Shown piece by piece: positions 1 to 64,000 of a stretch of 64,000 bases of DNA. Each line of letters starts with the position of its first letter. Positions within the stretch are counted from its first letter, which is position 1. The DNA comes from Methanofollis formosanus (lineage in GTDB: Archaea > Halobacteriota > Methanomicrobia > Methanomicrobiales > Methanofollaceae), in contig NZ_CP037968.1 of assembly GCF_019633745.1 (NCBI RefSeq), positions 1,804,789 through 1,868,788 of the forward strand, read 5' to 3'. The notes under the pieces were generated by a model. That model was not told the origin of the DNA. It searched no databases and saw only the letters and a list, made by a program, of their open reading frames with translations. Made by a program: the position numbers and the translations under genes.

Positions 1-194
1 GAGCACCTTCTGCGTATGTCTTCCTCCCCCTGACGGGAGCGGCGGATGGGAGGTGAGTTTTGATTTTTGAAATTTTATATATGTCTTTTCCATGGTCCTG
101 CGATCCTTCCATCTGTTTTTATTTAAATTTGATTATTTGTAGTTCTGAACCGCCCTCCAAGGTCGAATTTCTGATAAACGCATAATTTGCCATA

Positions 195-203
195 CCTATA
201 TAT
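195..203 (+). promoter_or_regulatory. TATA box upstream of glgP
   Basis: A TATA-like run (CTATATATC) lies about 28 nt before the glgP ATG at 230, which would give a transcript with almost no leader. A second TATA-like run is at about 74-83. Otherwise positions 1-194 hold no gene I can see. Confidence 0.5.
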
Positions 204-229
204 CACCTGGATGCATCCGAGCGATCCTG

Positions 230-2398
230 ATGAAGGGTGACCCGGTGGAGAGGGAACGGTTCGAACGGATCCCTGAGCGGATCGACGGACTCGTCGACCT
301 CGCCTACAACCTCTGGTGGAGCTGGCACCCGGCGGCCCGCGTCCTCTTCAAGCAGGTGAACGGATGCGCCTGGAAGGAAAGCAGGCACAACCCGGTCAGG
401 ATGCTCCTCGACGTCCCTGAGGGATATCTCTGGCGGGCTGCCAGGGACCGGGAATATATCAGGCGTTACGACATCATCATGGAGCGGTACCGGGACTATA
501 TGGGAAAGAAAAGTTCCTGGTTCACCGAGGAGTACTCTGCCTGCCGCCCGGTCACCGTCGCTTATTTCTCTGCGGAGTACGGACTTCACCACTCTCTCCC
601 GTTCTATGCCGGCGGCCTGGGTTTTCTGGCCGGTGACCATCTCAAGGAGTCCTCCGATCTTGGGGTTCCCCTCGTCGCCGTGGGGTTCATGTACTCCTCG
701 GGCTACCTCCACCAGCACATCGGCCCCGAAGGGCTCCAGATGGATATCGAAGAGCCCCTCGACCGCGATGCCGCCCCGATCACGCGGGTGCTCGATCCCT
801 CGGGCGGCCAGGTCGTCCTCAGGGTGCCGCACATCGATCCCCCGATCCATGTCGCGCTCTGGAAGGTCCAGGTGGGACGGGTGCTCCTCTATCTCCTGGA
901 CACCGACATCGAAGAGAACCGGCCCGAACACCGGGGCATCTCTCACCGTCTCTATTATGGTGGGCGGGAGGAACGGCTCCTCCAGGAGATCGTCCTGGGG
1001 ATCGGGGGGAGAAAGGCTCTCTCGTATCTGGGTATCCATTATGCCGCCGTCCATCTCAACGAAGGTCATCCGGCCTTCGCCCTCGTGGAGCGCGTGCGGG
1101 AACGGGTGGGGAAGGGGATGAGTTATGAAGACGCCCTCGACCAGGTGCGCGGGACCACGGTCTTCACGACCCACACCCCGGTCCCCGCGGGGCACGACAT
1201 CTTCTCCACCGACCTCATCGACCGCTACTTTTCGGAATATTACCGGTGCCTCGGTCTGTCGCGCGAGGAGTTCCTCGCCTTCGGCACGCACCCGGAAGAT
1301 CCTGATGCGGGCTTCAACATGACGGTCTGTGCCCTCCGTCTTTCTGCCCACCACAACGCCGTCTCGCGCCGGCACGGCGAGGTGACGCGGGAGATGTGGC
1401 ATTCGCTCTGGCCCCGCCTCCCGGTGGAACGGGTGCCGATCGACGCGGTCACCAACGGTGTCCACCTGCCTACCTGGCTCAACCCCAGGATGGCGGCACT
1501 CTTCGATGAGTACATCGGGGCGGTCTGTCCGTACTGGCCGCTGGAGCATGACAACCCGGTCGTATGGGAACTCGTCGACGAGATCCCTGACGAGGAACTC
1601 TGGCGCCTCCACCTCTGGCTCAAGACCAAACTCTTCAACCGGGTGCGTGAGATGAAGCGGGCGAAGTGGGCGGAACATCTCGATATGCCGGAGAATGTCG
1701 TTGCCGAGGGGGTCTTCCTCGACCCGATGGTCTTTACGATCGGGTTTGCCAGGCGGTTCTCCACTTACAAGCGGGCCGACCTCATCTTCACCGATCTCGA
1801 GCGGCTGGTACGGATCGTGAACAATCCCTGGCGCCCGGTCCAGATCGTCTTTGCGGGCAAGGCGCATCCGGCCGACCGTGCCGGGCAGGAGGTGCTCGCA
1901 CGGGTCTACCGGTTCGCCCGGTCGCCGGAGTTCGGCGGGAGGGTCGCCTTTGTCGAGGACTACGGCGAGCGGGTCGCCCAGTACCTCGTCCACGGCGTCG
2001 ACCTCTGGCTGAACAATCCTCTTCCTCCGATGGAGGCAAGCGGAACCTCCGGGATGAAGGCGGCGATCAATGGCGTGCCCAACCTCTCGATCCTGGACGG
2101 CTGGTGGATCGAGGGGTACAATGGCCGGAATGGCTGGGCCTTCGATAGGGAGTACGTCGGCGAGGACCGGGACGCCCGGGACGCCGCCGCGATCTATGAC
2201 CTCCTTGAGAAGGAGGTCGTCCCTCTCTACTATGCCCGCGACCTCCGCGGGGTGCCGCATGGATGGGTGAAGACGATGAAAGAGGCGATCAAGAGCACCG
2301 CCCCACATTTCTCCGCGAGGCGGATGGTGAAGGAGTACGTGAACCGCTACTACCCGAAGATGCTCGCGTGTGCGAGCATCCCGGCGCTTCGGATCTGA
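230..2398 (+). CDS. glgP: Alpha-glucan (glycogen/maltodextrin) phosphorylase
   Basis: This 722-residue protein is a family GT35 phosphorylase that releases glucose-1-phosphate from stored alpha-1,4-glucan in the cytoplasm. The N-terminus (about residues 10-110) resembles the DUF3417 domain of the archaeal/mycobacterial GlgP type (LAYNLWWSWHP). The catalytic core has YFSAEYGL near residue 105, LNEGHPAF near 277, TNGVHLPTW near 409 and the pyridoxal-phosphate loop EASGTSGMKAAINGVPNL near 603, whose Lys should bind PLP. The ATG at 230 is the first start in frame, with a TATA box about 28 nt upstream. The short 2TM gene follows after 11 bp and may be cotranscribed. An opposite-strand open frame of 701 residues over the same span is a GC-driven shadow. 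Confidence 0.93.
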   Translation: MKGDPVERERFERIPERIDGLVDLAYNLWWSWHPAARVLFKQVNGCAWKESRHNPVRMLLDVPEGYLWRAARDREYIRRYDIIMERYRDYMGKKSSWFTEEYSACRPVTVAYFSAEYGLHHSLPFYAGGLGFLAGDHLKESSDLGVPLVAVGFMYSSGYLHQHIGPEGLQMDIEEPLDRDAAPITRVLDPSGGQVVLRVPHIDPPIHVALWKVQVGRVLLYLLDTDIEENRPEHRGISHRLYYGGREERLLQEIVLGIGGRKALSYLGIHYAAVHLNEGHPAFALVERVRERVGKGMSYEDALDQVRGTTVFTTHTPVPAGHDIFSTDLIDRYFSEYYRCLGLSREEFLAFGTHPEDPDAGFNMTVCALRLSAHHNAVSRRHGEVTREMWHSLWPRLPVERVPIDAVTNGVHLPTWLNPRMAALFDEYIGAVCPYWPLEHDNPVVWELVDEIPDEELWRLHLWLKTKLFNRVREMKRAKWAEHLDMPENVVAEGVFLDPMVFTIGFARRFSTYKRADLIFTDLERLVRIVNNPWRPVQIVFAGKAHPADRAGQEVLARVYRFARSPEFGGRVAFVEDYGERVAQYLVHGVDLWLNNPLPPMEASGTSGMKAAINGVPNLSILDGWWIEGYNGRNGWAFDREYVGEDRDARDAAAIYDLLEKEVVPLYYARDLRGVPHGWVKTMKEAIKSTAPHFSARRMVKEYVNRYYPKMLACASIPALRI

Positions 2399-2409
2399 AG
2401 GTGAGAGTC

Positions 2410-2697
2410 ATGGAAGACGAATCATATGAGAGAGCACGAAAGAGGGTGCGGGAACTCCGGGGGTTCTATGAGCACCTGGGAATCTATCTGGTCATCAACC
2501 TCCTGCTCTTTGCGATCAACGCCATCACCTCGCCGGGGGCGTGGTGGTTCTACTGGGTGACCCTCTTCTGGGGGGTCGGGCTTCTCTTCCATGCCCTGGG
2601 GACGTTTCTGGGCGGGCGGTTCCTGGGGCCTGAGTGGGAAGAGCGGAAGATGCGGGAATATGTGGAGAAGGAGAAGAAGAGGGAGAGGAAAGGGTGA
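2410..2697 (+). CDS. Small 2TM-domain membrane protein
   Basis: This 95-residue protein has a charged N-terminus (MEDESYERARKRVRELRGFY), two hydrophobic helices (about residues 22-40 and 48-66) separated by a Trp-rich turn, and a strongly basic/acidic tail. The pattern matches the 2TM domain (PF13239) found alone or on histidine kinases. The ATG at 2410 is chosen because GGTGAG lies 6 nt upstream; a GTG at 2401 overlaps that site. It sits 11 bp after glgP and is probably in its transcript. The role is unknown beyond being a small inner-membrane protein. Confidence 0.7.
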   Translation: MEDESYERARKRVRELRGFYEHLGIYLVINLLLFAINAITSPGAWWFYWVTLFWGVGLLFHALGTFLGGRFLGPEWEERKMREYVEKEKKRERKG

Positions 2698-2743
2698 TCC
2701 GGGAGGGTGAGAGGAACGGTAAGATTGACTCTCTTGAATTCAC

Positions 2744-2786
2744 CATGAACCTTCGTTTCAAGCATACGCGATGAAAATTCCATGGG
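2744..2786 (+). repeat. Family 3 dispersed motif (CATACGCGATGAA type), copy 1
   Basis: The segment CAAGCATACGCGATGAAAAT recurs with small changes at 14561-14590, 14681-14716 and 24207-24250 (plus) and 7241-7268 (minus). Copies at 2744 and 24207 are similar over about 43 bp, starting at CATGAACC. All copies lie within or beside gaps carrying the hairpin repeats. Confidence 0.5.
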
Positions 2787-2845
2787 TCTCCGGGGTGGGC
2801 ATAGGCCCTTGCTCCCCTTTCGGAACGGGACACCCGGTAGGAGCA

Positions 2846-2925
2846 TCACATCATTGCCGCCCCTCGGCGCGAGATGGCGGTGAAGAGTCTACGATTGAGG
2901 GTGGCACGTCTGATCATCACACCTT
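2846..2925 (+). repeat. Family 1 hairpin repeat, single short copy
   Basis: Arms at 2855-2865 (TGCCGCCCCTC) and 2897-2906 (GAGGGTGGCA) pair with one G-T wobble and one bulged C around a shortened loop that keeps CGCGAGA. The downstream CGTCTGATCATCAC is the usual start of the family linker. The rest of 2698-3107 holds no gene; the gap lies between two convergent genes. Confidence 0.65.
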
Positions 2926-3107
2926 CCCCCCTTCTCACGCCGCGGGCGCGGCTCCCCCTTTCGGGATGCGATCGGGGGGAGGCAGAGGAGAGATGGTGAA
3001 GGGTTTCTGTCATCCTCTCTGATCGCTGCGCGAGAAGGGGTCAGAGTCTCGATCGTCGAGGTAGTTCTATTGCGACCTTTTGTTCTTGAGGCACTGTCGG
3101 GACGATC

Positions 3108-3599
3108 TCAGAGGTAATACCCCTGGATTTCCACGACCTCGGCGGAATTTTTCGCCGCGGCATACTCGCCGAGGGGCTCGGCGTTCAGTTCGAGGAAATG
3201 AAGCCCCCAGTTGAACTTGGAGAGAACCTGTCTGGCCTGCTCCTCCTCGCCGAGGATATACAGGGCCGCCGCAAAGGCCTCGACCGAGGTGAGACGCAGG
3301 GGCCTGCCGAAGTTCACCGGGTTGGCGGCGACGAGGTACGGGAGGGCCCGGCGGGTCGGCCACCGCTTGATCGTCCAGGTCTCGAGCACCTCCCAGGAAC
3401 AGTCGAGGGCGGTGATCGAGGGGATGCCCCTGTCTGCCGGCGAAAGGGCTTGCTCGGCCGTCGGATCGAGGATGAGCGAGGTGCGGGGGATGCGGTCGAG
3501 GGAGTCGACCACCTTCACCTGGTCCCATTTCTCCATCCTCTTGACCGTGCACTTCCTGGGGTCGCAGGAGTTGTCCCTGAAGGCATAGAGGCGTATCAT
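3108..3599 (-). CDS. tsr3: Tsr3-type rRNA aminocarboxypropyltransferase (DUF367)
   Basis: This 163-residue protein matches the Tsr3/DUF367 family, SAM-dependent enzymes that add the 3-amino-3-carboxypropyl group to a conserved pseudouridine of small-subunit rRNA. Family-like features are the N-terminal beta strand with CDPRKCT (residues 12-18), the central LDCSW motif (about residue 67), LPYLVAANPVNFGRP (about 87-101) and the helix TSVEAFAAALYILG (about 105-118). The length is normal for the archaeal form. It converges on the glgP-2TM unit and runs divergently from the gene at 3630, leaving only 30 bp for both promoters. It is a housekeeping gene. Confidence 0.85.
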   Translation of the reverse strand: MIRLYAFRDNSCDPRKCTVKRMEKWDQVKVVDSLDRIPRTSLILDPTAEQALSPADRGIPSITALDCSWEVLETWTIKRWPTRRALPYLVAANPVNFGRPLRLTSVEAFAAALYILGEEEQARQVLSKFNWGLHFLELNAEPLGEYAAAKNSAEVVEIQGYYL

Positions 3600-3629
3600 C
3601 TATCTCGGTTTGGGACAGAGTGAAGATGA

Positions 3630-4493
3630 ATGTATGTCCTCTGCGCACCATGTGTCCTCGACTCTTCCCTCCGTGCCGAGGGGATCACCAAACCCGCCGA
3701 TATCGAGGCATTCAGAAAAGTGCTGGAGCGCTGCCGGCGCTTCGGGATCGAGGTCGTGCCTCTTCCCTGCCCTGAGACTGCCTATCTGGGACGGCCCCGT
3801 CCCCCCGCGACCTTCGTGGAGCGCCTCGACACCCCGGGCTTTTGCACCGTCCTCGACCGGATGGAAGAGGAGGTGCGGGCGATCGTCGCCGCACGCGGAC
3901 CTCCCCTCTGTATCGTCGGGGTCGACTCCTCCCCCTGCTGCGGGGTGAACCGGACCTGGTACGATGAGCGGGTGCCGGGGCGCGGTGCCTTTCTCGCCCG
4001 TTTCCCCAAGATCGAGGCGGTCGATGTCTACGACTTCGCGCGTTACCGCATCTACTTCGCCGCGCCTCTCTTCTCGGAGGCCGAGCGGGTGTTCAACCGG
4101 CAGGTGCGCGACCTCATCGAGGAGCATTGCTATGAGGTCTATCTCCCGCAGGAGGCGGGGGACGATGGGGCGGTTTGCAACATGAACGGTCGCCGGCAGA
4201 TCTTCGAGCGTCATGTGGAGACGCTCAGGGGGGTCGACCTCGTCGTCGCGGTCGTCGACGGGGCGGACGCCGATTCGGGGACGGCGTGGGAGATGGGATA
4301 TGCGGCCGGGCGCGGGATCCCGGTCGTGGCCCTGAGGACCGATTTCCGCCGGGCCGGGCCCTGCGAGCATGTCAACCTGATGCTCGAGGAGTCAGCCGAG
4401 GTGGTGACCGACACCGTCGACCTGCCCGCGGCGGTGCGGCGCGCCCTTCTCTCAGGCTCCTCTGATCAGCGTGAAGAGTCTCGCCCGCTCTGA
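3630..4493 (+). CDS. TudS-like (DUF523-type) domain fused to nucleoside 2-deoxyribosyltransferase-like domain
   Basis: This 287-residue protein appears to be a two-domain fusion. Residues 1-125 have a cysteine pattern resembling DUF523/TudS thiobase desulfurases (CAPC at 5-8, CPE near 48, RPP near 57, SSPCCG near 100). Residues 142-275 look like a nucleoside 2-deoxyribosyltransferase (PF05014): IYFAAPLFSEAERVFNRQV, then VDLVVAVVDGADADSGTAWE with the Asp/Glu-rich active-site region, then GIPVVALRTD. Together they suggest salvage or clean-up of modified (thio)nucleobases. Which reaction occurs, and whether an Fe-S cluster is bound, is inference. Its last 42 bp overlap the convergent TPR gene. 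Confidence 0.7.
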   Translation: MYVLCAPCVLDSSLRAEGITKPADIEAFRKVLERCRRFGIEVVPLPCPETAYLGRPRPPATFVERLDTPGFCTVLDRMEEEVRAIVAARGPPLCIVGVDSSPCCGVNRTWYDERVPGRGAFLARFPKIEAVDVYDFARYRIYFAAPLFSEAERVFNRQVRDLIEEHCYEVYLPQEAGDDGAVCNMNGRRQIFERHVETLRGVDLVVAVVDGADADSGTAWEMGYAAGRGIPVVALRTDFRRAGPCEHVNLMLEESAEVVTDTVDLPAAVRRALLSGSSDQREESRPL

Positions 4494-6743
4494 GAGGGCA
4501 TCCCCTTCGCCGATCGGTTCACCCGGGTCGAGGCCGAGTCGGGCGGCGGCGGCCGCATAGGCCCTGAGCGCCGTCGGCACTCCTGCCTGGTGCTCGATAA
4601 GACGTTCGCCGGCGTCGATGAGTTCTGAAGCGATCGTATCCTCCAGCGAGGGGGGCGGAACCTCATTTTTCGCGGCCTTCAGTGCCTTCTCCTGTTGATA
4701 GCTCTCGTCTGTCGGAGCAAGGCGTGCGGCCTCGCGCGCTGCGTCGGCCGCCCCATCTGGATCGCCGAGGGCCGCCCTGACGCGGGCGAGGCGGTGCCAG
4801 ATCGTCGGGTCTTCCGGGGCGGCCTGGATGGCCTGTCCGAGGAGCGCGGCGGCGCGTTCATCCTCACCCTGCTCGGCGGCCAGGACACCCATGTTCCTGA
4901 GCACTCGCGCCCGCACCGCCGCGGGCGGGTTTGCTTTCAGGGCCCGGCGGTAGCAGGTGTTTGCCTCTTTCTTGAAGCCCAGGTCGGCGAGAGCGGTGCC
5001 GGCCCCCAGGTAGAAGAGACTGCGTTTTCCCTCCTGTGCCGGGAGGTCGGCGTACCGCTCGATCTCGGCGATGATCCCGTCCTCCGGTCGTGCGGCGGCG
5101 TGCTGCACCACCGGGTACAGCACCAGCGCGAGGTCGGCGCCCTGCCCGACGGCCTCCTCCATCGCCGCGCTGATCAGATCCCTCCCTTCGTCCCCGCCGA
5201 TGAGAAGTCCGAGGTGGACGCGGGCGTAGAGGTCGTCCGGGCAAGCCTCGAGCACTTCCTCCAGGAGGGCGCGGGCCTTCGTGGGCGAACCATAGAGGCG
5301 ATGGGCGATCCCGGTGTTCCTGAGGAGGTCGGTGTCCCTGGAAAGGGCGAGCGCCGCTTCGAAGCACGCGATCGCCCGGTCGAACTGGAAGGTCTGGAGG
5401 AGCGCGGCGCCCTTCCCGAAATGATCGAGATATCTGCGCCGCCGTTCAACGTCGAGCAACCCTTTTCGGTCGAAGGTGCCGTCGGGCCTGGCGTACTGGT
5501 CCATCGAGAAGAGTCTCTCCATGGCGGCGTCCATGGCCTCGCCGGTCACTTCGAGGTCCAGGATCCCGGTCAAAACGGCGTACTCATCCTCGAACTGCCC
5601 GGTCCGCCTGAGGGATGAGGCGACCGCCCAGAGGAGGGGGGCGGCCTGTGCCGGCGCGAGGTCTTCGGCCGTCCGGATCGCTGAAGCAATAGCGGTTTCG
5701 GCCTTCTCGATGTTGCCGTCGAGGAAATTGGTCTCACCGACATCTTTCCTGGCGAGGCCGAGACGATAGGGGTCGGGGTCCGCCTCAGCCTCAAGGACGG
5801 CGAGGGCTCGCTCCGCACATTCGACCGCCCTGCCGCTCTCGTGCTCTTCTCTGAAGAGGACGGCCAGGTTCGTGTAGGCGGCGTGCCGGTGGATCGGGTT
5901 CCGGGCGTGGAGGATGATATAAGCATAGACGGTCCTGGCCTCCTCGCCGAACCCGCGCCTGACCAGGTCGGTGGCGTCCTCGAGGAGCGTCTCGTAGTCG
6001 TCGAAGAGATCGACGAAGGCATCGAGGGTCTCTTCCTCGATAGAGAAGGGGTATGCGGTATTGAGCAGGGCGATCTGCTCCTCCCTCTTCATCCCGGTGA
6101 ACCAGAAGAGAGCGATGCTCGCCGCTGCGTTCTCGACAAATTTCTCGAACGACTCCGCACTGCCCGGCGGGATCGCGCCTCCGAGCAGTTCGCCGAGGGT
6201 GACGAAGGTGAACGAGGCGGTTTCGAGTTCGGCCGGGATGATCTGGGTCGCCGGAAAGTCGGTGAAGAACGGGGCCTCGAAGTAAAGGTCTGACCACCTG
6301 GCCAGGCGGGTCACGATCGCCTTCTCCTGCTGTGTCCAGCTTCGCACGCCCGGCGATGTCCCTGCCGGGACCGGGGGCGCGAGATATCCGTCGTCGGTCC
6401 CGACACCTGCGGCCAGGACAGTCTCGATCAGCCGTGCGCCGCGGAGGTCTCCTTCTTCGAGTCTCTCGATATATCGGTGCCAGAAATAATCGGTCCGATC
6501 TTTCCCGGTGAGGTCGGGGGTTTCTTCGGCGAGCGCTCTGGAAAGGGCCTCTCTGAACTTTGTCTTAGCGGCTTCGTCCGAGAACGCTTCGGTGGCGACA
6601 TGGGCGGCGAAACCGATGTCGCGTCTCCGTCTGATCAGAAAGAGGTGAAGGAGCGCCGACTCCTCAGGGTCGGCGTCGGTCTCTTCCTGGAGGGTCGCCC
6701 AGATATGTTCCCAGAAGAAGGTGCGTGCAACGGTGATCTCCAT
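4452..6743 (-). CDS. Large tetratricopeptide-repeat protein
   Basis: This 763-residue, apparently soluble protein has no signal peptide. The N-terminal 260 residues are helical and unlike any family I recognise (SALLHLFLIRRRRDIGFAAH near residue 30). From about residue 260 it carries TPR units, for example YAYIILHARNPIHRHAAYTN, GKGAALLQTFQFDRAIACFE, YLGAGTALADLGFKKEANTC and MGVLAAEQGEDERAAALLGQ, running nearly to the C-terminus. TPR arrays normally serve as protein-binding scaffolds; the partner is unknown. The 3' end overlaps the convergent gene at 3630-4493 by 42 bp. The ATG at 6743 is the first start of the frame. Confidence 0.75.
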   Translation of the reverse strand: MEITVARTFFWEHIWATLQEETDADPEESALLHLFLIRRRRDIGFAAHVATEAFSDEAAKTKFREALSRALAEETPDLTGKDRTDYFWHRYIERLEEGDLRGARLIETVLAAGVGTDDGYLAPPVPAGTSPGVRSWTQQEKAIVTRLARWSDLYFEAPFFTDFPATQIIPAELETASFTFVTLGELLGGAIPPGSAESFEKFVENAAASIALFWFTGMKREEQIALLNTAYPFSIEEETLDAFVDLFDDYETLLEDATDLVRRGFGEEARTVYAYIILHARNPIHRHAAYTNLAVLFREEHESGRAVECAERALAVLEAEADPDPYRLGLARKDVGETNFLDGNIEKAETAIASAIRTAEDLAPAQAAPLLWAVASSLRRTGQFEDEYAVLTGILDLEVTGEAMDAAMERLFSMDQYARPDGTFDRKGLLDVERRRRYLDHFGKGAALLQTFQFDRAIACFEAALALSRDTDLLRNTGIAHRLYGSPTKARALLEEVLEACPDDLYARVHLGLLIGGDEGRDLISAAMEEAVGQGADLALVLYPVVQHAAARPEDGIIAEIERYADLPAQEGKRSLFYLGAGTALADLGFKKEANTCYRRALKANPPAAVRARVLRNMGVLAAEQGEDERAAALLGQAIQAAPEDPTIWHRLARVRAALGDPDGAADAAREAARLAPTDESYQQEKALKAAKNEVPPPSLEDTIASELIDAGERLIEHQAGVPTALRAYAAAAARLGLDPGEPIGEGDALSERARLFTLIRGA

Positions 6744-6894
6744 CTCGTGTACCTCTCGTCTGTGACATTGGGGCGTACAGAGAGATACTCGTATTGATCT
6801 GGAGTTCTCCGGTGAGAGTGCTGTCGGTGAGGGGATGTGTGATCAGACTGTGAAGACGATCCAGCCTTCCTCGTGATCGCCTCTTTCCCATTCT

Positions 6895-7170
6895 GGTCCT
6901 ATCTTCCGGGGTCCTGACGACAGCACGGCATGATGATCAGGATATGCCGTCCCCCCATTGAAGGATCTTTTTTGTTCTTTCGCGAGAAGATAGGACGGGG
7001 AACGGCATCACGCGTGATCCCGTGAGAATTGATCGGCCATCTCCCGCCCGGGTTCAGTCTTCGGGGTCATGATGACAGGACAGCGTGATGATCAACGGTG
7101 CCGTTCCTCCCATTGAAGGATCTTTTCTGTTCTTTCGCGAGAAGATAGGATGAGGGAAGGCGATGGACCC
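6895..7170 (-). repeat. Family 1 hairpin repeats, two units, minus orientation
   Basis: Unit one has arms at 6945-6955 (TGCCGTCCCCC) and 6997-7007 (GGGGAACGGCA), with one position that is a U-G wobble when read on the minus strand. Unit two (about 7098-7165) has a decayed stem. The loops contain CGCGAGAAGATAGGA, the reverse complement of the loop core seen in plus-strand arrays, and the linker with CTTCGGGGTCATGATGACAG is also inverted. The array lies in a divergent gap, between the starts of the TPR gene and the sensor gene. Confidence 0.75.
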
Positions 7171-7240
7171 TGTTCACCGGTGGATCCGATGATGAAAACA
7201 GGATGATGCATTCTGAAAATCGTCCAGAGAAGCTGTGACG

Positions 7241-7268
7241 AACAATTTTCATGCGATATGCCTGAGAC
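7241..7268 (-). repeat. Family 3 dispersed motif, minus copy
   Basis: On the minus strand this reads CAGGCATATCGCATGAAAAT, differing slightly from the plus copies. Between 7270 and 7600 I see no gene. A perfect 8-bp inverted repeat (AACGGGGG at 7351-7358 and CCCCCGTT at 7366-7373) is the only other structure. Confidence 0.45.
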
Positions 7269-7603
7269 GTACTTTTGCCTCATGAGCAATGCAAACAACC
7301 AAAATGCGAGCCCTATCGCTCTCAGAAAAATGTCTGTCGTAGGAGTGGGAAACGGGGGAGGAGTTCCCCCGTTGGAGGGAGTGTACGTGTATTGTTGCAC
7401 AGGTGGGAGGGTGTCCGCCCCCCCGCCGGATAAATGTTGACTATTGAGAGGTGGTAGTATGCAGGCGCCGCCTGTGTGTCGTGATGCCTTTGAGTTAGGT
7501 GATAGCTGGTGCCTGCTGCTGTGTGTTCCTGTCTGTTGCTGCCGCCCTGTCCGAACTTCCCCGGGTCCGGCAAGGCACCGGCGATCACTATGTTGCTTTT
7601 GGT

Positions 7604-7613
7604 TACATATATC
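7604..7613 (+). promoter_or_regulatory. TATA box for the HTH-PAS sensor gene
   Basis: TACATATATC lies about 40 nt before the ATG at 7649, leaving room for a short leader with the GGTGGCGAT ribosome binding site at 7640-7648. Confidence 0.45.
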
Positions 7614-7648
7614 ATTTTCGGTTATTGCATGGCATTGTAGGTGGCGAT

Positions 7649-9889
7649 ATGGCTGGACACAATGCCCTCCCACCAACGAAACCGATAAGTAGTGGCCGGT
7701 GGCAGATTAAATACGGCATGAACCCCTATCCTGAAGAGATCTCCCGGATCCTGGACCGACTGAAGGCAAATCCGCGTGGCATGTCGGTCAGCGATCTCTC
7801 ACGGGACCTCGGGGTCAATAGAAACACCGTCTCCCGGTACCTTGATATGCTCCTCATCGCCGGCGAGGTTGAGATGCGCACCTATGGCAAGGCCAAGGTC
7901 TTTTATCTCTCCCAGCGCGTCCCCCTCTCGGCGGTGATCAACCTCTCCGCGGACGGCGTCTTCGTCCTCAACGACCGGCTCACCGTCGTCCAGGTCAACG
8001 ACCGTGTTCTTGAGGTCGTTCAGGCCAGCCGGGACGAAGTGGTCGGAAAACCGCTGGGTGAATCCCGTCTCTCGGCCTTCGACCATCCCCTGATCAGAGG
8101 GCGTATCGAGGCCGCCCTCGAAGGCCAGGACGTCGTTGAGGAGGTCAGACTGCTCAAGGCCGACGGCGAACTTTTCTTCAGGATGAAGATCCTCTCGACC
8201 GTCTTCAATGACGGGAGTCCCGGGATCACCATTCTTCTCGAAGACATCACCGAGCAGAAACGTTCGGAAGAGGCGCTCAGGGAAGGAGAAGCAAAGTTCA
8301 GGGCTCTTGTCGAGGACATCAACGACATCATCTGGAACATTGACGAGGCATGGGCCTTCGTCTATGTCAGTCCGAAGAGTTTTGACCTCCTCGGCTACGC
8401 CCCGGAAGAGATCGAGGGGCATCATATCATGGACTTCGTCCCCCCGGCAGAGCATGAGAAGGTGCAGCACCGTCTCGAAGAAGCGATCGGATCGGAGAAG
8501 CCCTTCTCCCTCGTCTCGATCCCGATGACCCACCGGAACGGGAACAGGATCGTCTTTGAAGCGAGCGGGACGCCGAACTTCGACGAGATCGGATCGTTTG
8601 CCGGGTACCGGATGGTCGCCAGGGACGTCACCGGCCGGCAGCAGGCAGAGCGGCGGGTCAGGGGATGGAAGTCGTTTCTCCATTCGATCGTTCAGAACAT
8701 CCCAGACATGGTCTTTGTCAAAGAGGTCGGAAGCGGGACCTATGTCTTCTTCAACCGGGCGGCCGAGGCATTTGCCGGCGGGTGCTCGGAAGACCTCGCC
8801 GGTAAGAGGGACGAGGAAATCTTCCCGCCCGACCTTGTTCCCTTCATGTGCTGCGGCGAGGACGAGGTGCGGAGGCAGATGGCCCCGTACGACTGTCCGG
8901 AGACGGCGGTCACCCTGCGAGAAGGGGAAAAACACTACCTTCAAGCCAAGAAGATCCCGATCACGGGCGAGGACGGCGGGCTGAAATATATCCTCTCCAT
9001 CATCTGTGACATCACCACCCATGTCAGGGCCGACCTTCTCCTGCGCGAACAGCGCGACCTTGCCCTGGCCCTTGGTTCGGCGACCGGTCTCGGGGAAGCG
9101 CTCTCTCTCTGTCTCCAGACCTCGCTCCGCGTATCAGGGATGGAAGCCGGTGCGGTTTTTTCGGTCGACGAAACGACTGGGGATATTGTTCTTGTCAGTG
9201 CATCCGGCCTCTCTGAAAAATTCTCTGCAGTGATGGCCAGGATCCCCGCGGGCCCGACGGTGCGCCGTCTCCTCGAGGGCGGGGTGCTCTCCTGTCCCGG
9301 TGCGGTGCTGGCGGCGGCCGACCCGGCACTTTCCCCCTTTGCAGACGAGGCGCTTGCCGTCGTCGCGACCAGATCGATCCTGTACCCTGACCGCCCGGTG
9401 GCGCTTCTCATCGTGGCGTCCCGTCGCCAGGCGGCGGTCCCGGCCTATGCCACCCATGCCCTCGAGACGGTGGGTGCCCAGGTGAGCAATGTGATCGGGC
9501 GCATCCGCGCGCGGGAACGGGTCAGGATGGAACGGGACCGGGCCGAGCGGTACCTCGATGTGGCCGGGGTGATGATCGCCGTGATCGGGACCGACGGGAC
9601 GATCGAACGGATGAACCGGATGGGGTGCCGGATCCTCGGGTACCGCGAGGCCGACCTTGTGGACAGGAACTGGTTTGCGACCCTGGTCCCGGCATCCCTG
9701 CGCGAGAAGTATGAAGGGAACTTCAGGCGGTTGATGGAAGGGACGGTCGTCCCGCCCGAGGAAGAGACCACACCGGTCGTCACCAGGGACGGACGGGAGG
9801 TGGCGGTCCTCTGGCACAACGCCATTGTGCGGGACGAAAACGGGTGCATCACCGGCCTCGTCTCCTCCGGCAGTGTCACCGGCCCGTAA
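7649..9889 (+). CDS. HTH-PAS-GAF sensory regulator, no kinase domain
   Basis: This is a 746-residue cytoplasmic signalling protein. Residues 24-85 form a winged-helix/HTH domain (MSVSDLSRDLGVNRNTVSRY). PAS domains follow at roughly 95-205, 210-335 (FRALVEDINDIIWNIDE) and 340-465 (IVQNIPDMVFVKE), then a GAF-like region at about 475-610 and a last PAS at about 625-745. No HisKA, HATPase, GGDEF or other output is present after the last PAS, so the HTH is probably the output of a one-component regulator. The start at 7649 is chosen for its ribosome binding site and TATA spacing; ATG 7718 is the alternative, right at the HTH. A homologue with the same N-terminus is at 45138-46922. Confidence 0.8.
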   Translation: MAGHNALPPTKPISSGRWQIKYGMNPYPEEISRILDRLKANPRGMSVSDLSRDLGVNRNTVSRYLDMLLIAGEVEMRTYGKAKVFYLSQRVPLSAVINLSADGVFVLNDRLTVVQVNDRVLEVVQASRDEVVGKPLGESRLSAFDHPLIRGRIEAALEGQDVVEEVRLLKADGELFFRMKILSTVFNDGSPGITILLEDITEQKRSEEALREGEAKFRALVEDINDIIWNIDEAWAFVYVSPKSFDLLGYAPEEIEGHHIMDFVPPAEHEKVQHRLEEAIGSEKPFSLVSIPMTHRNGNRIVFEASGTPNFDEIGSFAGYRMVARDVTGRQQAERRVRGWKSFLHSIVQNIPDMVFVKEVGSGTYVFFNRAAEAFAGGCSEDLAGKRDEEIFPPDLVPFMCCGEDEVRRQMAPYDCPETAVTLREGEKHYLQAKKIPITGEDGGLKYILSIICDITTHVRADLLLREQRDLALALGSATGLGEALSLCLQTSLRVSGMEAGAVFSVDETTGDIVLVSASGLSEKFSAVMARIPAGPTVRRLLEGGVLSCPGAVLAAADPALSPFADEALAVVATRSILYPDRPVALLIVASRRQAAVPAYATHALETVGAQVSNVIGRIRARERVRMERDRAERYLDVAGVMIAVIGTDGTIERMNRMGCRILGYREADLVDRNWFATLVPASLREKYEGNFRRLMEGTVVPPEEETTPVVTRDGREVAVLWHNAIVRDENGCITGLVSSGSVTGP

Positions 9890-9895
9890 GCGTAT

Positions 9896-11233
9896 ATGGG
9901 CATGAGGCGATATCTCTCTATGACGCGACCCTCTGACCCGCTTCTCCTTTCTCCTGAGGAAGCCAGGAAACAGGAGGTCTTTTTTTCGGCTCCACGGGTG
10001 CCGAGACGGCTGGAACGGTTGATCGAAGAGCACATCGGCAGAAAAACCGGGAAGGCCTGGGACGACAGGGTCGTCCTCGATCGGATCCGGGCGGCGGTCA
10101 TCGCCCAGAAAGGGCAGTACTGGGCCCGGGGCCGCCACCGACAGATTTCGTACGAGAAGGGCTACGACGTCCTCGCCTATCTGGCCTATCACTTCCCGGT
10201 TTACCTGGTCCAGACCGACCTCCTCCTCCACCGCCTCGTGACCGAAGGGCTTGTGCCCCGCCATCTGCGGGTGCTCGATGTGGGGTGTGGGCCGGGCGTC
10301 GTCTCGGCCGCGGTCGTCGACTATTTCGGGAGGCTCGAAGGGGCGACCGCCGAGGTCACCGGGCTCGACCGTTCGGAGGAGAACCTCGAGGCCTACGCCG
10401 CGATCGTCGGGCCCTATGCCGGACACAAGGGGGTGGTCTCGATCAACGAACCGGTCCTGGCCGACCTCTGTCACCCGCCTGAAGACACCCTCGCCGGTCC
10501 GTTCGACCTCATCGTCTTCTCCAATGTCCTCAACGAACTCCGGGATGTCGGGCCGGAGGAGAAAGCCGCGCTGGTTGCCGGATACGCGCGCCTCCTTTCC
10601 GCCGGGGGGTCGATCCTCATCGTCGAACCCGCCGAGAAGGAGACCTCCACTGGTCTGCGCGAGGTGCAGCGCGCCCTCGTCGAGAGCGGAATGACGGTCT
10701 ATGCCCCCTGCACCTATCTCTGGGGCGCCCCATGCCAGCCCGAACGCTGCTGGACCTTCGAGAGCGGCCCTGAGATCAAGCCCCCGCGACTGATGGAGGC
10801 GCTTGCCGCCGGGAAAGAGGGGTATCGGTTCAGGAACACCGACATCAAAGTCTCGTACGCCGTCCTGCGCACCGACGGCCTCACCCGCTGGGGAGCGCTG
10901 GAGAGGCCGGCCAAGACGGCCCGCCTCGGTGCGCTCTCCTCCCATGTCGGCCGGCAGGTCAACCTCTGTGCCGCCCGTATGTCGGGAGAGATCGGGGACG
11001 AGAAACGGCATGTGGTCAAGGTCTGCGACGGCACGACGAAGAAACCGGTCTATGCCGTCCTCCCCGAATATGCCAGAAACAAAGGCAACGAATCCCTTCT
11101 GGCCGCAGCATATGGGGCACCCCTCCTTTTCACCAACGCAAAGGTGAAGTACAACAAGGAGGCCGACACCTATTCGGTGATCGTCGGGAAGAAGACGACG
11201 GTCACTCTTCTGGACGGAGGTGAGGAGTCCTGA
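9896..11233 (+). CDS. Rsm22-like SAM-dependent methyltransferase
   Basis: This 445-residue protein carries the SAM fold motif LRVLDVGCGPGVVSAAVVDY (about residues 122-141), the FSNVLNEL segment near 205 and SILIVEPAEKE near 240. These are followed by APCTYLWGAPCQPERCW near 265, which matches the Cys-rich signature of the Rsm22/METTL17 family (PF09243), proteins linked to small-ribosomal-subunit assembly and reported to bind an Fe-S cluster in mitochondria. A C-terminal part (about 300-445) has further Cys residues and no assignment. It begins 6 bp after the sensor gene. In-frame ATGs at 9902 and 9920 are alternative starts. The acetolactate decarboxylase gene follows directly. Confidence 0.62.
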   Translation: MGMRRYLSMTRPSDPLLLSPEEARKQEVFFSAPRVPRRLERLIEEHIGRKTGKAWDDRVVLDRIRAAVIAQKGQYWARGRHRQISYEKGYDVLAYLAYHFPVYLVQTDLLLHRLVTEGLVPRHLRVLDVGCGPGVVSAAVVDYFGRLEGATAEVTGLDRSEENLEAYAAIVGPYAGHKGVVSINEPVLADLCHPPEDTLAGPFDLIVFSNVLNELRDVGPEEKAALVAGYARLLSAGGSILIVEPAEKETSTGLREVQRALVESGMTVYAPCTYLWGAPCQPERCWTFESGPEIKPPRLMEALAAGKEGYRFRNTDIKVSYAVLRTDGLTRWGALERPAKTARLGALSSHVGRQVNLCAARMSGEIGDEKRHVVKVCDGTTKKPVYAVLPEYARNKGNESLLAAAYGAPLLFTNAKVKYNKEADTYSVIVGKKTTVTLLDGGEES

Positions 11234-11253
11234 AACCTCAGGAATGGAAACTC

Positions 11254-12045
11254 GTGCTTTTTCTGGTGGTCATTGCGGTGGCCGGGGTCTTCGCCTCCTC
11301 CTCGTTTTATGACATCTTTGCCGGGAACGGCGGGGAGGGCGAGACGCTGTATCAGGTCTCGACCCTCAGTGCTCTCCTGGAGGGGGTGTACGACGGTGAG
11401 ACCGAGATCGGCACTCTGCTGGAGAGGGGTGACACCGGGATCGGTACCCTCAACGCCCTTGACGGCGAGTTGATCGTCCTGGACGGCAGGGCCTGGCAGG
11501 TGCGCGGCGACGGGTCGGTGCATGCTGTTGATCCCGCAGTAAAAACGCCCTATGCCTCGGTCACTTCCTTCAGCCCTGACATCACCCTCGACCTGGCGGG
11601 CCCCTTCGACCTCCCGGCCCTCGAGACGGCGATCATGGATGCCCTCCCCTCGGAGAACCTCCCGTGCGCCGTGGTGGTGGAAGGCACCTTTACCAACCTC
11701 ACCGCCAGGAGCGTTGACCGGCAGGAGTCCCCATACCCGCCGCTCGTCGAGGTGACGGCAGATCAACATGTCTTCTCCTTCGACCGGACCGAAGGGACGA
11801 TGGTCGGGTTTTACCTCCCTGCGTATCTGGAAGGGGTGGGCGTCTCGGGGTTTCATCTCCATTATCTTGCCGATGACTGGAATGGCGGCGGCCACCTCCT
11901 CGGGTGCACGGCAGAGCGCGTCAGGATTCTGCTCGATATAACGCCGGAATTAGACCTTTCCCTGCCATCAAGCGGGCAATTCCTCGATATTGACCTTTCA
12001 GGAGACCGAAGTGGGGATATTGCGGCTGCAGAGAGGGGCAGGTAA
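11254..12045 (+). CDS. budA: Alpha-acetolactate decarboxylase, membrane-anchored
   Basis: This protein of about 263 residues matches PF03306, which converts 2-acetolactate to acetoin. Landmarks are TLYQVSTLSALLEGVYDGET (from residue 31), GTLNALDGELIVLDG (about 63-77), PYASVTSF and GFHLHYLADDWNGGGHLLGC (about 194-213), whose His residues should bind the zinc. The first 25 residues form a hydrophobic signal-anchor. GTG 11254 is the first ordinary start, but GGAGGTGA at 11217-11224 sits 5 nt before an in-frame CTG at 11230, which would add KPQEWKLV and overlap the upstream stop. The true start is therefore uncertain. The C-terminal tail after PELDLSLP is unusual. Confidence 0.85.
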   Translation: MLFLVVIAVAGVFASSSFYDIFAGNGGEGETLYQVSTLSALLEGVYDGETEIGTLLERGDTGIGTLNALDGELIVLDGRAWQVRGDGSVHAVDPAVKTPYASVTSFSPDITLDLAGPFDLPALETAIMDALPSENLPCAVVVEGTFTNLTARSVDRQESPYPPLVEVTADQHVFSFDRTEGTMVGFYLPAYLEGVGVSGFHLHYLADDWNGGGHLLGCTAERVRILLDITPELDLSLPSSGQFLDIDLSGDRSGDIAAAERGR

Positions 12046-12325
12046 CCCTGACCCGTTCCTGCGGGATTTTCACTTTTTTTGGACATCTGTAGAATCCACT
12101 GGACACTTGAGCACATTTCTTTCGGTGGGATCCGGGAAAACTCCACAGATTGGGTTTTTAGCCGCAATTCCAGAGATCTGGGGCTATTGATTTGGGGCAA
12201 GATATCGGCTTATCTGCCTGAAAAATCAGAAATTTATCTTAAAATTCGCGATTTGTGGAATATCTGTTCGTTTCCGCTTCAGAAGAGAATATTAGAAATA
12301 TTACCAATTCCAATCTTTCAATCCG

Positions 12326-13846
12326 ATGAAAAAAACGGTAGGAAGAGTCCTTGGGGTGCTTGTGTTTCTGGCACTCGTTTTTGCCCCCATCGACCAGACC
12401 GTGCTCCCGACGTCGGCGAGATATGTCGCCGCCGTCACGCTTCTGATGATCATCTGGTGGATCACAGAGGCCGTCCCCCTTGAAGCAACCGCCCTCCTGC
12501 CAGTGGTGCTCTTTCCTGCTCTCGGTGTTCTGACGCCGACGGAAGCGACGGCGCCTTATGCCGACAAAGTCATCTTTCTCTTTATGGGCGGTTTTATCAT
12601 CGCCATGTCGATGCAGCGATGGGGTCTCCACCGCAGAATCGCCCTCAACATCATAAAAGTGGTTGGAACGAGTCCGAGACGACTGATTCTCGGGTTCATG
12701 ATCGCGACTGCCTTCCTCTCGATGTGGATCTCCAACACCGCCACGGCGATGATGATGATCCCAATAGCGATCGCGATTATCACCACCGTCATCCCCAATG
12801 CCAGCACCCTTCTCAAAGACATGACTCCGGAGCAGCGGGATTTCTCTGAGGCCATCGTCATCTCCATCGCCTATGCGGCGAACATCGGCGGGATCGCCAC
12901 CCTCATCGGCACCCCCCCGAACGGCATCTTCGCCGCCCAGATGAAGGCCCTCTTCCCGGCCGCGCCGGCGATCGATTTCTTCTCGTGGATGAAGTTCGGC
13001 GTTCCGTTGGTCATGATCTTCATCCCGCTCACCTGGCTCTGGCTCACCTATGGTTCGTATCGTCACCTCCCCACGAAGGTGGCCCATGCCGGTGACATCA
13101 TCGACCACCAGATGGAGGATCTCGGCCGGATGAGCCGCGGCGAGAGGTGGACGCTGATGGTCTTTGTCCTCACCGCCCTTGCCTGGATCTTTGCGAAGAC
13201 CAAGTATATCGGTGACTTCACCATTCCGGGTCTGGACATGTTCTTCCCCGGCATCCACGACTCGACGATCGCGATCGCGGGTGCCCTCCTCCTCTTCCTC
13301 CTCCCGGTTGATCGCAAGAAGGGGATCTATACGATGGACTGGGAGTGGGCGGTGAAGATACCCTGGGGGATCCTCATCCTCTTCGGCGGCGGCATCTGCC
13401 TCTCGGTCGCCTTCATCAAGAGCGGGCTTGCGAACGTGATCGTCGACCAGCTCGCCATGTTCGGCGGACTGCCCATCGTCCTGATCGTCCTGATCGTCGG
13501 GATCGCCGTCTCGCTCCTCACTGAAGTGACCTCCAACACGGCGATGGCCTCCCTGATGATGCCGATCATGGCGGTGACCTCGGTCTCGATGGGGATCCAT
13601 CCCTACATGCTGATGCTCACCGTGGCCGTCTGTACCTCGATGGCCTTCATGCTCCCGGTCGCCACCCCGCCGAACGCCGTCGCCTATGCCTCCGGGTACA
13701 TCGACATGAAGGACCTGATGCGTTCGGGCTGGGTGCTCAACTTCATCGGGGTCGGGCTCTGGACCTTCTTCATCTTCACCGTCGTGATGTGGGCTCTCGG
13801 CTTTACCCCCGCCCTCCCTGACTGGGCGACGATGCCGGTCAAATGA
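12326..13846 (+). CDS. DASS-family (SLC13) dicarboxylate/anion:sodium symporter
   Basis: This 506-residue integral membrane protein has about eleven to twelve helices. Two family signatures are visible: MWISNTATAMMMIP near residue 133 and EVTSNTAMASLMMP near 402, the paired SNT motifs that bind Na+ and carboxylate. WWITEAVPLEATALLP near residue 46 is also typical. It imports or exports C4-dicarboxylates, sulfate or related anions; the substrate cannot be read from sequence. The preceding 280 bp (12046-12325) are AT-rich, contain no gene I can support and include CTTAAAATTC at about 12237-12246 as a possible promoter. Its last 8 bp overlap the convergent OB-fold gene. Confidence 0.88.
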   Translation: MKKTVGRVLGVLVFLALVFAPIDQTVLPTSARYVAAVTLLMIIWWITEAVPLEATALLPVVLFPALGVLTPTEATAPYADKVIFLFMGGFIIAMSMQRWGLHRRIALNIIKVVGTSPRRLILGFMIATAFLSMWISNTATAMMMIPIAIAIITTVIPNASTLLKDMTPEQRDFSEAIVISIAYAANIGGIATLIGTPPNGIFAAQMKALFPAAPAIDFFSWMKFGVPLVMIFIPLTWLWLTYGSYRHLPTKVAHAGDIIDHQMEDLGRMSRGERWTLMVFVLTALAWIFAKTKYIGDFTIPGLDMFFPGIHDSTIAIAGALLLFLLPVDRKKGIYTMDWEWAVKIPWGILILFGGGICLSVAFIKSGLANVIVDQLAMFGGLPIVLIVLIVGIAVSLLTEVTSNTAMASLMMPIMAVTSVSMGIHPYMLMLTVAVCTSMAFMLPVATPPNAVAYASGYIDMKDLMRSGWVLNFIGVGLWTFFIFTVVMWALGFTPALPDWATMPVK

Positions 13847-14201
13847 GGGTAAGGTCGGAGGCCGACCCGACCACCACCTCTTTTTTACCCTGATAGGTCT
13901 GGACCGTTCCCGCGACTTCCATGAAGGCTCCTTCTTTCACCTCTACCCTGGCCGCGACGGCGGCGGGCAGGAAGACCCGCGTCCCGTTCACCTCGGCGAG
14001 GAGGTGGCCGCCGCTCAGGGCGCGCACATTTTTTACCTCACCGCGGAGAAGGACGAAGGCCCCATCCTCTGCCTCGGGGCTCCAGGGTGCGGCAAAGGCC
14101 GCGCTCCCCGCGTGATCAAGGCCCAGGTGAACAAGCATAAGAAGGGCCGATATGCCGATCAGGATGAGGAGGGCACGTTTTTCGGGAAGATCAAACACCA
14201 T
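13839..14201 (-). CDS. Membrane-anchored OB-fold protein
   Basis: This 120-residue protein has one N-terminal membrane helix (about residues 9-26, ALLILIGISALLMLVHLGL). It is followed by a small beta-barrel-like domain (FVLLRGEVKNVRALSGGHLL, VFLPAAVAARVEVKEGAFME, VAGTVQTYQGKKEVVVGSAS) that resembles the tRNA-anticodon/OB-fold nucleic-acid-binding type. The domain would face outward if the helix is a signal-anchor. It converges with the DASS transporter, overlapping it by 8 bp, and is divergent from the HTH gene at 14269. Confidence 0.6.
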   Translation of the reverse strand: MVFDLPEKRALLILIGISALLMLVHLGLDHAGSAAFAAPWSPEAEDGAFVLLRGEVKNVRALSGGHLLAEVNGTRVFLPAAVAARVEVKEGAFMEVAGTVQTYQGKKEVVVGSASDLTLI

Positions 14202-14213
14202 TAATATATCCGC

Positions 14214-14226
14214 TCTATTTATATAA
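14214..14226. promoter_or_regulatory. Shared TATA region between divergent OB-fold and HTH genes
   Basis: CTATTTATATAAG reads as a TATA box on both strands. It lies about 20 nt before the OB-fold ATG on the minus strand and about 45 nt before the HTH ATG on the plus strand. The 67-bp gap is otherwise AT-rich, with a repeated GTTAAC-like core near 14245-14257 that could be an operator. Confidence 0.4.
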
Positions 14227-14268
14227 GTGCCCGATACCTTCTTATGTTAACGTTGTTAACTATAGTGT

Positions 14269-14502
14269 ATGCACCAAACCTCCCTCCCTCCTTCCTCGAG
14301 GAAGGTACTCCTGATCCTTGAGGACGGTGGTGCGATGACGCACAAGGATCTCGTCAGGAGCTCGAGCCTTGCTCCCCGGACGGTCAGGTACGCTCTGAAG
14401 AGGCTGAAGGAGAACAACCTCATCATCGAGAAGTTCAACTTCAAGGACGCCCGCCAGATCATCTACGAGTGCAGGCCTCAGGAAGCTGCTGAGGCGGTCT
14501 GA
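14269..14502 (+). CDS. Small MarR-like winged-helix DNA-binding protein
   Basis: This 77-residue protein is essentially one winged helix: RKVLLILEDGGAMTHKDLVR, then SSSLAPRTVRYALKRLKENN as the recognition helix, then a wing (LIIEKFNFKDARQIIYEC). It is likely a transcription regulator acting alone or as a dimer. The length is short for MarR but usual for archaeal single-domain wHTH proteins. It is divergent from the OB-fold gene and may control the shared promoter region. Confidence 0.7.
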   Translation: MHQTSLPPSSRKVLLILEDGGAMTHKDLVRSSSLAPRTVRYALKRLKENNLIIEKFNFKDARQIIYECRPQEAAEAV

Positions 14503-14560
14503 ACGCAAAGAACTCTCTTTTTCTGGCTGTGTAGTCCCGGGCGCGGGGACGAGAAGACGC

Positions 14561-14590
14561 CTCAGGCATACTGCATGAAAGATTCTTTCA
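14561..14590 (+). repeat. Family 3 dispersed motif, copy
   Basis: CTCAGGCATACTGCATGAAA matches the family 3 core with a few changes. It is followed 120 bp later by another copy. Confidence 0.4.
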
Positions 14591-14680
14591 CAGAAACTCT
14601 CATCGGTCACGTTCATTCTTCTGCCTGACTGTCCCTTCGGATCATTCCTCTCACCGTTTTGCAGAATGGAGCGTGAGCCC

Positions 14681-14716
14681 AGGGTTCAGGCATACGCAAT
14701 GTGAGTATTCCTGTGG
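14681..14716 (+). repeat. Family 3 dispersed motif, copy
   Basis: GTTCAGGCATACGCAATGTG followed by AGTATTCCTGTGG matches the 24207-24250 copy, including the downstream ATTCTTGTGG region. Confidence 0.5.
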
Positions 14717-14794
14717 CTCCTTGGCGTGAGGACGGATCGGTTCCTGATCCTTATCCTTGAGCGTTTCTACAAAGCCGAACGAACAGCACTCGGG

Positions 14795-15250
14795 CATCGT
14801 GCCGCACTCCGCCTATCTCTTCATGCGAGACGGCGGAAAATATGCCGTGATAGAGGGGCGGCACATTCTGAGCACCACAGCCGTCCCGTTGTCATGACCC
14901 CGGAGATAGAACCGGACGGGAGAGAGCACGCCATCCCGTGCCGTCCCCCGTCCTATCTTCTCGCGAAATGACAGAAAAGATTCAGTGATGAGGGGACGGC
15001 TCATTTGGATCGTCACGCTGTTCCGTATTCATGACCCCGGAGATAGAACCCGGACAGAAGATGGCCAACCTCTTCTCAGCAGGATCACGCGCTCCATGCC
15101 GCCCCCGCCCTATCCTCTCGCGAGACGCCGGGAAAGATCAGGTGATAGGGGGGCGGCACGTCCTGATCATCATGCCGTCCTGTCAGCATGACCGCGAGGA
15201 TTGGACCGGGACAGGAAAGAGCAGATCTCTTTCCAGCGGGATCACGCATC
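14795..15250 (+). repeat. Family 1 hairpin repeats, three units
   Basis: Unit 1 has arms GTGCCGC 14799-14805 and GCGGCAC 14858-14864. Unit 2 has arms GTGCCGTCCCC 14938-14948 and GGGGACGGC 14992-15000. Unit 3 has arms TGCCGCCCCC 15097-15106 and GGGGGCGGCA 15149-15158. Loops carry CTATCTTCTCGCGA-type cores, and linkers carry CATGACCCCGGAGATAGAAC. Unit 2 uses a T-A pair where unit 3 uses C-G. The array fills a convergent gap between 14503 and 15331 that has no gene I can support. Confidence 0.8.
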
Positions 15251-15331
15251 CTGCCACTCCCCATCGAAGAGGGCCGGCAAGAGGATCGTGCTTCAACAGG
15301 GGACGTATTTCGTCGGCCCCCCACGATCCGG

Positions 15332-16999
15332 TCAGCGTCTCCTCCTCGCCAGGTAGAGGAGAAAGAAGACGACGAGGATGCCGGCCGCATAGATCGGTCT
15401 GTGGTCCCGGTCTTCATTCGGTATCGGTCTTCCTGCCTTCCAGTCGGCCTCGAAGGCGGCGGCAAAGTACCCTGCGGCCTCGGGATCTTCGATGATGAGC
15501 CCGGCCTCCCGGTTGAAGTCTGCCGAGTTGTCGTTCCAGTTGATGCTTGAGATGAGCACGCTCCGATTGTCGACGATCACCCCCTTGGTATGGACCTTCA
15601 CCAGTCCGGCGGCGTCCAGGTCGATGCACCACGCCTCGAGTGGGAGTCCTTCTGTCCGGGCGACCTCGTTGATCCAGGCCGCCATCTCGTCGTTGTCCTT
15701 TGCCCCTTCGACATTGAACCAGGCGGCGTCCAGGAGCACCCGCACCTCCACCCCCCGCCTCGCGGCATCGATCGCCGCGGCCAGGAACCGGTTCGGCCCG
15801 CCTGCGGTGCTGTTCCTGATGGACGCCTGCTCTATGAGGACTCGCTCCTCTGCGCCGGCGATGATATCGGTGACCAGCGCACTCGTTTCCGGGGCGAGGA
15901 CGGGCGTCACCCGCGCCCCCCTGACGGTCAGCGGGGAGAAAGCCGGGTCGTACTCCCCGTATCCCTCATCGTCTCCAGGCCTCCCGTCGGTGGGCGCGGG
16001 AACGATGTCGCCCCCGCCGGTGTCCCACCGGTAGACCGCGGCAAAATACTCCGCGACCTCTCTGTCCTCCACCCAGACCCCCCAGCCCCGGTTTCCTCGT
16101 GTGCCGGGTTCGGGGATCCCACTCGGTTTGAAGTTCTCCGAGGTGATCAGGACGCTCTCGTTGTCGACGACGAAGTACTTCGCATGGTTGAAACGGTACT
16201 TTGCGTGGGCCTCGGGCGTCGTGGTCATCATCATGACCCCGGCCCCGTGAGCGGCGAGCGTCGCCGCGACCGCCTCTTCTTCAGGCGGGATCCCGCCGAC
16301 CGGTCCGCCCTCCAACAGGACCGAGACCGCCGCGCCCCGGTCTCTCGCCTCTCCGAGCATCGCCGCGATCCCCGGATGGGTGAACTCGTAGACATTCACC
16401 TCGACCTGCTCGTCTGCGGTGTCGAGGGCCTTCTCGAAGACCTCATACGAGCAGTCAGGGGAGACGAAGAGAGTGACGGTGACGTCCTCGAAAGTCTCGG
16501 GGAAAAACCGCGACTGGCCCAGGAGGCGGGGGTGCGGGTCCCAGACGTTGTTCTCCAGAAAGTGGACCTGCCCCTCCCTTGCCTTCACATCTTCAGGCCA
16601 CCCGACCTCCTGGACGACGGTCCCGCCGACGAGAAGGGCGATGCTGTCCTCTTTGTTGGCCAGCCTGAACTTTCCGCCCCCGAGCACCTCCGGGACGTCC
16701 GGGTCGGTGTTCATGATCTCGTAGTCGGGTCGGCGGCCGTGCGTCAGGAAAAATCCGGTCGCCTCTCTGGCCACCGTCACCCGACCCCCCGCCGTCGAAC
16801 CTGGCGGGAACGTGAGCGTCCCTTCGCCGTCGGTGACGGCGACACCGTCGAGTCTCCCCGCTGCCTCGAGGACGAAATACTCGTCGGGTTCCCCGGCGCG
16901 GTAGGGGTCGGGACAGAACTCGACGATCTGGACGGCCGCCACCGGCGCCGCGAGGAGCGCCAGGGCGATGAAGAGGCAGAGGGGGGCGCGCCGCAGCAT
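15332..16999 (-). CDS. Exported phospholipase-D-like protein with N-terminal lamin-tail-like domain
   Basis: The start at 16999 gives 555 residues: a signal peptide (LFIALALLAAPVAA, residues 8-21), a beta-rich domain (about 22-145, IVEFCPDPYRAGEPDEYFVL) resembling a lamin-tail domain, two PLD catalytic halves and a C-terminal membrane helix (AAGILVVFFLLYLARRRR). The HxK motifs are HAKYFVVDN (about residue 272) and HTKGVIVDN (about 490), each with a following SENF/SINW segment. The Asp of the HKD motif is replaced or shifted in both, as in divergent PLD families. The protein should sit outside the cell, tethered at the C-terminus. The substrate (phosphodiester) is unknown. A TATA box lies at 17023-17030. 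Confidence 0.75.
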   Translation of the reverse strand: MLRRAPLCLFIALALLAAPVAAVQIVEFCPDPYRAGEPDEYFVLEAAGRLDGVAVTDGEGTLTFPPGSTAGGRVTVAREATGFFLTHGRRPDYEIMNTDPDVPEVLGGGKFRLANKEDSIALLVGGTVVQEVGWPEDVKAREGQVHFLENNVWDPHPRLLGQSRFFPETFEDVTVTLFVSPDCSYEVFEKALDTADEQVEVNVYEFTHPGIAAMLGEARDRGAAVSVLLEGGPVGGIPPEEEAVAATLAAHGAGVMMMTTTPEAHAKYRFNHAKYFVVDNESVLITSENFKPSGIPEPGTRGNRGWGVWVEDREVAEYFAAVYRWDTGGGDIVPAPTDGRPGDDEGYGEYDPAFSPLTVRGARVTPVLAPETSALVTDIIAGAEERVLIEQASIRNSTAGGPNRFLAAAIDAARRGVEVRVLLDAAWFNVEGAKDNDEMAAWINEVARTEGLPLEAWCIDLDAAGLVKVHTKGVIVDNRSVLISSINWNDNSADFNREAGLIIEDPEAAGYFAAAFEADWKAGRPIPNEDRDHRPIYAAGILVVFFLLYLARRRR

Positions 17000-17022
17000 G
17001 GATCTCTGTGGACCCGTCCTCG

Positions 17023-17030
17023 TTTTTATA
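17023..17030 (-). promoter_or_regulatory. TATA box for the exported PLD gene
   Basis: On the minus strand GGTATAAAAACG is centred about 27 nt before the ATG at 16999, so the transcript would be nearly leaderless. The divergent mfnE ATG is at 17054, leaving 54 bp between the two starts. Confidence 0.5.
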
Positions 17031-17053
17031 CCTCCCTCACCAACCCTGATCCC

Positions 17054-17644
17054 ATGGAGCCACCGGTCGTCGTCAAGATGGGAGGGAGCCTGATGGACCG
17101 TGCCGGTCAGGTCGTCGCCGAGATCCTCGCCGCAGGCCGCCCGGCTCTCCTGGTGCCCGGCGGTGGGGATTTCGCCGACGCCGTCCGCGCCCTCGACCCC
17201 CCCGCCACCCCGGCCCACTGGATGGCTGTCTCGGCGATGGAGATGTACGGGTGGTACCTCTCCTCGTTCGGGCTGCACCCGACCGGATTCCTCGCGGTCC
17301 CTGACCGTCCGTCGGTCCTTCTCCCGTACACCCTCCTGCGGGCCCGAGATCCCCTTCCCCACTCCTGGGAAGTCACCTCAGATACCATCGCCGCCTGGGT
17401 CGCCGGCGAACTCGGCCTCCCTCTGGTGCTGGTCAAATCGGTCGACGGACTCAGGAAAAACGGTACCGTTCTCTCTGAAGTCAGTGAACCCTATCTCTGC
17501 GAGGAGGTCGATCCTTTCCTCCTCCCCTATCTCTTCGAGCACCATATCGGGGCGACAATCGTCAATGGCCGTGTACCCGGCCGTCTTGCTGCGCTCCTCA
17601 GAGGGGAGCGGGTGGTCTGTACCCGCGTTCATCCAAGCATTTAA
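17054..17644 (+). CDS. mfnE: Amino-acid-kinase family protein, probable methanofuran-pathway kinase MfnE
   Basis: This 196-residue protein has the amino-acid kinase fold: VVVKMGGSLMDRAG (residues 5-18, Gly-rich phosphate loop), PALLVPGGGDFADAV (about 30-44), WEVTSDTIAAWVAGELGLPL (about 105-124) and VLVKSVDG (ATP site). Methanogen proteins of this size and family include MfnE, which phosphorylates [5-(aminomethyl)furan-3-yl]methyl phosphate in methanofuran synthesis. I assign it on that basis, and a different small kinase of the family remains possible. The ATG at 17054 is chosen because the domain begins there; the open frame upstream is antisense to the PLD gene. Confidence 0.62.
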   Translation: MEPPVVVKMGGSLMDRAGQVVAEILAAGRPALLVPGGGDFADAVRALDPPATPAHWMAVSAMEMYGWYLSSFGLHPTGFLAVPDRPSVLLPYTLLRARDPLPHSWEVTSDTIAAWVAGELGLPLVLVKSVDGLRKNGTVLSEVSEPYLCEEVDPFLLPYLFEHHIGATIVNGRVPGRLAALLRGERVVCTRVHPSI

Positions 17645-17690
17645 TTGTCGCCAGGTGCAAAGATCAATAACTCTTTATTGGGGATTTTCT

Positions 17691-17852
17691 ATGGCTATGG
17701 AAAAATGCACCTCATGCAATGCACCGCTCGCAGAAGACGGAGCGACCAGGTTCCCGTGCCCGAAGTGCGGGAATGAGATCAGGCGCTGTCCGCAGTGCAG
17801 GGAACAGAGCATCGGATACACCTGCGCCAAGTGCGGATTCCAGGGGCCGTGA
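17691..17852 (+). CDS. HVO_2753-type small zinc-finger protein
   Basis: This 53-residue protein is built almost wholly of two zinc ribbons: CTSCNAP...CPKCG and CPQC...CAKCGFQGP, ending right after the last knuckle. It matches the archaeal HVO_2753/DUF1610-like family of small RNA/DNA-associated zinc proteins. It lies 5 bp upstream of aEF1-beta, an arrangement that suggests a translation-linked operon. Upstream ATAACTCTTTATTGG is AT-rich and may hold the promoter. Confidence 0.8.
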   Translation: MAMEKCTSCNAPLAEDGATRFPCPKCGNEIRRCPQCREQSIGYTCAKCGFQGP

Positions 17853-17857
17853 ACAAT

Positions 17858-18118
17858 ATGGGAAAAGTAGCTGTTATTCTGAAACTGATGCCCGAGTCAG
17901 CCGAGATCCCGATTGAGACGCTGAAAGAGGCCGTCAAGGTTGCAGTGCCGGACGTGGACGACATCCAGGAAGAGCCGATCGGCTTTGGTCTCTCGGCACT
18001 GAAGGTGGCTGCGGTCATCGAGGACGAAGAGGGTGCGACTGACGCTCTGGAGTCCAAACTCGCCGCCGTCGAGGGCATCGCGAGCGCCGAGATCACCGAC
18101 GTCAACCGGATGATCTAA
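17858..18118 (+). CDS. ef1b: Translation elongation factor 1-beta (aEF1B)
   Basis: This 86-residue protein is the archaeal nucleotide-exchange factor for EF-1alpha. It starts MGKVAVILKLMPESAEIPIE and contains EEPIGFGLSALKVAAVIED and the C-terminal VEGIASAEITDVNRMI that are diagnostic for the family. The length is normal. The ATG at 17858 is preceded by a stretch (GTGAACAAT) without a strong ribosome binding site, so it may depend on translation of the Zn-ribbon gene 5 bp upstream. It converges with mdh, whose stop lies 2 bp away. Confidence 0.9.
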   Translation: MGKVAVILKLMPESAEIPIETLKEAVKVAVPDVDDIQEEPIGFGLSALKVAAVIEDEEGATDALESKLAAVEGIASAEITDVNRMI

Positions 18119-18120
18119 AA

Positions 18121-19065
18121 CTACTCCAATTTTTCCAGAATTTCTCTCGTGATTCCCCGGATCTTTCCGACCGACTCACGGAAAGCTTCAAGTTCGCTCT
18201 CCTCGATCCGGATCGGTACCGGCGAGACACCCCGGCGGTTCACCCGTGCCGGCACCCCGATACAGGTGTCGCCGACATTGTGGACCTCGCTCTTGATGTA
18301 ACTGGAGACCGTCAGGATCCGGTTCTCGTTGCCCAGGATCGTCTGGACAAGGGTGGCGATAGCGTCGCCCGGGCCGTAGATGGTGGCCCCGCTGTTTTTG
18401 ATAATAAAACTCCCGCTGCTCTTGACCCGCTGCATCATCTCGTCGATCGGCAGACCCGAGAACGCCGGCAGGTTCGAGATCCTGATGCCGCCGATCGTCG
18501 TTGCCGACCAGAGCGGGACCATGCTCTCCCCATGCTCGCCGATGATCCTGGTGTGGACCTCGCTCACATGGACATGGAAGTAATCGGCGATGAGGGCCTT
18601 GAGCCGCATCGAGTCGAGGTGCGTGCCCAGGCCGAAGACCTGTTTGGGCTCCATCCCTGAGTATCGGAGGGCGACCGCGGTCATCACGTCGACCGGGTTT
18701 GAGACCATCAACACGATGGCGTTCGGGGCGTGGCGGCCGACCGACTCTGCAATCGGTCTGATGATCCTGGCGTTCGCGAGGGCGAGATCGATCCGGTCCT
18801 GCCCTTCGTGCCGCGGAGCACCGGCGGTGATCACGATGATGTCTGAGTCGGCGCAGTCCTCTTCGCTGGTGCTCGAGGAAATTTCGGTCCAGATCCCTCT
18901 GGCGGCACACGAGTCGGTGAGGTCATGAGCGAGTCCGGCAAGCAGATTTTCTCTGCCCGGCCGTCCCATCAGCAGCACCTCGTCCACATGCGGGATCCCG
19001 GCGATGGGATGGGATGCAAAAGAGCCCAGTCTCCCGGTGGCTCCGATGATCGTAACTTTTGCCAT
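18121..19065 (-). CDS. mdh: Malate dehydrogenase (NAD(P)-dependent)
   Basis: This 314-residue protein is in the lactate/malate dehydrogenase family. It has the Rossmann loop VTIIGATGRLGS (residues 4-15), the specificity loop GAPRHEGQDRIDL (about 81-93) with Arg contacting the substrate carboxylate, VSNPVDVMTAVAL (about 116-128) and the catalytic His in IIGEHGESMVPLW (about 172-184). It reduces oxaloacetate for the incomplete reductive TCA branch of methanogens. The ATG at 19065 is chosen; a TTG at 19074 would add ISM. The start is only 14 bp after the 3' end of the SRP RNA gene on the same strand, so transcription probably continues from that gene or starts inside it. Confidence 0.88.
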   Translation of the reverse strand: MAKVTIIGATGRLGSFASHPIAGIPHVDEVLLMGRPGRENLLAGLAHDLTDSCAARGIWTEISSSTSEEDCADSDIIVITAGAPRHEGQDRIDLALANARIIRPIAESVGRHAPNAIVLMVSNPVDVMTAVALRYSGMEPKQVFGLGTHLDSMRLKALIADYFHVHVSEVHTRIIGEHGESMVPLWSATTIGGIRISNLPAFSGLPIDEMMQRVKSSGSFIIKNSGATIYGPGDAIATLVQTILGNENRILTVSSYIKSEVHNVGDTCIGVPARVNRRGVSPVPIRIEESELEAFRESVGKIRGITREILEKLE

Positions 19066-19079
19066 AGAAATCAAGAGTT

Positions 19080-19387
19080 GGGGACGGGTCCTTGGTCGAC
19101 AATGCGTGCCTGCACTTGCCGGGGCCTCCCTTCTCCACCCCGCACCCCCATGGGCGCCGTACGTTCACGGTAAGTCTGCTCCCTTCCGGGCCTGGACCGG
19201 TTTCCGCGACAACAGGTCTCCGCTCCCTCCGGAGCATCGATCCCTGGCCGTCGACCTCATGGGACAAGGCTTCTCAGTCGGGAAGCACAGGGCGCCTGCA
19301 GATCGCCAAGGCCTTCCTCGGACTTCGCCCTCCGCGTATCGGCGTTTTCGGATGACAGGTGACGCCTAACCACCCGGGCTAGTCCCC
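19080..19387 (-). ncRNA. ffs: Archaeal SRP (7S) RNA
   Basis: The minus-strand transcript, about 308 nt, contains the universally conserved domain IV motif CAGGCCCGGAAGGGAGCAG (in 19172-19196). It begins GGGGACTAGCCCGGGTGG and ends GGACCCGTCCCC, so the 5' and 3' ends pair (GGGGAC with GTCCCC), as in closed archaeal 7S RNAs. GGTTAGGCGTCACC and ATACGCGG near the 5' end also fit the Alu-domain loops of methanogen SRP RNAs. The RNA is the scaffold for SRP19 and SRP54. End coordinates are set by the terminal helix. Confidence 0.9.
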
Positions 19388-19401
19388 ATATGTACTATGG
19401 C

Positions 19402-20421
19402 TCACGGGATAAATGCCTTCCCTCCGCCGGCCCTCTTCCACCGATCGAGTGTGGCCGTTTGGGCCTCGCGTTCTTCTTTTCCAAAGATGTCGAGCGCGGT
19501 AAGGCTCCGTGGGGCCGCCGGGAGGACGGCCGGGAGGCGAGCGAAGTCGCCCTGATAGACGGCGATGTGCTGTTCTCCGAGGCCTTCGGCGACGAGGACG
19601 GGCTCGCTGCCGACGGCAGGGAGGTCGGCGCGCCCGGTGTGGAGGACGACCTCGTCGATGAGCAGTGCCTCGCGGTTTGCCATGAGGTTGACCGCGGTCC
19701 AGAAGGCTGCGGGACCGTAGGCGTCGTTGAAGACGACTTCAGGTGTTCCGGTGAGGGCGGCGGCGAGGCCGAGAGTGCCGGCGCCGCAGCAGGCGTCGAC
19801 AAAAACCGTTGGGTTCTCGCGGCGTATCGCCCGTTCGACGGCGCGGATCTTCGGGTTGACCGGGCGCGGGAACTCGAGGTGGAGGCGCGAGAGTTCTTTG
19901 TACACCACGAAGTCGCCGAACGAGGTCGGGAAGATGTTGGCCTGGACATCGCACCCTGCCAGGAGAGTGTGGGAGACGAGGGTGCCGTCAGCGCCGACAC
20001 CGGGGACGGCCGCGCTGCTCTGCACGACACCCTGCACCTCGGGCACCTCGTGGACGATCCGGTCGGCCGTCGTCCGGTCGGGGTGTGGGGAGAGAAGAAC
20101 CAGGCTCTGCGCAGAGAGGAAGGGGGGGGCGCTCATCGCAAACCCCGGGTTGACAAGTGGCGTGGCGATGGCCCCGAGTGCTTCGGTGCCGTTGATAACT
20201 CCCTCATCGGCGAAGATGAGGTAACAGGCGGCGAAGACATCGTCGATGAACCGGCGGCCGCACCGGCAGGGGGTCGCCGGTTCGTAGTCTGCAGGGAGAG
20301 GACACCGTTTGTCGAGGGGAACGGCGGCGCATCTCTCGCAGGGGGTGAAGACATCCGGGAGGGTGGCGAGAACCGACCCTGCGTCCTGGAGACAGGCGGC
20401 ACCGCAGACCGGGCATTGCAT
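19402..20421 (-). CDS. Zinc-ribbon protein with SAM-methyltransferase-like domain
   Basis: This 339-residue protein starts with cysteine pairs (MQCPVCGAAC, TPCERC, then TPCRCG near residue 51), suggesting one or two zinc ribbons. Residues 195-300 contain TVFVDACCGAGTLGLAAAL, a SAM-binding motif I form, followed by VVFNDAYGPAAFWTAVNLMA (acidic residue at the end of strand 2). A region near LDIFGKEE could be the motif IV area. I do not recognise a characterised family. RNA or protein methylation is possible but not shown. The ATG at 20421 is supported by TATATAT at 20443-20450. The 3' end lies 15 bp from the SRP RNA 5' end. Confidence 0.6.
   Translation of the reverse strand: MQCPVCGAACLQDAGSVLATLPDVFTPCERCAAVPLDKRCPLPADYEPATPCRCGRRFIDDVFAACYLIFADEGVINGTEALGAIATPLVNPGFAMSAPPFLSAQSLVLLSPHPDRTTADRIVHEVPEVQGVVQSSAAVPGVGADGTLVSHTLLAGCDVQANIFPTSFGDFVVYKELSRLHLEFPRPVNPKIRAVERAIRRENPTVFVDACCGAGTLGLAAALTGTPEVVFNDAYGPAAFWTAVNLMANREALLIDEVVLHTGRADLPAVGSEPVLVAEGLGEQHIAVYQGDFARLPAVLPAAPRSLTALDIFGKEEREAQTATLDRWKRAGGGKAFIP
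19408..19416 (-). promoter_or_regulatory. TATA-like box for SRP RNA inside the upstream gene's end
   Basis: On the minus strand GCATTTATCC lies about 25 nt before the inferred SRP RNA 5' end at 19387. It overlaps the last codons and stop region of the gene ending at 19402. Confidence 0.45.
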
Positions 20422-20574
20422 AGAAAGGGGTGGGATGCGGCGGTATATATCTGCCCGCTTTTTTTGTATGGATAAAATGGTGGCGACGGCTCTGCAACCG
20501 GGAGCGTGCCGGGCCCTGGTCTTTGTTTCCGTGGCAGTGCATACAGTGGGATGGGTCCGACTATTATGAAAAAA

Positions 20575-20583
20575 TATATATAA
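20575..20583 (+). promoter_or_regulatory. TATA box for the fasciclin lipoprotein gene
   Basis: TATATATAA preceded by an A-run (GAAAAAA) gives a strong archaeal promoter about 55-60 nt before the ATG at 20637. That leaves a leader of roughly 30 nt containing GGGGGGAT. Confidence 0.6.
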
Positions 20584-20636
20584 AGAGTTGTGTTCTGGAT
20601 AGTAGAACCGCTTGGCGGAATATGGGGGGATTTGGG

Positions 20637-21254
20637 ATGAAAAAACTGATCCTGTTCTGTGTGCTCCTCTGTGTTGCAGGGGTAACATGTATGGCGGGGT
20701 GTACTCAACCGGCGCCGTCGACGCCGACGCCGACACCGACACCGACACCGGTTGAAACAACGGTTGAAGAAACGCCTGCCGGGGTTACGGGGAATGAGAC
20801 CGGGATGGAAAACGAGACCGGAACGGGGGCGGAGGTTGCCGACACCGTGATCAACGAGATGATCAAGGCAGGGAATTATGTCGCATTTCTTGACTATGTT
20901 TACCTGACCGGCGTCAACGAGGACCTTTCCGGTCCGGGACCATATACGGTCTTTGCGCCTCTCGACGAGGGAGTGGAGGAGTATATCTCACAGGACAAGG
21001 AGACCGAGATGCGAGCGTATCCTGAGGTCGATCTGCGACCTTTAGTCCTCGGTCACATCGTGGAAGGCACCTATACCTCGGCGGACCTTACAACGCCCAC
21101 CAACCTGACGACGCTTGCCGGGACCACGATCGAGGTCGCGACCGTCGACGGCGCCGTGACGGTGAACGGCATCAAGGTGGTCACGGCTGATCTCGAGGCC
21201 GGCAACGGCGTGATCCACGGGATCGAGGGCGTAATTTTGCCGTCGGATTTCTGA
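20637..21254 (+). CDS. Fasciclin-domain lipoprotein
   Basis: This 205-residue surface protein has a lipoprotein signal peptide (LILFCVLLCVAGVTCMAGC, with the lipobox Cys at about residue 22) and a Thr/Pro-rich linker (STPTPTPTPTPVETTVEETP). One fasciclin (FAS1) domain spans about residues 70-205: PYTVFAPLDEGVEEYI, LRPLVLGHIVEGTYTSADL and GNGVIHGIEGVILP. FAS1 domains mediate adhesion, and the linker may be glycosylated. The start at 20637 has GGGGGGAT 7 nt upstream; ATG 20622 is in frame but would lie inside the Shine-Dalgarno region. It is probably monocistronic. Confidence 0.85.
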   Translation: MKKLILFCVLLCVAGVTCMAGCTQPAPSTPTPTPTPTPVETTVEETPAGVTGNETGMENETGTGAEVADTVINEMIKAGNYVAFLDYVYLTGVNEDLSGPGPYTVFAPLDEGVEEYISQDKETEMRAYPEVDLRPLVLGHIVEGTYTSADLTTPTNLTTLAGTTIEVATVDGAVTVNGIKVVTADLEAGNGVIHGIEGVILPSDF

Positions 21255-21294
21255 ACTATTCTCTTTTTTCCGCTCGTCTGGAGAGGGCCCGTCT

Positions 21295-21921
21295 TCACCC
21301 CGGCACCCCGCCGAAGACATCAAGCACTCCACCGAAGATGAGTTGCACCGCGAGCGCCGCGAGGAAGATCCCCAGCACCTTCTCGAGCACCAGCACCCGT
21401 TCATGGGTGAGGTGCCGGGCCAGAGCATGGGAACTGAGGAAGATCCCGTAGTCGATGACCGCGACACCGAGCACCATCCCGGAGAGGAGGAGCAGATGGG
21501 AGAGGGCTGTCGCCTCGCCGGAGAAGACGGTCAGGGCCACGATGCCGATCGGGTTGAGGAGGAGCGGGATGGCCATGGGGTAAATGGCCATCTCCATGAG
21601 GCGCTCCTCGCTCACCGGGCCGAGGTCTTCGTTCTCCCCGCCGGCAAGCACCATGCGCAGGGCGAGGACCAGCAGGATCAGGCCCCCGGCGACGGCGAGC
21701 GCACCGCGGGAGAAATGCAGGACCCGCATCATGAGCGATCCCGCGAGGAGAAGAAAGATCGCGATGAGCGTAGCGGTGCCGACCGTTTTTCCGGCGACCT
21801 TTCGCCTGACCTCGGGACCGGCGCCCCTGGTAAGGGCCATGTACACGAGCAGCACCTTGACCGGCCCCATGCCGATGAAGATGATGAGAAAGAGGTCGAG
21901 AAGGGGGAGTTGGGTCGTCAT
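21295..21921 (-). CDS. MarC-family integral membrane protein
   Basis: This 208-residue protein has six predicted helices and the MarC (PF01914) layout: LFLIIFIGMGPVKVLLVYMA near the start (the family's IDPIGALPVF-like region), ALAVAGGLILLVLALRMVLA and the highly typical YPMAIPLLLNPIGIVALTVF (about residues 114-133). It was once thought to be a drug exporter, but the function in archaea is unknown. The 3' end converges on the fasciclin gene, leaving 40 bp. Confidence 0.85.
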   Translation of the reverse strand: MTTQLPLLDLFLIIFIGMGPVKVLLVYMALTRGAGPEVRRKVAGKTVGTATLIAIFLLLAGSLMMRVLHFSRGALAVAGGLILLVLALRMVLAGGENEDLGPVSEERLMEMAIYPMAIPLLLNPIGIVALTVFSGEATALSHLLLLSGMVLGVAVIDYGIFLSSHALARHLTHERVLVLEKVLGIFLAALAVQLIFGGVLDVFGGVPG

Positions 21922-21957
21922 CTCATCTCCCTGACGGCGGCGTGGTCGATCTCATCT

Positions 21958-22134
21958 TCAGTCCCGCAGGCTCACTGCAAGCGCATCTCCCACGAGGGCA
22001 AGCAGATCGACGAGAGGGGAGAGCATGATGGTGCTGAAGAGCGTTGAACCGAGAAAACCCTGCCTCCTTATCCATGCGGCAGGATAGAAGATCGGTATGA
22101 TATAGTTTCCCTCTCTCTCTGTCCACCCTCTCAC
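21958..22134 (-). CDS. Possible small membrane protein, GTG start
   Basis: A 58-codon frame begins at a GTG 8 bp after the AI-2E-type gene's stop and reads to 21958. Its middle and end are hydrophobic and protein-like (GFLGSTLFSTIMLSPLVDLL, then ALVGDALAVSLRD). It has no clear ribosome binding site, and an ATG inside would give only about 22 residues. A TATA-like run at about 22096-22106 on the minus strand lies within it. I list it as a candidate only. The rest of the gap between 21922 and 22142 shows nothing else. Confidence 0.3.
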   Translation of the reverse strand: MRGWTEREGNYIIPIFYPAAWIRRQGFLGSTLFSTIMLSPLVDLLALVGDALAVSLRD

Positions 22135-22142
22135 CTGCCCGA

Positions 22143-23147
22143 TTATTCAGCGGGCCCGAGGAGTCCGGCAATCCACCGCGTCTCCTCCGAGAACTCCAGC
22201 GCGGCCTTCGCCATCAGCGTGAGCGGGACCGCCAGAAAGAGGCCGGGGACGCCCAGCACCCAGGTCCAGAAGAAGACCGAGAGGACGATGACGAGCGGCG
22301 AGAGACCGAGGCGCCGTTCGGCGGGGTCGGCGATGAACACCTTCCTGGCGACAACGTCGACGACGGCGATCCCGACCAGGACGACGAGTGCCCCACCCAG
22401 GCCGTGCTGCAGCCATGCCAGGCCTATGGGAGGGACGGAGGCGATGGGAAGTCCGAGGAATGGGATGAAACTCAGCAGAAAGATGAGCAGTCCCCACAGG
22501 AACGGCGTCTCGATCCCGAGGGCCAGAAAAAGAGCGGACGTGACGAAGCCAGTCGCCAGACTTGCCCTGAACTTCGCGGCCACGTAGCCGTTCAGGTTCT
22601 CGCCGAACCTGATGAGGTGGTCCACGACCGACGCCTCGGTCTTTTTCTCTTCGGTGATTCCGGAGACCTCGAGGAGCATGAAGACGGTGACGATGATGAT
22701 CACCAGGAAATCGATCACCAGCACCGTGAGCCCGGCGAGGATCGTCTCCAGGGGTGGGACGAACGTCCCGTCTCCTGGCGAGGCGGGGGGCTGAAGGTTG
22801 AGGTCGATCCCCCATCCGGCGAGCACCGCCTGAAGCCCGGCGGTCTGGGTCTTCAGGAGGTCCTGGTAGGCGGGCACCGCCCGGTCCAACTGGATGACCG
22901 AGGTGCTCAGAAAGGCGATGAGGGCCAGACTGACGCCGACGATCCCTCCGATGCAGACGAGCACGGCCACCCATCCGGGCACACCCTTTGCCTCGAGGCG
23001 GTGGACGACCGGTGTGGCGAAGATGGAGAGGACGAAGGCGACGAGGACCGGGTTCACCAGGGCGGCGGCGAGGTGCACGCCAGCCGTCAGGACGGCCACG
23101 ATGATGATGAGGTGGGCGAGCGACGAGAGATCGGCGTCCCCGGTCAT
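22143..23147 (-). CDS. AI-2E family (UPF0118) transporter/permease
   Basis: This 334-residue protein has about eight helices and matches PF01594. It has paired N-terminal helices (LIIIVAVLTAGVHLAAALVN, VLVAFVLSIFATPVVHRLEA), a soluble central stretch after helix 3, and the diagnostic LLIFLLSFIPFLGLPIASVP (about residues 217-236). Members export small molecules or act as Na+/H+ antiporters; no substrate can be read here. It follows the small membrane gene at 23162 by 14 bp on the same strand, so the two are likely in one operon. Confidence 0.85.
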   Translation of the reverse strand: MTGDADLSSLAHLIIIVAVLTAGVHLAAALVNPVLVAFVLSIFATPVVHRLEAKGVPGWVAVLVCIGGIVGVSLALIAFLSTSVIQLDRAVPAYQDLLKTQTAGLQAVLAGWGIDLNLQPPASPGDGTFVPPLETILAGLTVLVIDFLVIIIVTVFMLLEVSGITEEKKTEASVVDHLIRFGENLNGYVAAKFRASLATGFVTSALFLALGIETPFLWGLLIFLLSFIPFLGLPIASVPPIGLAWLQHGLGGALVVLVGIAVVDVVARKVFIADPAERRLGLSPLVIVLSVFFWTWVLGVPGLFLAVPLTLMAKAALEFSEETRWIAGLLGPAE

Positions 23148-23161
23148 ACCACTCTCTCCGG

Positions 23162-23398
23162 TTATTTCCTTCCGGACGGGAAATGTGATCTGAGGATGGC
23201 GACCGACTCCAGGACAAAGAGGACACAGAAAAGGATGGCCAGCAGGAACATGACAACGATGAAGAGGGCGAGCGCCTCATCCGAACCGATCCCGAGGGCC
23301 GCCGCCGCCGGTTCTAGGGAGCCCGGGAACTGCGCAATAAGAACGGCGAGACTGAGCGTGATCATCAGGAGAATGGAAAAAATAGGGATTTTTTTCAT
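23162..23398 (-). CDS. Small two-helix membrane protein
   Basis: This 78-residue protein has two hydrophobic helices (IFSILLMITLSLAVLIAQF and LALFIVVMFLLAILFCVLFV) and a short basic tail (ILRSHFPSGRK). There is no recognised family. It lies between two other membrane protein genes on the same strand (18 bp after one, 14 bp before the next), so it is probably part of a membrane-protein operon. Confidence 0.6.
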   Translation of the reverse strand: MKKIPIFSILLMITLSLAVLIAQFPGSLEPAAAALGIGSDEALALFIVVMFLLAILFCVLFVLESVAILRSHFPSGRK

Positions 23399-23416
23399 AT
23401 CCGGTCTGTCACCATA

Positions 23417-23995
23417 TCACTCTTCTTTCTCCTCCGGTTTCCCCTCTTCTTTCAGTTTTTCAACGCGCTTGGAGAAATCCGCAGCCTTCTCTTCGATCTC
23501 TGTCGAGAAGATCCTCCCCGCCTGGAAGAGGACGATGATCGCCCAGATGACCAGGAGCACCAGGATCACGCCGGCGAGCACCCCGAGGATTCCGGCGATC
23601 AGCGGCAGGAAGAAGAGGTAGGCGATGACGGCCAGGAGCACGTACCCGATCAACCTGAACCCGGTCTGGTAGCGGCCGAGTTTCTCTTCCGAGACTTCGC
23701 CTTTGGAAAACGCGAGCGTCGCATACCCTGCAATGGCGTTGGTGACGTCGATGACTTCCTTGAGGATGGCGATGAAGATGATGATGAGCGCGACGATGAC
23801 GATCCCTGAGATCAGCGACTGGAGCCCGATCAGGCCGAGGAAGGTCGGGTCGCTCAGTGTTCCGGCGAGTGGGATGAAGATGTAGACGGCAAAGAGCCAG
23901 ATCAGAAAGGCGATGACAATCTCCACGATGATCTTCGGGAGACTGTCCGCGATTTCCCGTTTGGATTCGTTATAGATCTCTTCACGAGTGACCAT
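23417..23995 (-). CDS. Polytopic membrane protein of unknown function
   Basis: This 192-residue protein has four hydrophobic segments (IIVEIVIAFLIWLFAVYIFI, SLISGIVIVALIIIFIAILK, FRLIGYVLLAVIAYLFFLPL and LAGVILVLLVIWAIIVLFQA) and a charged C-terminal coiled tail (KRVEKLKEEGKPEEKEE). It starts MVTREEIYNESKREIADSLP. The ATG at 23995 has GGTGAT 4 nt upstream and TATATAT about 35 nt further. It heads a three-gene run of membrane proteins (23995 to 22143). I do not recognise the family. Confidence 0.65.
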   Translation of the reverse strand: MVTREEIYNESKREIADSLPKIIVEIVIAFLIWLFAVYIFIPLAGTLSDPTFLGLIGLQSLISGIVIVALIIIFIAILKEVIDVTNAIAGYATLAFSKGEVSEEKLGRYQTGFRLIGYVLLAVIAYLFFLPLIAGILGVLAGVILVLLVIWAIIVLFQAGRIFSTEIEEKAADFSKRVEKLKEEGKPEEKEE

Positions 23996-24206
23996 ACAAT
24001 CACCAGGCACACCGAAATATAAAAATAAACATATATATCTGCCGGTGGCGGGGTTGACCGGAGGGCGGGCCAGACCGTGTAGCCGTTGCATGAAATTTTG
24101 ATATTCAGGTATTTTTTCCAGGTCTCCTCTTCTCTCCTGAGAACGTTTTTTTCGCGCCATCCCGGGCATCGTGACGATCGAAGATCCGTTGATGGGGCTT
24201 TTACGG

Positions 24207-24250
24207 CATGAACCCCGCGTTCAGGCATACGCGATTGAACATTCTTGTGG
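24207..24250 (+). repeat. Family 3 dispersed motif, copy
   Basis: CATGAACCCCGCGTTCAGGC followed by ATACGCGATTGAACATTCTT is the longest match to the copy at 2744. It is followed at 24294-24345 by a decayed family 1-like segment (GCATTGCCGCCTCCGG). Confidence 0.5.
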
Positions 24251-24419
24251 GTCACTGGTGGGCAGGGATCCGCGCTCCCCCTCGGAGGAGGAGAAGAGAG
24301 GGGAAGACTGTTGCATTGCCGCCTCCGGTGCGATCGATGGGGAAAGGCGGTTGAATGATGCTCGATCCAGGAAAAGGAGAAATTTTGGCTTTGTAGAAAT
24401 CATCTTGATGGTTCTCTTC

Positions 24420-24580
24420 GCCGGGGGGCTGGCCGCCCCCCGGTCCCCCCGCATCACGATAGGGAGGGGGACTGCACCCCCCTCTCTGTAGTCATCTTTC
24501 CGCCTTCCCGACCCTATCGCAATCCCGGGGGTCCGGGCGGCAACCGCCCCCGGCGTGAGCATGAGGGAAGGTGATGGATT
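24420..24580 (-). repeat. Family 2 nested-hairpin repeat, minus orientation
   Basis: The outer arms are GCCTTCCC (24502-24509) and GGGAAGG (24565-24571). Inside are CCCGGGGGTCCGGGCGG and CCGCCCCCGGC, the reverse of the inner hairpin seen at 61.4-62.1 kb. A second GC stem-loop (GGGGGGC...GCCCCCC) lies at about 24422-24441. The remaining gap 24600-25270 holds no gene; a decayed family 1 copy (GCCGCTCCGTCTATCCTCGT) is near 25075-25095. Confidence 0.6.
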
Positions 24581-25222
24581 CAGTTCACAGGGGGGTTGTG
24601 GTGATGAAAAGAGGATGTTTTCTACAGAGCCGAAATTTTCTACAGGGCCGGAGAACTCATTTTCTTCTTCGCGCCCGGTTTGCACCCGGTGAGATCTCGC
24701 TGGCAGCCATCGTTCGATGATCGGAGCACGCATGCGCCGTACTCCCGGTCGTTTACACCCGCGCCCGGATCACGGCCGGGAACCCATCCCTCTCACCGGT
24801 GCCGGGTGTTCTCCAGATCGTGTGCAAATTATCAGGGGTACCTGTACACACTTCTCTCTATGTACTCTGTACTCTGATCCGGATAAGGATCGGCTCTTTC
24901 CCGTGGTCGTCTGGTTTTCACCCGCGGGGTGCAAACCGGGCGCGAAGGTGGAAGGGTCGTCGTCGGTCCGGACGTCCGCCTTCGCCGTCCACTCGCGGTG
25001 ATCCTGGTGATCGAACACGAAATCATGTTCCTGGCGTTTTTCGGATCATGACACCACGCAGGAACAGCATCGAATTGCCGCTCCGTCTATCCTCGTCGTG
25101 GGGGATCCGCTCCTCGCGAAAAGGAAGAAGCATTCCATCGTCGCTCTGTCCTATCCTTACAGGAGGGATCTGACCGGGCCTGAGATCTCGATGAAAATAA
25201 TCGCAAAATTATTCAATCGGCG

Positions 25223-25233
25223 ATTTTAAAAAG
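25223..25233 (+). promoter_or_regulatory. TATA-like box for the DMT transporter gene
   Basis: ATTTTAAAAAG about 40 nt before the ATG at 25271 is the only A/T-rich promoter-like run there. The start codon follows a short AT-rich leader. Confidence 0.4.
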
Positions 25234-25270
25234 ACGTATCTGCTCTGTTCTCGAAATTTATTGAGATTCC

Positions 25271-26176
25271 ATGGATCAGAGGACGATCGCGTACCTGGCA
25301 GCCGTCTTGAATGCCTCCTTTATCGGCCTGAGTTTTCTCTTCGTCAAGGAGTCCCTCGACTCTGCCGAACCGTTCACGACGCTTGCCTTCCGATTTACGC
25401 TTTCGTTGCTGGTGATGCTGGCCCTGGTCGCCGTCGGGGTGATCAGCGTGCGCCTCCCCCGGACCGGGCTCCGCGATCTTCTGATCCTCCTTCTTGCCCA
25501 ACCGGTCCTCTTCTTCTCGTTGCAGGCCTTCGGTCTCCTCTCGATCTCGTCGTCGGAGGCCGGGATCATCTCGGCTTTCACGCCGGTCTGTGTGGGGATC
25601 CTCGGCCTCGCGATCCTGGGCGAGCGGGTCAATGCAAAACAGTTCGTCTGCTTTTTCGTCTCCATTGCGGGGATCGTCTACCTCTTCCTGATGGAAGGGA
25701 CCGGGGAGGCCGGGGTCAGTATGACGGGCCTGGTCCTGACCGTCCTCTCGGTCTTTGCGACCTCGCTGTACATCGTGATGGGCCGGCGCCTCTCGCGCAC
25801 CATCGACCCCGTGAGCCTCACCTTTCTCATGATGCTCTGCGGGTGCGTGGTCTTTCTCGCTGCGGCGGTAGGGTGCGAGGGCCTGGACCTCGACGGCACG
25901 CTCGTGCTGCTCGGGAGTACCGATTTTCTCGTCGAGATCCTGTACCTCGCCCTCTTCACCTCGGTCGCGACCTCGTTCCTCGCGATGTACAGCCTGAAAG
26001 AACTGGAAGCGGCGCGGGTGGGGATCATCCAGAACCTCTCGGTCGTGGTCTCGGTGGTTGCCGGGGTGCTCGTGCTGCAGGAGACGTTCCTCTCTTACCA
26101 TGCGGTTGCGAGTCTCCTGATCATCGCCGGGGTGGTGCTCGCGAACTATTATGCCGACCCTGAGAAGGATGAGTAG
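25271..26176 (+). CDS. DMT/EamA-family drug/metabolite transporter
   Basis: This 301-residue protein has ten predicted helices arranged as two EamA repeats (residues 5-140 and 150-295). Typical features are AVLNASFIGLSFLFVKESLD at the start, SSEAGIISAFTPVCVGILGL at the end of repeat 1 and LSVVVSVVAGVLVLQETFLS at the end of repeat 2. It likely exports metabolites or amino acids, and the substrate is unknown. It is monocistronic, with about 110 bp to the next gene. Confidence 0.85.
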   Translation: MDQRTIAYLAAVLNASFIGLSFLFVKESLDSAEPFTTLAFRFTLSLLVMLALVAVGVISVRLPRTGLRDLLILLLAQPVLFFSLQAFGLLSISSSEAGIISAFTPVCVGILGLAILGERVNAKQFVCFFVSIAGIVYLFLMEGTGEAGVSMTGLVLTVLSVFATSLYIVMGRRLSRTIDPVSLTFLMMLCGCVVFLAAAVGCEGLDLDGTLVLLGSTDFLVEILYLALFTSVATSFLAMYSLKELEAARVGIIQNLSVVVSVVAGVLVLQETFLSYHAVASLLIIAGVVLANYYADPEKDE

Positions 26177-26286
26177 ACCGCCCGGCCCGCCCCGCACAAT
26201 ATATTTATTCGATCCCGTCCAGGATGCTCCATCTCCCTGGCACCCCCCGTGCCAGGGCCCCTGTGAGATGCGATGAGGAGATACCG

Positions 26287-26667
26287 ATGATTGAAGAACT
26301 GCCGGAAGGGGCGGGAAATGTGCTCGGGTTCAGGATCAGCGGCGAAGTCACCGATGAGGACTACACCGAGGTGTTCATTCCGGCACTGTACGAGGCGATC
26401 GAGCGGTACGGTACCATTCGCATCCTCATCGATATCGTCGACTTCAAGGGCGAGGACTTCGGGGCGATGCTCGAGGACATCAGGCAGGACTCGAAGGTCC
26501 TCTTTATCGAGAGGGAGGCGATCGTCGGCGGGGAGGAATGGGAGAGGAGACTGACCGCGGTCCAACCGTTCTTTTTTCTCTTTCCCGATACCGACGTCAG
26601 GTTCTTCAGGGAAAATCAAAGACGGGCGGCATGGGACTGGATACGCGAGAGGATGAGGGTGCGGTAG
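26287..26667 (+). CDS. SpoIIAA/STAS-like domain protein
   Basis: This 126-residue cytoplasmic protein matches the SpoIIAA-like fold (PF11964). It begins MIEELPEGAGNVLGFRISGE and has VTDEDYTEVFIPALYEAIER, IRILIDIVDFKGEDFGAMLE and the late helix ERRLTAVQPFF. Bacterial relatives are stand-alone STAS-type proteins of unclear role, possibly lipid- or anti-sigma-like binding. The ATG at 26287 has GAGGAGA 8 nt upstream. A TATA-like CAATATATTTATTCG lies at about 26199-26213. A tRNA gene on the other strand follows after 46 bp. Confidence 0.7.
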   Translation: MIEELPEGAGNVLGFRISGEVTDEDYTEVFIPALYEAIERYGTIRILIDIVDFKGEDFGAMLEDIRQDSKVLFIEREAIVGGEEWERRLTAVQPFFFLFPDTDVRFFRENQRRAAWDWIRERMRVR

Positions 26668-26713
26668 TGCGGATCGTTTTCCTTATCCTGAGGGGAATGA
26701 AAAAGAAGATGAA

Positions 26714-26785
26714 TGGGCCCGGAGGGATTCGAACCCACGGCCGTCCGGTTATGAGCCGGACGCTCCACCACTAAGCTACGGGCCC
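26714..26785 (-). tRNA. tRNA with CAT anticodon (Met elongator or Ile2)
   Basis: The minus strand folds into a cloverleaf: acceptor GGGCCC/GGGCCC, D arm GCTTAGTGGTGGAGC, anticodon stem GTCCGG/CCGGAC with loop CTCATAA, T arm GTGGGTTCGAATCCCTC. Anticodon CAT means elongator Met or, if C34 becomes agmatidine, Ile (AUA). I cannot decide between them from sequence alone. No encoded CCA is seen. A TATA-like GTATATCA lies about 15-22 nt upstream on the minus strand. Confidence 0.93.
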
Positions 26786-26919
26786 GGAAAGATCAGACTG
26801 ATATACATCGCCCTGTCCCCTGAAATAATTTGTGCGCTCCTCTGAGATGATGCGTCTCTCCCACCACGGGAGGGGTGCCCCTCCCCCTGCGCTCTGCCAG
26901 GACCGGAGGGTTTTTCATT

Positions 26920-26952
26920 GTGCGCATATGAGTACAAAATATGTCTGCGCAC
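26920..26952. promoter_or_regulatory. Imperfect palindrome over the promoter of the NifX/MinD operon
   Basis: GTGCGCATAT (26920-26929) and ATATGTCTGCGCAC (26939-26952) form an inverted repeat with a 4-nt insertion, enclosing a TATA-like ACAAAATATG. It sits 46-78 nt before the first gene of the operon at 26998. This could be an operator; a partial half-site TGTGCGC also occurs near 26831. Confidence 0.35.
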
Positions 26953-26997
26953 CGGCGGTCAGCTCAGGCCCCCGCCGGCCGCGGAGGTGGAATATAG

Positions 26998-27363
26998 ATG
27001 AAACTCGCAATTGCACAGGACGGAGAGATCGTCTCGGCGCATTTCGGACACTGTGAGAGCTACGCGATCTTTGAGGTTGAAGACGGGAACCTCGCCAGGC
27101 AGGCCGACCTCCTCAGCCCCGGCCATGAGCCCGGGCGTCTCCCGGCTTTCCTCGCCGAGAACGATGTCAAAGCCGTCATCGCCGGCGGGATGGGCCCGCG
27201 GGCCGTCGACCTCTTCCATATGAACGGGATCGAGGTCTTCCTCGGGATCGCCGGGGAGATCGACGCCGTAGCCGCGGCGTACGCCGCCGGCGACCTTGCC
27301 TCAGGGGAGAGCACCTGCACCCACGGCGAAGAGGGACACGAAAACTGTGAGGGACACGAATGA
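26998..27363 (+). CDS. NifX/NifB-type iron-molybdenum cofactor-binding domain protein
   Basis: This 121-residue protein matches the dinitrogenase FeMo-cofactor biosynthesis domain (PF02579): MKLAIAQDGEIVSAHFGHCE, VKAVIAGGMGPRAVDLFHMN and GIEVFLG. The C-terminal tail is rich in His and Cys (CTHGEEGHENCEGHE), which suggests metal binding. Such stand-alone domains occur in anaerobes without nitrogenase and probably carry Fe-S or metal clusters. The ATG has GGAGGTGG 10 nt upstream. It is the first gene of a five-gene operon and overlaps the next gene by 4 bp. Confidence 0.8.
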   Translation: MKLAIAQDGEIVSAHFGHCESYAIFEVEDGNLARQADLLSPGHEPGRLPAFLAENDVKAVIAGGMGPRAVDLFHMNGIEVFLGIAGEIDAVAAAYAAGDLASGESTCTHGEEGHENCEGHE

Positions 27364-27695
27364 TCGTCTGCATCACCGCGAAGGGTGAGGGCGCTGACGC
27401 CGCGGTCGAACCCAGGTTCGGGCGGGCGCCGTACTTCGTCTTCGCCGACACCGAGGCTGGAACCTTTGTCTCGGTCAAGAACGAACTCGTCGATGCCGCC
27501 GGCGGGGTCGGCCCGCGTTCCGCCCAAGTGCTCGTCGACCACGGCGCCACGATCCTGGTCACCGGGCAGATGGGAGGCAATGCCGCCACCGCTCTCAAGG
27601 CGGCCGGGATCAAGGCCTACAGCTTCGGGGACGCGGCGACCGTGGCTCAGGCCCTTGAGAAATATACGCAGGGCGGTCTCTCAGAGATCCTCTGA
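27360..27695 (+). CDS. NifX-type cofactor-binding domain protein
   Basis: This 111-residue protein is a second PF02579 domain: MIVCITAKGEGADAAVEPRF, GRAPYFVFADTEAGTF, TILVTGQMGGNAATALKAAG, IKAYSFGDAATVAQALEKYT. The RFGRAPYF motif is typical. It overlaps the upstream NifX-like gene by 4 bp (ATGA) and precedes the first MinD-like ATPase by 9 bp. The two paralogues may form a heterodimer or accept clusters from the ATPases; this is inference from context. Confidence 0.8.
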   Translation: MIVCITAKGEGADAAVEPRFGRAPYFVFADTEAGTFVSVKNELVDAAGGVGPRSAQVLVDHGATILVTGQMGGNAATALKAAGIKAYSFGDAATVAQALEKYTQGGLSEIL

Positions 27696-27704
27696 TCCCC
27701 GGCC

Positions 27705-28556
27705 ATGAAGATCGTGGTAGCCAGCGGGAAAGGAGGGACCGGGAAGACCACGGTCTCGGCAAACCTTGCCTACGCCCTCGCACGACGGGGCGGGGTGACC
27801 CTCGTCGACTGCGACGTGGAAGAGCCCAACCTCCATCTCTTCTTTCCCGGAGAAAGCGAGAAGAAGGGAGTACCGGTCCCGGTCCCCGCGATCGATCCCG
27901 AACGCTGCACTCTCTGCGGGGAGTGCGGGCATTTCTGCCGGTACGGGGCGCTCACCGTCCTCAAGGACCGCGTCCTCTTCTTCGCCGAACTATGCCATTC
28001 GTGCGGTGGATGCACCCTCGTCTGTCCGGCCGCCGCCATCACCGAGGTCGGCCGGGAGGTCGGCGTGGTCGAGACCTCGCATCCTCTCCCCGGCCTCACC
28101 CTAGTCTCGGGCGTGATGCACGAGGGCGAGGTCCTGGCACCGAAGGTCGTCGCCGCCGCCAAGGAGGCGGCCGGTGACGAGGGACGGATCGTCTACGACG
28201 CCTCGCCGGGCGTCGCCTGTCCGGTGATCGAGACCCTGGAAGGAACTGACTTCTGTATCCTGGTCACCGAGTCGACGCCCTTCGGTCTCCACGACCTCGA
28301 CCTCGCGGTGCAGGCGGCCGCGGCCCTCGGGATTCCGGCCGGTGTGGTGATCAACCGGAGCGACGGCGAGGACGAAGCGGCCCTCGCCTTCTGCCACGAG
28401 CACGACCTCCCGGTCCTGATGACCATCGCTTTCGACCGCGAGGTCGCGGCGGTCCAGAACCGCGGCGGGCTCATCGCCCGCGATCTCCCGGGGTGGGAGG
28501 AGCGGTTCGCCGGGCTCTGGGACGAGGTCGCCGGACGCTGTGAGGTGAAGGCATGA
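27705..28556 (+). CDS. MinD/Mrp-type ATPase with inserted 2[4Fe-4S] ferredoxin domain
   Basis: This 283-residue protein starts with a deviant Walker [21 protein letters not shown] (residues 4-23), then has a ferredoxin insert with [11 protein letters not shown] (about 67-77) and [12 protein letters not shown] (about 99-110). SPGVACPV and VVINRSDG belong to the ATPase core. Proteins of this kind are common in methanogens and clostridia and are thought to assemble or deliver Fe-S clusters. It overlaps the second ATPase gene by 4 bp (ATGA). Confidence 0.85.
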
Positions 28557-29425
28557 TCCGACTTGCCGTGATCAGCGGGAAGGGCGGGACCGGGAAGACG
28601 ATGGTCGCCGCCGCCCTTGCCGATCTCTTTGCGACCGGGCAGGTGCTCGCCGACTGCGATGTGGAGGCCGCCAACCTCGGCCTCCTCCTCGGCGGCGATC
28701 TGATCGGTTCCGAACCCTTCATGGGTCTTGAGAAGGCCGAGATCGACCATGAGGTCTGTCTCTTCTGCGGACGGTGCGAGGCCGCGTGCCGCTTCGACGC
28801 GATCCACGAAGAGGCGAAGGAGTATTACGTCGACCCCCTCAAGTGCGAGGGGTGCGGCGTCTGCGTCCATGTCTGCCCTGCCAAAGCGGTGACGATGCGC
28901 CCGTACCAGGCCGGCGAGGTGCTCGCCTCCTCGACCCTCCGCGGCCATCTCTCCCATGCCAGGCTGTACCCGGGCTCGGGCAACTCGGGTTTGCTCGTCC
29001 ATGAAGTGAGAAAACAGGCCGAGCGGATGGCCGGCGAGAGTCGGCTTCTCCTTGCCGACGGTCCGCCGGGAATCGGGTGCCCGCTCATCTCGACGGTCAG
29101 CGGGATGGACGCCGTGGTGGCCGTTACCGAGCCCGGGCTCTCGGCCCTCCACGATCTCAAGCGGGTCGTCAACGTCTCCCGGCGTTTCGGCGTGCGGATC
29201 TTTGTGGTCATCAACCGTTTTGATCTCGAACCGGGCGTCTGCCAGGAGATTGAAGATTTCTGCGAGGACGAAGGACTGCTCCTCCTCGGCAAGGTGCCCT
29301 TCGACCCGGCGGTGGTGGCCGCGGTGCGCCGGGGTGTGCCGGTCACCTCCGCCGACTCACCGGCGTCAGAGGCCCTTGTGCGGATCAAAGAGAAACTTGC
29401 CGGGGAGTTCGGTCTGGATGGATGA
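28553..29425 (+). CDS. Second MinD/Mrp-type ATPase with ferredoxin insert
   Basis: This 290-residue paralogue of the preceding gene has Walker [21 protein letters not shown] (residues 8-27), [16 protein letters not shown] (about 68-83), [16 protein letters not shown] (about 99-114), [12 protein letters not shown] (about 167-178) and [20 protein letters not shown]. The two ATPases may work as a heterodimer. It overlaps the DUF134 gene by 8 bp. Confidence 0.85.
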
Positions 29426-29777
29426 CAGTGGAGAGGGCCGGTGGTGCGGCCGTGGACGGGGACGGCCCAGGGCCCAGCGGATGATCCGGGGGGGCGCTTC
29501 GTTCCGGTGTTTCGGCCCCCTCTGCGGACGGCCTGGGGAGGTCGTCCTCCTCCTGCCCGAGGAGGTGGAGGCTCTCAGGCTCGTCGACCTCGAAGGACTG
29601 GACCAGACGGCGGCGGCCGAAGCGGTCGGCGTCTCGAGAAAGACCCTCTGGCGCGACCTCCACGAGGCCAGACGCAAAGTCGCCGACGCCCTCGTCCACG
29701 GCAAGGCGATCCGGATCGCCGGATGCGGACGGAGCCAGGGGGAGGGGTGTCCCGGAGTGGACGGCCCTGAAGAGTGA
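29418..29777 (+). CDS. DUF134 HTH protein
   Basis: This 119-residue protein carries a Sigma-70 region-4-like helix-turn-helix (ALRLVDLEGLDQTAAAEAVG then VSRKTLWRDLHEARRKVADA, about residues 49-91), as in the DUF134 family. An N-terminal GRGRPRAQRMI and a Cys-containing end (IAGCGRSQGEGCPG) frame it. DUF134 genes often sit beside NifX/Mrp clusters, so it is likely the operon's regulator; the palindrome at 26920-26952 is a candidate site. The ATG at 29418 overlaps the upstream gene by 8 bp. Confidence 0.8.
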   Translation: MDDSGEGRWCGRGRGRPRAQRMIRGGASFRCFGPLCGRPGEVVLLLPEEVEALRLVDLEGLDQTAAAEAVGVSRKTLWRDLHEARRKVADALVHGKAIRIAGCGRSQGEGCPGVDGPEE

Positions 29778-29889
29778 TTTTGTACCGTTCTGATCCGGTG
29801 GCCCGGTAGGCGGTTTCTCTCTGTTCTTTCCCTGAGGTGGGACCGCCCCTGCCATCATATTTTTATTTCTGTCCCCTGTTTATCCTGTG

Positions 29890-30309
29890 ATGAACTCCCG
29901 ACCCACATCTCTTGTTCTTTTCTGCTGTCTGTGTGCCGCTCTCTTCGTCTCGGGATGCACCGCACCGCCGCCCGAACACCCGCCCACTCCTGTGGAAAAA
30001 CCGGCCCGCGTCGATCTCCCAGGCGATATCGGGCCCTTTTACGAGACGGCAGGAGCGTTCGATGACCGGGTCATCTTTTCGTTCGTCCCGACCGGCACGG
30101 ACGTCTCCGACTATCTGGCGACCTACGAGGTGCGGGTGGACGGCACCACCCGGGCGAGTGCGGAACGGCAACGGTTCGAGGAGGTCGGCGCCGCCGACCC
30201 GATCGTGATCAGCGTGCCGAGGGAGAAAGGTGCGTGTGTCTGGATCTCGATCACGATCATGACTCCTGAAGGGGCCGTGCTGTACGAGAGCACGTCGTCG
30301 GTCGGGTGA
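29890..30309 (+). CDS. Small lipoprotein, unknown function
   Basis: This 139-residue protein has a lipoprotein signal peptide (LVLFCCLCAALFVSGC, lipobox Cys near residue 23), a Pro-rich linker (TAPPPEHPPTPVEKPARVDL) and a beta-rich domain with no family I recognise (RVIFSFVPTGTDVSDYLATY, IVISVPREKGACVWISITIM). It probably lies on the outer face of the membrane. ATG 29890 is preceded by an overlapping GTG 29887. It is probably monocistronic. Confidence 0.65.
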   Translation: MNSRPTSLVLFCCLCAALFVSGCTAPPPEHPPTPVEKPARVDLPGDIGPFYETAGAFDDRVIFSFVPTGTDVSDYLATYEVRVDGTTRASAERQRFEEVGAADPIVISVPREKGACVWISITIMTPEGAVLYESTSSVG

Positions 30310-30334
30310 AAACGATATGGGAAAAATGGGCTGA

Positions 30335-30351
30335 GAGGTCATCCCAAAACT
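30335..30351 (+). repeat. Solo copy of the AT-rich element's terminal repeat
   Basis: GAGGTCATCCCAAAACT is identical to the right end of the element at 61533-61786. It lies alone between a lipoprotein gene and tRNA-Asn. The following 170 bp (30352-30522) contain no gene I can support and may be remnant mobile DNA. Confidence 0.5.
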
Positions 30352-30522
30352 TCTCCGGCCTTGATAGATGAGTGGAAGACGGTTCTGAAGCACGGTGTCG
30401 TTCAAGAAATTGTTGCCGCCCTCGATTCTATCAGGCATGTGTCGAAGTCTTGACTCTCCAAGACAGCACCGCAACGAAGCATCCGCTCTTTTTCAGCGTT
30501 GAATTCGCAAAAGAAGAAGGTA

Positions 30523-30595
30523 CGCCGCCAACAGGACTCGAACCTGTGACATGCTGGTTAACAGCCAGCCACTCTACCAACTGAGTTATGGCGGC
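30523..30595 (-). tRNA. tRNA-Asn (GTT)
   Basis: The minus strand gives a 73-nt cloverleaf: acceptor GCCGCC/GGCGGC with discriminator G, D arm CTCAGTTGGTAGAG, anticodon stem GGCTG/CAGC with loop CTGTTAA, variable CATGT, T arm ACAGGTTCGAGTCCTGT. Anticodon GTT means Asn. No CCA is encoded. Confidence 0.95.
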
Positions 30596-30636
30596 AATGC
30601 GCACCTTGCGCCCTAATACCTATCTTTTCGCTCCTA

Positions 30637-30942
30637 TTAAAGATTATGGGATGGGGCGTCGCGCATCCCCTCGAGAAGCGCGATCATCTCGTCGATCTCG
30701 GTGTCAAGACCATTGAGGTATTCGAGCGCGCGCTCGGTCGCCACCGCCCCCGCGGACGAGGCTCTGATGTATCCCATCCCCTCGAGAACCCGCAACGAGT
30801 AGCGGACCCGGTGATAGGGGAGACCCAGGATATCGGCGAGTTTCATGATCCCGATCGGCTGGTGGGCCGCGACCACCCTGAGCACCTCGAGGTGCCGGCC
30901 CAGCAGTTCGATCTCGGTCTTCAGTTTCTCGAGCATGATCAA
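30637..30942 (-). CDS. Small winged-helix transcription regulator
   Basis: This 101-residue protein has a wHTH (LEVLRVVAAHQPIGIMKLAD, ILGLPYHRVRYSLRVLEGMG, YIRASSAGAVATERALEYLN) and a short C-terminal helix. The layout, with an ILGLPYHRVRYSLR recognition helix, is common in methanogens for repressor-type proteins of unknown target. It overlaps the start of the operon partner at 30939 by 4 bp (ATGA), so the small membrane protein is translated first. Confidence 0.7.
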   Translation of the reverse strand: MIMLEKLKTEIELLGRHLEVLRVVAAHQPIGIMKLADILGLPYHRVRYSLRVLEGMGYIRASSAGAVATERALEYLNGLDTEIDEMIALLEGMRDAPSHNL

Positions 30943-31187
30943 TCATCCTTCTCTGACGGCCCGGCATGGACGTCCAGCCACGCCTTGGTCCGGTAGTAGT
31001 CCTTCCTGAAGTACCAGATGAGCGGGAGGTCGGCGAGGATGAGGACGGTGGCGATGGACGGTCCGAGTGGCGGCGGCAGTTTGAAGAAGAGCCCTACCGC
31101 GAGGGCGACCATGATGATGATGATGTTCAGGACGATCGTGAGTTTCCAGAACTTCCATTTGAAGACCTGTTTGTCCGCTTCCTCCAT
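30939..31187 (-). CDS. Small two-helix membrane protein
   Basis: This 82-residue protein has two hydrophobic helices (KLTIVLNIIIIMVALAVGLF and LGPSIATVLILADLPLIWYF) and basic flanks (KWKFWK, RKDYYRTKAW). No family is recognised. It is first in a two-gene unit with the wHTH gene, overlapping it by 4 bp, and divergent from the M24 peptidase gene. Possibly the wHTH protein responds to, or regulates, this pair. Confidence 0.6.
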   Translation of the reverse strand: MEEADKQVFKWKFWKLTIVLNIIIIMVALAVGLFFKLPPPLGPSIATVLILADLPLIWYFRKDYYRTKAWLDVHAGPSEKDD

Positions 31188-31280
31188 CGATCGTACTTGT
31201 GCGTCCTTCTAAAAGTACTTGTGGTCTCCCGGCCATACCTACACAGAACGGCCGGAATACTTTCCGGCACGGATGATCTC

Positions 31281-32414
31281 ATGGATAAACTGGACGATGC
31301 TCTTGCTGCCACCGAATGTTCGGCATATCTGCTCTATGCCTCCTCGGCGGACGCGGACTTCAGGTACCTCACCGGGTTCCAGGTCTCCGACCCCCTCCTG
31401 TACCTGAAGAAAAGAGGCGAGGCCGGGATGCTCGTCGTCCCCCAGATGGAGTACGAACGGGCGGCCACCGAGTCCTCGGCCGTCCCGGTGACCAGGGCCG
31501 AGTCGGGCTTTCTGAAATTCCTGGACGAGGAGAAAGATCCGTGGCGGGCCCTCGCCCGCACCGCCGTCTCCCTTGCCGGCGGGGGCCGGGTCATGGTCCC
31601 GAAGGCCTTCCCGTACTGGCTCGGCAAACTCCTCGAGGAGCAGACCGGGGTCGTCGCCGACGAGCACGGCGTGGTCCGCTCGATGCGGGCCGTCAAGACT
31701 TCCCGAGAACTCGCCGCGATCAGGGCCGCCCAGCAGGCGACCGAGACGGCGATGGACGTCGGGATCTCGATGATCAGGCGGTCGACCCCGAAGAACGGGG
31801 TACTCTACTTCGACGACGCCCCGCTCACCTCAGGCCGCGTGCGGACGGCGATGCACGCCTACCTGATGGAACGCGGGTACACCGCGAGAGACACCATTGT
31901 CTCCTGCGGGAAGGAGACAGCGATGCCCCACCGCCAGGGCGACGGCCCGCTTCTCGAGAACGAACCGGTCGTCATCGACCTCTTCCCGCAGCACGACGCG
32001 ACCGGCTACCACGCCGACATGACCCGGACGGTCGTGAAAGGCGAACCCTCCCCTGAGATCGCCGAGATGCACGCCGCCGTCTGCGAGGCCGTGGACCTGG
32101 GCGAGTCCCTCATCGTCGCAGGCGTCGAAGGGTCGGCCGTCCACAACGCCGTCGTCGCCCTCTTCAAGGAAAAGGGGTACGAGAGCGAGAATAAGGGGTT
32201 CATCCACTCCCTCGGCCACGGCGTCGGGCTCGACGTCCACGAGGGCCCCTCGCTTTCTCCATCAGGCGGCCCCCTCGAGGCCGGAAACGTCGTGACCGTC
32301 GAACCCGGGCTGTACTATCCGGGCATCGGCGGGGTGCGGGTCGAAAATATGGGTGCGGTCACGCAGTCTGGCTTTGACCGCTTTACCGCCTACACACGGG
32401 ATCTGATCTTATGA
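31281..32414 (+). CDS. M24-family Xaa-Pro dipeptidase-like metallopeptidase
   Basis: This 377-residue protein has an N-terminal creatinase-like domain (residues 1-135) and a pita-bread domain. The metal ligands are visible: Asp in VVIDLFPQHD (about 235) and YHADMTRTV (about 247), His in LGHGVGLDVHEG (about 316), Glu in VVTVEPGLYY (about 345) and VRVENMGAV (about 358). It likely cleaves X-Pro dipeptides during peptide turnover. The ATG at 31281 is the first one in the domain frame. The 3' end overlaps map by 4 bp (ATGA). Confidence 0.85.
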   Translation: MDKLDDALAATECSAYLLYASSADADFRYLTGFQVSDPLLYLKKRGEAGMLVVPQMEYERAATESSAVPVTRAESGFLKFLDEEKDPWRALARTAVSLAGGGRVMVPKAFPYWLGKLLEEQTGVVADEHGVVRSMRAVKTSRELAAIRAAQQATETAMDVGISMIRRSTPKNGVLYFDDAPLTSGRVRTAMHAYLMERGYTARDTIVSCGKETAMPHRQGDGPLLENEPVVIDLFPQHDATGYHADMTRTVVKGEPSPEIAEMHAAVCEAVDLGESLIVAGVEGSAVHNAVVALFKEKGYESENKGFIHSLGHGVGLDVHEGPSLSPSGGPLEAGNVVTVEPGLYYPGIGGVRVENMGAVTQSGFDRFTAYTRDLIL

Positions 32415-33286
32415 GCGACGAAGAAATGGAATATTATCTGGAAGCAGGTCGTCTTGCACACACGATCCTGCACGACGGCGAGAAGATGGTGACGGTCGGG
32501 GCCTCGGTCCTCGAGGTCGTCGAGGCAATGGAAGGAAAGATCCTGGACGCCGGCGCCCAGATCGCTTTCCCCCTCAACCTCTCGCTCAACGCCGACGCCG
32601 CCCACGACACCGCCTCCGACGGCGACGAACGCCTCTTTGCCGAAGGCGACCTGGTCAAACTCGACCTTGGCGTCGCCGTCGAAGGCTGCATCGCCGATAC
32701 CGCCCTCTCCGTCGACCTCGGCGGCCACGCCGACCTGGTCGAGGCATCCAGGGCCGCCCTCGACCGGGCGATCGACCTGGTCAGGCCGGGCGTCACCACC
32801 GGCGAGATCGGTGCGGCGATCCAGGCCGAGATCGAGAGCAGAGGCTTTCAGCCGGTGGCAAACCTCACCGGCCACGGCCTGGCACCCTACTCGATCCACA
32901 CCGACCCCACCATCCCGAACATCGGGATCCAGGGTGGTGCCGTCCTCGAAGAAGGCATGGCCATCGCCATCGAACCCTTCGCCACCACCGGCAGCGGCCG
33001 GGTGAGCGACCGCGCCAGGATCGAGATCTACCAGCAGGTCGACGTAAAACCGGTACGCCTCCCCTCGGCAAAGCGCATCCTCTCAAAGGTGAGAGATCGG
33101 CGGGGCATGCCGTTTTCCCGCCGCTGGCTCCCGCAGGAGAAGATCGAACTCGCTCTCGCGGGGCTGGTGAGGCAGGGAGTCGTCTACGGCTACCCCGTCC
33201 TCCATGATGTGGAGGGCTCCTTCGTCTCCCAGGCCGAGCACACCCTCATCGTCACTGCAGACGGCGCCATTGTGACGACCCGATGA
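32411..33286 (+). CDS. map: Methionine aminopeptidase, type II
   Basis: This 291-residue archaeal-type MetAP removes N-terminal Met from new proteins. Ligands are in LVKLDLGVAVEGCIADTALS (Asp, Asp), LTGHGLAPYSIH (His), MAIAIEPFATTG (Glu) and SQAEHTLIVT (Glu). The helical insert (RILSKVRDRRGMPFSRRWLP, about residues 223-242) marks type II. It is translationally coupled with the upstream M24 gene. Confidence 0.9.
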   Translation: MSDEEMEYYLEAGRLAHTILHDGEKMVTVGASVLEVVEAMEGKILDAGAQIAFPLNLSLNADAAHDTASDGDERLFAEGDLVKLDLGVAVEGCIADTALSVDLGGHADLVEASRAALDRAIDLVRPGVTTGEIGAAIQAEIESRGFQPVANLTGHGLAPYSIHTDPTIPNIGIQGGAVLEEGMAIAIEPFATTGSGRVSDRARIEIYQQVDVKPVRLPSAKRILSKVRDRRGMPFSRRWLPQEKIELALAGLVRQGVVYGYPVLHDVEGSFVSQAEHTLIVTADGAIVTTR

Positions 33287-33319
33287 GATAGTATTATTGA
33301 TACTCCCCCACCATAGGTG

Positions 33320-34621
33320 ATGTTGGAACCCATGCCATGTGCTGACAACAGAGACGGTGTCCTCCGTCTGATAGAGCATCTGCTGACGGCTGAGGTCTAC
33401 AACACCAATCCTCAGCTCGATCTGGACGACCTCCCTCCGCAGTGCCGGACCCTCTTTCTGCCCGGTCCGGACGCCGCCGAGGTGAAGCGCCCGGTCGTGA
33501 TCACCGAAGGCCTGCTCAAGCGGGCGGGCGGGCCGTCGGACGACCTGCTCAAGGACCTCGTCAAAAATCCGTTCGTCGAGTTCGATACCCTCAAACTCCA
33601 GTATCATCTCACCGACCTCCATGCGGCGGCGGTCTGGTTCGCCACCCACGGCGGGAAGGAGATGATGGAGAAGAACCCGGCGCTCGCCTTCTATGTCGGG
33701 GACTACGACTCCCTTGAGGTGAAATACGAGGAGGTCAGGGCGAAGAACCCCAGGTTCGCCGACTCCAGGGCCTACCTCGACCACAAGATCGCAAGCCTCA
33801 CTGCCAAGGACGAGAAGATGGCCGAGGCCCTGGAACTCGTCATCGTCAACGCCCCGGCCGAGATCGAGCAGCAGATGGACGGAATCGTCTGCACCGGGGA
33901 TCAGATCGATGTGATCCGGCGGATCAGGACCGCGATCGAGAACCGGGACTTCCTCAAAGAGCATAATATCGCCGAGGTCGGCAAACTCCTCTTCGTCGGT
34001 CCACCGGGCACCGGCAAGACCTCGCTGGCGCTTGCCATCTCCCACGAGCTGCATATGCCGGTGCTGGAGGTGCGCCTCTCGATGGTCACCTCCCAGTACC
34101 TGGGCGAGACCTCCAAGAACATCGACCGGATCTTCGACCTTGCCCGGAGCATCTCCCCCTGCATCCTCTTCATCGACGAGTTCGACTTCGTGGCCAAGAG
34201 CCGCGTCTCCGACGACCACGGGGCGATGAAGCGGGCGGTGAACATGCTCCTCAAGAACATCGACAAGGTGAGTCTGGTCAAAAACGGCGTGCTTCTCATC
34301 GGGGCCACGAACCACCCGCAACTCCTCGACCAGGCGGCCTGGCGGCGGTTCGACGAGGTCGTGGAGTTCGACCTCCCCGACGAGACGATGCGGGCGGCGA
34401 TCCTCAGGACGATCACCCGGACCCTTGCGTGCGAGTGCGATCTCGACGCCGTCGCCGAACGGACCGAAGGATTCTCGGGCGCCGACCTGAAGATGACCGT
34501 CAAGGAAGCGGTGCTCTCGGCCCTGATGGACGGCCGCCGCACGGTCTCCCAGCAGGATATCGAGGGGGCGTTCGCCCAGGTGGCGAACCGGAGCGTCATC
34601 CGCGGGTGTTCGTGGGGATAA
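33320..34621 (+). CDS. AAA+ ATPase (Cdc48/Vps4-like single module)
   Basis: This 433-residue protein has an N-terminal domain of about 210 residues with no clear homology, then one AAA module: Walker A LLFVGPPGTGKTSLALAIS (about 225-243), Walker B CILFIDEFDFVAKS (about 284-297), sensor 1 LLIGATNHPQLLD (about 328-340) and an Arg-containing AAWRRFDEVVEF (arginine-finger region). The C-terminal lid has GFSGADLKMTVKEAVLSA. It probably unfolds or remodels proteins. ATG 33320 overlaps a GTG at 33317; ATG 33332 is another option. The next gene starts 4 bp later. Confidence 0.8.
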   Translation: MLEPMPCADNRDGVLRLIEHLLTAEVYNTNPQLDLDDLPPQCRTLFLPGPDAAEVKRPVVITEGLLKRAGGPSDDLLKDLVKNPFVEFDTLKLQYHLTDLHAAAVWFATHGGKEMMEKNPALAFYVGDYDSLEVKYEEVRAKNPRFADSRAYLDHKIASLTAKDEKMAEALELVIVNAPAEIEQQMDGIVCTGDQIDVIRRIRTAIENRDFLKEHNIAEVGKLLFVGPPGTGKTSLALAISHELHMPVLEVRLSMVTSQYLGETSKNIDRIFDLARSISPCILFIDEFDFVAKSRVSDDHGAMKRAVNMLLKNIDKVSLVKNGVLLIGATNHPQLLDQAAWRRFDEVVEFDLPDETMRAAILRTITRTLACECDLDAVAERTEGFSGADLKMTVKEAVLSALMDGRRTVSQQDIEGAFAQVANRSVIRGCSWG

Positions 34622-34625
34622 TTTC

Positions 34626-35345
34626 ATGAGAGTCACGCTGCTCGGGACAGGCGACGCCATCGGCACCCCGAAGATCGGGTGTTCCTGTCCGGTCTGCACC
34701 GCCGCCCGTGCCACCGGTCGGCAGCGTCTCCGCTCCGCCACCCTCGTCGAGATCGGGGAGAAACAGATCCTCGTCGACACCGGCCCCGACCTCCGCGCCC
34801 AACTCCTGGCCGCGGGTTCGCCCCATATCGACGCCGTCATCTGGACCCACGGCCACTACGACCACTTCATGGGCTACGGCGAATTTTACCGCATCCAGAA
34901 AGTCCCGCCGGTCTACGCCGCCCCCCCGACGATGGAGTACGCGGCCTCGGTCTTCTCCTTCCTCCCCCTCGACAAGCACCCGGTCGAGCCCTACCAGCCC
35001 TTCGACCTCTTCGGCGCGAAGGTCACGCTCTTTCCGGTCAACCACCCCCCGATGCCGACCTTCGGGGTGCGGATCGAGCACGAAGGGGCGGTGCTCGCCC
35101 TCACCGCCGACACCAGCGCCCGCATCTCCCGCGCCAGCAAAGCGTGTCTCGCCGGTGCCGACCTTCTGGTCCTGGACGCCATCGTCCCCGACGGCTTCAC
35201 CATCACCAAGCACATGAACTATGCCGACGCCCTGGCCCTCGCCGAAGAACTATCGCCGGCCGAGTTTCGGTGCACCCATGCGAGCCACCTCCTCGACTGG
35301 GACACCCCGCACCTCGCGAGGGATATGGAGCAGTTCGAGCTCTGA
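34626..35345 (+). CDS. MBL-fold metallo-hydrolase, PhnP-like
   Basis: This 239-residue beta-lactamase-fold phosphodiesterase-like protein has TLLGTGDAIGTPKIGCSCPV at the N-terminus (PhnP-type Cys cluster CSCPVC), the metal-binding THGHYDHFMGY (about residues 77-87), NHPPMPTFGVRI (about 140-151), ALTADTS (about 160-166) and CTHASHLLDW near the C-terminus. PhnP acts on cyclic phosphates in phosphonate catabolism; here the substrate is not known. It follows the AAA gene by 4 bp, so they are coexpressed. Confidence 0.8.
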   Translation: MRVTLLGTGDAIGTPKIGCSCPVCTAARATGRQRLRSATLVEIGEKQILVDTGPDLRAQLLAAGSPHIDAVIWTHGHYDHFMGYGEFYRIQKVPPVYAAPPTMEYAASVFSFLPLDKHPVEPYQPFDLFGAKVTLFPVNHPPMPTFGVRIEHEGAVLALTADTSARISRASKACLAGADLLVLDAIVPDGFTITKHMNYADALALAEELSPAEFRCTHASHLLDWDTPHLARDMEQFEL

Positions 35346-35514
35346 AATATTCTAACTCTCTCTGCGGGAACCCGCCTTCCCTTTCTTCACGGTCATCGAT
35401 GATGTCTTTCCGATTCTGTTTTCATCCCCGAACCCTCGTCCTCAAGATCGGCCGGGAAGGCTACATCAGCGATCCTTACGTCTCAACACATGGCAAAACA
35501 GCAGAAATGAACTC

Positions 35515-35910
35515 CGGCCCTCGCCGTCCCCTGTCCTATCCTCACGCGAGACGGCAGAAAATATTCGATAATGGAGGAGCGGTATACCCGATCACCACGC
35601 CGCCCCGCTGTCATGACCCCGAGGATAGAACCTGGACGGGAGAGAGCCGATCGCTTCTCAGCGGAGCACACCGCCCCGTGCCGTCCCCCGTCCTATCTTC
35701 TCGCGAGAAGGCAGAACAGACTCAGTGATGGGGGACGGCATGTTTTGATCATGAAGTCGTTCCGCTGCCCTGATCCCGAAGATAGAACCGAGACGGGAGC
35801 AGGCTGATCATTATCCGGGGGGAGCACGCCCTTCTTCGCCGCCCCCGTCCTATCCTCTCGCGAGATGGCAGAACAGACTCAGTGATGGGGGGCGGCACAT
35901 CCGATCATCC
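35515..35910 (+). repeat. Family 1 hairpin repeats, three units
   Basis: Unit 1 (about 35523-35583) has a weakened stem. Unit 2 has arms TGCCGTCCCCC 35679-35689 and GGGGGACGGCA 35730-35740. Unit 3 has arms GCCGCCCCC 35838-35846 and GGGGGCGGC 35888-35896. The loops of units 2 and 3 are almost identical (TCTCGCGAGA core, then GGCAGAACAGACTCAGTGAT), while one stem pair changes from T-A to C-G. The array fills the convergent gap 35346-35937, which holds no gene. Confidence 0.85.
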
Positions 35911-35937
35911 GTTGCCGATCATCCTCGCGCCGGGCAC

Positions 35938-37215
35938 TCACCCCCTCGCCCGCCACCGGTACGAGAGCACGACCCCCGCCCCGGCCAGCAGGAGGCCGAG
36001 GAGGTACACCCTCGTCTCCAACTGCGCCAGGAGAAAGAGGGAGAACAGAATCCCCAGGACCGGGACGACCGGCACCGGCCCGACCGCGAGCGGTACCCTG
36101 AAGGGCCGGGGGGCGTCGGGCCTCCGCACCCTGAGGACGATGACCGTGGCGTTGATGAGCACGAAGGTGAGGAAGAGGGCGAAGTTGGTGAGGTTCGCGA
36201 CAAAGGCGATCTCGCCGGCGAGGGTGAAGGCCGCGGCGACCGCGCCCACCCCGGCGACCGCGATCCACGGCGTTCCGAAGCGCTGATGAATGGTTGCGAG
36301 CACGGCCGGAAACGAACCTGCCGCCGCCATCCCGTACGCGAGACGCGAGGCCGCGACGATGAGCAGAAGCGTGGTGTTGGCCGTCGCAAAGAGAGCGACG
36401 ATCGTGAGCGCGGCGAAGGCGTTCGGACCCAGGGCGGCCCCGGCGATCTCGGCGAAGGGCGCCTGCGACCCGGCAAGTCCCTCCCACCCCATCACCGAGA
36501 CGGCGCTGAGGGTGACGAGCATATACAGCACCACGACGATCCCTAGGGCCAGGAGGACTGCCCGCGGGATTGTCTGTTCAGGATTTTTCGTCTCCTCGGC
36601 AAGTTTCACCATCTCCTCAAAACCCATATAGGCAAAAAAGACCAGGGCCGCTCCCTGGAAGACGCCCGGCAGACCGAGCGGCACCTCCAGGTAGTCCACT
36701 TCCCCGAGGTGCGGAAGACCGATGAGCACGATGGCGACGATCCCGCCCACCTCGATCATCGTCATGGCGATGGCGGAGAGGGCGGTCTCGCGGATCCCCC
36801 GCACCGAGAGCGCCGAAAGCCCGGTGATGAGGAGCACCGCCGTGGGCAGGGCCGGGAAACGGATCGCCTCACCGATATATCCGCCGAACCCAAGGGCGAC
36901 CGTCGCCGCCGAGAGGACGCCGGAGAGGAGGATGAGCCACCCGATCACAAACCCGGCCCGGCCCCCGAAGCCCTCCGAGACGTACGCGTACTCGGCCGAA
37001 GCCCGCGGAAACATGGAGGCGAGTTCGGCATACGCCAGGCCCGTGCACGAGGCCATCACCGCCGAAAGCCCGAAGGCGGCCCAGACGGCGTTGCCCGCGA
37101 GCCCGGCCGCCTCTCCCAGCAGGGCGTAGATCCCGGCTCCCAGGATGATCCCGACGCCGGTGAGCGTGACCTCCACCAGCCCGAGTTCCCGCCGGAGTCC
37201 TCCGCCGCTGTTCAT
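35938..37215 (-). CDS. APC-family amino acid permease
   Basis: This 425-residue protein has twelve predicted helices and the family start VTLTGVGIILGAGIYALLGE (residues 16-35, the unwound helix-1 GAGIY site). GLSALSVRGIRETALSAIAM, FFAYMGFEEMVKLAEETKNP (typical helix-6 FFAY.GFE motif) and LTIVALFATANTTLLLIVAA follow. It takes up amino acids or amines; the substrate is unknown. The family 1 array lies just beyond its 3' end. Divergent rpoL starts 94 bp upstream. Confidence 0.88.
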   Translation of the reverse strand: MNSGGGLRRELGLVEVTLTGVGIILGAGIYALLGEAAGLAGNAVWAAFGLSAVMASCTGLAYAELASMFPRASAEYAYVSEGFGGRAGFVIGWLILLSGVLSAATVALGFGGYIGEAIRFPALPTAVLLITGLSALSVRGIRETALSAIAMTMIEVGGIVAIVLIGLPHLGEVDYLEVPLGLPGVFQGAALVFFAYMGFEEMVKLAEETKNPEQTIPRAVLLALGIVVVLYMLVTLSAVSVMGWEGLAGSQAPFAEIAGAALGPNAFAALTIVALFATANTTLLLIVAASRLAYGMAAAGSFPAVLATIHQRFGTPWIAVAGVGAVAAAFTLAGEIAFVANLTNFALFLTFVLINATVIVLRVRRPDAPRPFRVPLAVGPVPVVPVLGILFSLFLLAQLETRVYLLGLLLAGAGVVLSYRWRARG

Positions 37216-37274
37216 ACTCCTTCATGATCCCGGCGCCTGATATAGATTCCAGGCCACGGCCCCCCCGTACCCAT

Positions 37275-37284
37275 ATCTATATAC
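37275..37284 (+). promoter_or_regulatory. TATA box for rpoL
   Basis: ATCTATATAC is centred about 30 nt before the ATG at 37310, giving a short leader. Confidence 0.5.
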
Positions 37285-37309
37285 TCTTCTGCCCACCACC
37301 TATCTTTAC

Positions 37310-37588
37310 ATGGATATTAAGATCCTGGAGCGTGAAGAGGACAAGGTGCGGATGGTCCTGAAGGGAGAGGGCCACACCTTTATGAACGCCCTCGTCGAGG
37401 AACTCCTCACCGACGCCTCGGTCGACGTGGCTAAATACACCATTTTGTTCCAGTTCTCGGAGCCCGAGCTCTTCGTCACCACCATCAACGGCAAAGACCC
37501 GATCGTCGCCATCCAGGAGGCATGCGCCCGCCTCACCACCTACTGCGACGAACTTCTCGAAGAGGTCCGGGCGCAGAGCACGGCGTGA
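37310..37588 (+). CDS. rpo11: DNA-directed RNA polymerase subunit L (Rpo11)
   Basis: This 92-residue protein is the archaeal RNAP subunit that pairs with Rpo3 in the assembly platform. GEGHTFMNALVEELLTDASV (residues 20-39) is the family signature, followed by VAKYTILFQFSEPELFVTTI. The length is normal. The next gene begins within 2 bp of its stop, indicating coupled translation with the methyltransferase. Confidence 0.93.
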   Translation: MDIKILEREEDKVRMVLKGEGHTFMNALVEELLTDASVDVAKYTILFQFSEPELFVTTINGKDPIVAIQEACARLTTYCDELLEEVRAQSTA

Positions 37589-37590
37589 AC

Positions 37591-38205
37591 ATGCCGCGGG
37601 ACGCGGCCGGGTTCGACCGGATCGCCACGCAGGTCTTTGCCCCTCTCTACCCGGCCGTCGCCAGACGGGTGCTCTCCTGGGCCGGGATCGAACGGGGACG
37701 CTGTGTGGACCTGGGTGCCGGTCCAGGCCTCCTCGGGATCGCCGTCGCCGAACATTCGAGGATGGAGGTCGTCGCCCTTGACCGCGATCCTGAGATACTC
37801 TCTTTTGCCAGTCGACACATCCGGGAGGCCGACCTCTCCGACACCGTCGTCCCGGTCGTCGGCGACGTCCACGCCCTCCCCTTCTGCGACGGAAGCGTCG
37901 ACCTCTTTGTCTCCCGCGGTTCGATATTCTTCTGGGACAACCGTCCGCAGGCCTTCTCCGAGATCTACCGCGCCCTCGCTCCCGGCGGAGTCACCTACCT
38001 GGGCGGGAGTTTCGGGAACCTCGCTATCAAAGAACAGATTTTTACTGAGATGCGGCGGAGAAACCCTCACTGGGACGAAGACGTCGCACGGCGGAGTGGG
38101 TGGGCGCGGCCCGCCGACCTGACCGCAGCCCTCGCCGCTGCCGGAATCCCGAATGCCGGGATCAAAAAAGAAGAGACCGGGTTTTGGGTCGAGATCAGAA
38201 AATGA
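37591..38205 (+). CDS. Class I SAM-dependent methyltransferase
   Basis: This 204-residue protein has the UbiE/Methyltransf_11 type core: RCVDLGAGPGLLGIAVAEHS (about residues 31-50), VVALDRDPEILSFA, VVPVVGDVHALPFCDGSVDL and SRGSIFFWDNRPQAFSEIYR (motif post-I). The substrate is unknown. ATG 37591 is taken, though GTG 37585 overlaps rpoL's stop. It is in an operon with rpo11. Its stop codon directly abuts that of the convergent aIF2-beta gene with no spacer. Confidence 0.8.
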   Translation: MPRDAAGFDRIATQVFAPLYPAVARRVLSWAGIERGRCVDLGAGPGLLGIAVAEHSRMEVVALDRDPEILSFASRHIREADLSDTVVPVVGDVHALPFCDGSVDLFVSRGSIFFWDNRPQAFSEIYRALAPGGVTYLGGSFGNLAIKEQIFTEMRRRNPHWDEDVARRSGWARPADLTAALAAAGIPNAGIKKEETGFWVEIRK

Positions 38206-38817
38206 TCAGGCCCGTTCGGTGAAGACGATCGAACCCGCGACCCTGGTGATACGCACCTTCACGGTCTGGCCGGGCTTGGCCTTGGAGACGTACATGATGT
38301 ACTTCCCGATCTTGACAACACCGTCGCCACGCCTGGAAATGGACCCGATGGTGACGTCCATGACCGCGCCCTCTTCCAGCTGGTTCGTGGCCTCTTCGGT
38401 GCGTGCCCGGCGCTTTCTCACCGGCCGGTGCCCGCCGCATGCGTCGCACTTGAGCAGCAGCACCCGTCCGTCCTTGACCAACCGCGTGTCGGGCCGACCA
38501 CACTCGGAGCAGATCACATAGTCATCGACGTACTTCTTGATCGCCGAGGTGATCATCGTCTCGTCGAACTTTCCGTTGAAGACGGCGCGGGTCCCCTCGA
38601 TCTTCCCTGCCGTCCCGAGTTCGCCGACCAGGGCCTTCATCAGGTGGTCGGGCTCGCGCCTGATGTACCCGGCGATCTCGGTGAAATTCTCGATGACCGT
38701 GGTCTTGCCCTCAAGATAGACCTTCGCGTCCGGGATATGAAACCGCTCGGAGTTGTCTCCGATCTCGGTGATATTGGCGTAGGCCTTTTTTAATAACTCT
38801 TCATAGGGATCTGCCAT
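38206..38817 (-). CDS. eif2b: Translation initiation factor aIF2 subunit beta with TRAM domain
   Basis: In this 203-residue protein, residues 1-135 are aIF2-beta ([40 protein letters not shown], then a C-x2-C...C-x2-C zinc ribbon with CSECG and CDACG near 101-125). Residues 145-203 add a TRAM domain ([36 protein letters not shown]), an RNA-binding module seen on aIF2-beta of Methanomicrobia. It forms aIF2 with the alpha and gamma subunits and delivers Met-tRNAi. TATA-like AATATAAG on the plus strand (CTTATATT on the minus) lies at 38841-38848. Confidence 0.92.
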
Positions 38818-38879
38818 GGTCTATAGTATTGCAGGGAGGGAATATAAGACGTGGCTCCTTCCCCATACGGCCGGGGGCG

Positions 38880-39090
38880 AGAAGGGGGTAAAGATTCTGC
38901 AATAGAGGCGACAGATCTGATCATCACGCCTTCTTCCACGCTCACGCCGGTGTCGTGTCACCCCCGACCGTGATCTGTGACAGGGAGATGTCTCTGAAGT
39001 ACGGCCCCGTTCAAAAGATTGCCCCCGCCCCCACCTATCCTCACGCAAGACTGCGGTCAAGGTTCTGCAATGGGGGCGGCCCGTCTGATC
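38880..39090 (+). repeat. Family 1 hairpin repeats, two divergent copies
   Basis: A decayed copy at about 38885-38935 keeps GCAATAGAGGCGACAGATCT and GATCATCACGCC. A second copy has arms CCGCCCCCA (39025-39033) and TGGGGGCGG (39071-39079), a perfect 9-bp stem with a sequence different from most copies. The gap (38818-39192) lies between divergent genes, so the repeat sits in promoter territory. Confidence 0.7.
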
Positions 39091-39160
39091 GAACGTGCCT
39101 CTCCCGCTCGCGACGCACCGGTCCACCCGATCAACGATCGAGGCGGACCTCCGGAGATGG

Positions 39161-39167
39161 ATATATA
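39161..39167 (+). promoter_or_regulatory. TATA box for purL
   Basis: ATATATA in GATGGATATATAGTCC lies about 26-32 nt before the ATG at 39193; the transcript should be leaderless or nearly so. Confidence 0.55.
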
Positions 39168-39192
39168 GTCCTCGAAACCCACCTGTGAGTAC

Positions 39193-41274
39193 ATGCTGTC
39201 TGCCGATGACCTTGGGTTCATCACCGAAAAACTGGGCCGCGACCTCACCGATGTGGAGGCCGCGTGCTTCGAGAACCTGTGGAGCGAACACTGTTCGTAC
39301 CGTTCGACCAGGAGCGTTCTCAAGACCCTCCCGACCGAGGGTGAGGACGTCATCCTCGGACCCGGCGACGACGCTGCAGTCGTCCGGTTCTCCGACGACC
39401 TCGCCATCGTCGTCGGGATGGAGAGCCACAATCACCCGAGTTATGTCGATCCGCACGACGGGGCGGCGACCGGGGTGGGCGGGATCGTCCGCGACATCAT
39501 CTCGATGGGCGCCAGGCCCATCGCCCTGATGGACCCGCTGTACTTCGGTTCCCTCGACCAGGAAAAGACGAAGTACCTCTTCGAGCACGTCGTCGGGGGT
39601 ATCGGCGGCTATGGCAACTGTATCGGTGTCCCGGTGGTGCGGGGCGAGACGGTCTTCGACCCCTCGTACCAGGGCAACCCCCTCGTCAACGTCGTCTGTG
39701 TCGGCGTCGTGGACCCCGACCGCTTCCTCACCGCACGGGTGAAAGCGCCCGGGAACCGTCTGGTCCTCTTCGGATCGTCCACCGGCCGGGACGGTCTGGG
39801 CGGGGCCTCGTTTGCCTCTCGCGATCTCTCCGAAGACTCCGAGGCCGCTGAGCGGACGAGCGTCCAGATCGGTGATCCCTATACTGAGAAACTGCTCATC
39901 GAGGCGACCTGCGAGATGGCCGAGACCGGCAAGGTTCTCTCCTGCCGCGACCTCGGGGCCGCCGGGCTTGCCGGGGCCTCATCCGAGATGGCGAGCACCT
40001 TCGGGGCGCGGATCGTCGCAGACAGGGTCCACCTCAGGGAAGAGGGCATGAACGCCGTCGAGATCATGCTCGCCGAGTCCCAGGAACGCATGCTCGTCGA
40101 GGTCGCCCCCGAGGACGTCGCCCTCATGGGGTCGATCGCCGAGAAGTACGACCTGCGCTGGAGCGAGATCGGCGAAGTGATCGCCGAACCGCGCTACATC
40201 GTCGAGTTCGAGGGTGACGTGGTCTGTGACCTGCCGGTCGACCTCCTGGTCGGCGGGACGCCGGCATGCGCCCTGCCCAAGACCCCGAAGACAGTCGACA
40301 CCGCCTATACCCGCCCGGAGGGTGCGCTCAAAGACCTGGCCCTCGCCGTCCTCGCGCACCCCGACGTCGCCTCCAAGGAATGGATCGTCGAGCAGTACGA
40401 TCACCATGTGCAGCTGCGGACCGTCTCCACCGACCACGACGCCGGGGTGCTGCGCCTCGGCGACGCCGCCCTGGTCCTCTCCTGCGGGTGCAACCCGCGC
40501 CAGATCGCCCTGGCACCCTACGAGAACGCCGCCAACGCCGTCTACGAGAACGCTGCAAACCTCGCCTGCCTCGGTGCACGGCCGCTCTGCATCGTGAACT
40601 GCCTCAACTTCGCCAGTCCCCTCCACCCCGAGGTCTACTGGGAGATGGAGCAGAGCGTGCTTGGCCTTGGCGACATGGCCCGCACCCTCGACGCCCCGGT
40701 CGTCGGTGGGAACGTCTCGTTGTACAACGAGAGCGACGAGTTCGGGACCGAGATCAAGCCGACCCCGACGATCGGGATGGTCGGGAAGGGTCCGGTCCGC
40801 CGGTGGACCGCCCCCGAGGCCGGCGACCGCCTCGCCCTCGTCGGGTCGACCGGCGAGCACCTCGGCGGTTCGATCCTGGACGCCGTGACCGGGTGCGGCG
40901 GTGCGGCCCCACCGAAGGCCGACCCGGCCGTGATGGAGCAGGTCAGGGATCTCGTGGCGGCCGACGCCCTCACCGGGGCGACCGACCTCTCGAAGGGCGG
41001 ACTGATCGCCGCCCTGGCCAAACTTGCCCCCGACGCCGCGGTCACGATCGCCGGCGACGACCCGCTGGTCGCCCTCTTCTCAGAGACCTACGGGCGGTTC
41101 CTCGTCGCGTTCAAGGACGAAGCGGCCCTCGAAGGCCTGGAGTACCAGGTCGTCGGTACCGTCGGTGCCAAGGACGACGGCCTGCGCGTGACGGTCGGGG
41201 CCGAGACCTTCGCGCTCTCTCCCGCGGAGATCGAGGAGGCCCGCACCTCGATCACGCGCCTGATGCGCTTCTGA
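39193..41274 (+). CDS. purL: Phosphoribosylformylglycinamidine synthase subunit PurL
   Basis: This 693-residue protein is the small (archaeal/Gram-positive) PurL, the ATP-dependent synthetase of the FGAM step of purine synthesis; PurQ and PurS are not in this window. Landmarks are [20 protein letters not shown] (residues 26-45), [20 protein letters not shown] (about 75-94), [19 protein letters not shown] (about 135-153), [20 protein letters not shown] (about 250-269) and [20 protein letters not shown] (about 453-472). The last 23 bp overlap the convergent flavodoxin gene. Confidence 0.95.
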
Positions 41275-41734
41275 TCACCCGGGCCAGTTCTTCCGGCCCC
41301 TCCCCTTTTTTCAGGTCTTTGACTGAGACATGGAAGGTGCCGGCGACGGTCATCCCGCGCGCCTCCAGGTCTGCCGAGAGTTTTTCCAGGGTGCTGCCAG
41401 GCATGCCGCCGCTCGTCGCAAAAGCCACCGCCCGTTTCCCTTCGCAGTTTTTCAGCGCGGCAACGATCGCGTTCGCGGCGGGCGTCGGGCTCCAGGCCCA
41501 GACCGGCGTCCCGACAACGACGAGATCGTACGCCCCGACGTCGATCCCGGCCGGTTCGATCGCTGCCTTTTCCCCGCGGCGCGCCCGCGGTGCTCCTTGC
41601 AGGTACATCGTCGCCTTCGAGTATCCGGCGAGGTCGCGCACCTCCACCAGGTCGGCCCCGACGATTCCGGCCGCGACCGTTGCGAGCACGCGTGTCTGTC
41701 CGGTTGCCGAGTAAAAGATGATGCAGGTCTTCAT
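41252..41734 (-). CDS. Flavodoxin family protein
   Basis: This 160-residue protein has an N-terminal phosphate-binding loop for [23 protein letters not shown] (residues 4-23), and [20 protein letters not shown] (about 70-89), typical of archaeal flavodoxins of about 160 residues. It carries electrons or acts as a flavin reductase. Its coding region overlaps the 3' end of purL by 23 bp. The start region is clean, but the upstream gap is the large hairpin array. Confidence 0.85.
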
Positions 41735-41784
41735 AGAGGGGTGATCGACCGAAGGAGGTATGAGCATTGCGAAAGGGCTGCATC

Positions 41785-41815
41785 GCGCCGGGGGCGCTGC
41801 CCCCGACCCCCCGGG
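41785..41815 (+). repeat. Family 2 partial copy (inner hairpin)
   Basis: GGGGGC (41790-41795), loop GCT, GCCCCC (41799-41804), followed by GACCCCCCGGGAAGGC, is the inner hairpin and 3' outer arm of family 2 without the 5' arm. Confidence 0.5.
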
Positions 41816-41869
41816 AAGGCCGTGGTGGAGAGCCCGAACACTCTCGTCATACAGGTACAGCAGACATGA

Positions 41870-42870
41870 ACACCACCCCGTACCGTCCCCGGTCTCTCCT
41901 TTCGCGAAACAGCGGAACGGTCCGTGCGATGGGGGGCGGCATGTTCTGATCATCACGCCGTCCCGGTTTCGTGACCCCGAAGATTGGAGCGGAAAGGGGA
42001 AGAACACACCACCCCGTGCCGTCCCCGGTTCTATCTTCTCGCGAAATATCAGAAAAAATTCAGTGATGAGGGGGCGGCACATTTTGATCACGACGCTGTC
42101 CTGGTTTCATGACCCCGAAGATTGGAGCGGACCGGGGAAGAGCACACCACCCCGTGCCGTCCCCCGCACTATCTTTTCGCGAGACGACAGACCAGATTCG
42201 ATGACGAGAGAGTGGCCCTTTCAGATCATCACGCCATCCTGTCGTCATGACCCCGGAGATAGAACCAGGAAAAGGAGGCCTGATCTTTTTTTCAGCGGGA
42301 TCGCGAGCCTCGTGCCGTCCCCTGCACTATCTTCTCGCGAAATATCAGAAAAAATTCAGTGATGAGGGGACGGCACATCCGATCATCGCCCCTGTCCTGT
42401 CCTCACGACCCCGAAGATAGAACCCGGACGGAAGAACGCCGATCGCTTCTCAGCGAGATTACACCAACCTGTGCCGTCCCCCGTCCTATCCTTTCGCGAG
42501 ACGGCAGAACAGACGCGGTGAAGGGGGACGGCACGTTTGGATCATCACGCCGTTCGGTTTTCATGACCCCGAAGATAGAACCGGTACGGGACGAGGTTGA
42601 TCTCTGTCGCCGTTCCCCGTCCTATCTTCTCGCGAAAGAACAGAAAAGATCCTTCAATGGGGGGGAACGGCACCGTTGATCATGACGCTGTCCTGTCCTC
42701 ACGACCCCGAAGATAAAACCTGGACGTGAGAGGGCTGATCCAGTTTCAGCGGGATCACAAACTCTGCCGCCCCGCGCACCATCCTTTCGCGAGACGGCAG
42801 AAATGATCGGCAATAGGGGGACGGCATGTTCTGATCATGACGCCGTCCTGTCGTCGCGACCCCAAAGAGA
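41870..42870 (+). repeat. Family 1 hairpin repeats, tandem array of seven units
   Basis: 5'/3' stem arms: U1 41883-41890/41932-41939, U2 42016-42026/42070-42080, U3 from 42154 (3' arm decayed), U4 42312-42323/42365-42376 (GTGCCGTCCCCT with a perfect 12-bp partner), U5 42471-42482/42523-42534 (perfect 12 bp), U6 42609-42618/42662-42671 (GCCGTTCCCC/GGGGAACGGC), U7 42765-42773/42817-42826 (one C-A mismatch). Unit starts are spaced about 135, 138, 158, 159, 137 and 157 bp, so two linker lengths alternate irregularly. Linkers begin GATCATCACGCCGTCC and contain CATGACCCCGAAGATAGAAC or a GAAGATTGGAGCGG version. The gap 41735-43005 holds no gene I can support. Confidence 0.9.
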
Positions 42871-43005
42871 GAAGTGGGAAGGCCATGTCGGCGACCATGA
42901 AGGGAGGGGTGCCGCCCCCCCGCATAGCTGATTGTCTGGAGGAATTCTCCAGGGCCCGGGCCACAGAGCGTTCCGGGTTATGCTAAAAAAAAGGATGCCG
43001 CCTTA

Positions 43006-44028
43006 CTACTTTTTGAACTGCGGCATCAGCGCCCTGATCTCCGCCCCGACCACCTCGAGGTCGTGCTCCTCGTCGGCGCGGGTCAGCGCCGAGAAGACCG
43101 GACGGTTCACCTGGTTCTCCAGAATCCACTCCTTCGCAAACCGGCCGTCCTGGATCTCTTCGAGCACCTCCTGCATCGCCGCGTAGGTCTCGGGCCCGAT
43201 GACGCGCGGCCCGCGCGTCAGATCGCCGTACCGGGCGGTGTTCGAGACGACCTCGCGCATCGTCGTGAGACCACCCTCGTAGATGAGGTCGACGATCAGT
43301 TTGAGCTCGTGGCAGACCTCCAGGTACGCCATCTCCGGCGCGTACCCGTTGGCGACCAGGGTCTCGAACCCGGCCTTGATCAGCGCCGAACACCCACCGC
43401 AGAGCACCGCCTGCTCACCGAAGAGGTCGGTCTCGGTCTCCTCCCTGAAGGACGTCTCGAAGACCGCCGCCCGCGTCGCCCCGATGCCCTTTGCGTACGC
43501 GAGGGCGACGGCCCTGGCGTCCCCGGAAGCGTCCTGTTCGATGGCGATGAGCGCCGGCACGCCCGCGCCCTCCTCGTACAGCCGCCTGACAAGATGACCC
43601 GGCCCTTTCGGCGCGACCATCACGACGTTCACGTCGGGGGGCGGGACGATCTGCCCGTAGTGGATGTTGAACCCATGAGAGAACATCAGGGTCTTGCCGG
43701 CCGAGAGCCCCGGTCTGATGGCCTCCAGGTACGTCCGCGCCTGGTCCTCGTCGGGGAGGAGGACCTGGACGACGTCGGCCTGCTTTACGGCGTCAGCGAC
43801 CTGAAAGACCTCGATACCGTCTTTGATCGCCTTCTCCCAGCTCTTCCCGGGCCGCACCCCGACGATCACGTCGAGGCCCGAGTCCCTGAGGTTCAGTGCC
43901 TGCCCGCGCCCCTGGGAACCGTAGCCGATGACCGCGATCCGTTTTCCGGCCAGCACGCCCAGGTCGGCGTCTGCGTCATAGTACTTCTCAACCATCTGTA
44001 CCACTCGCTTAGTGCTATCGAAGTCCAT
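43006..44028 (-). CDS. ilvC: Ketol-acid reductoisomerase
   Basis: This 340-residue class I enzyme, the second step of branched-chain amino acid synthesis, rearranges and reduces acetolactate with NADPH. Motifs are [20 protein letters not shown] (about residues 30-49, Rossmann loop), [20 protein letters not shown] (about 134-153), [20 protein letters not shown] (about 194-213, Mg-binding Asp/Glu) and [20 protein letters not shown] (about 251-270). The length is normal. The ATG at 44028 is followed by [20 protein letters not shown]. The upstream region is AT-rich with TAATTTTAG as the likely promoter. Confidence 0.95.
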
Positions 44029-44121
44029 AAATAACTATAGCGGGTACCTAAAATTACTACAAATTGGCGCTTTTAGATTCTCTGGACTGCGTCAAATCGA
44101 AAATTAAACTACGTTCCAGTG

Positions 44122-45072
44122 ATGAGGGTAATGAGAATGGATCTGCCTGATGTACAGTCGACGTGTCCGGATGTCAGAATCAACCTGACGCGGGTCGGCG
44201 TAAAGAATGTAAAGAAGCTCGTTGAAGTCTCCCGCCCCGATAAGCGTCCTGTCGTTTTTATCTCCAATTTCGACGTCTATGTCGATCTCCCTGGCAGCCT
44301 GAAGGGTGCGAACCTCTCCCGCAACTTCGAGGTGATCGACGAGGTACTCCAGGAAGCCATCGACGGAAAGGTCACCGAGATCGAGGAACTCTGTAGCGTC
44401 GTCGCCAGGAAACTTCTCGACCACCACGAGTATGCCGAGAGGACCGAGATCCAGATGCGCAGCCAGTTCATGGTCCGCCGCGAGACCCCGGTCTCCAAGA
44501 CCGGGTGTCATGAGGTCGTGAAGGTCTATGCCCGGGCCGTTGCGAAGAGGAACGGGGAACACCCGATCATCAGAAAGAGCATCGGTGCCGAGGTGACCGG
44601 CATGACCGCCTGCCCATGCGCGCAGGACATCATGAAGGACCATGCCATCCACGTGATGCAGGATCTCGGCGTCGAACCCGAGAAGATCGACGCCTTCTTC
44701 GAGCAGGTGCCGATGGCCACCCACAACCAGCGCGGCCGCGGCTTCCTCTGTATCGAGACCGACGACGACTCCCACGTCTCCCTCGAAACGGTCATCAACG
44801 TGCTCAAGGCCTCCATGAGCGCTTCGATCTATGAACTCCTCAAGCGCGGCGACGAGAACTATGTCGTGATGCAGGCGCACTCCAACGCCCGCTTTGTCGA
44901 GGACTGTGTCCGCGAGATGGCGCGGAGGGTGGTCCAGGAGTTCGGCGATCTGCCGGGCGACTCCTCGCTCCTCCTCAGACAGACGAACGAGGAGAGCATC
45001 CACCAGCACGACGCCTACGCGGAGCGGAAGGCGACGCTCGCCGAACTCATCTGTGAGTTGAACGGCGACTGA
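44122..45072 (+). CDS. mptA: GTP cyclohydrolase MptA (GTP cyclohydrolase IV)
   Basis: This protein of about 316 residues starts the methanopterin pathway by converting GTP to 7,8-dihydroneopterin 2',3'-cyclic phosphate; it is an Fe(II)-dependent FolE2-like enzyme. Motifs include VRINLTRVGVKNVKKLVEVS, GAEVTGMTACPCAQDIMKDH (about residues 153-172, metal-binding Cys) and MATHNQRGRGFLCIETDD. Starts are crowded: GTG 44119, ATG 44122, ATG 44131 and ATG 44137. GAGGG at 44123-44127 favours 44131 or 44137. AT-rich DNA with GAAAATTAAAC lies upstream. Confidence 0.92.
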   Translation: MRVMRMDLPDVQSTCPDVRINLTRVGVKNVKKLVEVSRPDKRPVVFISNFDVYVDLPGSLKGANLSRNFEVIDEVLQEAIDGKVTEIEELCSVVARKLLDHHEYAERTEIQMRSQFMVRRETPVSKTGCHEVVKVYARAVAKRNGEHPIIRKSIGAEVTGMTACPCAQDIMKDHAIHVMQDLGVEPEKIDAFFEQVPMATHNQRGRGFLCIETDDDSHVSLETVINVLKASMSASIYELLKRGDENYVVMQAHSNARFVEDCVREMARRVVQEFGDLPGDSSLLLRQTNEESIHQHDAYAERKATLAELICELNGD

Positions 45073-45088
45073 ACGAATCACTTTCTTC

Positions 45089-45095
45089 TTTTTTT
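45089..45095 (+). terminator. T-run terminator after mptA
   Basis: CTTTCTTCTTTTTTTC gives a run of seven Ts about 17 nt after the mptA stop, a typical archaeal intrinsic stop signal. Confidence 0.4.
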
Positions 45096-45137
45096 CAGCG
45101 ATTTTTGTGAGTTCCGGGCTCACGAGTACCAGATCTT

Positions 45138-46922
45138 TCAGTGAGCACGTCCCGAAACGCGCGGGTCTTGCCGCGCTCTCGCCGGTCGCTCCGGTTCCGC
45201 CCCGCCCTCTCTGAGAAAGACGGCGATCTCATGCACCCGACCGTCCGCCGCCCTGACCGGCGTCATGGATACCTCGAAGGTCTTTCCACAGGCCTGCACC
45301 TCACCCCTGGCCGTCCGCCCCACGTTCAAAACCTCCTCCCGCATCTTGTCGAGGGCGGCGTGGAGGGTCACGGCACGCTCTTTTCCGGCCTGGCCGAAGA
45401 TCCGGCCGGCCTGCTCGTTGAGATCGAGCACCGCCCCGCCCGGATCGATGAGAACCACCAGATCGGGGGAGGCGTTGAGGAGGGTCCGTGCCCGCTGCCG
45501 GCTTCGGTCCAGGGCGAGACGGGCGTGCCGCCGATGGAGAGCGACGGCCGCCTGCCGCATGAATCCCTCGATCAACGCACCCTTCTCTTTCCCCTCTCTT
45601 CCCTCCCTCAGGACGACCACATCCCCCAGGAACGTCTCGTGGCAGACAAGGGGGGCGTACATGCACCCGCCGTTGCTGGCGCCAGGGAGCGCCGCGGCCG
45701 GGTGATCGGCGATCTCGACCTCCTCGTACAGGCGGGTCCGTGCCTTTTCCCTCTCTCTGACGGTCATGGGAAAGTGCGTGCCCACCAGTTCGCCGCCAGG
45801 CCCCCCCTCTCCGTCCGGTCCGACGACCGCTTCGATGCGGAATGCATGCAGGTCGCGGTCATAGGAGGAGACGACGACCGTCGAGCCCGGCAGCAGTTTC
45901 CCGACCTGCCTGCCGATGTAGCCGAAGACCTCGTCGTCGTCTTCCATCTCGACAAAACCCATCGCCGTCTTTGAGAGCACCGCCGTCTCCTCGGCATGCC
46001 GGCGTTGCTCCTCCTCGAAGTGCTTCTGGGCGGTGATGTCTCTCGCGATGGTCGAGGCCCCGACCACCCGGCCACCCTCGTCTCTCACCGGCGAGACCGA
46101 GATGGCGACGTCGACCCTGGACCCGTCCTTTCTCACCCTGACCGTCTCAAGCCGGTCGATTCCCCGTCCTGCTTCGACCTCGTCCTGTATTGTATCCATT
46201 TCGGCGGCATTCTCGGGTGGGACGAGCGGGTCGAGGGTCCGACCGATCATCTCGTCCCGCATGTACCCGTACAGCCGTTCGGCGCCCTCGTTCCACGAAA
46301 CAATTTTTCCGTCGAGGTCTTTGCCGATGATGGCGTCTTCGGTCGACTCGACGATGTTGGCCAGGAAGGTCCGCATCTTCCAGGCCTTCTTCATCTCGGT
46401 GAGGTCTTCCAGGATGATCGTCGTCCCGCTCCCTCCCTCCTCAAAGGCGGTCGGGAGGATCTTGGCCCTGAAGATACGCTCGTCCCCCCACGCCACCTCG
46501 GGGACCACCACCTCGCCGGTCAAATCGTCGTCCAGGCCCGAGAGCACCATCGGCGTGGTGACGACCGGCAGGCCCGAGGTCGCAAGGTCGGTTCCCAGGA
46601 GGTCTTCCCTGTTCTGCCCGGAGAAGGTGACGAACGGCGTGTTGATCTGAAGGATCCGTCCCTCGCCGTCGAGGACCACGATCAGGTCGCTGGAATATTC
46701 GAGTAGGGCCGAGATGGGAAGACGCTGGGAGGCGGTGTAGACCTTCGCGGCCCCGTAAGTCCGCATCTCCGCCTGGCCCGAGATGAGCAGCATCTCAAGG
46801 TACTTTGCGACCGAGTTGCGGTTCAACCCCACCTTTCGTGAGATGTCGGATATGCTCAAGCCTTTTGGATTCTGGCGCAAGACCCGCCTGATCTCCCTGA
46901 GTTTTTCCGGTCCTTCCCCCAT
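45138..46922 (-). CDS. HTH-PAS-GAF sensory regulator, no kinase domain (paralogue)
   Basis: This 594-residue protein begins with an HTH (KLREIRRVLRQNPKGLSISD, ISRKVGLNRNSVAKYLEMLL) very like that of the gene at 7649. PAS domains follow at about 70-180 (SSDLIVVLDGEGRILQINTP) and 190-310 (IVESTEDAIIGKDLDGKIVS), then a GAF-like domain at about 320-460 and a final PAS at about 470-570 (LLNASPDLVVLIDPGGAVLD). There is no histidine kinase or other output. The start at 46922 fits a TATA-like ATTTAAAT near 46951-46958. It is divergent from the frh operon and is a candidate regulator of it. Confidence 0.78.
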   Translation of the reverse strand: MGEGPEKLREIRRVLRQNPKGLSISDISRKVGLNRNSVAKYLEMLLISGQAEMRTYGAAKVYTASQRLPISALLEYSSDLIVVLDGEGRILQINTPFVTFSGQNREDLLGTDLATSGLPVVTTPMVLSGLDDDLTGEVVVPEVAWGDERIFRAKILPTAFEEGGSGTTIILEDLTEMKKAWKMRTFLANIVESTEDAIIGKDLDGKIVSWNEGAERLYGYMRDEMIGRTLDPLVPPENAAEMDTIQDEVEAGRGIDRLETVRVRKDGSRVDVAISVSPVRDEGGRVVGASTIARDITAQKHFEEEQRRHAEETAVLSKTAMGFVEMEDDDEVFGYIGRQVGKLLPGSTVVVSSYDRDLHAFRIEAVVGPDGEGGPGGELVGTHFPMTVREREKARTRLYEEVEIADHPAAALPGASNGGCMYAPLVCHETFLGDVVVLREGREGKEKGALIEGFMRQAAVALHRRHARLALDRSRQRARTLLNASPDLVVLIDPGGAVLDLNEQAGRIFGQAGKERAVTLHAALDKMREEVLNVGRTARGEVQACGKTFEVSMTPVRAADGRVHEIAVFLREGGAEPERPARARQDPRVSGRAH

Positions 46923-47339
46923 ATGTGCCGGGGCATGTACCCGCACTCTTCATTTAAATTCTTTTTTTTGCTCCGGGGATGCCAGATCTCCGGTCCGTGA
47001 CCCTCTCCTGACGCAGGTGAAGGAAGGAACGAATTTTCCCGATCAACAGATCTCGATCTCGTATAAATCCTGATGATCAAATAAAACCGTATCCCCTGGA
47101 ACGGACGGCTCGAGGTCGTTGGAATTCTATCTTCGCATCCGGCGCGGTCCCGGAGGCCTCTGTGCCGGCCCGGTCTTATAGAATGGTCTGAATAGATCTT
47201 TCTCTCATTCCTGGGAAGGGGGCGGCCCGCTCTCCCCGGGATAGATGCCCACCCTTCTCCAGGCAGGCCCATATCAGGACATTAATGTGCACATCTGTGG
47301 CCCGTCTCTTATCATTGCAAATCTGGAGAGGAGGTTAAT

Positions 47340-47465
47340 TTGCCATGTTTGATCGGTAATAAATCGAAACCTATAACTAACGTTGTGAGTCAATTGCTTC
47401 TAACGTACTTCTGTGGTACGTGTCACACCTATTGCACAGGTTCGAATCATAGTATCGCTGTTTGA
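47340..47465 (+). other. Possible leader ORF upstream of frhA
   Basis: A TTG at 47340 has GGAGGT 4 nt before it and opens a 41-codon frame containing YFCGTCHTYCTG that ends at 47465. A 4-codon ATG frame (47345) shares the same ribosome binding site. A TATA-like CCTATAACT at about 47372 would start transcription inside it. It may be chance. The 46947-47339 stretch has no gene I can support. Confidence 0.2.
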
Positions 47466-47494
47466 ACAATCCGAATCGAAATGAGGCGATATAC

Positions 47495-48862
47495 TTGTCG
47501 AAAGTTGTAGAGATTTCCCCAACCACGAGACACGAGGGTCACACCAAGCTCGTGCTCAAGATAAACGACGAAGGCATCGTCGAGCGCGGCGACTGGCTCA
47601 GTCTGACCCCGGTAAGGGGCATCGAGAAGCTCGCCGTCGGTAAGTCGATGCACCAGGTGCCGAAGATTGCCTCCCGTGTCTGTGGGATCTGTCCGATCGC
47701 ACACACACTCGCAGCAACAGAGGCCATGGAAGCGTCGGTCGGATGTTATGTCCCTGAAGATGCAATGCTCCTGCGTTACATCCTCCAGTGTGCGAACAGG
47801 CTTCACAGCCACGCCCTGCACAACATCCTCTCCCTGCCCGACATGTACCTGCCGGGTACCGACGTCAAGATCAACCCATTCACGTCCGAAGAGCCTGTCC
47901 GCTCGGTTGCCCTCAGGATCCAGAAACTCCGTGAGGTCGGTCAGACGGTCGGCGAGATCGTCGGCGGTGAGGCTATCCACCCGTCCAACCCCCGTGTCGG
48001 CGGGATGTACAAGAACATCACCCCGAGAGCCAGAGAGAAGATCTACGACCTCGCGAAGGAGGCCCTGCCCCTTGCCCGCGACCACATGGAGTTCATGATC
48101 TCAGTCTTCAAGAACTTCCAGAACCGGGACTCCGTCGAGGTCGGCGGCATGGAAGTGCCGGTGCCCGACACCTTTGGTTTCCACAACCAGGGCTACATGG
48201 CAACCGCTCCGGTCTACGGCAGCTCCAGCCTTGACGACAACCCAACCTGGTTCCCCGAGCGCTGGACCGAGGTCCGGCCGTGGGACTGGTACATGGGCGA
48301 GACCGAGATCGATTACGACGAGCCCAACTACCCGGTCGGCGGCACCACTCCGGCAGGCAACAAGGCCTGGCCGCAGATGGAAGCCTGCATGGGCGTGCCC
48401 CTGTACGACGGCCAGCCGGTCGAGGTCGGTCCGCGTGCCCGTCTGGTCCAGTTCAAGAACTTCGACCTGAAGGGCGCGATGGGCCTGCAGATCGCACGGC
48501 AGATGGAGTACATGGACTGCGTCTATGGCATGATGGAGGCTGCCGACGCACTCAACACCTCCGGCAAAGTCCTTGCCGACGAGATCCCGCAGGGCGACGG
48601 CACCCTTGGCTGGGCGGCCAACGAGGCCCCGCGTGGCAGCGACGTCCACCTTGTCAAGGTCAAGGACGGCCGGGTCCGCTGGTACTCGTTGCTTGTCCCG
48701 ACCACCTGGAACTTCCCGACATGCAGCCGGGCCCTTGAGGGCGCACCATGGCAGCTCGCTGAGGTCATCGTTCGTGCGTATGACCCGTGCGTCTCCTGTG
48801 CGACCCACATGATGGTGGTCGACGAGGACAAGAGGATAGTGGCTCAGAAACTCATCGAGTGA
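47495..48862 (+). CDS. frhA: Coenzyme F420-reducing [NiFe] hydrogenase, alpha subunit
   Basis: This 455-residue large subunit holds the Ni-Fe site. The N-terminal ligands are in RVCGICPIAHT (about residues 62-72) and the C-terminal ligands in DPCVSCATHMMVV (about 436-448), all Cys, no Sec. The MVVDEDK...KLIE tail after the His is the peptide removed by FrhD. MSKVVEISPTTRHEGH is the usual FrhA start and corresponds to a TTG codon at 47495 with GAGGCGAT 4 nt upstream; the earlier TTG 47462 would add NNPNRNEAIY. It is first in the operon frhADGB. Confidence 0.93.
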   Translation: MSKVVEISPTTRHEGHTKLVLKINDEGIVERGDWLSLTPVRGIEKLAVGKSMHQVPKIASRVCGICPIAHTLAATEAMEASVGCYVPEDAMLLRYILQCANRLHSHALHNILSLPDMYLPGTDVKINPFTSEEPVRSVALRIQKLREVGQTVGEIVGGEAIHPSNPRVGGMYKNITPRAREKIYDLAKEALPLARDHMEFMISVFKNFQNRDSVEVGGMEVPVPDTFGFHNQGYMATAPVYGSSSLDDNPTWFPERWTEVRPWDWYMGETEIDYDEPNYPVGGTTPAGNKAWPQMEACMGVPLYDGQPVEVGPRARLVQFKNFDLKGAMGLQIARQMEYMDCVYGMMEAADALNTSGKVLADEIPQGDGTLGWAANEAPRGSDVHLVKVKDGRVRWYSLLVPTTWNFPTCSRALEGAPWQLAEVIVRAYDPCVSCATHMMVVDEDKRIVAQKLIE

Positions 48863-48873
48863 GAGTTGCACGC

Positions 48874-49449
48874 ATGCTGTTCCGAGAGATCGTGGTTGTG
48901 GGATGTGGGAACCCACTCTTTGCCGATGACGGCTTCGGCCCTGCAGTCGTTGAAGAGCTGCAGAAATTCGACCTGCCAGAGAAGGTCAAGGTGATCGATG
49001 GCGGCCTGGGTGGCCCGCACTATCTTTTTACCCTGATGGCGCACTCCGACGAACCGGTCAAGAAACTGATCGTCGTCGATATTGCCGACTTCGGGGGAGA
49101 GCCCGGGACACTCGTCCATCTCACGCCTGAAGACCTCCCGCCCGGCAGTTACCGGGACGTCCACTCATGGAATATGGTCGAACCACTCCAGTTACTCAAA
49201 GACCGGGTCAAGATCACGATCGTCGGGTGTCAGCCGAAGCGTGTGACCGAACCCAATGTCGAATTGGGTCTCTCGGATGAGGTTGAAAAAGCCATTCCCA
49301 AGGCGGTACGGTACGTACTCAAAGAAATTGGGGTGGATGATGGGGCTACTATCAAAGTTAAAGCAGATCTTTGGGAGGAAGGAACCGCCCAGACCCGAGG
49401 AGACCCCGAAAGCAGCGTCCGAACCGGTAACACCGAAGGTTCGGCCTGA
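48874..49449 (+). CDS. frhD: F420-reducing hydrogenase maturation protease
   Basis: This 191-residue peptidase is of the HycI/HupD type and processes FrhA. Motifs are EIVVVGCGNPLFADDGFGPA (residues 4-23, nickel-sensing Asp in DDG), VIDGGLGGPHYLF (about 46-58) and VDIADFGGEPGTL (about 73-85). The C-terminal 35 residues (after AVRYVLKEIGV) are polar, unusual for the family, and overlap the extended FrhG start at 49337. The ATG 48874 is 11 bp after the frhA stop. Confidence 0.88.
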   Translation: MLFREIVVVGCGNPLFADDGFGPAVVEELQKFDLPEKVKVIDGGLGGPHYLFTLMAHSDEPVKKLIVVDIADFGGEPGTLVHLTPEDLPPGSYRDVHSWNMVEPLQLLKDRVKITIVGCQPKRVTEPNVELGLSDEVEKAIPKAVRYVLKEIGVDDGATIKVKADLWEEGTAQTRGDPESSVRTGNTEGSA

Positions 49450-50443
49450 AACGGTGCCATCCGAGGAGAAGGGGTCAGTCAAGTGGGTTAAGAAACCCGC
49501 GCCTGCTCCAGCAACGCGGCCTGCACCCGTCAAAGGGGCACCGCAGGAGCCTGCCGTCGGAGAACCCGCCAGAGCGGTTGAAGCCGTACAAGAGGCTCCA
49601 CAACCGACACCCAGACCCGAAACAAAACCTTCCGAGATCGATGTGGAAAAAAAGGTGGAAAAAACGAAGGAGGAAATGCCTGTGGTAGAGAAGATCACCG
49701 TTGGGCACGTGCACCTGAGCGGTTGTACCGGGTGCCTTGTGTCCTTTGCAGACAACTACGAAGGACTCTTCAAGATCCTTGATGATTATGCAGATCTCGT
49801 CTATGCTCTGACCCTCGCGGATGTCAGGCATATCCCTGAGATGGACGTCGCCCTTGTTGAGGGTTCGGTCTGTCTTCAGGACAAGAGTTCAGTCGAAGAA
49901 ATCAAGGAAGCCAGGGAGAAGGCGAAGGTCGTCGTCGCCCTCGGCGGCTGTGCGGCATATGGGAACATTACCCGGTTCTGCCGCGGCGGTCAGTGGAACC
50001 AGCCGCAGATGGAATCCTATGTCCCGATCGCCGAACTGATCGACGTTGACCTTTACATCCCCGGCTGTGCGCCGACCCCCCAGCAGATCAGGAACGTCTG
50101 TATCATGGCCTACCTGCTCCTGAAGGGGAACGACGAGCAGAAGGAACTCGCGGGCGCCTACCTCAAGCCGCTCATGGACCTTGCCCAGCGTGGCGACGAG
50201 GCCTGCGGCTGCGACCTGATGTATGACGTCATCAACCAGGGCCTGTGCATGGGCTGTGGTTCCTGTGCGGCGGCCTGCCCGGTCCGTGCGATCAGCATGG
50301 AATACGGCAAGCCCAACATCGACCGCGACCTCTGCATCAAGTGCGGGGCCTGCTATGCCCAGTGCCCGAGGAGCTTCTTCAACTTTGATGTAATGAACGA
50401 GTTCGAAGGGATTTCTGAACTCATCAAGGGAGTCATGGAGTGA
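49337..50443 (+). CDS. frhG: F420-reducing hydrogenase, gamma subunit, with long N-terminal extension
   Basis: From ATG 49337 the protein has 368 residues. About 113 residues come before the usual start: a short amphipathic helix ([14 protein letters not shown]) and a Pro/Ala/Glu/Lys-rich linker. The family core follows: [42 protein letters not shown] (proximal Fe-S cluster), then two ferredoxin motifs [17 protein letters not shown] and [15 protein letters not shown]. It passes electrons from FrhA to FrhB. An internal ATG at 49676, with AAGGAGG 2-8 nt before it, would give the classic [17 protein letters not shown] start. The extended frame overlaps frhD by 113 bp. Confidence 0.9.
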
Positions 50444-50453
50444 GGTGAGAGAC

Positions 50454-51317
50454 ATGGTACTCGGTAACTACAAGTCTGTTGTTGCTGCACGCAGCACCGA
50501 CAATGAGATCCTGAAGGGTGCCCAGGACGGCGGCATCGTCACCCAGCTCTTCGCGTACGCGCTCGAAGAGGGGATCATCGACGGCGCCATCGTCGCAGGG
50601 CCTTCCGATGAGCCGTGGAAGCCTGAGCCGGTCATTGCGACCACGAAGGCAGAGCTTCTTGCGGCCCGCGGGACCAAATACACCCTCTCCCCGAACATCG
50701 CCCTCCTCAAGGAGGCGACCCGCAGCTACGGTCTTGACAGGATCGGCATCGTCGGCACCCCATGCCAGATGCAGGCGGTCCGCAAGGCGCAGCTCTACCC
50801 GATCGGGATGCGTGACGTCCCTGACAAGATCGCCCTCGCCATCGGGATCTTCTGCATGGAGAACTTCCCGTACCAGAGCCTCGAGGCGATGGTCGAGGAC
50901 CACTGCAACGTGAAACTCGAGTCGGTCAAGAAACTCGACATCGGGAAGGGCAAGTTCTGGGCCTACACCGAGCGCGGTGCGGTCGCCCAGATCCCGCTCA
51001 AGGTCACCCACAAGTACGAGCAGCCCGGCTGCCACGTCTGTCTGGACTATGTCTCCAACCTTGCCGATGTCTCGACCGGATCGGTCGGCGCACCCGACGG
51101 GTGGAGCACGGTCTTTGTCAGGACCCAGAACGGTGAGAACGCCTGGGGCAAGGCTATCGCCGCCGGGTGCTTCGAGACCAAGCCGATCGAGGAGGTCAAG
51201 CCCGGTCTCGACCTCGTCACGAAGCTTGCGACCGAGAAGATCACCAAGAACCAGAAGACACTTGAGGCACGTGCCACCTTCGGGGTGGGCAAGGGTCTGC
51301 GCAACCCCTATATCTAA
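50454..51317 (+). CDS. frhB: F420-reducing hydrogenase, beta subunit
   Basis: This 287-residue flavoprotein reduces F420 using FAD and a [4Fe-4S] cluster. Motifs are [80 protein letters not shown] and [20 protein letters not shown] (Fe-S Cys). ATG 50454 has GAGGTGA 7 nt upstream. It lies 10 bp after frhG. A T-run at 51323-51329 probably ends the operon. Confidence 0.95.
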
Positions 51318-51322
51318 ACCCA

Positions 51323-51329
51323 TTTTTTT
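51323..51329 (+). terminator. T-run terminator after frhB
   Basis: CCATTTTTTTG gives seven Ts six nt after the frhB stop, the likely end of the frhADGB transcript. Confidence 0.45.
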
Positions 51330-51416
51330 GCACGTTCTTCAATGGGCCGGAAGGGTGCGGGTCTGCTGCAGTCTTCCGTCTTCTTTCTATCGGGGAGCGA
51401 TCGCTCTCACGAAATG

Positions 51417-51424
51417 TTTATATA
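51417..51424 (+). promoter_or_regulatory. TATA box for the small gene at 51466
   Basis: TTTATATA lies about 45 nt before the ATG at 51466. Confidence 0.55.
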
Positions 51425-51465
51425 GTGTCGCCCGTGTATGTTCCCGTTGGGGGGAACGGTTCGGT

Positions 51466-51663
51466 ATGAAAAAAGAGCTCTCTTTTGAAGATCTCGTCGA
51501 GATGCCGTTTTTCGAGGGGCTTGCGGCGCTCGCCCTGGCACGAAGGGGCGACCTCACGCTCATGGTCGGCGAGCGGCCTGCCGGGGCGGATCAGGTCGAA
51601 AAAATGGTGGATGAGATCGTCAGGATGCTGAGGCCGGAGGAACCGGTCCCGGTTTCGGCCTGA
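51466..51663 (+). CDS. Small protein of unknown function
   Basis: This 65-residue acidic protein (MKKELSFEDLVEMPFFEGLA, then ALALARRGDLTLMVGERPAG and a C-terminal helix ADQVEKMVDEIVRMLRPEEP) has no recognised family. The gene has its own TATA box. It sits between frhB and a convergent DUF2124 gene and could be a methanogen-specific small protein. Confidence 0.55.
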   Translation: MKKELSFEDLVEMPFFEGLAALALARRGDLTLMVGERPAGADQVEKMVDEIVRMLRPEEPVPVSA

Positions 51664-51669
51664 GTGCGC

Positions 51670-52155
51670 TCAGGCGCTGTAGACGGTCACGGGGTCGAGG
51701 GTGGCGTCGATAAGGAGGTCGAAGCCGATTTTGTCGGTCCATCCGGCCTTCTCGAACATGCTCATGAAACAGATCCCGACCGGTACGGCTTGAGAGTACT
51801 TCGCGAGGAGGGCGGCGGTCTCGTCGGCGCTCACCTCGACGTTCGGCATCGCAAGGCCGCCCATGACCACGACGACGCCGGGGTCGATCGCTTCGGGGCG
51901 GTCGCCGATCTGCATCCCGATCCCGGCCGCGGGGGTGATCACGCGTGCCTGCTCTTCGTTCAGGAACGGGACGAAGACCTGCTCGACGGGGAGGTCGCGG
52001 GTGGCGAAGGCCAGGAGTTCGATGAAGGGGGTGCAGGTGCCCGGACAGCCGTAGTAAACGATCTGCGTGCCTTCTGGGAGTCCTGCTTTCACCAGATACT
52101 CTTTGAAGGGTCTGAGCATTCCGGGGACGCCTTTGAGCTGTTCTTTCACTTCCAT
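51670..52155 (-). CDS. DUF2124 protein
   Basis: This 161-residue protein matches DUF2124, a family known from methanogens: GTQIVYYGCPGTCTPFIELL (about residues 29-48, two Cys), VFVPFLNEEQARVI, PGVVVVMGGLAMPNVEVSAD (about 92-111) and VPVGICFMSMFEKAGWTDKI. The function is unknown. CTTTATATA on the minus strand (52177-52185) lies about 26 nt before the ATG, so the mRNA is nearly leaderless. It converges with the small gene at 51466, 6 bp away. Confidence 0.8.
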   Translation of the reverse strand: MEVKEQLKGVPGMLRPFKEYLVKAGLPEGTQIVYYGCPGTCTPFIELLAFATRDLPVEQVFVPFLNEEQARVITPAAGIGMQIGDRPEAIDPGVVVVMGGLAMPNVEVSADETAALLAKYSQAVPVGICFMSMFEKAGWTDKIGFDLLIDATLDPVTVYSA

Positions 52156-52198
52156 AGAGAAAGATCCGTCTGGGGGTATATAAAGCGTGGCGCTGCTC

Positions 52199-52321
52199 TT
52201 ACGCGCTCATCGTCTCGCCCAGAAAGACGAGCGTGACGATGATCATGCTCATAAAAATCATGCCGCCGACAAGAAGGAGTGCATGGTCGAATTGTTCTTT
52301 TTCGGATGTCTTTTCACCCAT
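52199..52321 (-). CDS. Single-helix membrane microprotein (40 residues)
   Basis: A 40-codon frame on the minus strand reads MGEKTSEKEQFDHALLLVGG, continues through a hydrophobic helix MIFMSMIIVTLVFLG, and ends ETMSA. A charged N-terminus followed by one helix is typical of a genuine membrane microprotein. It is upstream of the DUF2124 gene on the same strand. No strong ribosome binding site is seen. Confidence 0.5.
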   Translation of the reverse strand: MGEKTSEKEQFDHALLLVGGMIFMSMIIVTLVFLGETMSA

Positions 52322-52410
52322 AGGCCCATCATTTCGCCGGAGGATACATGAAAGTGTTGGACCTGGTGCCCTCCAAAAGGGATATTGTGGAAGAGGTCGA
52401 TAATCGAGGG

Positions 52411-52653
52411 ATGGCAGAGAAAAAACTTATCCGTCCGAAGGAGGGGCGGATGATTGCGGGGGTCTGTGCGGGTATTGGGAAGTACTTCGACGTCGACCCG
52501 ACCTGGGTCAGGATCATCTGGGTGATCGTGAGTTTCTTTGGCTATGTCATCCCCGGGGTTATCATCTATATCATCGCCGCACTCATCATTCCCGAAGAGG
52601 AGGAAGGCGTCCTCGATGCCGAATATGTGGTGAAGGAGGAGCGGGAAGCCTGA
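52411..52653 (+). CDS. PspC-domain membrane protein
   Basis: This 80-residue protein is a PspC domain: KKLIRPKEGRMIAGVCAGIG, KYFDVDPTWVRIIWVIVSFF, GYVIPGVIIYIIAALIIPEE. Such proteins respond to envelope stress in bacteria; archaeal roles are unknown. ATG 52411 is preceded directly by GAGGG and begins MAEKKLIRP, the usual start, while an upstream in-frame ATG (52348) would add about 21 residues. It is divergent from the microprotein gene at 52321. Confidence 0.82.
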   Translation: MAEKKLIRPKEGRMIAGVCAGIGKYFDVDPTWVRIIWVIVSFFGYVIPGVIIYIIAALIIPEEEEGVLDAEYVVKEEREA

Positions 52654-52696
52654 TCGCTCCCATAAATATTTCCGTGACGAACCGCATGGTTCCGTG

Positions 52697-53869
52697 ATGA
52701 CATGCCGGTACGCCGCCAGAATGGAGAAGACGCCCCGCTCCTTTATCCGGGAGATCCTGAGGGTCACTGAAAGCCCCGAGATCATCTCTTTTGCCGGAGG
52801 TCTCCCGAACCCGGCTCTTATCCGGGTGGAGGAGATTGCAACGGCGGCTCGATCGGTCTTCGAATCCGGTGGTGCCGCTGCTCTCCAGTACGCGACCACC
52901 GAGGGCTATCTGCCGCTCAGGGAGTTTATCGCCGACCGGTACAGGCAGAGGCTCGGTCTTGAGGTCGGTCCCGAGGAGATCCTCATCACCAGCGGTTCGC
53001 AACAGGCTCTCGACCTGATCGGCAAGGTCGTTCTTGACCCCGGCGATGCGGTGGCGATCGAGCGCCCCGGTTATCTGGGTGCCATCCAGGCTCTCTCCCT
53101 GTATGAACCCCATTTCTCTCCTGTCCCTCTCGAAGAGGACGGCCCCGACCTCGCCGCCCTGGAGAGGGTGCTCGAAGAGCGGGATGTCAGGCTCTTCTAT
53201 GGTGTCCCGAACTCGCAGAACCCCACAGGGATCACCTGGTCGCAGGAGAAACGGGAGGGTGTGGCGTCGCTCCTCGAAGGAACCGATACGCTCTTTGTCG
53301 AGGACGACGCCTATGGCGAACTGCGGTTTGCAGGCCGCCCTCTGCCGCCGGTGAAGACGTATCTTCCTGACTCGACAATCCTGACCGGGTCCTTCTCGAA
53401 GATCGCGGCGCCGGGACTGCGTGTCGGGTGGATCTGTGCGGATCCTGCGGTCCTCGAGCGCCTTGTCGTTGCAAAACAGGCATCAGACCTCCATACCAGC
53501 ACTCTTGACCAGCGGATTCTCGCCCGGTACCTTCTGGACACCGATCTCGATGCGCATGTCAGGGAGATCTGCCGGGTGTACGGCCGACACTCCGCACTGA
53601 TGGCCGCCCTGATAGACGATCTCTTCCCTGACGGAGTCGTCCGCACCGATCCGGATGGGGGGATGTTCCTCTGGGTGACCCTCCCGCCCGACCTCTCCTC
53701 GATGACCCTCTTCGAGCGTGCCCTTGCCGAGCGAGTCGCCATCCTCCCCGGCCTTCCCTTCTATGTTGACGGCGGCGGGGAGAGGACGGTCCGCCTGAAC
53801 TTCTCGAATGCCGACGAGGAGCGGATCACCGAGGGGATGCACCGCCTCGCCCGGGCCATCGGCGTGTAG
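52697..53869 (+). CDS. PLP-dependent aminotransferase, LysN/MocR-like fold I
   Basis: This 390-residue protein is a class I/II aminotransferase similar to 2-aminoadipate (LysN-type) and valine-pyruvate enzymes. Features are ISFAGGLPNPALIRVEEIAT (residues 30-49), QYATTEGYLPLREFIADRYR, EEILITSGSQQALDLIGKVV, LFYGVPNSQNPTGITW (about 175-190), LFVEDDAYGELRF and the PLP Lys in ILTGSFSKIAAPGLRVGWIC (about 233-252). A GTG at 52694 precedes the ATG. The Na+/H+ antiporter gene converges 2 bp after its stop. Confidence 0.85.
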   Translation: MTCRYAARMEKTPRSFIREILRVTESPEIISFAGGLPNPALIRVEEIATAARSVFESGGAAALQYATTEGYLPLREFIADRYRQRLGLEVGPEEILITSGSQQALDLIGKVVLDPGDAVAIERPGYLGAIQALSLYEPHFSPVPLEEDGPDLAALERVLEERDVRLFYGVPNSQNPTGITWSQEKREGVASLLEGTDTLFVEDDAYGELRFAGRPLPPVKTYLPDSTILTGSFSKIAAPGLRVGWICADPAVLERLVVAKQASDLHTSTLDQRILARYLLDTDLDAHVREICRVYGRHSALMAALIDDLFPDGVVRTDPDGGMFLWVTLPPDLSSMTLFERALAERVAILPGLPFYVDGGGERTVRLNFSNADEERITEGMHRLARAIGV

Positions 53870-53870
53870 A

Positions 53871-55043
53871 TCAGGTCTCCCTGTACAGCCAGTTCCGGTA
53901 GACGATCGGGGTGATCACCGTCGTCAGCAGACTCATCAGCACGATGGCGACATAGACGCCCTGGTCGATGAGGCCCTGGTTGAGGCCGATGAGGGCGACG
54001 ATCATCGCCACCTCCCCACGCGGCACCATCCCGAACCCGATGATCAGCGAATTTCTGGTGCTCACGCCCTGGAGACGTGCCGGAACGCCGCAGCCGATGA
54101 GTTTGGTGACGACGGCCACGACGGTGAGGGCGAGGAGGAAGAGCGCGATCCCGGGGGTGAGGGCGGTGATGTCGACGAGGATCCCGAGTGAGACGAAGAA
54201 GATCGAGGCGAAGATGATGTGGAGATACTCGGCCCCTTCCTTGAGGTCGCGGGAGTGAGCGAGGTCGACGCCCCGAAACGAGATCCCGGCGATGAAGGCC
54301 CCGATGATCGCTGATATCCCGATGAACTCGGCCCCCATCGCGAAGAAGAACGCGGCGGCCATCGCGGTGATGAAGACGAGTTCCGGGTAACGTTGTGCGA
54401 GCGGCGTCCGGTCGACCCGTTCGAGGAGGGGGGCGACCACCTTGATCCCGACGGCGCCGGCGACGACGATGAAGGCGAGGTCTTTGAAGACCGTCGTCGC
54501 CACGCCGAGGGGGGTGAAGGTGCCGGCGACGACGTCGATGGAGACCGAGAGGGCGATGAGGGAGAGGACGTCGTCGATGACGGCGGTCCCGATCACCGCC
54601 CTGGCCGCCGCGCTGCTCAACTGTCCCATCTCCTTGAGGACGTTGGCGGTGATCGCGATGCTCGTGGCGGTCATCGCGGTACCGACAAAGACGGCGCTCC
54701 CGAAGGGATACCCCATCGCCTCTGCCAGCCAGAACCCGCCGAGCCAGGGTACGATCACGCCCGAAAGGCCGATGACGACGTACCGCCGGTCCAGGAGGTC
54801 CTTGAGGTCGAACTCCAGGCCGATGACGAAGAGGAGGATCACGGCCCCGAGGGCGGCGAGGCTCCTGACAAAATCGGTGTAGGTGATGAGCGCGAGAAAA
54901 CTCGGGCCCACGATAAGCCCGACCAGGATCTCGCCGACGACGGCGGACTGGTTGATCCTGGACGCCACGAGGTACCCGGTGAGCGCCACAAAGAGGAGCA
55001 GGCTCATCTGGAACTCGATGGTGGTCTCGATCCCGGTGCTCAT
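53871..55043 (-). CDS. Cation:proton antiporter (CPA2/Kef type)
   Basis: This 390-residue protein has about twelve helices of the Na+/H+ exchanger domain (PF00999). The ion-binding helices are FVGTAMTATSIAITANVLKE (about 138-157) and VIGTAVIDDVLSLIALSVSI (about 165-184, Asp-Asp). It lacks a TrkA-N domain, so it is the short form. It exchanges Na+ or K+ for H+. The 3' end is 1 bp from the convergent aminotransferase stop. The gene downstream of its start (55092) runs the same way. Confidence 0.85.
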   Translation of the reverse strand: MSTGIETTIEFQMSLLLFVALTGYLVASRINQSAVVGEILVGLIVGPSFLALITYTDFVRSLAALGAVILLFVIGLEFDLKDLLDRRYVVIGLSGVIVPWLGGFWLAEAMGYPFGSAVFVGTAMTATSIAITANVLKEMGQLSSAAARAVIGTAVIDDVLSLIALSVSIDVVAGTFTPLGVATTVFKDLAFIVVAGAVGIKVVAPLLERVDRTPLAQRYPELVFITAMAAAFFFAMGAEFIGISAIIGAFIAGISFRGVDLAHSRDLKEGAEYLHIIFASIFFVSLGILVDITALTPGIALFLLALTVVAVVTKLIGCGVPARLQGVSTRNSLIIGFGMVPRGEVAMIVALIGLNQGLIDQGVYVAIVLMSLLTTVITPIVYRNWLYRET

Positions 55044-55091
55044 GGGGAGGGATGAGACCCCTGGATATTAAAGGGGTGTGGCCTCTTCATC

Positions 55092-55748
55092 TCAGGGGAG
55101 GGGAGCCAGGGCCTGCCGTCCCCCGAACTCCCTGAGCACCTCCCGGCAGGTCCCGCCGTTGCCCAGGTGACAGACGGCGACGGTCTCCGCGGCGAACCGG
55201 TACGGGAGCGGGAGCCTGGTGTCCGGGTCTCCGGCCTCCCCGACGCCGAGGGTGATATGGGGCGAGTAGCGGTCGCCGGCATGGGCGGTCCCGAACTCCC
55301 TGACATACTCGAGGATCCCTGGGTCGGCCGCTTCGCCCCCTCGCACCGCGAGCATCGAGGGTGCGGTCTCGGTGAGGGCGAAGGGTGCGATGCCGCGGAC
55401 GACCTCGTCGTGGAGTGCCCGGAGCGCGGGTTCGGGGGCGACGTCGAAGCCCGAGACCGGGTGGCCCGGAGCGGTCATGACACTGGAGACCCCGGTGAGG
55501 GTGATGCCGAGAGGCCGGTGCCGCTCCCAGACCCCGGCGAGATGATCGCAGACGGCCGGGAGGTCGGCGGCCCGGATCGGGGCCATGGCAAGGGTGATGT
55601 GGGCGATCCCGCCGCCTGGACCGAGGAGCACCCCGCGGTCCCTGCTCCGCCTGATCAGGGTCCGGTTGATCCTTCCGACCTCGCTCCTGACCTCTGACGG
55701 CGGAATAAGTGCAATATCGACGGCAATTGCCTCGTTCTCCTGGTGCAT
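55092..55748 (-). CDS. 2H phosphoesterase (2'-5' RNA ligase-like)
   Basis: This 218-residue protein carries two HxT motifs, HITLAMAPIRAADL (about residue 50) and HITLGVGEAG (about 165), spaced as in 2H phosphoesterases (LigT/CPDase fold). It likely opens 2',3'-cyclic phosphates or ligates RNA ends; which is unknown. The upstream region to 55837 is divergent from the FKBP gene. Confidence 0.75.
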   Translation of the reverse strand: MHQENEAIAVDIALIPPSEVRSEVGRINRTLIRRSRDRGVLLGPGGGIAHITLAMAPIRAADLPAVCDHLAGVWERHRPLGITLTGVSSVMTAPGHPVSGFDVAPEPALRALHDEVVRGIAPFALTETAPSMLAVRGGEAADPGILEYVREFGTAHAGDRYSPHITLGVGEAGDPDTRLPLPYRFAAETVAVCHLGNGGTCREVLREFGGRQALAPLP

Positions 55749-55837
55749 GGATGTAGAGATACCCTCTGAGATAATATGCTTTTCCTGCTCCGGCCCCGGT
55801 CCGCAAACTACTTCACCTCCCGCTCCGCAGGGGGGGT

Positions 55838-56269
55838 ATGTCCGACCAGGCAGTACATGGGAGCACCGTCACCCTCCACTACACCGGCACGCTTGAGGAC
55901 GGCCGCGTCTTCGGTGCCACCACTGAGAGCGACCCGCTGGTCCTGATCATCGGCGGGGGCGAGTACCTCCGGGCCTTCGAGGAGGCGCTTGTCGGCATGG
56001 CCCCGGGCGAGAAGAAGTCGTTCACGATCGATCCCGAAAAGGCCTACGGCCAGTGGCAGGAGGGGCTCGTGGCCGAGGTCCCCCGGACGGTCTTCGGACC
56101 CGGCCCGGCCCCGGAACCGGGAAGCAGTTTCCTGGCCGAACTCACCGAAGGGGAGAAAGTGCCGGTGCGGGTTGCGGCGGTCACCGAGGAGACGGTCGTC
56201 ATCGATGCCAACCATCCGCTGGCAGGCGAGATCCTCTGTTTCGAGGTCGAGGTCGTCTCGGTCTCGTGA
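55838..56269 (+). CDS. FKBP-type peptidyl-prolyl isomerase, SlyD-like
   Basis: This 143-residue isomerase/chaperone has HGSTVTLHYTGTLEDGRVFG at the N-terminus, FEEALVGMAPGEKKSFTIDP (about 48-67), an inserted flap domain (EVPRTVFGPGPAPEPGSSFL, about 79-98) and DANHPLAGEILCFEVEVVSV at the C-terminus, typical of archaeal short FKBPs. It folds proteins in the cytoplasm. It is short but complete. The Ca2+-ATPase gene converges 20 bp after its stop. Confidence 0.88.
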   Translation: MSDQAVHGSTVTLHYTGTLEDGRVFGATTESDPLVLIIGGGEYLRAFEEALVGMAPGEKKSFTIDPEKAYGQWQEGLVAEVPRTVFGPGPAPEPGSSFLAELTEGEKVPVRVAAVTEETVVIDANHPLAGEILCFEVEVVSVS

Positions 56270-56289
56270 GGTTCTCATCACCGTTCCTC

Positions 56290-58950
56290 TCATTTTTCTC
56301 CGCGTCCGACCACCCATTTGTAGCCCTCGCCCAACAGCAGGAGAGGGAGGCCGACGAGAAGGAGCAGAAGCCAGTCGGGCCCGGTGAGCGGGACGGTCCT
56401 GAAGGCCGCCTGGAGGGGCGGGGCATAGACCGCCGCGACCTGCAGGAGAAGACTGGCCGCGGCCGCGGCGATGAGCGAGGGGTTTGAGAAGAGTCCGGTC
56501 TCCAGCACGCCGGCGTGCAGCGACTTGAAGTTGAAGAGGTTGACCAGTTCGAAGACGACCAGGCCGGTGAAGGCGAGGGTCCGTGCCCGTTCCTCGCCGG
56601 CGCCGAGGGCCAGGGCGAAGATCGTCAGGACTAGCGCCCCGATCGCCGCCCCGATGAGCGCAACCCCGGCCGCCGCCCGGCGCGGCAGCACCCCGGCCTC
56701 GGGGCTGGCCGGCGTGCGGCGCATCACGTCTTTCTCGGCCGGTTCGACCCCGAGGGCCAGGGCGGTCACCCCGTCGGTCACCAGGTTCACCCAGAGCACC
56801 TGGGCCGGGAGGAGGACGAGCGGGAGGCCGGCGAGGAGGCCGCCGGTGATCGCCACCACCTCGCCGATGTTGGAGGAGAGGAGGTACCTGGTGAACTTTG
56901 CGATGTTGTCGGTCTCCCGCCGTCCCTCGGCGACGCCGGCGACGATGCTCGCGAAGTTGTCGTCGACCAGCACGATGTCGCTCGCCTCCCTGGCGGCTTC
57001 GGTGCCCTTCACGCCCATCGCGATCCCAACATGCGCCTTCTTGAGGGCCGGGGCGTCGTTCACCCCGTCGCCGGTCATCGCCACCACCGCCCCTTCCCTG
57101 GTGAAGAGGTCGATGACCCGGAGTTTGTGTTCGGCCGTGACCCTGGCCAGCACCTTTGTCTCCCGCAACGTCTTGAGGAGGGCGTCGTCGTCCATGGCGT
57201 CGATATCGGCGCCTCGCACCACCCCGGTGCCCGGAAGCCCCACCGCCCTGGCGACCGCTGTGGCCGTCGCCGGGGCATCGCCGGTGATCATCACCACGTC
57301 GATCCCGGCTTGGCGGCAGAGGCCGAGGGCCTCCGGCGCCTCCTCGCGGGGCGGGTCCAGAATCCCGGCATAGCCCAGGAAGATGAACGCCGGTTCTTCC
57401 AGGCCCTCGCCCGGTTTCATGCGGCGGCAGGCGGTTGCGATCACTCGCAGGCCCCCCTGTGCCGCCTCCTCCAGGCCGTCCTGCAGCGCCGTCCTCGTTA
57501 CCCCGTCCAGGGGCCGCACCCGTCCGCCGGTGAGCACGCGGGTGCAGTGCCCGAGCACCACCTCGGGCGCCCCTTTCATGTAGGCGACCCGCCCTTCCCC
57601 CTCGGTGACCGCGACGGTCATCCGCTTTCGCGCCGAGGAGAAGGAGGCCTCCTCCTCGATCGCCGGGAGGTCTTCCCGCCTGATCCCGGCCCTGGCCGCG
57701 GCCACGACCAGCGCCCCCTCGGTCGGGCTCCCGAGGATCCCGGGCCTCCCATCCTCATCGACTGTGAGGGAGGCGTGGCTGCAGACGGCGCCGGCCCGCA
57801 GGAAGACCTGCAGGCCCGGCACCATCCCGGGCATGACGGCCGCCCCGTCGACCAGGAAGGTGCCTGTCGGCTCGTAGCCCCGACCTTCCACCGCCACCCG
57901 CTCGCCGCCGGGGAGGGCGACCATGCTCACTGCCATCTCGTTTCTCGTGAGCGTTCCGGTCTTGTCGGTGCAGATCACCGTGACCGAGCCCAGACTCTCG
58001 GAGGCGGCGAGGTGGCGGACCAGACAGTGCCGGCGCATCAGCGCCTTCACTCCCACGGCCAGGCTCAGCGTCACCACCGCGGGCAGCCCCTCCGGGATCA
58101 CCGCCACAGCCAGGGAGACCCCGGTGAGAAAGAGTTCGTAGACCTCCCGCCGCTGCAGCAGTCCGATGAGCACCACCAGGACGGCGACGGCGAGGGCGAT
58201 CTCCCCCACCCGTCGTGATAGCAGGTCGAGCCGCCTCGTGAGCGGGGTCTTCACCTCCTCGACCCGCCGGGACAGCCCGGCGATCCACCCGAACTCGGTC
58301 GCCATCCCGGTCGCCACCACCGCCCCGGTCCCCCGGCCGTTCACGACGGTCGTGCCCATATACGCCAGATTCTCCCGCTCGGCCAGCGGCGTCTCCCCGG
58401 GCAGCGCCCCTTCGACCTTCGTGGCCGGTTCGGACTCGCCGGTGAGCGGGGCCTCGTCGACCTGGAGGGTGGTCGTGGCGATGAGGACGAGGTCGGCCGG
58501 GACCTTCTGCCCGCTCTCCAGGCGCACGATGTCGCCGGGGACCAGCACGGCGGCGTCAACTTCCGTCTCCCTCCCGTCGCGCACTACCACGGCCCGCAAC
58601 CCGAGCATCCGCCTGAGGGCCTTCATCCCCTGCTCGGCCTGCCACTCCTGGACCGTGCCCAGCACGGCGTTGAGGACGACGATGAGCAGGATCGCAAGGG
58701 CGTCGACGCCTTCGCCGACCGCCAGGGAGATGGCCGCGGCGACGAGAAGGACGAGGACCAGCGAACTCCTGAACTGCCGCAGCACGATCGCCGGGACCGA
58801 CGCCCCCTCGTCGCCCGCGATCCGGTTTTCGCCGTACCGCTCCAGGCGTGCCGCCGCCTCGGTCGCGGAGAGCCCGCGCTCCCCGGTGGAGAGCGCGTCC
58901 AGCACCCCGGCCGAGCCGAGGGTGTGCCAGCGGGGTTCCCGCGCCGCCAT
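56290..58950 (-). CDS. P-type cation ATPase, Ca2+/PMR1-like (IIA)
   Basis: This 886-residue pump has all domains: an N-terminal actuator with VDEAPLTGESEPATKVEGAL (about 168-187), the phosphorylation site VTVICTDKTGTLTRNEMAVS (about 325-344), an N domain with MTVAVTEGEGRVAYMKGAPE and the hinge AMTGDGVNDAPALKKAHVGI (about 623-642). Ten membrane helices and the family start (HTLGSAGVLDALSTGERGLS) place it among Ca2+-type ATPases, and it likely exports Ca2+ or Mn2+. It is divergent from the DUF432-MscS unit. Confidence 0.9.
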   Translation of the reverse strand: MAAREPRWHTLGSAGVLDALSTGERGLSATEAAARLERYGENRIAGDEGASVPAIVLRQFRSSLVLVLLVAAAISLAVGEGVDALAILLIVVLNAVLGTVQEWQAEQGMKALRRMLGLRAVVVRDGRETEVDAAVLVPGDIVRLESGQKVPADLVLIATTTLQVDEAPLTGESEPATKVEGALPGETPLAERENLAYMGTTVVNGRGTGAVVATGMATEFGWIAGLSRRVEEVKTPLTRRLDLLSRRVGEIALAVAVLVVLIGLLQRREVYELFLTGVSLAVAVIPEGLPAVVTLSLAVGVKALMRRHCLVRHLAASESLGSVTVICTDKTGTLTRNEMAVSMVALPGGERVAVEGRGYEPTGTFLVDGAAVMPGMVPGLQVFLRAGAVCSHASLTVDEDGRPGILGSPTEGALVVAAARAGIRREDLPAIEEEASFSSARKRMTVAVTEGEGRVAYMKGAPEVVLGHCTRVLTGGRVRPLDGVTRTALQDGLEEAAQGGLRVIATACRRMKPGEGLEEPAFIFLGYAGILDPPREEAPEALGLCRQAGIDVVMITGDAPATATAVARAVGLPGTGVVRGADIDAMDDDALLKTLRETKVLARVTAEHKLRVIDLFTREGAVVAMTGDGVNDAPALKKAHVGIAMGVKGTEAAREASDIVLVDDNFASIVAGVAEGRRETDNIAKFTRYLLSSNIGEVVAITGGLLAGLPLVLLPAQVLWVNLVTDGVTALALGVEPAEKDVMRRTPASPEAGVLPRRAAAGVALIGAAIGALVLTIFALALGAGEERARTLAFTGLVVFELVNLFNFKSLHAGVLETGLFSNPSLIAAAAASLLLQVAAVYAPPLQAAFRTVPLTGPDWLLLLLVGLPLLLLGEGYKWVVGRGEK

Positions 58951-59039
58951 CAGACCGGGATCGTTCTCATGATAGAAAGAGCGTTCGGCCCCCTGCCGCC
59001 TGAGATACCTTAAAGAGCGCGCCCTTTGAAACTCAATGC

Positions 59040-59747
59040 GTGTACGGCACCCACGACCTCCCCTTCCACTACGAGACCGACGGCTTCTCTCTCGATTTCG
59101 AGCACGAGAGTGGGAGATATCTCTACCGGCGGGAGTTGAACGGCAGCAGAAAGGAGCATCTCCTCCTCTCCTCGGGCGGCCGCGTCATCGTCAACCCGGT
59201 CGAACCGCTCAACCTCCCCAAGAGCATCTGCCACGCCCTTCTTGTGGAGTTCGACCCCCTCTCCATCGAACCGGGTGCGAGGTCGACGGTCTACCTCACC
59301 TTCCCCGTCGAGATCGGGGTCTTTGTCGCGGGCCGGGGGAACCTCGAGGTGCTGGACATCTTCTCCTGGAACGCGCCCAAGTACACGCTGTACGGTGCGT
59401 CGGACGGCGGGACGATCGCGAGGTACTGGAAGAGCCCGACCTATGCCGCACCCCCCGACCTCGACCCCCTCAGGGAAGGGCTGCTCGCCCTGACCATCAG
59501 CAACACCACCAGGGACTGGGTCGAACTCTCCAGGGTGGTGCTCGAGAGTATCGGCATGAAGATCTACTACGACGATGCGCTGGTCTCGATGCAGGCGCGG
59601 ATGCGGCTGGTCAGTACGATGGTGGCCGAGACCTCGTTCCGGGACCGCCCGTTTGAAGAAGGACAGAAAAAGGCGCTTGAACTCTATCTGGGCCGGGTGC
59701 TCGCCGGCGTGGAGCGCTCGCGGTTCCTGATGGACCAGGGGTTATAA
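59040..59747 (+). CDS. DUF432 protein
   Basis: This 235-residue protein starts at a GTG (MYGTHDLPFHYETDGFSLDF) and has the DUF432 pattern: VIVNPVEPLNLPKSICHALL, RSTVYLTFPVEIGVFVAGRG and VLDIFSWNAPKYTLYGASDG. It is mostly beta, with a helical end. The family is archaeal and usually beside mechanosensitive channels. Its TAA stop shares an A with the MscS ATG, so the proteins are translated together and may form a complex. Confidence 0.8.
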   Translation: MYGTHDLPFHYETDGFSLDFEHESGRYLYRRELNGSRKEHLLLSSGGRVIVNPVEPLNLPKSICHALLVEFDPLSIEPGARSTVYLTFPVEIGVFVAGRGNLEVLDIFSWNAPKYTLYGASDGGTIARYWKSPTYAAPPDLDPLREGLLALTISNTTRDWVELSRVVLESIGMKIYYDDALVSMQARMRLVSTMVAETSFRDRPFEEGQKKALELYLGRVLAGVERSRFLMDQGL

Positions 59748-60682
59748 TGGCGGAATCCGATCTCGACTTCTCGTTCCTGGAGGGCATCGACTGGTGGCAT
59801 CTCCTCACCATCCTGGTCCTCATTGTGGGGGCGGCCTTCATCGCCAAACTCCTGACCATCTATCTCAAGAAGTCGCTCACCGACAAGATCAAGCGCAGCC
59901 AGCTCGATCTCCTCATCAAGGTCGTCAACTACTCGGTGCTGGTCCTGGCCGCCCTGATGCTCCTCCCGATCTTCGAGGTCGAACTGGGCGGGCTGCTGGT
60001 GGCCGGCGGGTTCCTCTCGATCGTCATCGGTATCGCCAGCCAGAGCGTGCTCGGCAACCTGATCTCAGGGGTCTTCCTCATCGTCGAGCGGCCGATCTCC
60101 ATCGGGGACAACATCAGTATCGGGGATGTGGCCGGCGACGTCGCCGACCTCAACATCTTCTCGACGATCGTCAAGACTTACGATGGGGTCTATGTGCGGA
60201 TTCCGAATGAAACGGTTTTCACATCTGCGATCACAAACTATGTCGCCCATGCGGCGAGACGGTTCAGTTATGTCGTCGGCATCCCGTACGACGCCGATGC
60301 AGGGCGGGCGATCGAGATCATCAGGGCGGTGATTGATGAGCACCCCTTCGCCCTCAAGAACCCGGAACCGTCGGTTTATGTCGACGAACTCGCCGACAAC
60401 TCGGTGAATATCAAGGTGAAGATCTGGGCGCCGGCAAGCGAGTGGTGGGGTGTGTACACCGATCTTCTCTGGAAGATCAAGGCTGAACTCGAACGGAACG
60501 GGATCGAGATACCCTTCCCGCAGCGGGTGGTCTGGTTCCAGAACGAACTCGCGCTTCGGAAGGGGCTGCGGGTCGGCGAGGCGGCCACCCCGGTTCCGGC
60601 CCCGGAGCCCACGTTCCCGGAGACCGGTGCCGACAGTGCGGCGCCCCCGGATCCTGACGCCGAGGGGGATGAAGGAAGGTAG
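59747..60682 (+). CDS. MscS-type mechanosensitive ion channel
   Basis: This 311-residue channel has three membrane helices (LLTILVLIVGAAFIAKLLTI, KVVNYSVLVLAALMLLPIFE, LGGLLVAGGFLSIVIGIASQ), the pore-lining GIASQSVLGNLISGVFLIVE (about 85-104) and a beta domain (GDNISIGDVAGDVADLNIFS, VYVRIPNETVFTSAITNYVA). It releases solutes under hypo-osmotic stress. A Pro/Asp-rich tail of about 35 residues follows. It is coupled to DUF432 and 5 bp before the HEAT gene. Confidence 0.9.
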   Translation: MAESDLDFSFLEGIDWWHLLTILVLIVGAAFIAKLLTIYLKKSLTDKIKRSQLDLLIKVVNYSVLVLAALMLLPIFEVELGGLLVAGGFLSIVIGIASQSVLGNLISGVFLIVERPISIGDNISIGDVAGDVADLNIFSTIVKTYDGVYVRIPNETVFTSAITNYVAHAARRFSYVVGIPYDADAGRAIEIIRAVIDEHPFALKNPEPSVYVDELADNSVNIKVKIWAPASEWWGVYTDLLWKIKAELERNGIEIPFPQRVVWFQNELALRKGLRVGEAATPVPAPEPTFPETGADSAAPPDPDAEGDEGR

Positions 60683-60687
60683 ATATC

Positions 60688-61197
60688 ATGGATGCAGAGA
60701 TTACCAGCCTGATTGAGGCACTGTCAAGCCAGAATATCGACGAACGCCATGCGGCCGAGGAACGGCTGGCGGCGATGGGGGAGGAAGCGGTTCTCCCGCT
60801 CATCGAGGTCCTGACCGGAGGAGAGGAGAGCACCTGCTGGTATGCCGCCCGGGTTCTGGCGCGGATCGGGGAACCGGCGATCAAGCCCCTGCTGATCACG
60901 ATGGTCATCGAGGAAGATCCCGGGTTCAGGCGGTATGCGGCGGCGGCCCTGGGCTCGATGGGAGAGGTGGCGGTGGCACCGCTCATCGAGGCCTTCGCCA
61001 CCGAGGACAAGGCGCTCCGCGGTTTTGTCTCCATGGCCCTCTGCCGGATCGGAACGCCGGCCCTTGCTCCGCTCAGGCGTCTCATGAAGGAAGGCGACGA
61101 GGTGCAGCGGATGTGCGCCTCCCTTACGCTCTGGAAGATGGGCGAGGAGGGGATCGGCGACCTGGTCGAGGGGCTGAGCGACGAGAAGTCGTCCTGA
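60688..61197 (+). CDS. HEAT-repeat protein
   Basis: This 169-residue helical protein contains about five HEAT/PBS-lyase-type repeats, for example EERLAAMGEEAVLPLIEVLT, STCWYAARVLARIGEPAIKP, GFRRYAAAALGSMGEVAVAP, LRGFVSMALCRIGTPALAPL. HEAT arrays bind protein partners, and here the likely partners are the DUF432/MscS proteins encoded just upstream (5 bp). It follows the pattern DUF432-MscS-HEAT. Confidence 0.8.
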   Translation: MDAEITSLIEALSSQNIDERHAAEERLAAMGEEAVLPLIEVLTGGEESTCWYAARVLARIGEPAIKPLLITMVIEEDPGFRRYAAAALGSMGEVAVAPLIEAFATEDKALRGFVSMALCRIGTPALAPLRRLMKEGDEVQRMCASLTLWKMGEEGIGDLVEGLSDEKSS

Positions 61198-61206
61198 AGG
61201 GAATTC

Positions 61207-61240
61207 TTTTTTTTTTGTGGAAGCGTCATCGTTTTTTTTT
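61207..61240 (+). terminator. Two T-runs after the DUF432-MscS-HEAT unit
   Basis: A run of ten Ts (61207-61216) lies ten nt after the HEAT stop, and a second run of nine (61232-61240) follows, a typical archaeal multi-T termination region. Confidence 0.5.
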
Positions 61241-61404
61241 CGGGAGCACCCGCGATCCTGATCGTTTTTCAAGAGACCCACTGGGTTTGGTGATTTCTCT
61301 CATGACGGTACAACAGATATGAACACCTATCGCTGCCGCCCCCCCCCGGCGTGAGAAAATAGTTTAGTATTGCTAATCATTCTGGTGGGTGGCCGGTCTG
61401 ATCG

Positions 61405-61485
61405 ATTGTGCCTTCCCACACGCTTGCGCTGGGGGCAGCGCCCCCGGACCCCCGGGATGAAGGTAGGTCCGGGAAGGCAGAGAGA
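61405..61485 (+). repeat. Family 2 nested-hairpin repeat, copy a
   Basis: Outer arms TGCCTTCCC (61409-61417) and GGGAAGGCA (61471-61479) pair perfectly over 9 bp. The inner hairpin is GGGGGC (61431-61436), loop AGC, GCCCCC (61440-61445), followed by GGACCCCCGGGATGAAG. The preceding stretch GGTGGCCGGTCTGATCGATT has the family 1 linker start. Confidence 0.7.
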
Positions 61486-61532
61486 TGGCTGTGATAAAGC
61501 CCCGATCCAGAGCGAGTGTTCAAGCCCGGGGT

Positions 61533-61786
61533 ACTTTTGGGATAACGTCTAAAATTAAATTTTAAGAAAAAAACATAGACAACTGTTGAATGAGGGGCAA
61601 TTCATTTTTACACCATAACTTAAATCGGCCCCACCGGGTTTTTTTCAAATCATTTTCATACTCTTCAACAGATTTGTAATCACATATTTTTGTTCCCATG
61701 CTGCTCAATAGTATTGGTTATCTTGTATTTAGAGAATGGTGTTCAGATATTATCTGGTTGATATAATATGAGGTCATCCCAAAACT
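61533..61786. mobile_element. AT-rich MITE-like element with terminal inverted repeats
   Basis: The left end ACTTTTGGGATAACGTC (61533-61549) and the right end GAGGTCATCCCAAAACT (61770-61786) are inverted repeats matching at 14 of 17 positions. The 254 bp inside are much richer in A/T than the rest of the window and hold no gene. The 17-bp right end also occurs exactly at 30335-30351. This fits a non-autonomous insertion sequence derivative; target-site duplications are not clear. Confidence 0.6.
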
Positions 61787-61864
61787 CTTCAGTCCTCTCC
61801 CTCTCAGAAGATAGCGATGGATGTGAAGAAAATATCCTCGTCTTTTCGTTGCGCACCCATGCAT

Positions 61865-61945
61865 TCATGCCTTCCCACACCACCGCGCCGGGGGACTGCG
61901 CCCCCGGACCCCCTGGATTGTGATTGGGACGGGAAGGCAGAGCGA
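61865..61945 (+). repeat. Family 2 nested-hairpin repeat, copy b
   Basis: Outer arms TGCCTTCCC (61868-61876) and GGGAAGGCA (61931-61939) are perfect. The inner GCCGGGGGACTGCGCCCCCG hairpin carries an extra base. ACCCCCTGGATTGTGATTGG follows where the other copies have a GAAGATAG-type segment. Confidence 0.7.
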
Positions 61946-61980
61946 TGAACGTGAAGACGGGATACGATCCCCCGCTAATC

Positions 61981-62140
61981 TTCACCGGTGGGGGGTCCGG
62001 GGGGTGAAACCCCCCGGCGCGAGATGACCGGAAAGATTCTGCGATGAGGGCGGCACGCCTGATCACCACGCCTTCCCCCATCTTCTCGCCGGGGGCTCTG
62101 CCCCCGGACCCCCGGGATGAAGATAGGGCCGGGAAGGCAC
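61981..62140 (+). repeat. Family 1 3' half joined to a family 2 unit (copy c)
   Basis: A perfect 9-bp stem CCGGGGGGT (61997-62005)/ACCCCCCGG (62009-62017) is followed by CGCGAGATGACCGGAAAGAT, GATGAGGGCGGCACGCCTGA and TCACCACGCC, the family 1 3' arm and linker. The linker runs straight into family 2 arms GCCTTCCC (62070-62077) and GGGAAGGC (62131-62138), with a second paired layer CCATCTTC/GAAGATAGG. It shows the two families are built into one another. Beyond 62140 to 62320 nothing else is clear. Confidence 0.65.
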
Positions 62141-62322
62141 AATCAATGACCATGGAGAGCGTATTGCCGTCCGCCACCCATCGCTCGCGCGGGGGGACCG
62201 GGGAGCGGCAAGCCCCCCGGCGAAGAGAACGATCGAGAGCAATTCTACAAAAATCGTTTTTCCAAACATTCTTCGGGAAGGGTACATCAGCCCCGAACCT
62301 CTGACTATATATTCAGAGGCAT

Positions 62323-62406
62323 ATGAACACGACAGAGATTAGATCCGGACGGGCCGTGGTGGTTACGGCACCAGAAGAAGTCTGGCTCGCTCTTCAGGGG
62401 AGGTGA
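62323..62406 (+). other. Possible 27-codon peptide or gene remnant
   Basis: An ATG frame starting MNTTEIRSGRAVVVTAPEEV ends at 62406, with TATATATTCAG about 15 nt upstream. A second ribosome-site-led frame (AAGGAGGAAGGATCCC then ATG at about 62611) ends after 18 codons. The stretch 62300-62736 may hold a decayed gene; I see no intact one. Confidence 0.2.
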
Positions 62407-62736
62407 GCCGATGTGACCGTCGCCGTCGGGCAGGCGTAATCCTCTGTTCCGACCACACAGGTTCCTTGTGCAATCCAGGGAATACCTCAACCATATATCC
62501 GGCCGTCCATACAGGGAGGATGGAGCCGGAACCATACTCCTACAATTGCCAGATAATATTACCCTCCATCGGTTCCACGCACCCATCGAGAATTGAAGGA
62601 GGAAGGATCCCATGTTTTCACGACTGGCCCTGCCGGTCGGACACCCCTTTTGTCTTCGGTTTCAATGATCCCCCGGTGGACGCCACCAGAGCGACGAAGA
62701 GATCCTTTTTTACCCCGCGGCCCGCATCTTCACCTG

Positions 62737-63834
62737 ATGGCGGACGTGCTCAGGGCGGTCGTTGTCGCCGCGCTTCTCGTCGAGATCGCACTCCTGCTGT
62801 TCCTTCTGACCGGAGGTGCGCTCTCGGTTCCGTTTGTTCTCGTCGCCATGCTCGCCGGAGCGGCGCTCTTCGGCGCCGCCTTCCTCCTCCTCAGGCGTCG
62901 GCCCGGCGAGGATCCGTACCGCGATCTCGGGAGCGGCGACCCGAGGGTGCGCTACCTGGCGGCGACGGCCCTCGGGGAGTCGGGCGACGCGGAGGCCGTC
63001 GGGCCCCTGAAAGAAGCCCTCACCGACCCGGACGAAGGGGTGCGGTGGGCGGCGCTGGAGGCCCTCGGGAAGATCGGCACCCCGGCCCTCCCGGTGCTGA
63101 CCGGTCTGCTCGGCGCGGAGGACGTCGACCTGCGGTGGGGGGCGGCGGTGGCCCTCGGGGAGGTCGGCGACGCGGCGGCTGTCGGGCCGCTGGGTGAGGC
63201 CCTCGGCGATCCCGACCGGTACGTGCGGACGCGAGCGGCCCTCGCCCTTGCGGCGATCGGGGCGGCCTCCTGCGACGTCCTCGCCGGCGCGGCCGGGTCG
63301 TCCGACGCGGGTACCAGGTGGGCCGCGGCCCTGGCCCTCGGTCGGATCCCTTCGCCCGCGTGCGTCCCCGCGCTCCGTTCCCTCCTTGCCGATCCGAACT
63401 CCGAGGTGCGGTGGAAGGCGGCCGAGGCCCTGGGGGCGATCGGGAGCGACGAGGCGGTCGCCGCCCTGGTCCCGCTCCTCGCCGACCCCGACCCAGAGGT
63501 GAAGGCCGGGGCCGTCGCCGCCCTCGCCGGGATCGGTGCCGATGCGGCGGCGCCGGTGGTCGAGGGCTTGAAGGTGCGGGACCGGTGGTTCGGTGCGGTG
63601 GACGTGCTCAGGGAGATGGGGAAGGCCGTCGCCGGTCCGGCACTCCGTGCCGCCCTCGGCCGCAAAAGCCCCTGGGTGCGGATCGGGGCGGCGATGGTCC
63701 TCGCCGAGGAAGGCGAGCAGGCCGGGGTCGACGTCCTCTTCGCCGCCCTCGACGATCCCGACCCCGACATCCGCGACGCCGCCAGGCAGACCCTCTCGGC
63801 GGGGCTCAGGCGGGAGGGTGCCGGGGAGGGGTGA
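62737..63834 (+). CDS. Membrane-anchored HEAT-repeat protein
   Basis: This 365-residue protein has two N-terminal helices (VVVAALLVEIALLLFLLTGG, VPFVLVAMLAGAALFGAAFL) and a basic turn RRRPGEDPYRDLG. About nine or ten HEAT/PBS-lyase repeats follow (VRYLAATALGESGDAEAVGP, VRWAALEALGKIGTPALPVL, LRWGAAVALGEVGDAAAVGP and so on to VRIGAAMVLAEEGEQAGVDV). The repeats would lie in the cytoplasm and bind partner proteins. Composition is very Ala/Gly-rich. The ATG 62737 is the first start at the first helix. It resembles the HEAT protein at 60688 but is longer and anchored. Confidence 0.78.
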   Translation: MADVLRAVVVAALLVEIALLLFLLTGGALSVPFVLVAMLAGAALFGAAFLLLRRRPGEDPYRDLGSGDPRVRYLAATALGESGDAEAVGPLKEALTDPDEGVRWAALEALGKIGTPALPVLTGLLGAEDVDLRWGAAVALGEVGDAAAVGPLGEALGDPDRYVRTRAALALAAIGAASCDVLAGAAGSSDAGTRWAAALALGRIPSPACVPALRSLLADPNSEVRWKAAEALGAIGSDEAVAALVPLLADPDPEVKAGAVAALAGIGADAAAPVVEGLKVRDRWFGAVDVLREMGKAVAGPALRAALGRKSPWVRIGAAMVLAEEGEQAGVDVLFAALDDPDPDIRDAARQTLSAGLRREGAGEG

Positions 63835-63845
63835 TGATCAGGACG

Positions 63846-64000
63846 TGCCGCCCTTCATCGCTGAATCTGTTCTGCCATCTCGCGAGAAGATAGGACAGGG
63901 GACAGCATGGAACGCGTGATCCTGCTGAATGATGATTCGCCTCTTTTCCGTCCAGGGTCAATCTTCGGGGTCATGAAAGCGGGACGGCGTGATGATCAAA
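63846..64000 (-). repeat. Family 1 hairpin repeat, minus orientation, cut by the window end
   Basis: GTGCCGCCC (63846-63854) and GGGGACAGCA (about 63898-63907) are the decayed arms, with the loop TCTCGCGAGAAGATAGGACA between them. The inverted linker (TCTTCGGGGTCATGAAAGCG) follows, then the start of the next unit. The array continues beyond 64000. Confidence 0.65.

Follow-up and report, generated by a model that had tools for sequence, protein, structure and literature searches.

Bacterial genomes carry REP and BIME sequences, high-copy intergenic palindromes of alternating orientation and regular spacing that occur in mosaics and may cluster; individual REPs are 20 to 40 bp long, with small loops and mostly a GTAG or CGTC tag (PMC2817692, PMC3733652). 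In Methanomicrobiaceae, repetitive potential G-quadruplex sequences (rPQS) have been described as intergenic inner hairpins composed of a G-run, a short loop, a G-run, and a C-run (Chashchina et al. 2021, PMC8044849). According to that report, about half of these lie tail-to-tail and 11% head-to-head with no strand preference, Methanofollis sp. FWC-SCC2 is one of the carriers, and the motifs (G-quadruplex or triplex) are inferred to act as DNA (PMC8044849). Intrastrand triplex motifs, in which a third run joins a hairpin formed by G-rich and C-rich runs, are intergenic, lack strand bias, and are associated with local instability (PMC4666352). Non-coding tandem repeats that recur at numerous sites of a single genome are known as prokaryotic satellites (Subirana and Messeguer 2019, PMC6749651), and the 2019 survey found genome-spread families of long non-coding repeats only in Leptospira interrogans and Methanocella conradii (PMC6749651).

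Here, we describe a tandem repeat of the methanogenic archaeon Methanofollis formosanus DSM 15483, whose genome of 2,965,921 bp is available as a short-read assembly (PMC9119062). The array from which the analysis departs lies in a 64,000-nucleotide stretch of this genome, referred to below as the window.

The array unit, its copies, and a full-length relative

The array occupies positions 41,876 to 42,882 of the window on the plus strand and consists of seven units arranged head-to-tail, all on one strand. Units 1 (41876 to 42011), 2 (42012 to 42149), and 5 (42467 to 42602) have a short tail, units 3 (42150 to 42307), 4 (42308 to 42466), and 6 (42603 to 42757) have a long tail, and unit 7 (42758 to 42882) is a degenerate end. 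Our analysis confirms the array that the original prediction described from the letters of the window: there are seven same-strand units, the arms given as an example (42312 to 42323 and 42365 to 42376, the outer stem of hairpin 1 in unit 4) are exact complements, core-to-core spacing falls into two classes of 135 to 139 and 153 to 160 bp (units of about 137 or 157 bp), and zero genes are predicted inside the array. A fragment of a full-length dispersed element (41785 to 41825, plus strand), with inner hairpin CGCCGGGGGCGCTGCCCCCG and arm GGGAAGGC, marks the left edge of the array gap. The array adjoins the start of a minus-strand gene at 41252 to 41734 (a codon-usage gene call), which we take from its sequence and general knowledge to be flavodoxin-like, and the end of a second minus-strand gene call at 43006 to 44028, presumably, on the same grounds, ilvC (ketol-acid reductoisomerase).

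In each unit, two hairpin-like halves with loops of about 40 nt are oppositely oriented on either side of a GATCATCACG spacer. The consensus core of about 115 nt comprises a first half (GTGCCGTCCCC, a loop with TATCTTCTCGCGAGA, then GGGGACGGCAC), the spacer TTCTGATCATCACG between the halves, and a second half (CGCCGTCC, a loop with TCATGACCCCGAAGATAGAACC, then GGACGGGA), followed by the tail in its long or short form. Because the second half resembles the reverse complement of the first, the unit is an inverted pair. This second half (arms CCGTCC/GGACGG) had been missed before. Likewise, GATCATCACGCC had been read as opening a linker from one unit to the next, but it is the spacer that separates the hairpin-like halves of a single unit. 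Identity per column averages 80% across units, with 41 columns at 95% or more and 23 columns below 60%; the loop boxes are far better conserved than the remainder of the unit. The short tail is produced by at least three different junction sequences. That different junctions yield recurring tail lengths may be due to helical phasing or simply to deletions having occurred repeatedly between short direct repeats.

The core ATCYTCTCGCGA is present in 240 copies in the genome (reversed control pattern, 0 to 1). Unit 2 served as the query for a genome-wide search, and the 44 arrays with the best matches among the matches listed were taken as genome stretches for analysis. These stretches hold 265 units, in arrays of 2 to 12 units each, and 153 of the 240 cores. 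The copy count per genome that the original prediction had called for therefore comes, by proportion, to about 400 units, a number that may not be exact because the assembly is based on short reads (PMC9119062). At least 60 arrays are spread across the chromosome, between genes; arrays beyond the 44 analyzed, for example near 427, 448, 483, 847, 850, 862, 1028, 1130, 1533, 1733, 1889, 1918, 2082, and 2511 kb were seen by core or BLAST matches only. Unit direction is uniform within nearly every array. Units are about 80% identical within arrays and 75% identical between them, and for 42% of units the nearest neighbor resides in the same array. Among the matches listed, arrays appear to be absent or rare at genome positions 0 to 420 kb and beyond about 2.78 Mb, unlike full-length elements, which are present throughout the genome.

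Within the window, true units were identified in four other gaps: three-unit arrays at 14798 to 15223 and 35521 to 35909 (both plus strand), a two-unit array at 6881 to 7161 (minus strand), and an array at 63822 to 64000 (minus strand) that is cut by the window end. Recurrence in at least seven other gaps, as originally predicted, holds only if diverged relatives of the unit (2868 to 2929, 38877 to 39091, and 62018 to 62076) are counted as well.

A full-length dispersed element at 61967 to 62138 (plus strand) has the spacer CCTGATCACCACG and a pair of inverted hairpins, both of them enclosing a GC-rich inner hairpin. Comparison of this copy and those at L051 and L147 with the unit consensus revealed a common order of arm GCCGYCC, box TATCTTC, box CGCGAGA, arm GGGCGGCACG, spacer GATCAYCACG, box GAAGATAG, and closing arm. 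The array unit is homologous to the full element and corresponds to it without both inner hairpins. Several arrays end in half of a full element, either on the right (for example, at genome positions 825,721, 1,294,090, and 1,494,077) or on the left (for example, at 421,899 and 1,250,346). The inner hairpin GGGGGTCCGGGGG..CCCCC has 279 matches in M. formosanus (reversed controls, 0) and 145, 225, 181, and 100 in four sister species, overlapping matches included. A search of relatives' genomes, which had been suggested earlier, covered 49 genomes from the order's other genera and matched neither the unit model nor a stricter inner-hairpin pattern, CGCCGGGGGCNNNGCCCCCGG. As the full-length form is spread over more species than the array unit, we infer that it is the older of the two.

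Full-length elements also vary in their surroundings and between species. Those at L035, L036, L051, L070, and L085 lie within a larger conserved repeat of about 400 to 600 bp, with ends such as GGCTCTGTAGAATCGGGCATGAACC...CTCAAGCATACG and GGATCATTTTCATGGTAAA, that may be a non-autonomous transposon. In Methanofollis species G006, GGGNGGGTCMGGGAGGG replaces the GGGGGTCCGGGGG motif in 22 places, and some copies are preceded by a CCTATC-type box; the inner hairpin differs by species. We also considered a flanking module common to all arrays and rejected it, as flanks are common to few arrays only.

Gene context and orthologous sites in a sister species

The arrays overlap no predicted genes. Individual gene assignments, made by a simple codon-usage script, may be wrong, but by these calls the 43 array gaps comprise 17 convergent, 24 tandem, and 2 divergent gaps, against 3, 30, and 34, respectively, for control gaps of at least 150 bp from the same stretches (Fisher P = 1.7e-9 for convergent versus divergent, arrays against control). 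In the tandem gaps, arrays are co-directional with the genes in 11 cases and opposed in 13, which indicates no strand preference. At gene 3' ends, arrays would be tolerated or preferred.

We compared array positions with those in the sister species M. aquaemaris BCRC 16166, which has a genome of 2,746,416 bp (PMC9583781). The orthologous gap of the window array measures only 19 bp in this species, and arrays are present in 0 of 16 further orthologous gaps, some of which hold one or two full elements or fragments while others have no match, containing other sequence or nothing. One array is common to both species, with seven units in M. formosanus and three in M. aquaemaris, where it ends in half of a full element. 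The comparison of positions that the original prediction had proposed between strains therefore reveals, between sister species, different occupancy and arrays gained or lost. The two species agree at 83% of third codon positions in ilvC (17% divergence), and unit divergence within arrays, about 20%, is near this value. The arrays may consequently be about as old as the split, so that loss in M. aquaemaris is possible instead of gain in M. formosanus; at single sites, the difference may reflect either event. The comparison makes the birth of an array testable, as orthologous gaps range from empty ones to gaps with a full element or with an array.

Origin of the arrays

We consider it probable, at roughly two chances in three, that a BIME-like intergenic repeat of the Methanofollis genus gave rise to the array as a DNA satellite. 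Among the possibilities raised originally, a selfish element fits best, given that arrays are gained or lost between sister species and are kin to a genus-wide dispersed element, and we infer that the arrays are mainly selfish. The ancestral-type element, still dispersed at numerous sites, would be an inverted pair of halves around GATCATCACG, each enclosing the GC-rich inner hairpin. A form lacking the inner hairpins would have been amplified head to tail in the lineage of M. formosanus. This would have happened at 60 or more sites, several of them within a full-length element already in place, and the arrays probably grew through slippage during replication or through unequal recombination at the hairpins. 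Arrays of this origin would not be strand-specific RNA genes. Dispersal would need a trans-acting enzyme other than a REP-type Y1 transposase encoded in the M. formosanus genome, in which no such transposase (PF01797) was found; PF01797 is present in 6 of 12 species, unrelated to copy number, and we rejected it as the mover for both reasons. A phage or plasmid origin was likewise rejected, as no match was found. Several findings run against the satellite reading: boxes at least 95% conserved stand beside the 23 columns below 60%, which pure satellite drift does not predict; the two classes of tail length arise repeatedly, from no fewer than three junction sequences; no target-site duplication was seen and no enzyme was found; and the unit divergence near that of ilvC allows for loss in M. 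aquaemaris.

The original prediction also raised a docking array for a DNA-binding protein. In such an array, the TCTCGCGA, GATCATCACG, and GACCCCGAAGAT boxes would be putative binding sites on one helix face, with roles in chromosome organization, partition, or transcription end control. This possibility draws on the conservation of box columns (at least 95% against a mean of 80%), on spacings of about 137 and 157 bp that are near 13 and 15 helical turns, on the same short tail arising from at least three different junctions, on the single unit direction of nearly every array, and on the preference for convergent gaps. However, the absence of arrays at 16 orthologous sites of a close relative argues against a conserved site-specific role, there is no candidate protein, and the apparent phasing is inflated by copies related by descent. 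Docking is therefore unlikely, although we keep it as a candidate because the loop boxes are so well conserved. A shade more doubtful is the proposal that the arrays are phased platforms made of a domesticated BIME-like repeat, on which an archaeal protein would bind boxes every 13 or 15 turns and organize the chromosome or insulate convergent genes.

A further alternative is that the repeat is a non-autonomous transposon (MITE) of an ordinary insertion sequence, with the hairpin arms as terminal repeats. The ends of the full element, TGCCGCCC...GGGAAGGCA, are indeed imperfect inverted repeats, occupancy differs between species, and some copies have larger conserved flanks with GGCTCTGTAGAA. 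Yet the window site has no target-site duplication relative to the one empty site examined closely, that of M. aquaemaris, and a search for Y1 transposases, the class covered here, gave no matching enzyme. Tandem arrays are also unusual for MITEs, and we regard such an origin as highly improbable.

The description of a multi-copy, structured, non-coding repeat stands insofar as the units are numerous, hairpin-bearing, and non-coding, but not as an RNA family. Known RNA families were ruled out, as the units have zero Rfam matches. We swapped arms between 172 units and compared the fit of own and foreign partners, a procedure that controls only partly for shared ancestry but in which the other pairings serve as controls of identical ancestry for stem 1. 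Own-partner arms fit better in stem 1, the outer stem of the first half (z = -4.8), where T-A/C-G coupling was found at two variable pairs (P = 2e-5 and 5e-8). Stem 2 is uncoupled (z = 1.9, in the wrong direction), and a second hairpin was rejected by covariation on this basis. A kissing loop or pseudoknot of CTATCTTC with GAAGATAG was also rejected, these sequences being complementary yet uncoupled across units (z = 0.4), and the control pairing of arm 2 with arm 3 is uncoupled (z = 2.9). Covariation is thus limited to stem 1, and one of three pairings is coupled. As a separate observation, the window carries an archaeal SRP RNA (Rfam RF01857) at 19078 to 19389 on the minus strand.

An RNA is expected to favor G.U in the strand that is transcribed. 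Over the eight anchored pairs of stem 1, G.T and A.C intermediates total 47:46, and a strand-specific RNA was rejected on this count; freely extended stems give a looser count of 76:50, in which much of the G.T comes from the outermost GTG/CAT position, beyond the anchored stem, so that the test is not perfectly clean. On the plus strand, the seven window units have unremarkable fold z-scores (mean of about -1), one window unit reaches -4.7 on the minus strand, and units mostly fold no better than shuffles. Zero TATA-like boxes were found in 37.7 kb of array versus 22 expected in shuffles, related units not being independent in this count. The equal intermediates, unremarkable folds, lack of TATA-like boxes, and lack of strand preference disfavor an RNA family and point toward repeats at the DNA level, as BIMEs are in bacteria, instead of genes for RNA. 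A structured RNA family, with each unit transcribed and working as RNA, is accordingly the least probable reading, despite the compensatory changes in the outer stem of hairpin 1.

Comparison with described repeats

In the open-access literature, we found neither the two-hairpin element nor its reduced form nor the arrays described. The nearest known kinds are bacterial REP and BIME elements and intrastrand triplex repeats (PMC2817692, PMC3733652, PMC4666352). The rPQS motif is similar in that the full-length Methanofollis element holds similar hairpins, and the placement of the arrays (17/24/2 convergent/tandem/divergent, orientation 11:13) resembles that published for rPQS (PMC8044849). Compared with the motif described there, which has four G-runs with a C-rich 3' flank, the array unit lacks the inner hairpin and is tandemly amplified; the available part of the rPQS report deals with the motif and the C-rich sequence flanking it, and the two-hairpin element, the reduced form, and the arrays do not feature there (PMC8044849). 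A motif with the FWC-SCC2 loop occurs 22 times in Methanofollis species G006 and once in M. formosanus. Our results link the repetitive G-quadruplex kind of motif published for these methanogens to a larger two-hairpin element. A motif of the intrastrand triplex kind is present in the full-length element but not in the array unit, and the Methanofollis sequences are unlike the E. coli motif (PMC4666352).

With REPs and BIMEs, the units share halves in opposite orientation, about 400 copies, and an intergenic location. They differ in their core of about 115 nt, in loops of about 40 nt with conserved boxes, in the absence of GTAG/CGTC tags, as defined in PMC3733652, at the unit hairpin ends, and in the lack of a Y1 (RAYT-type) transposase in the M. 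formosanus genome. From the satellites surveyed previously, they are set apart by units of 137 to 157 bp that are 75 to 80% alike in about 400 copies. The reduced element has become a satellite that makes up about 2% of an archaeal chromosome, and a genome-wide satellite of this kind is rare in prokaryotes according to the 2019 survey (PMC6749651).
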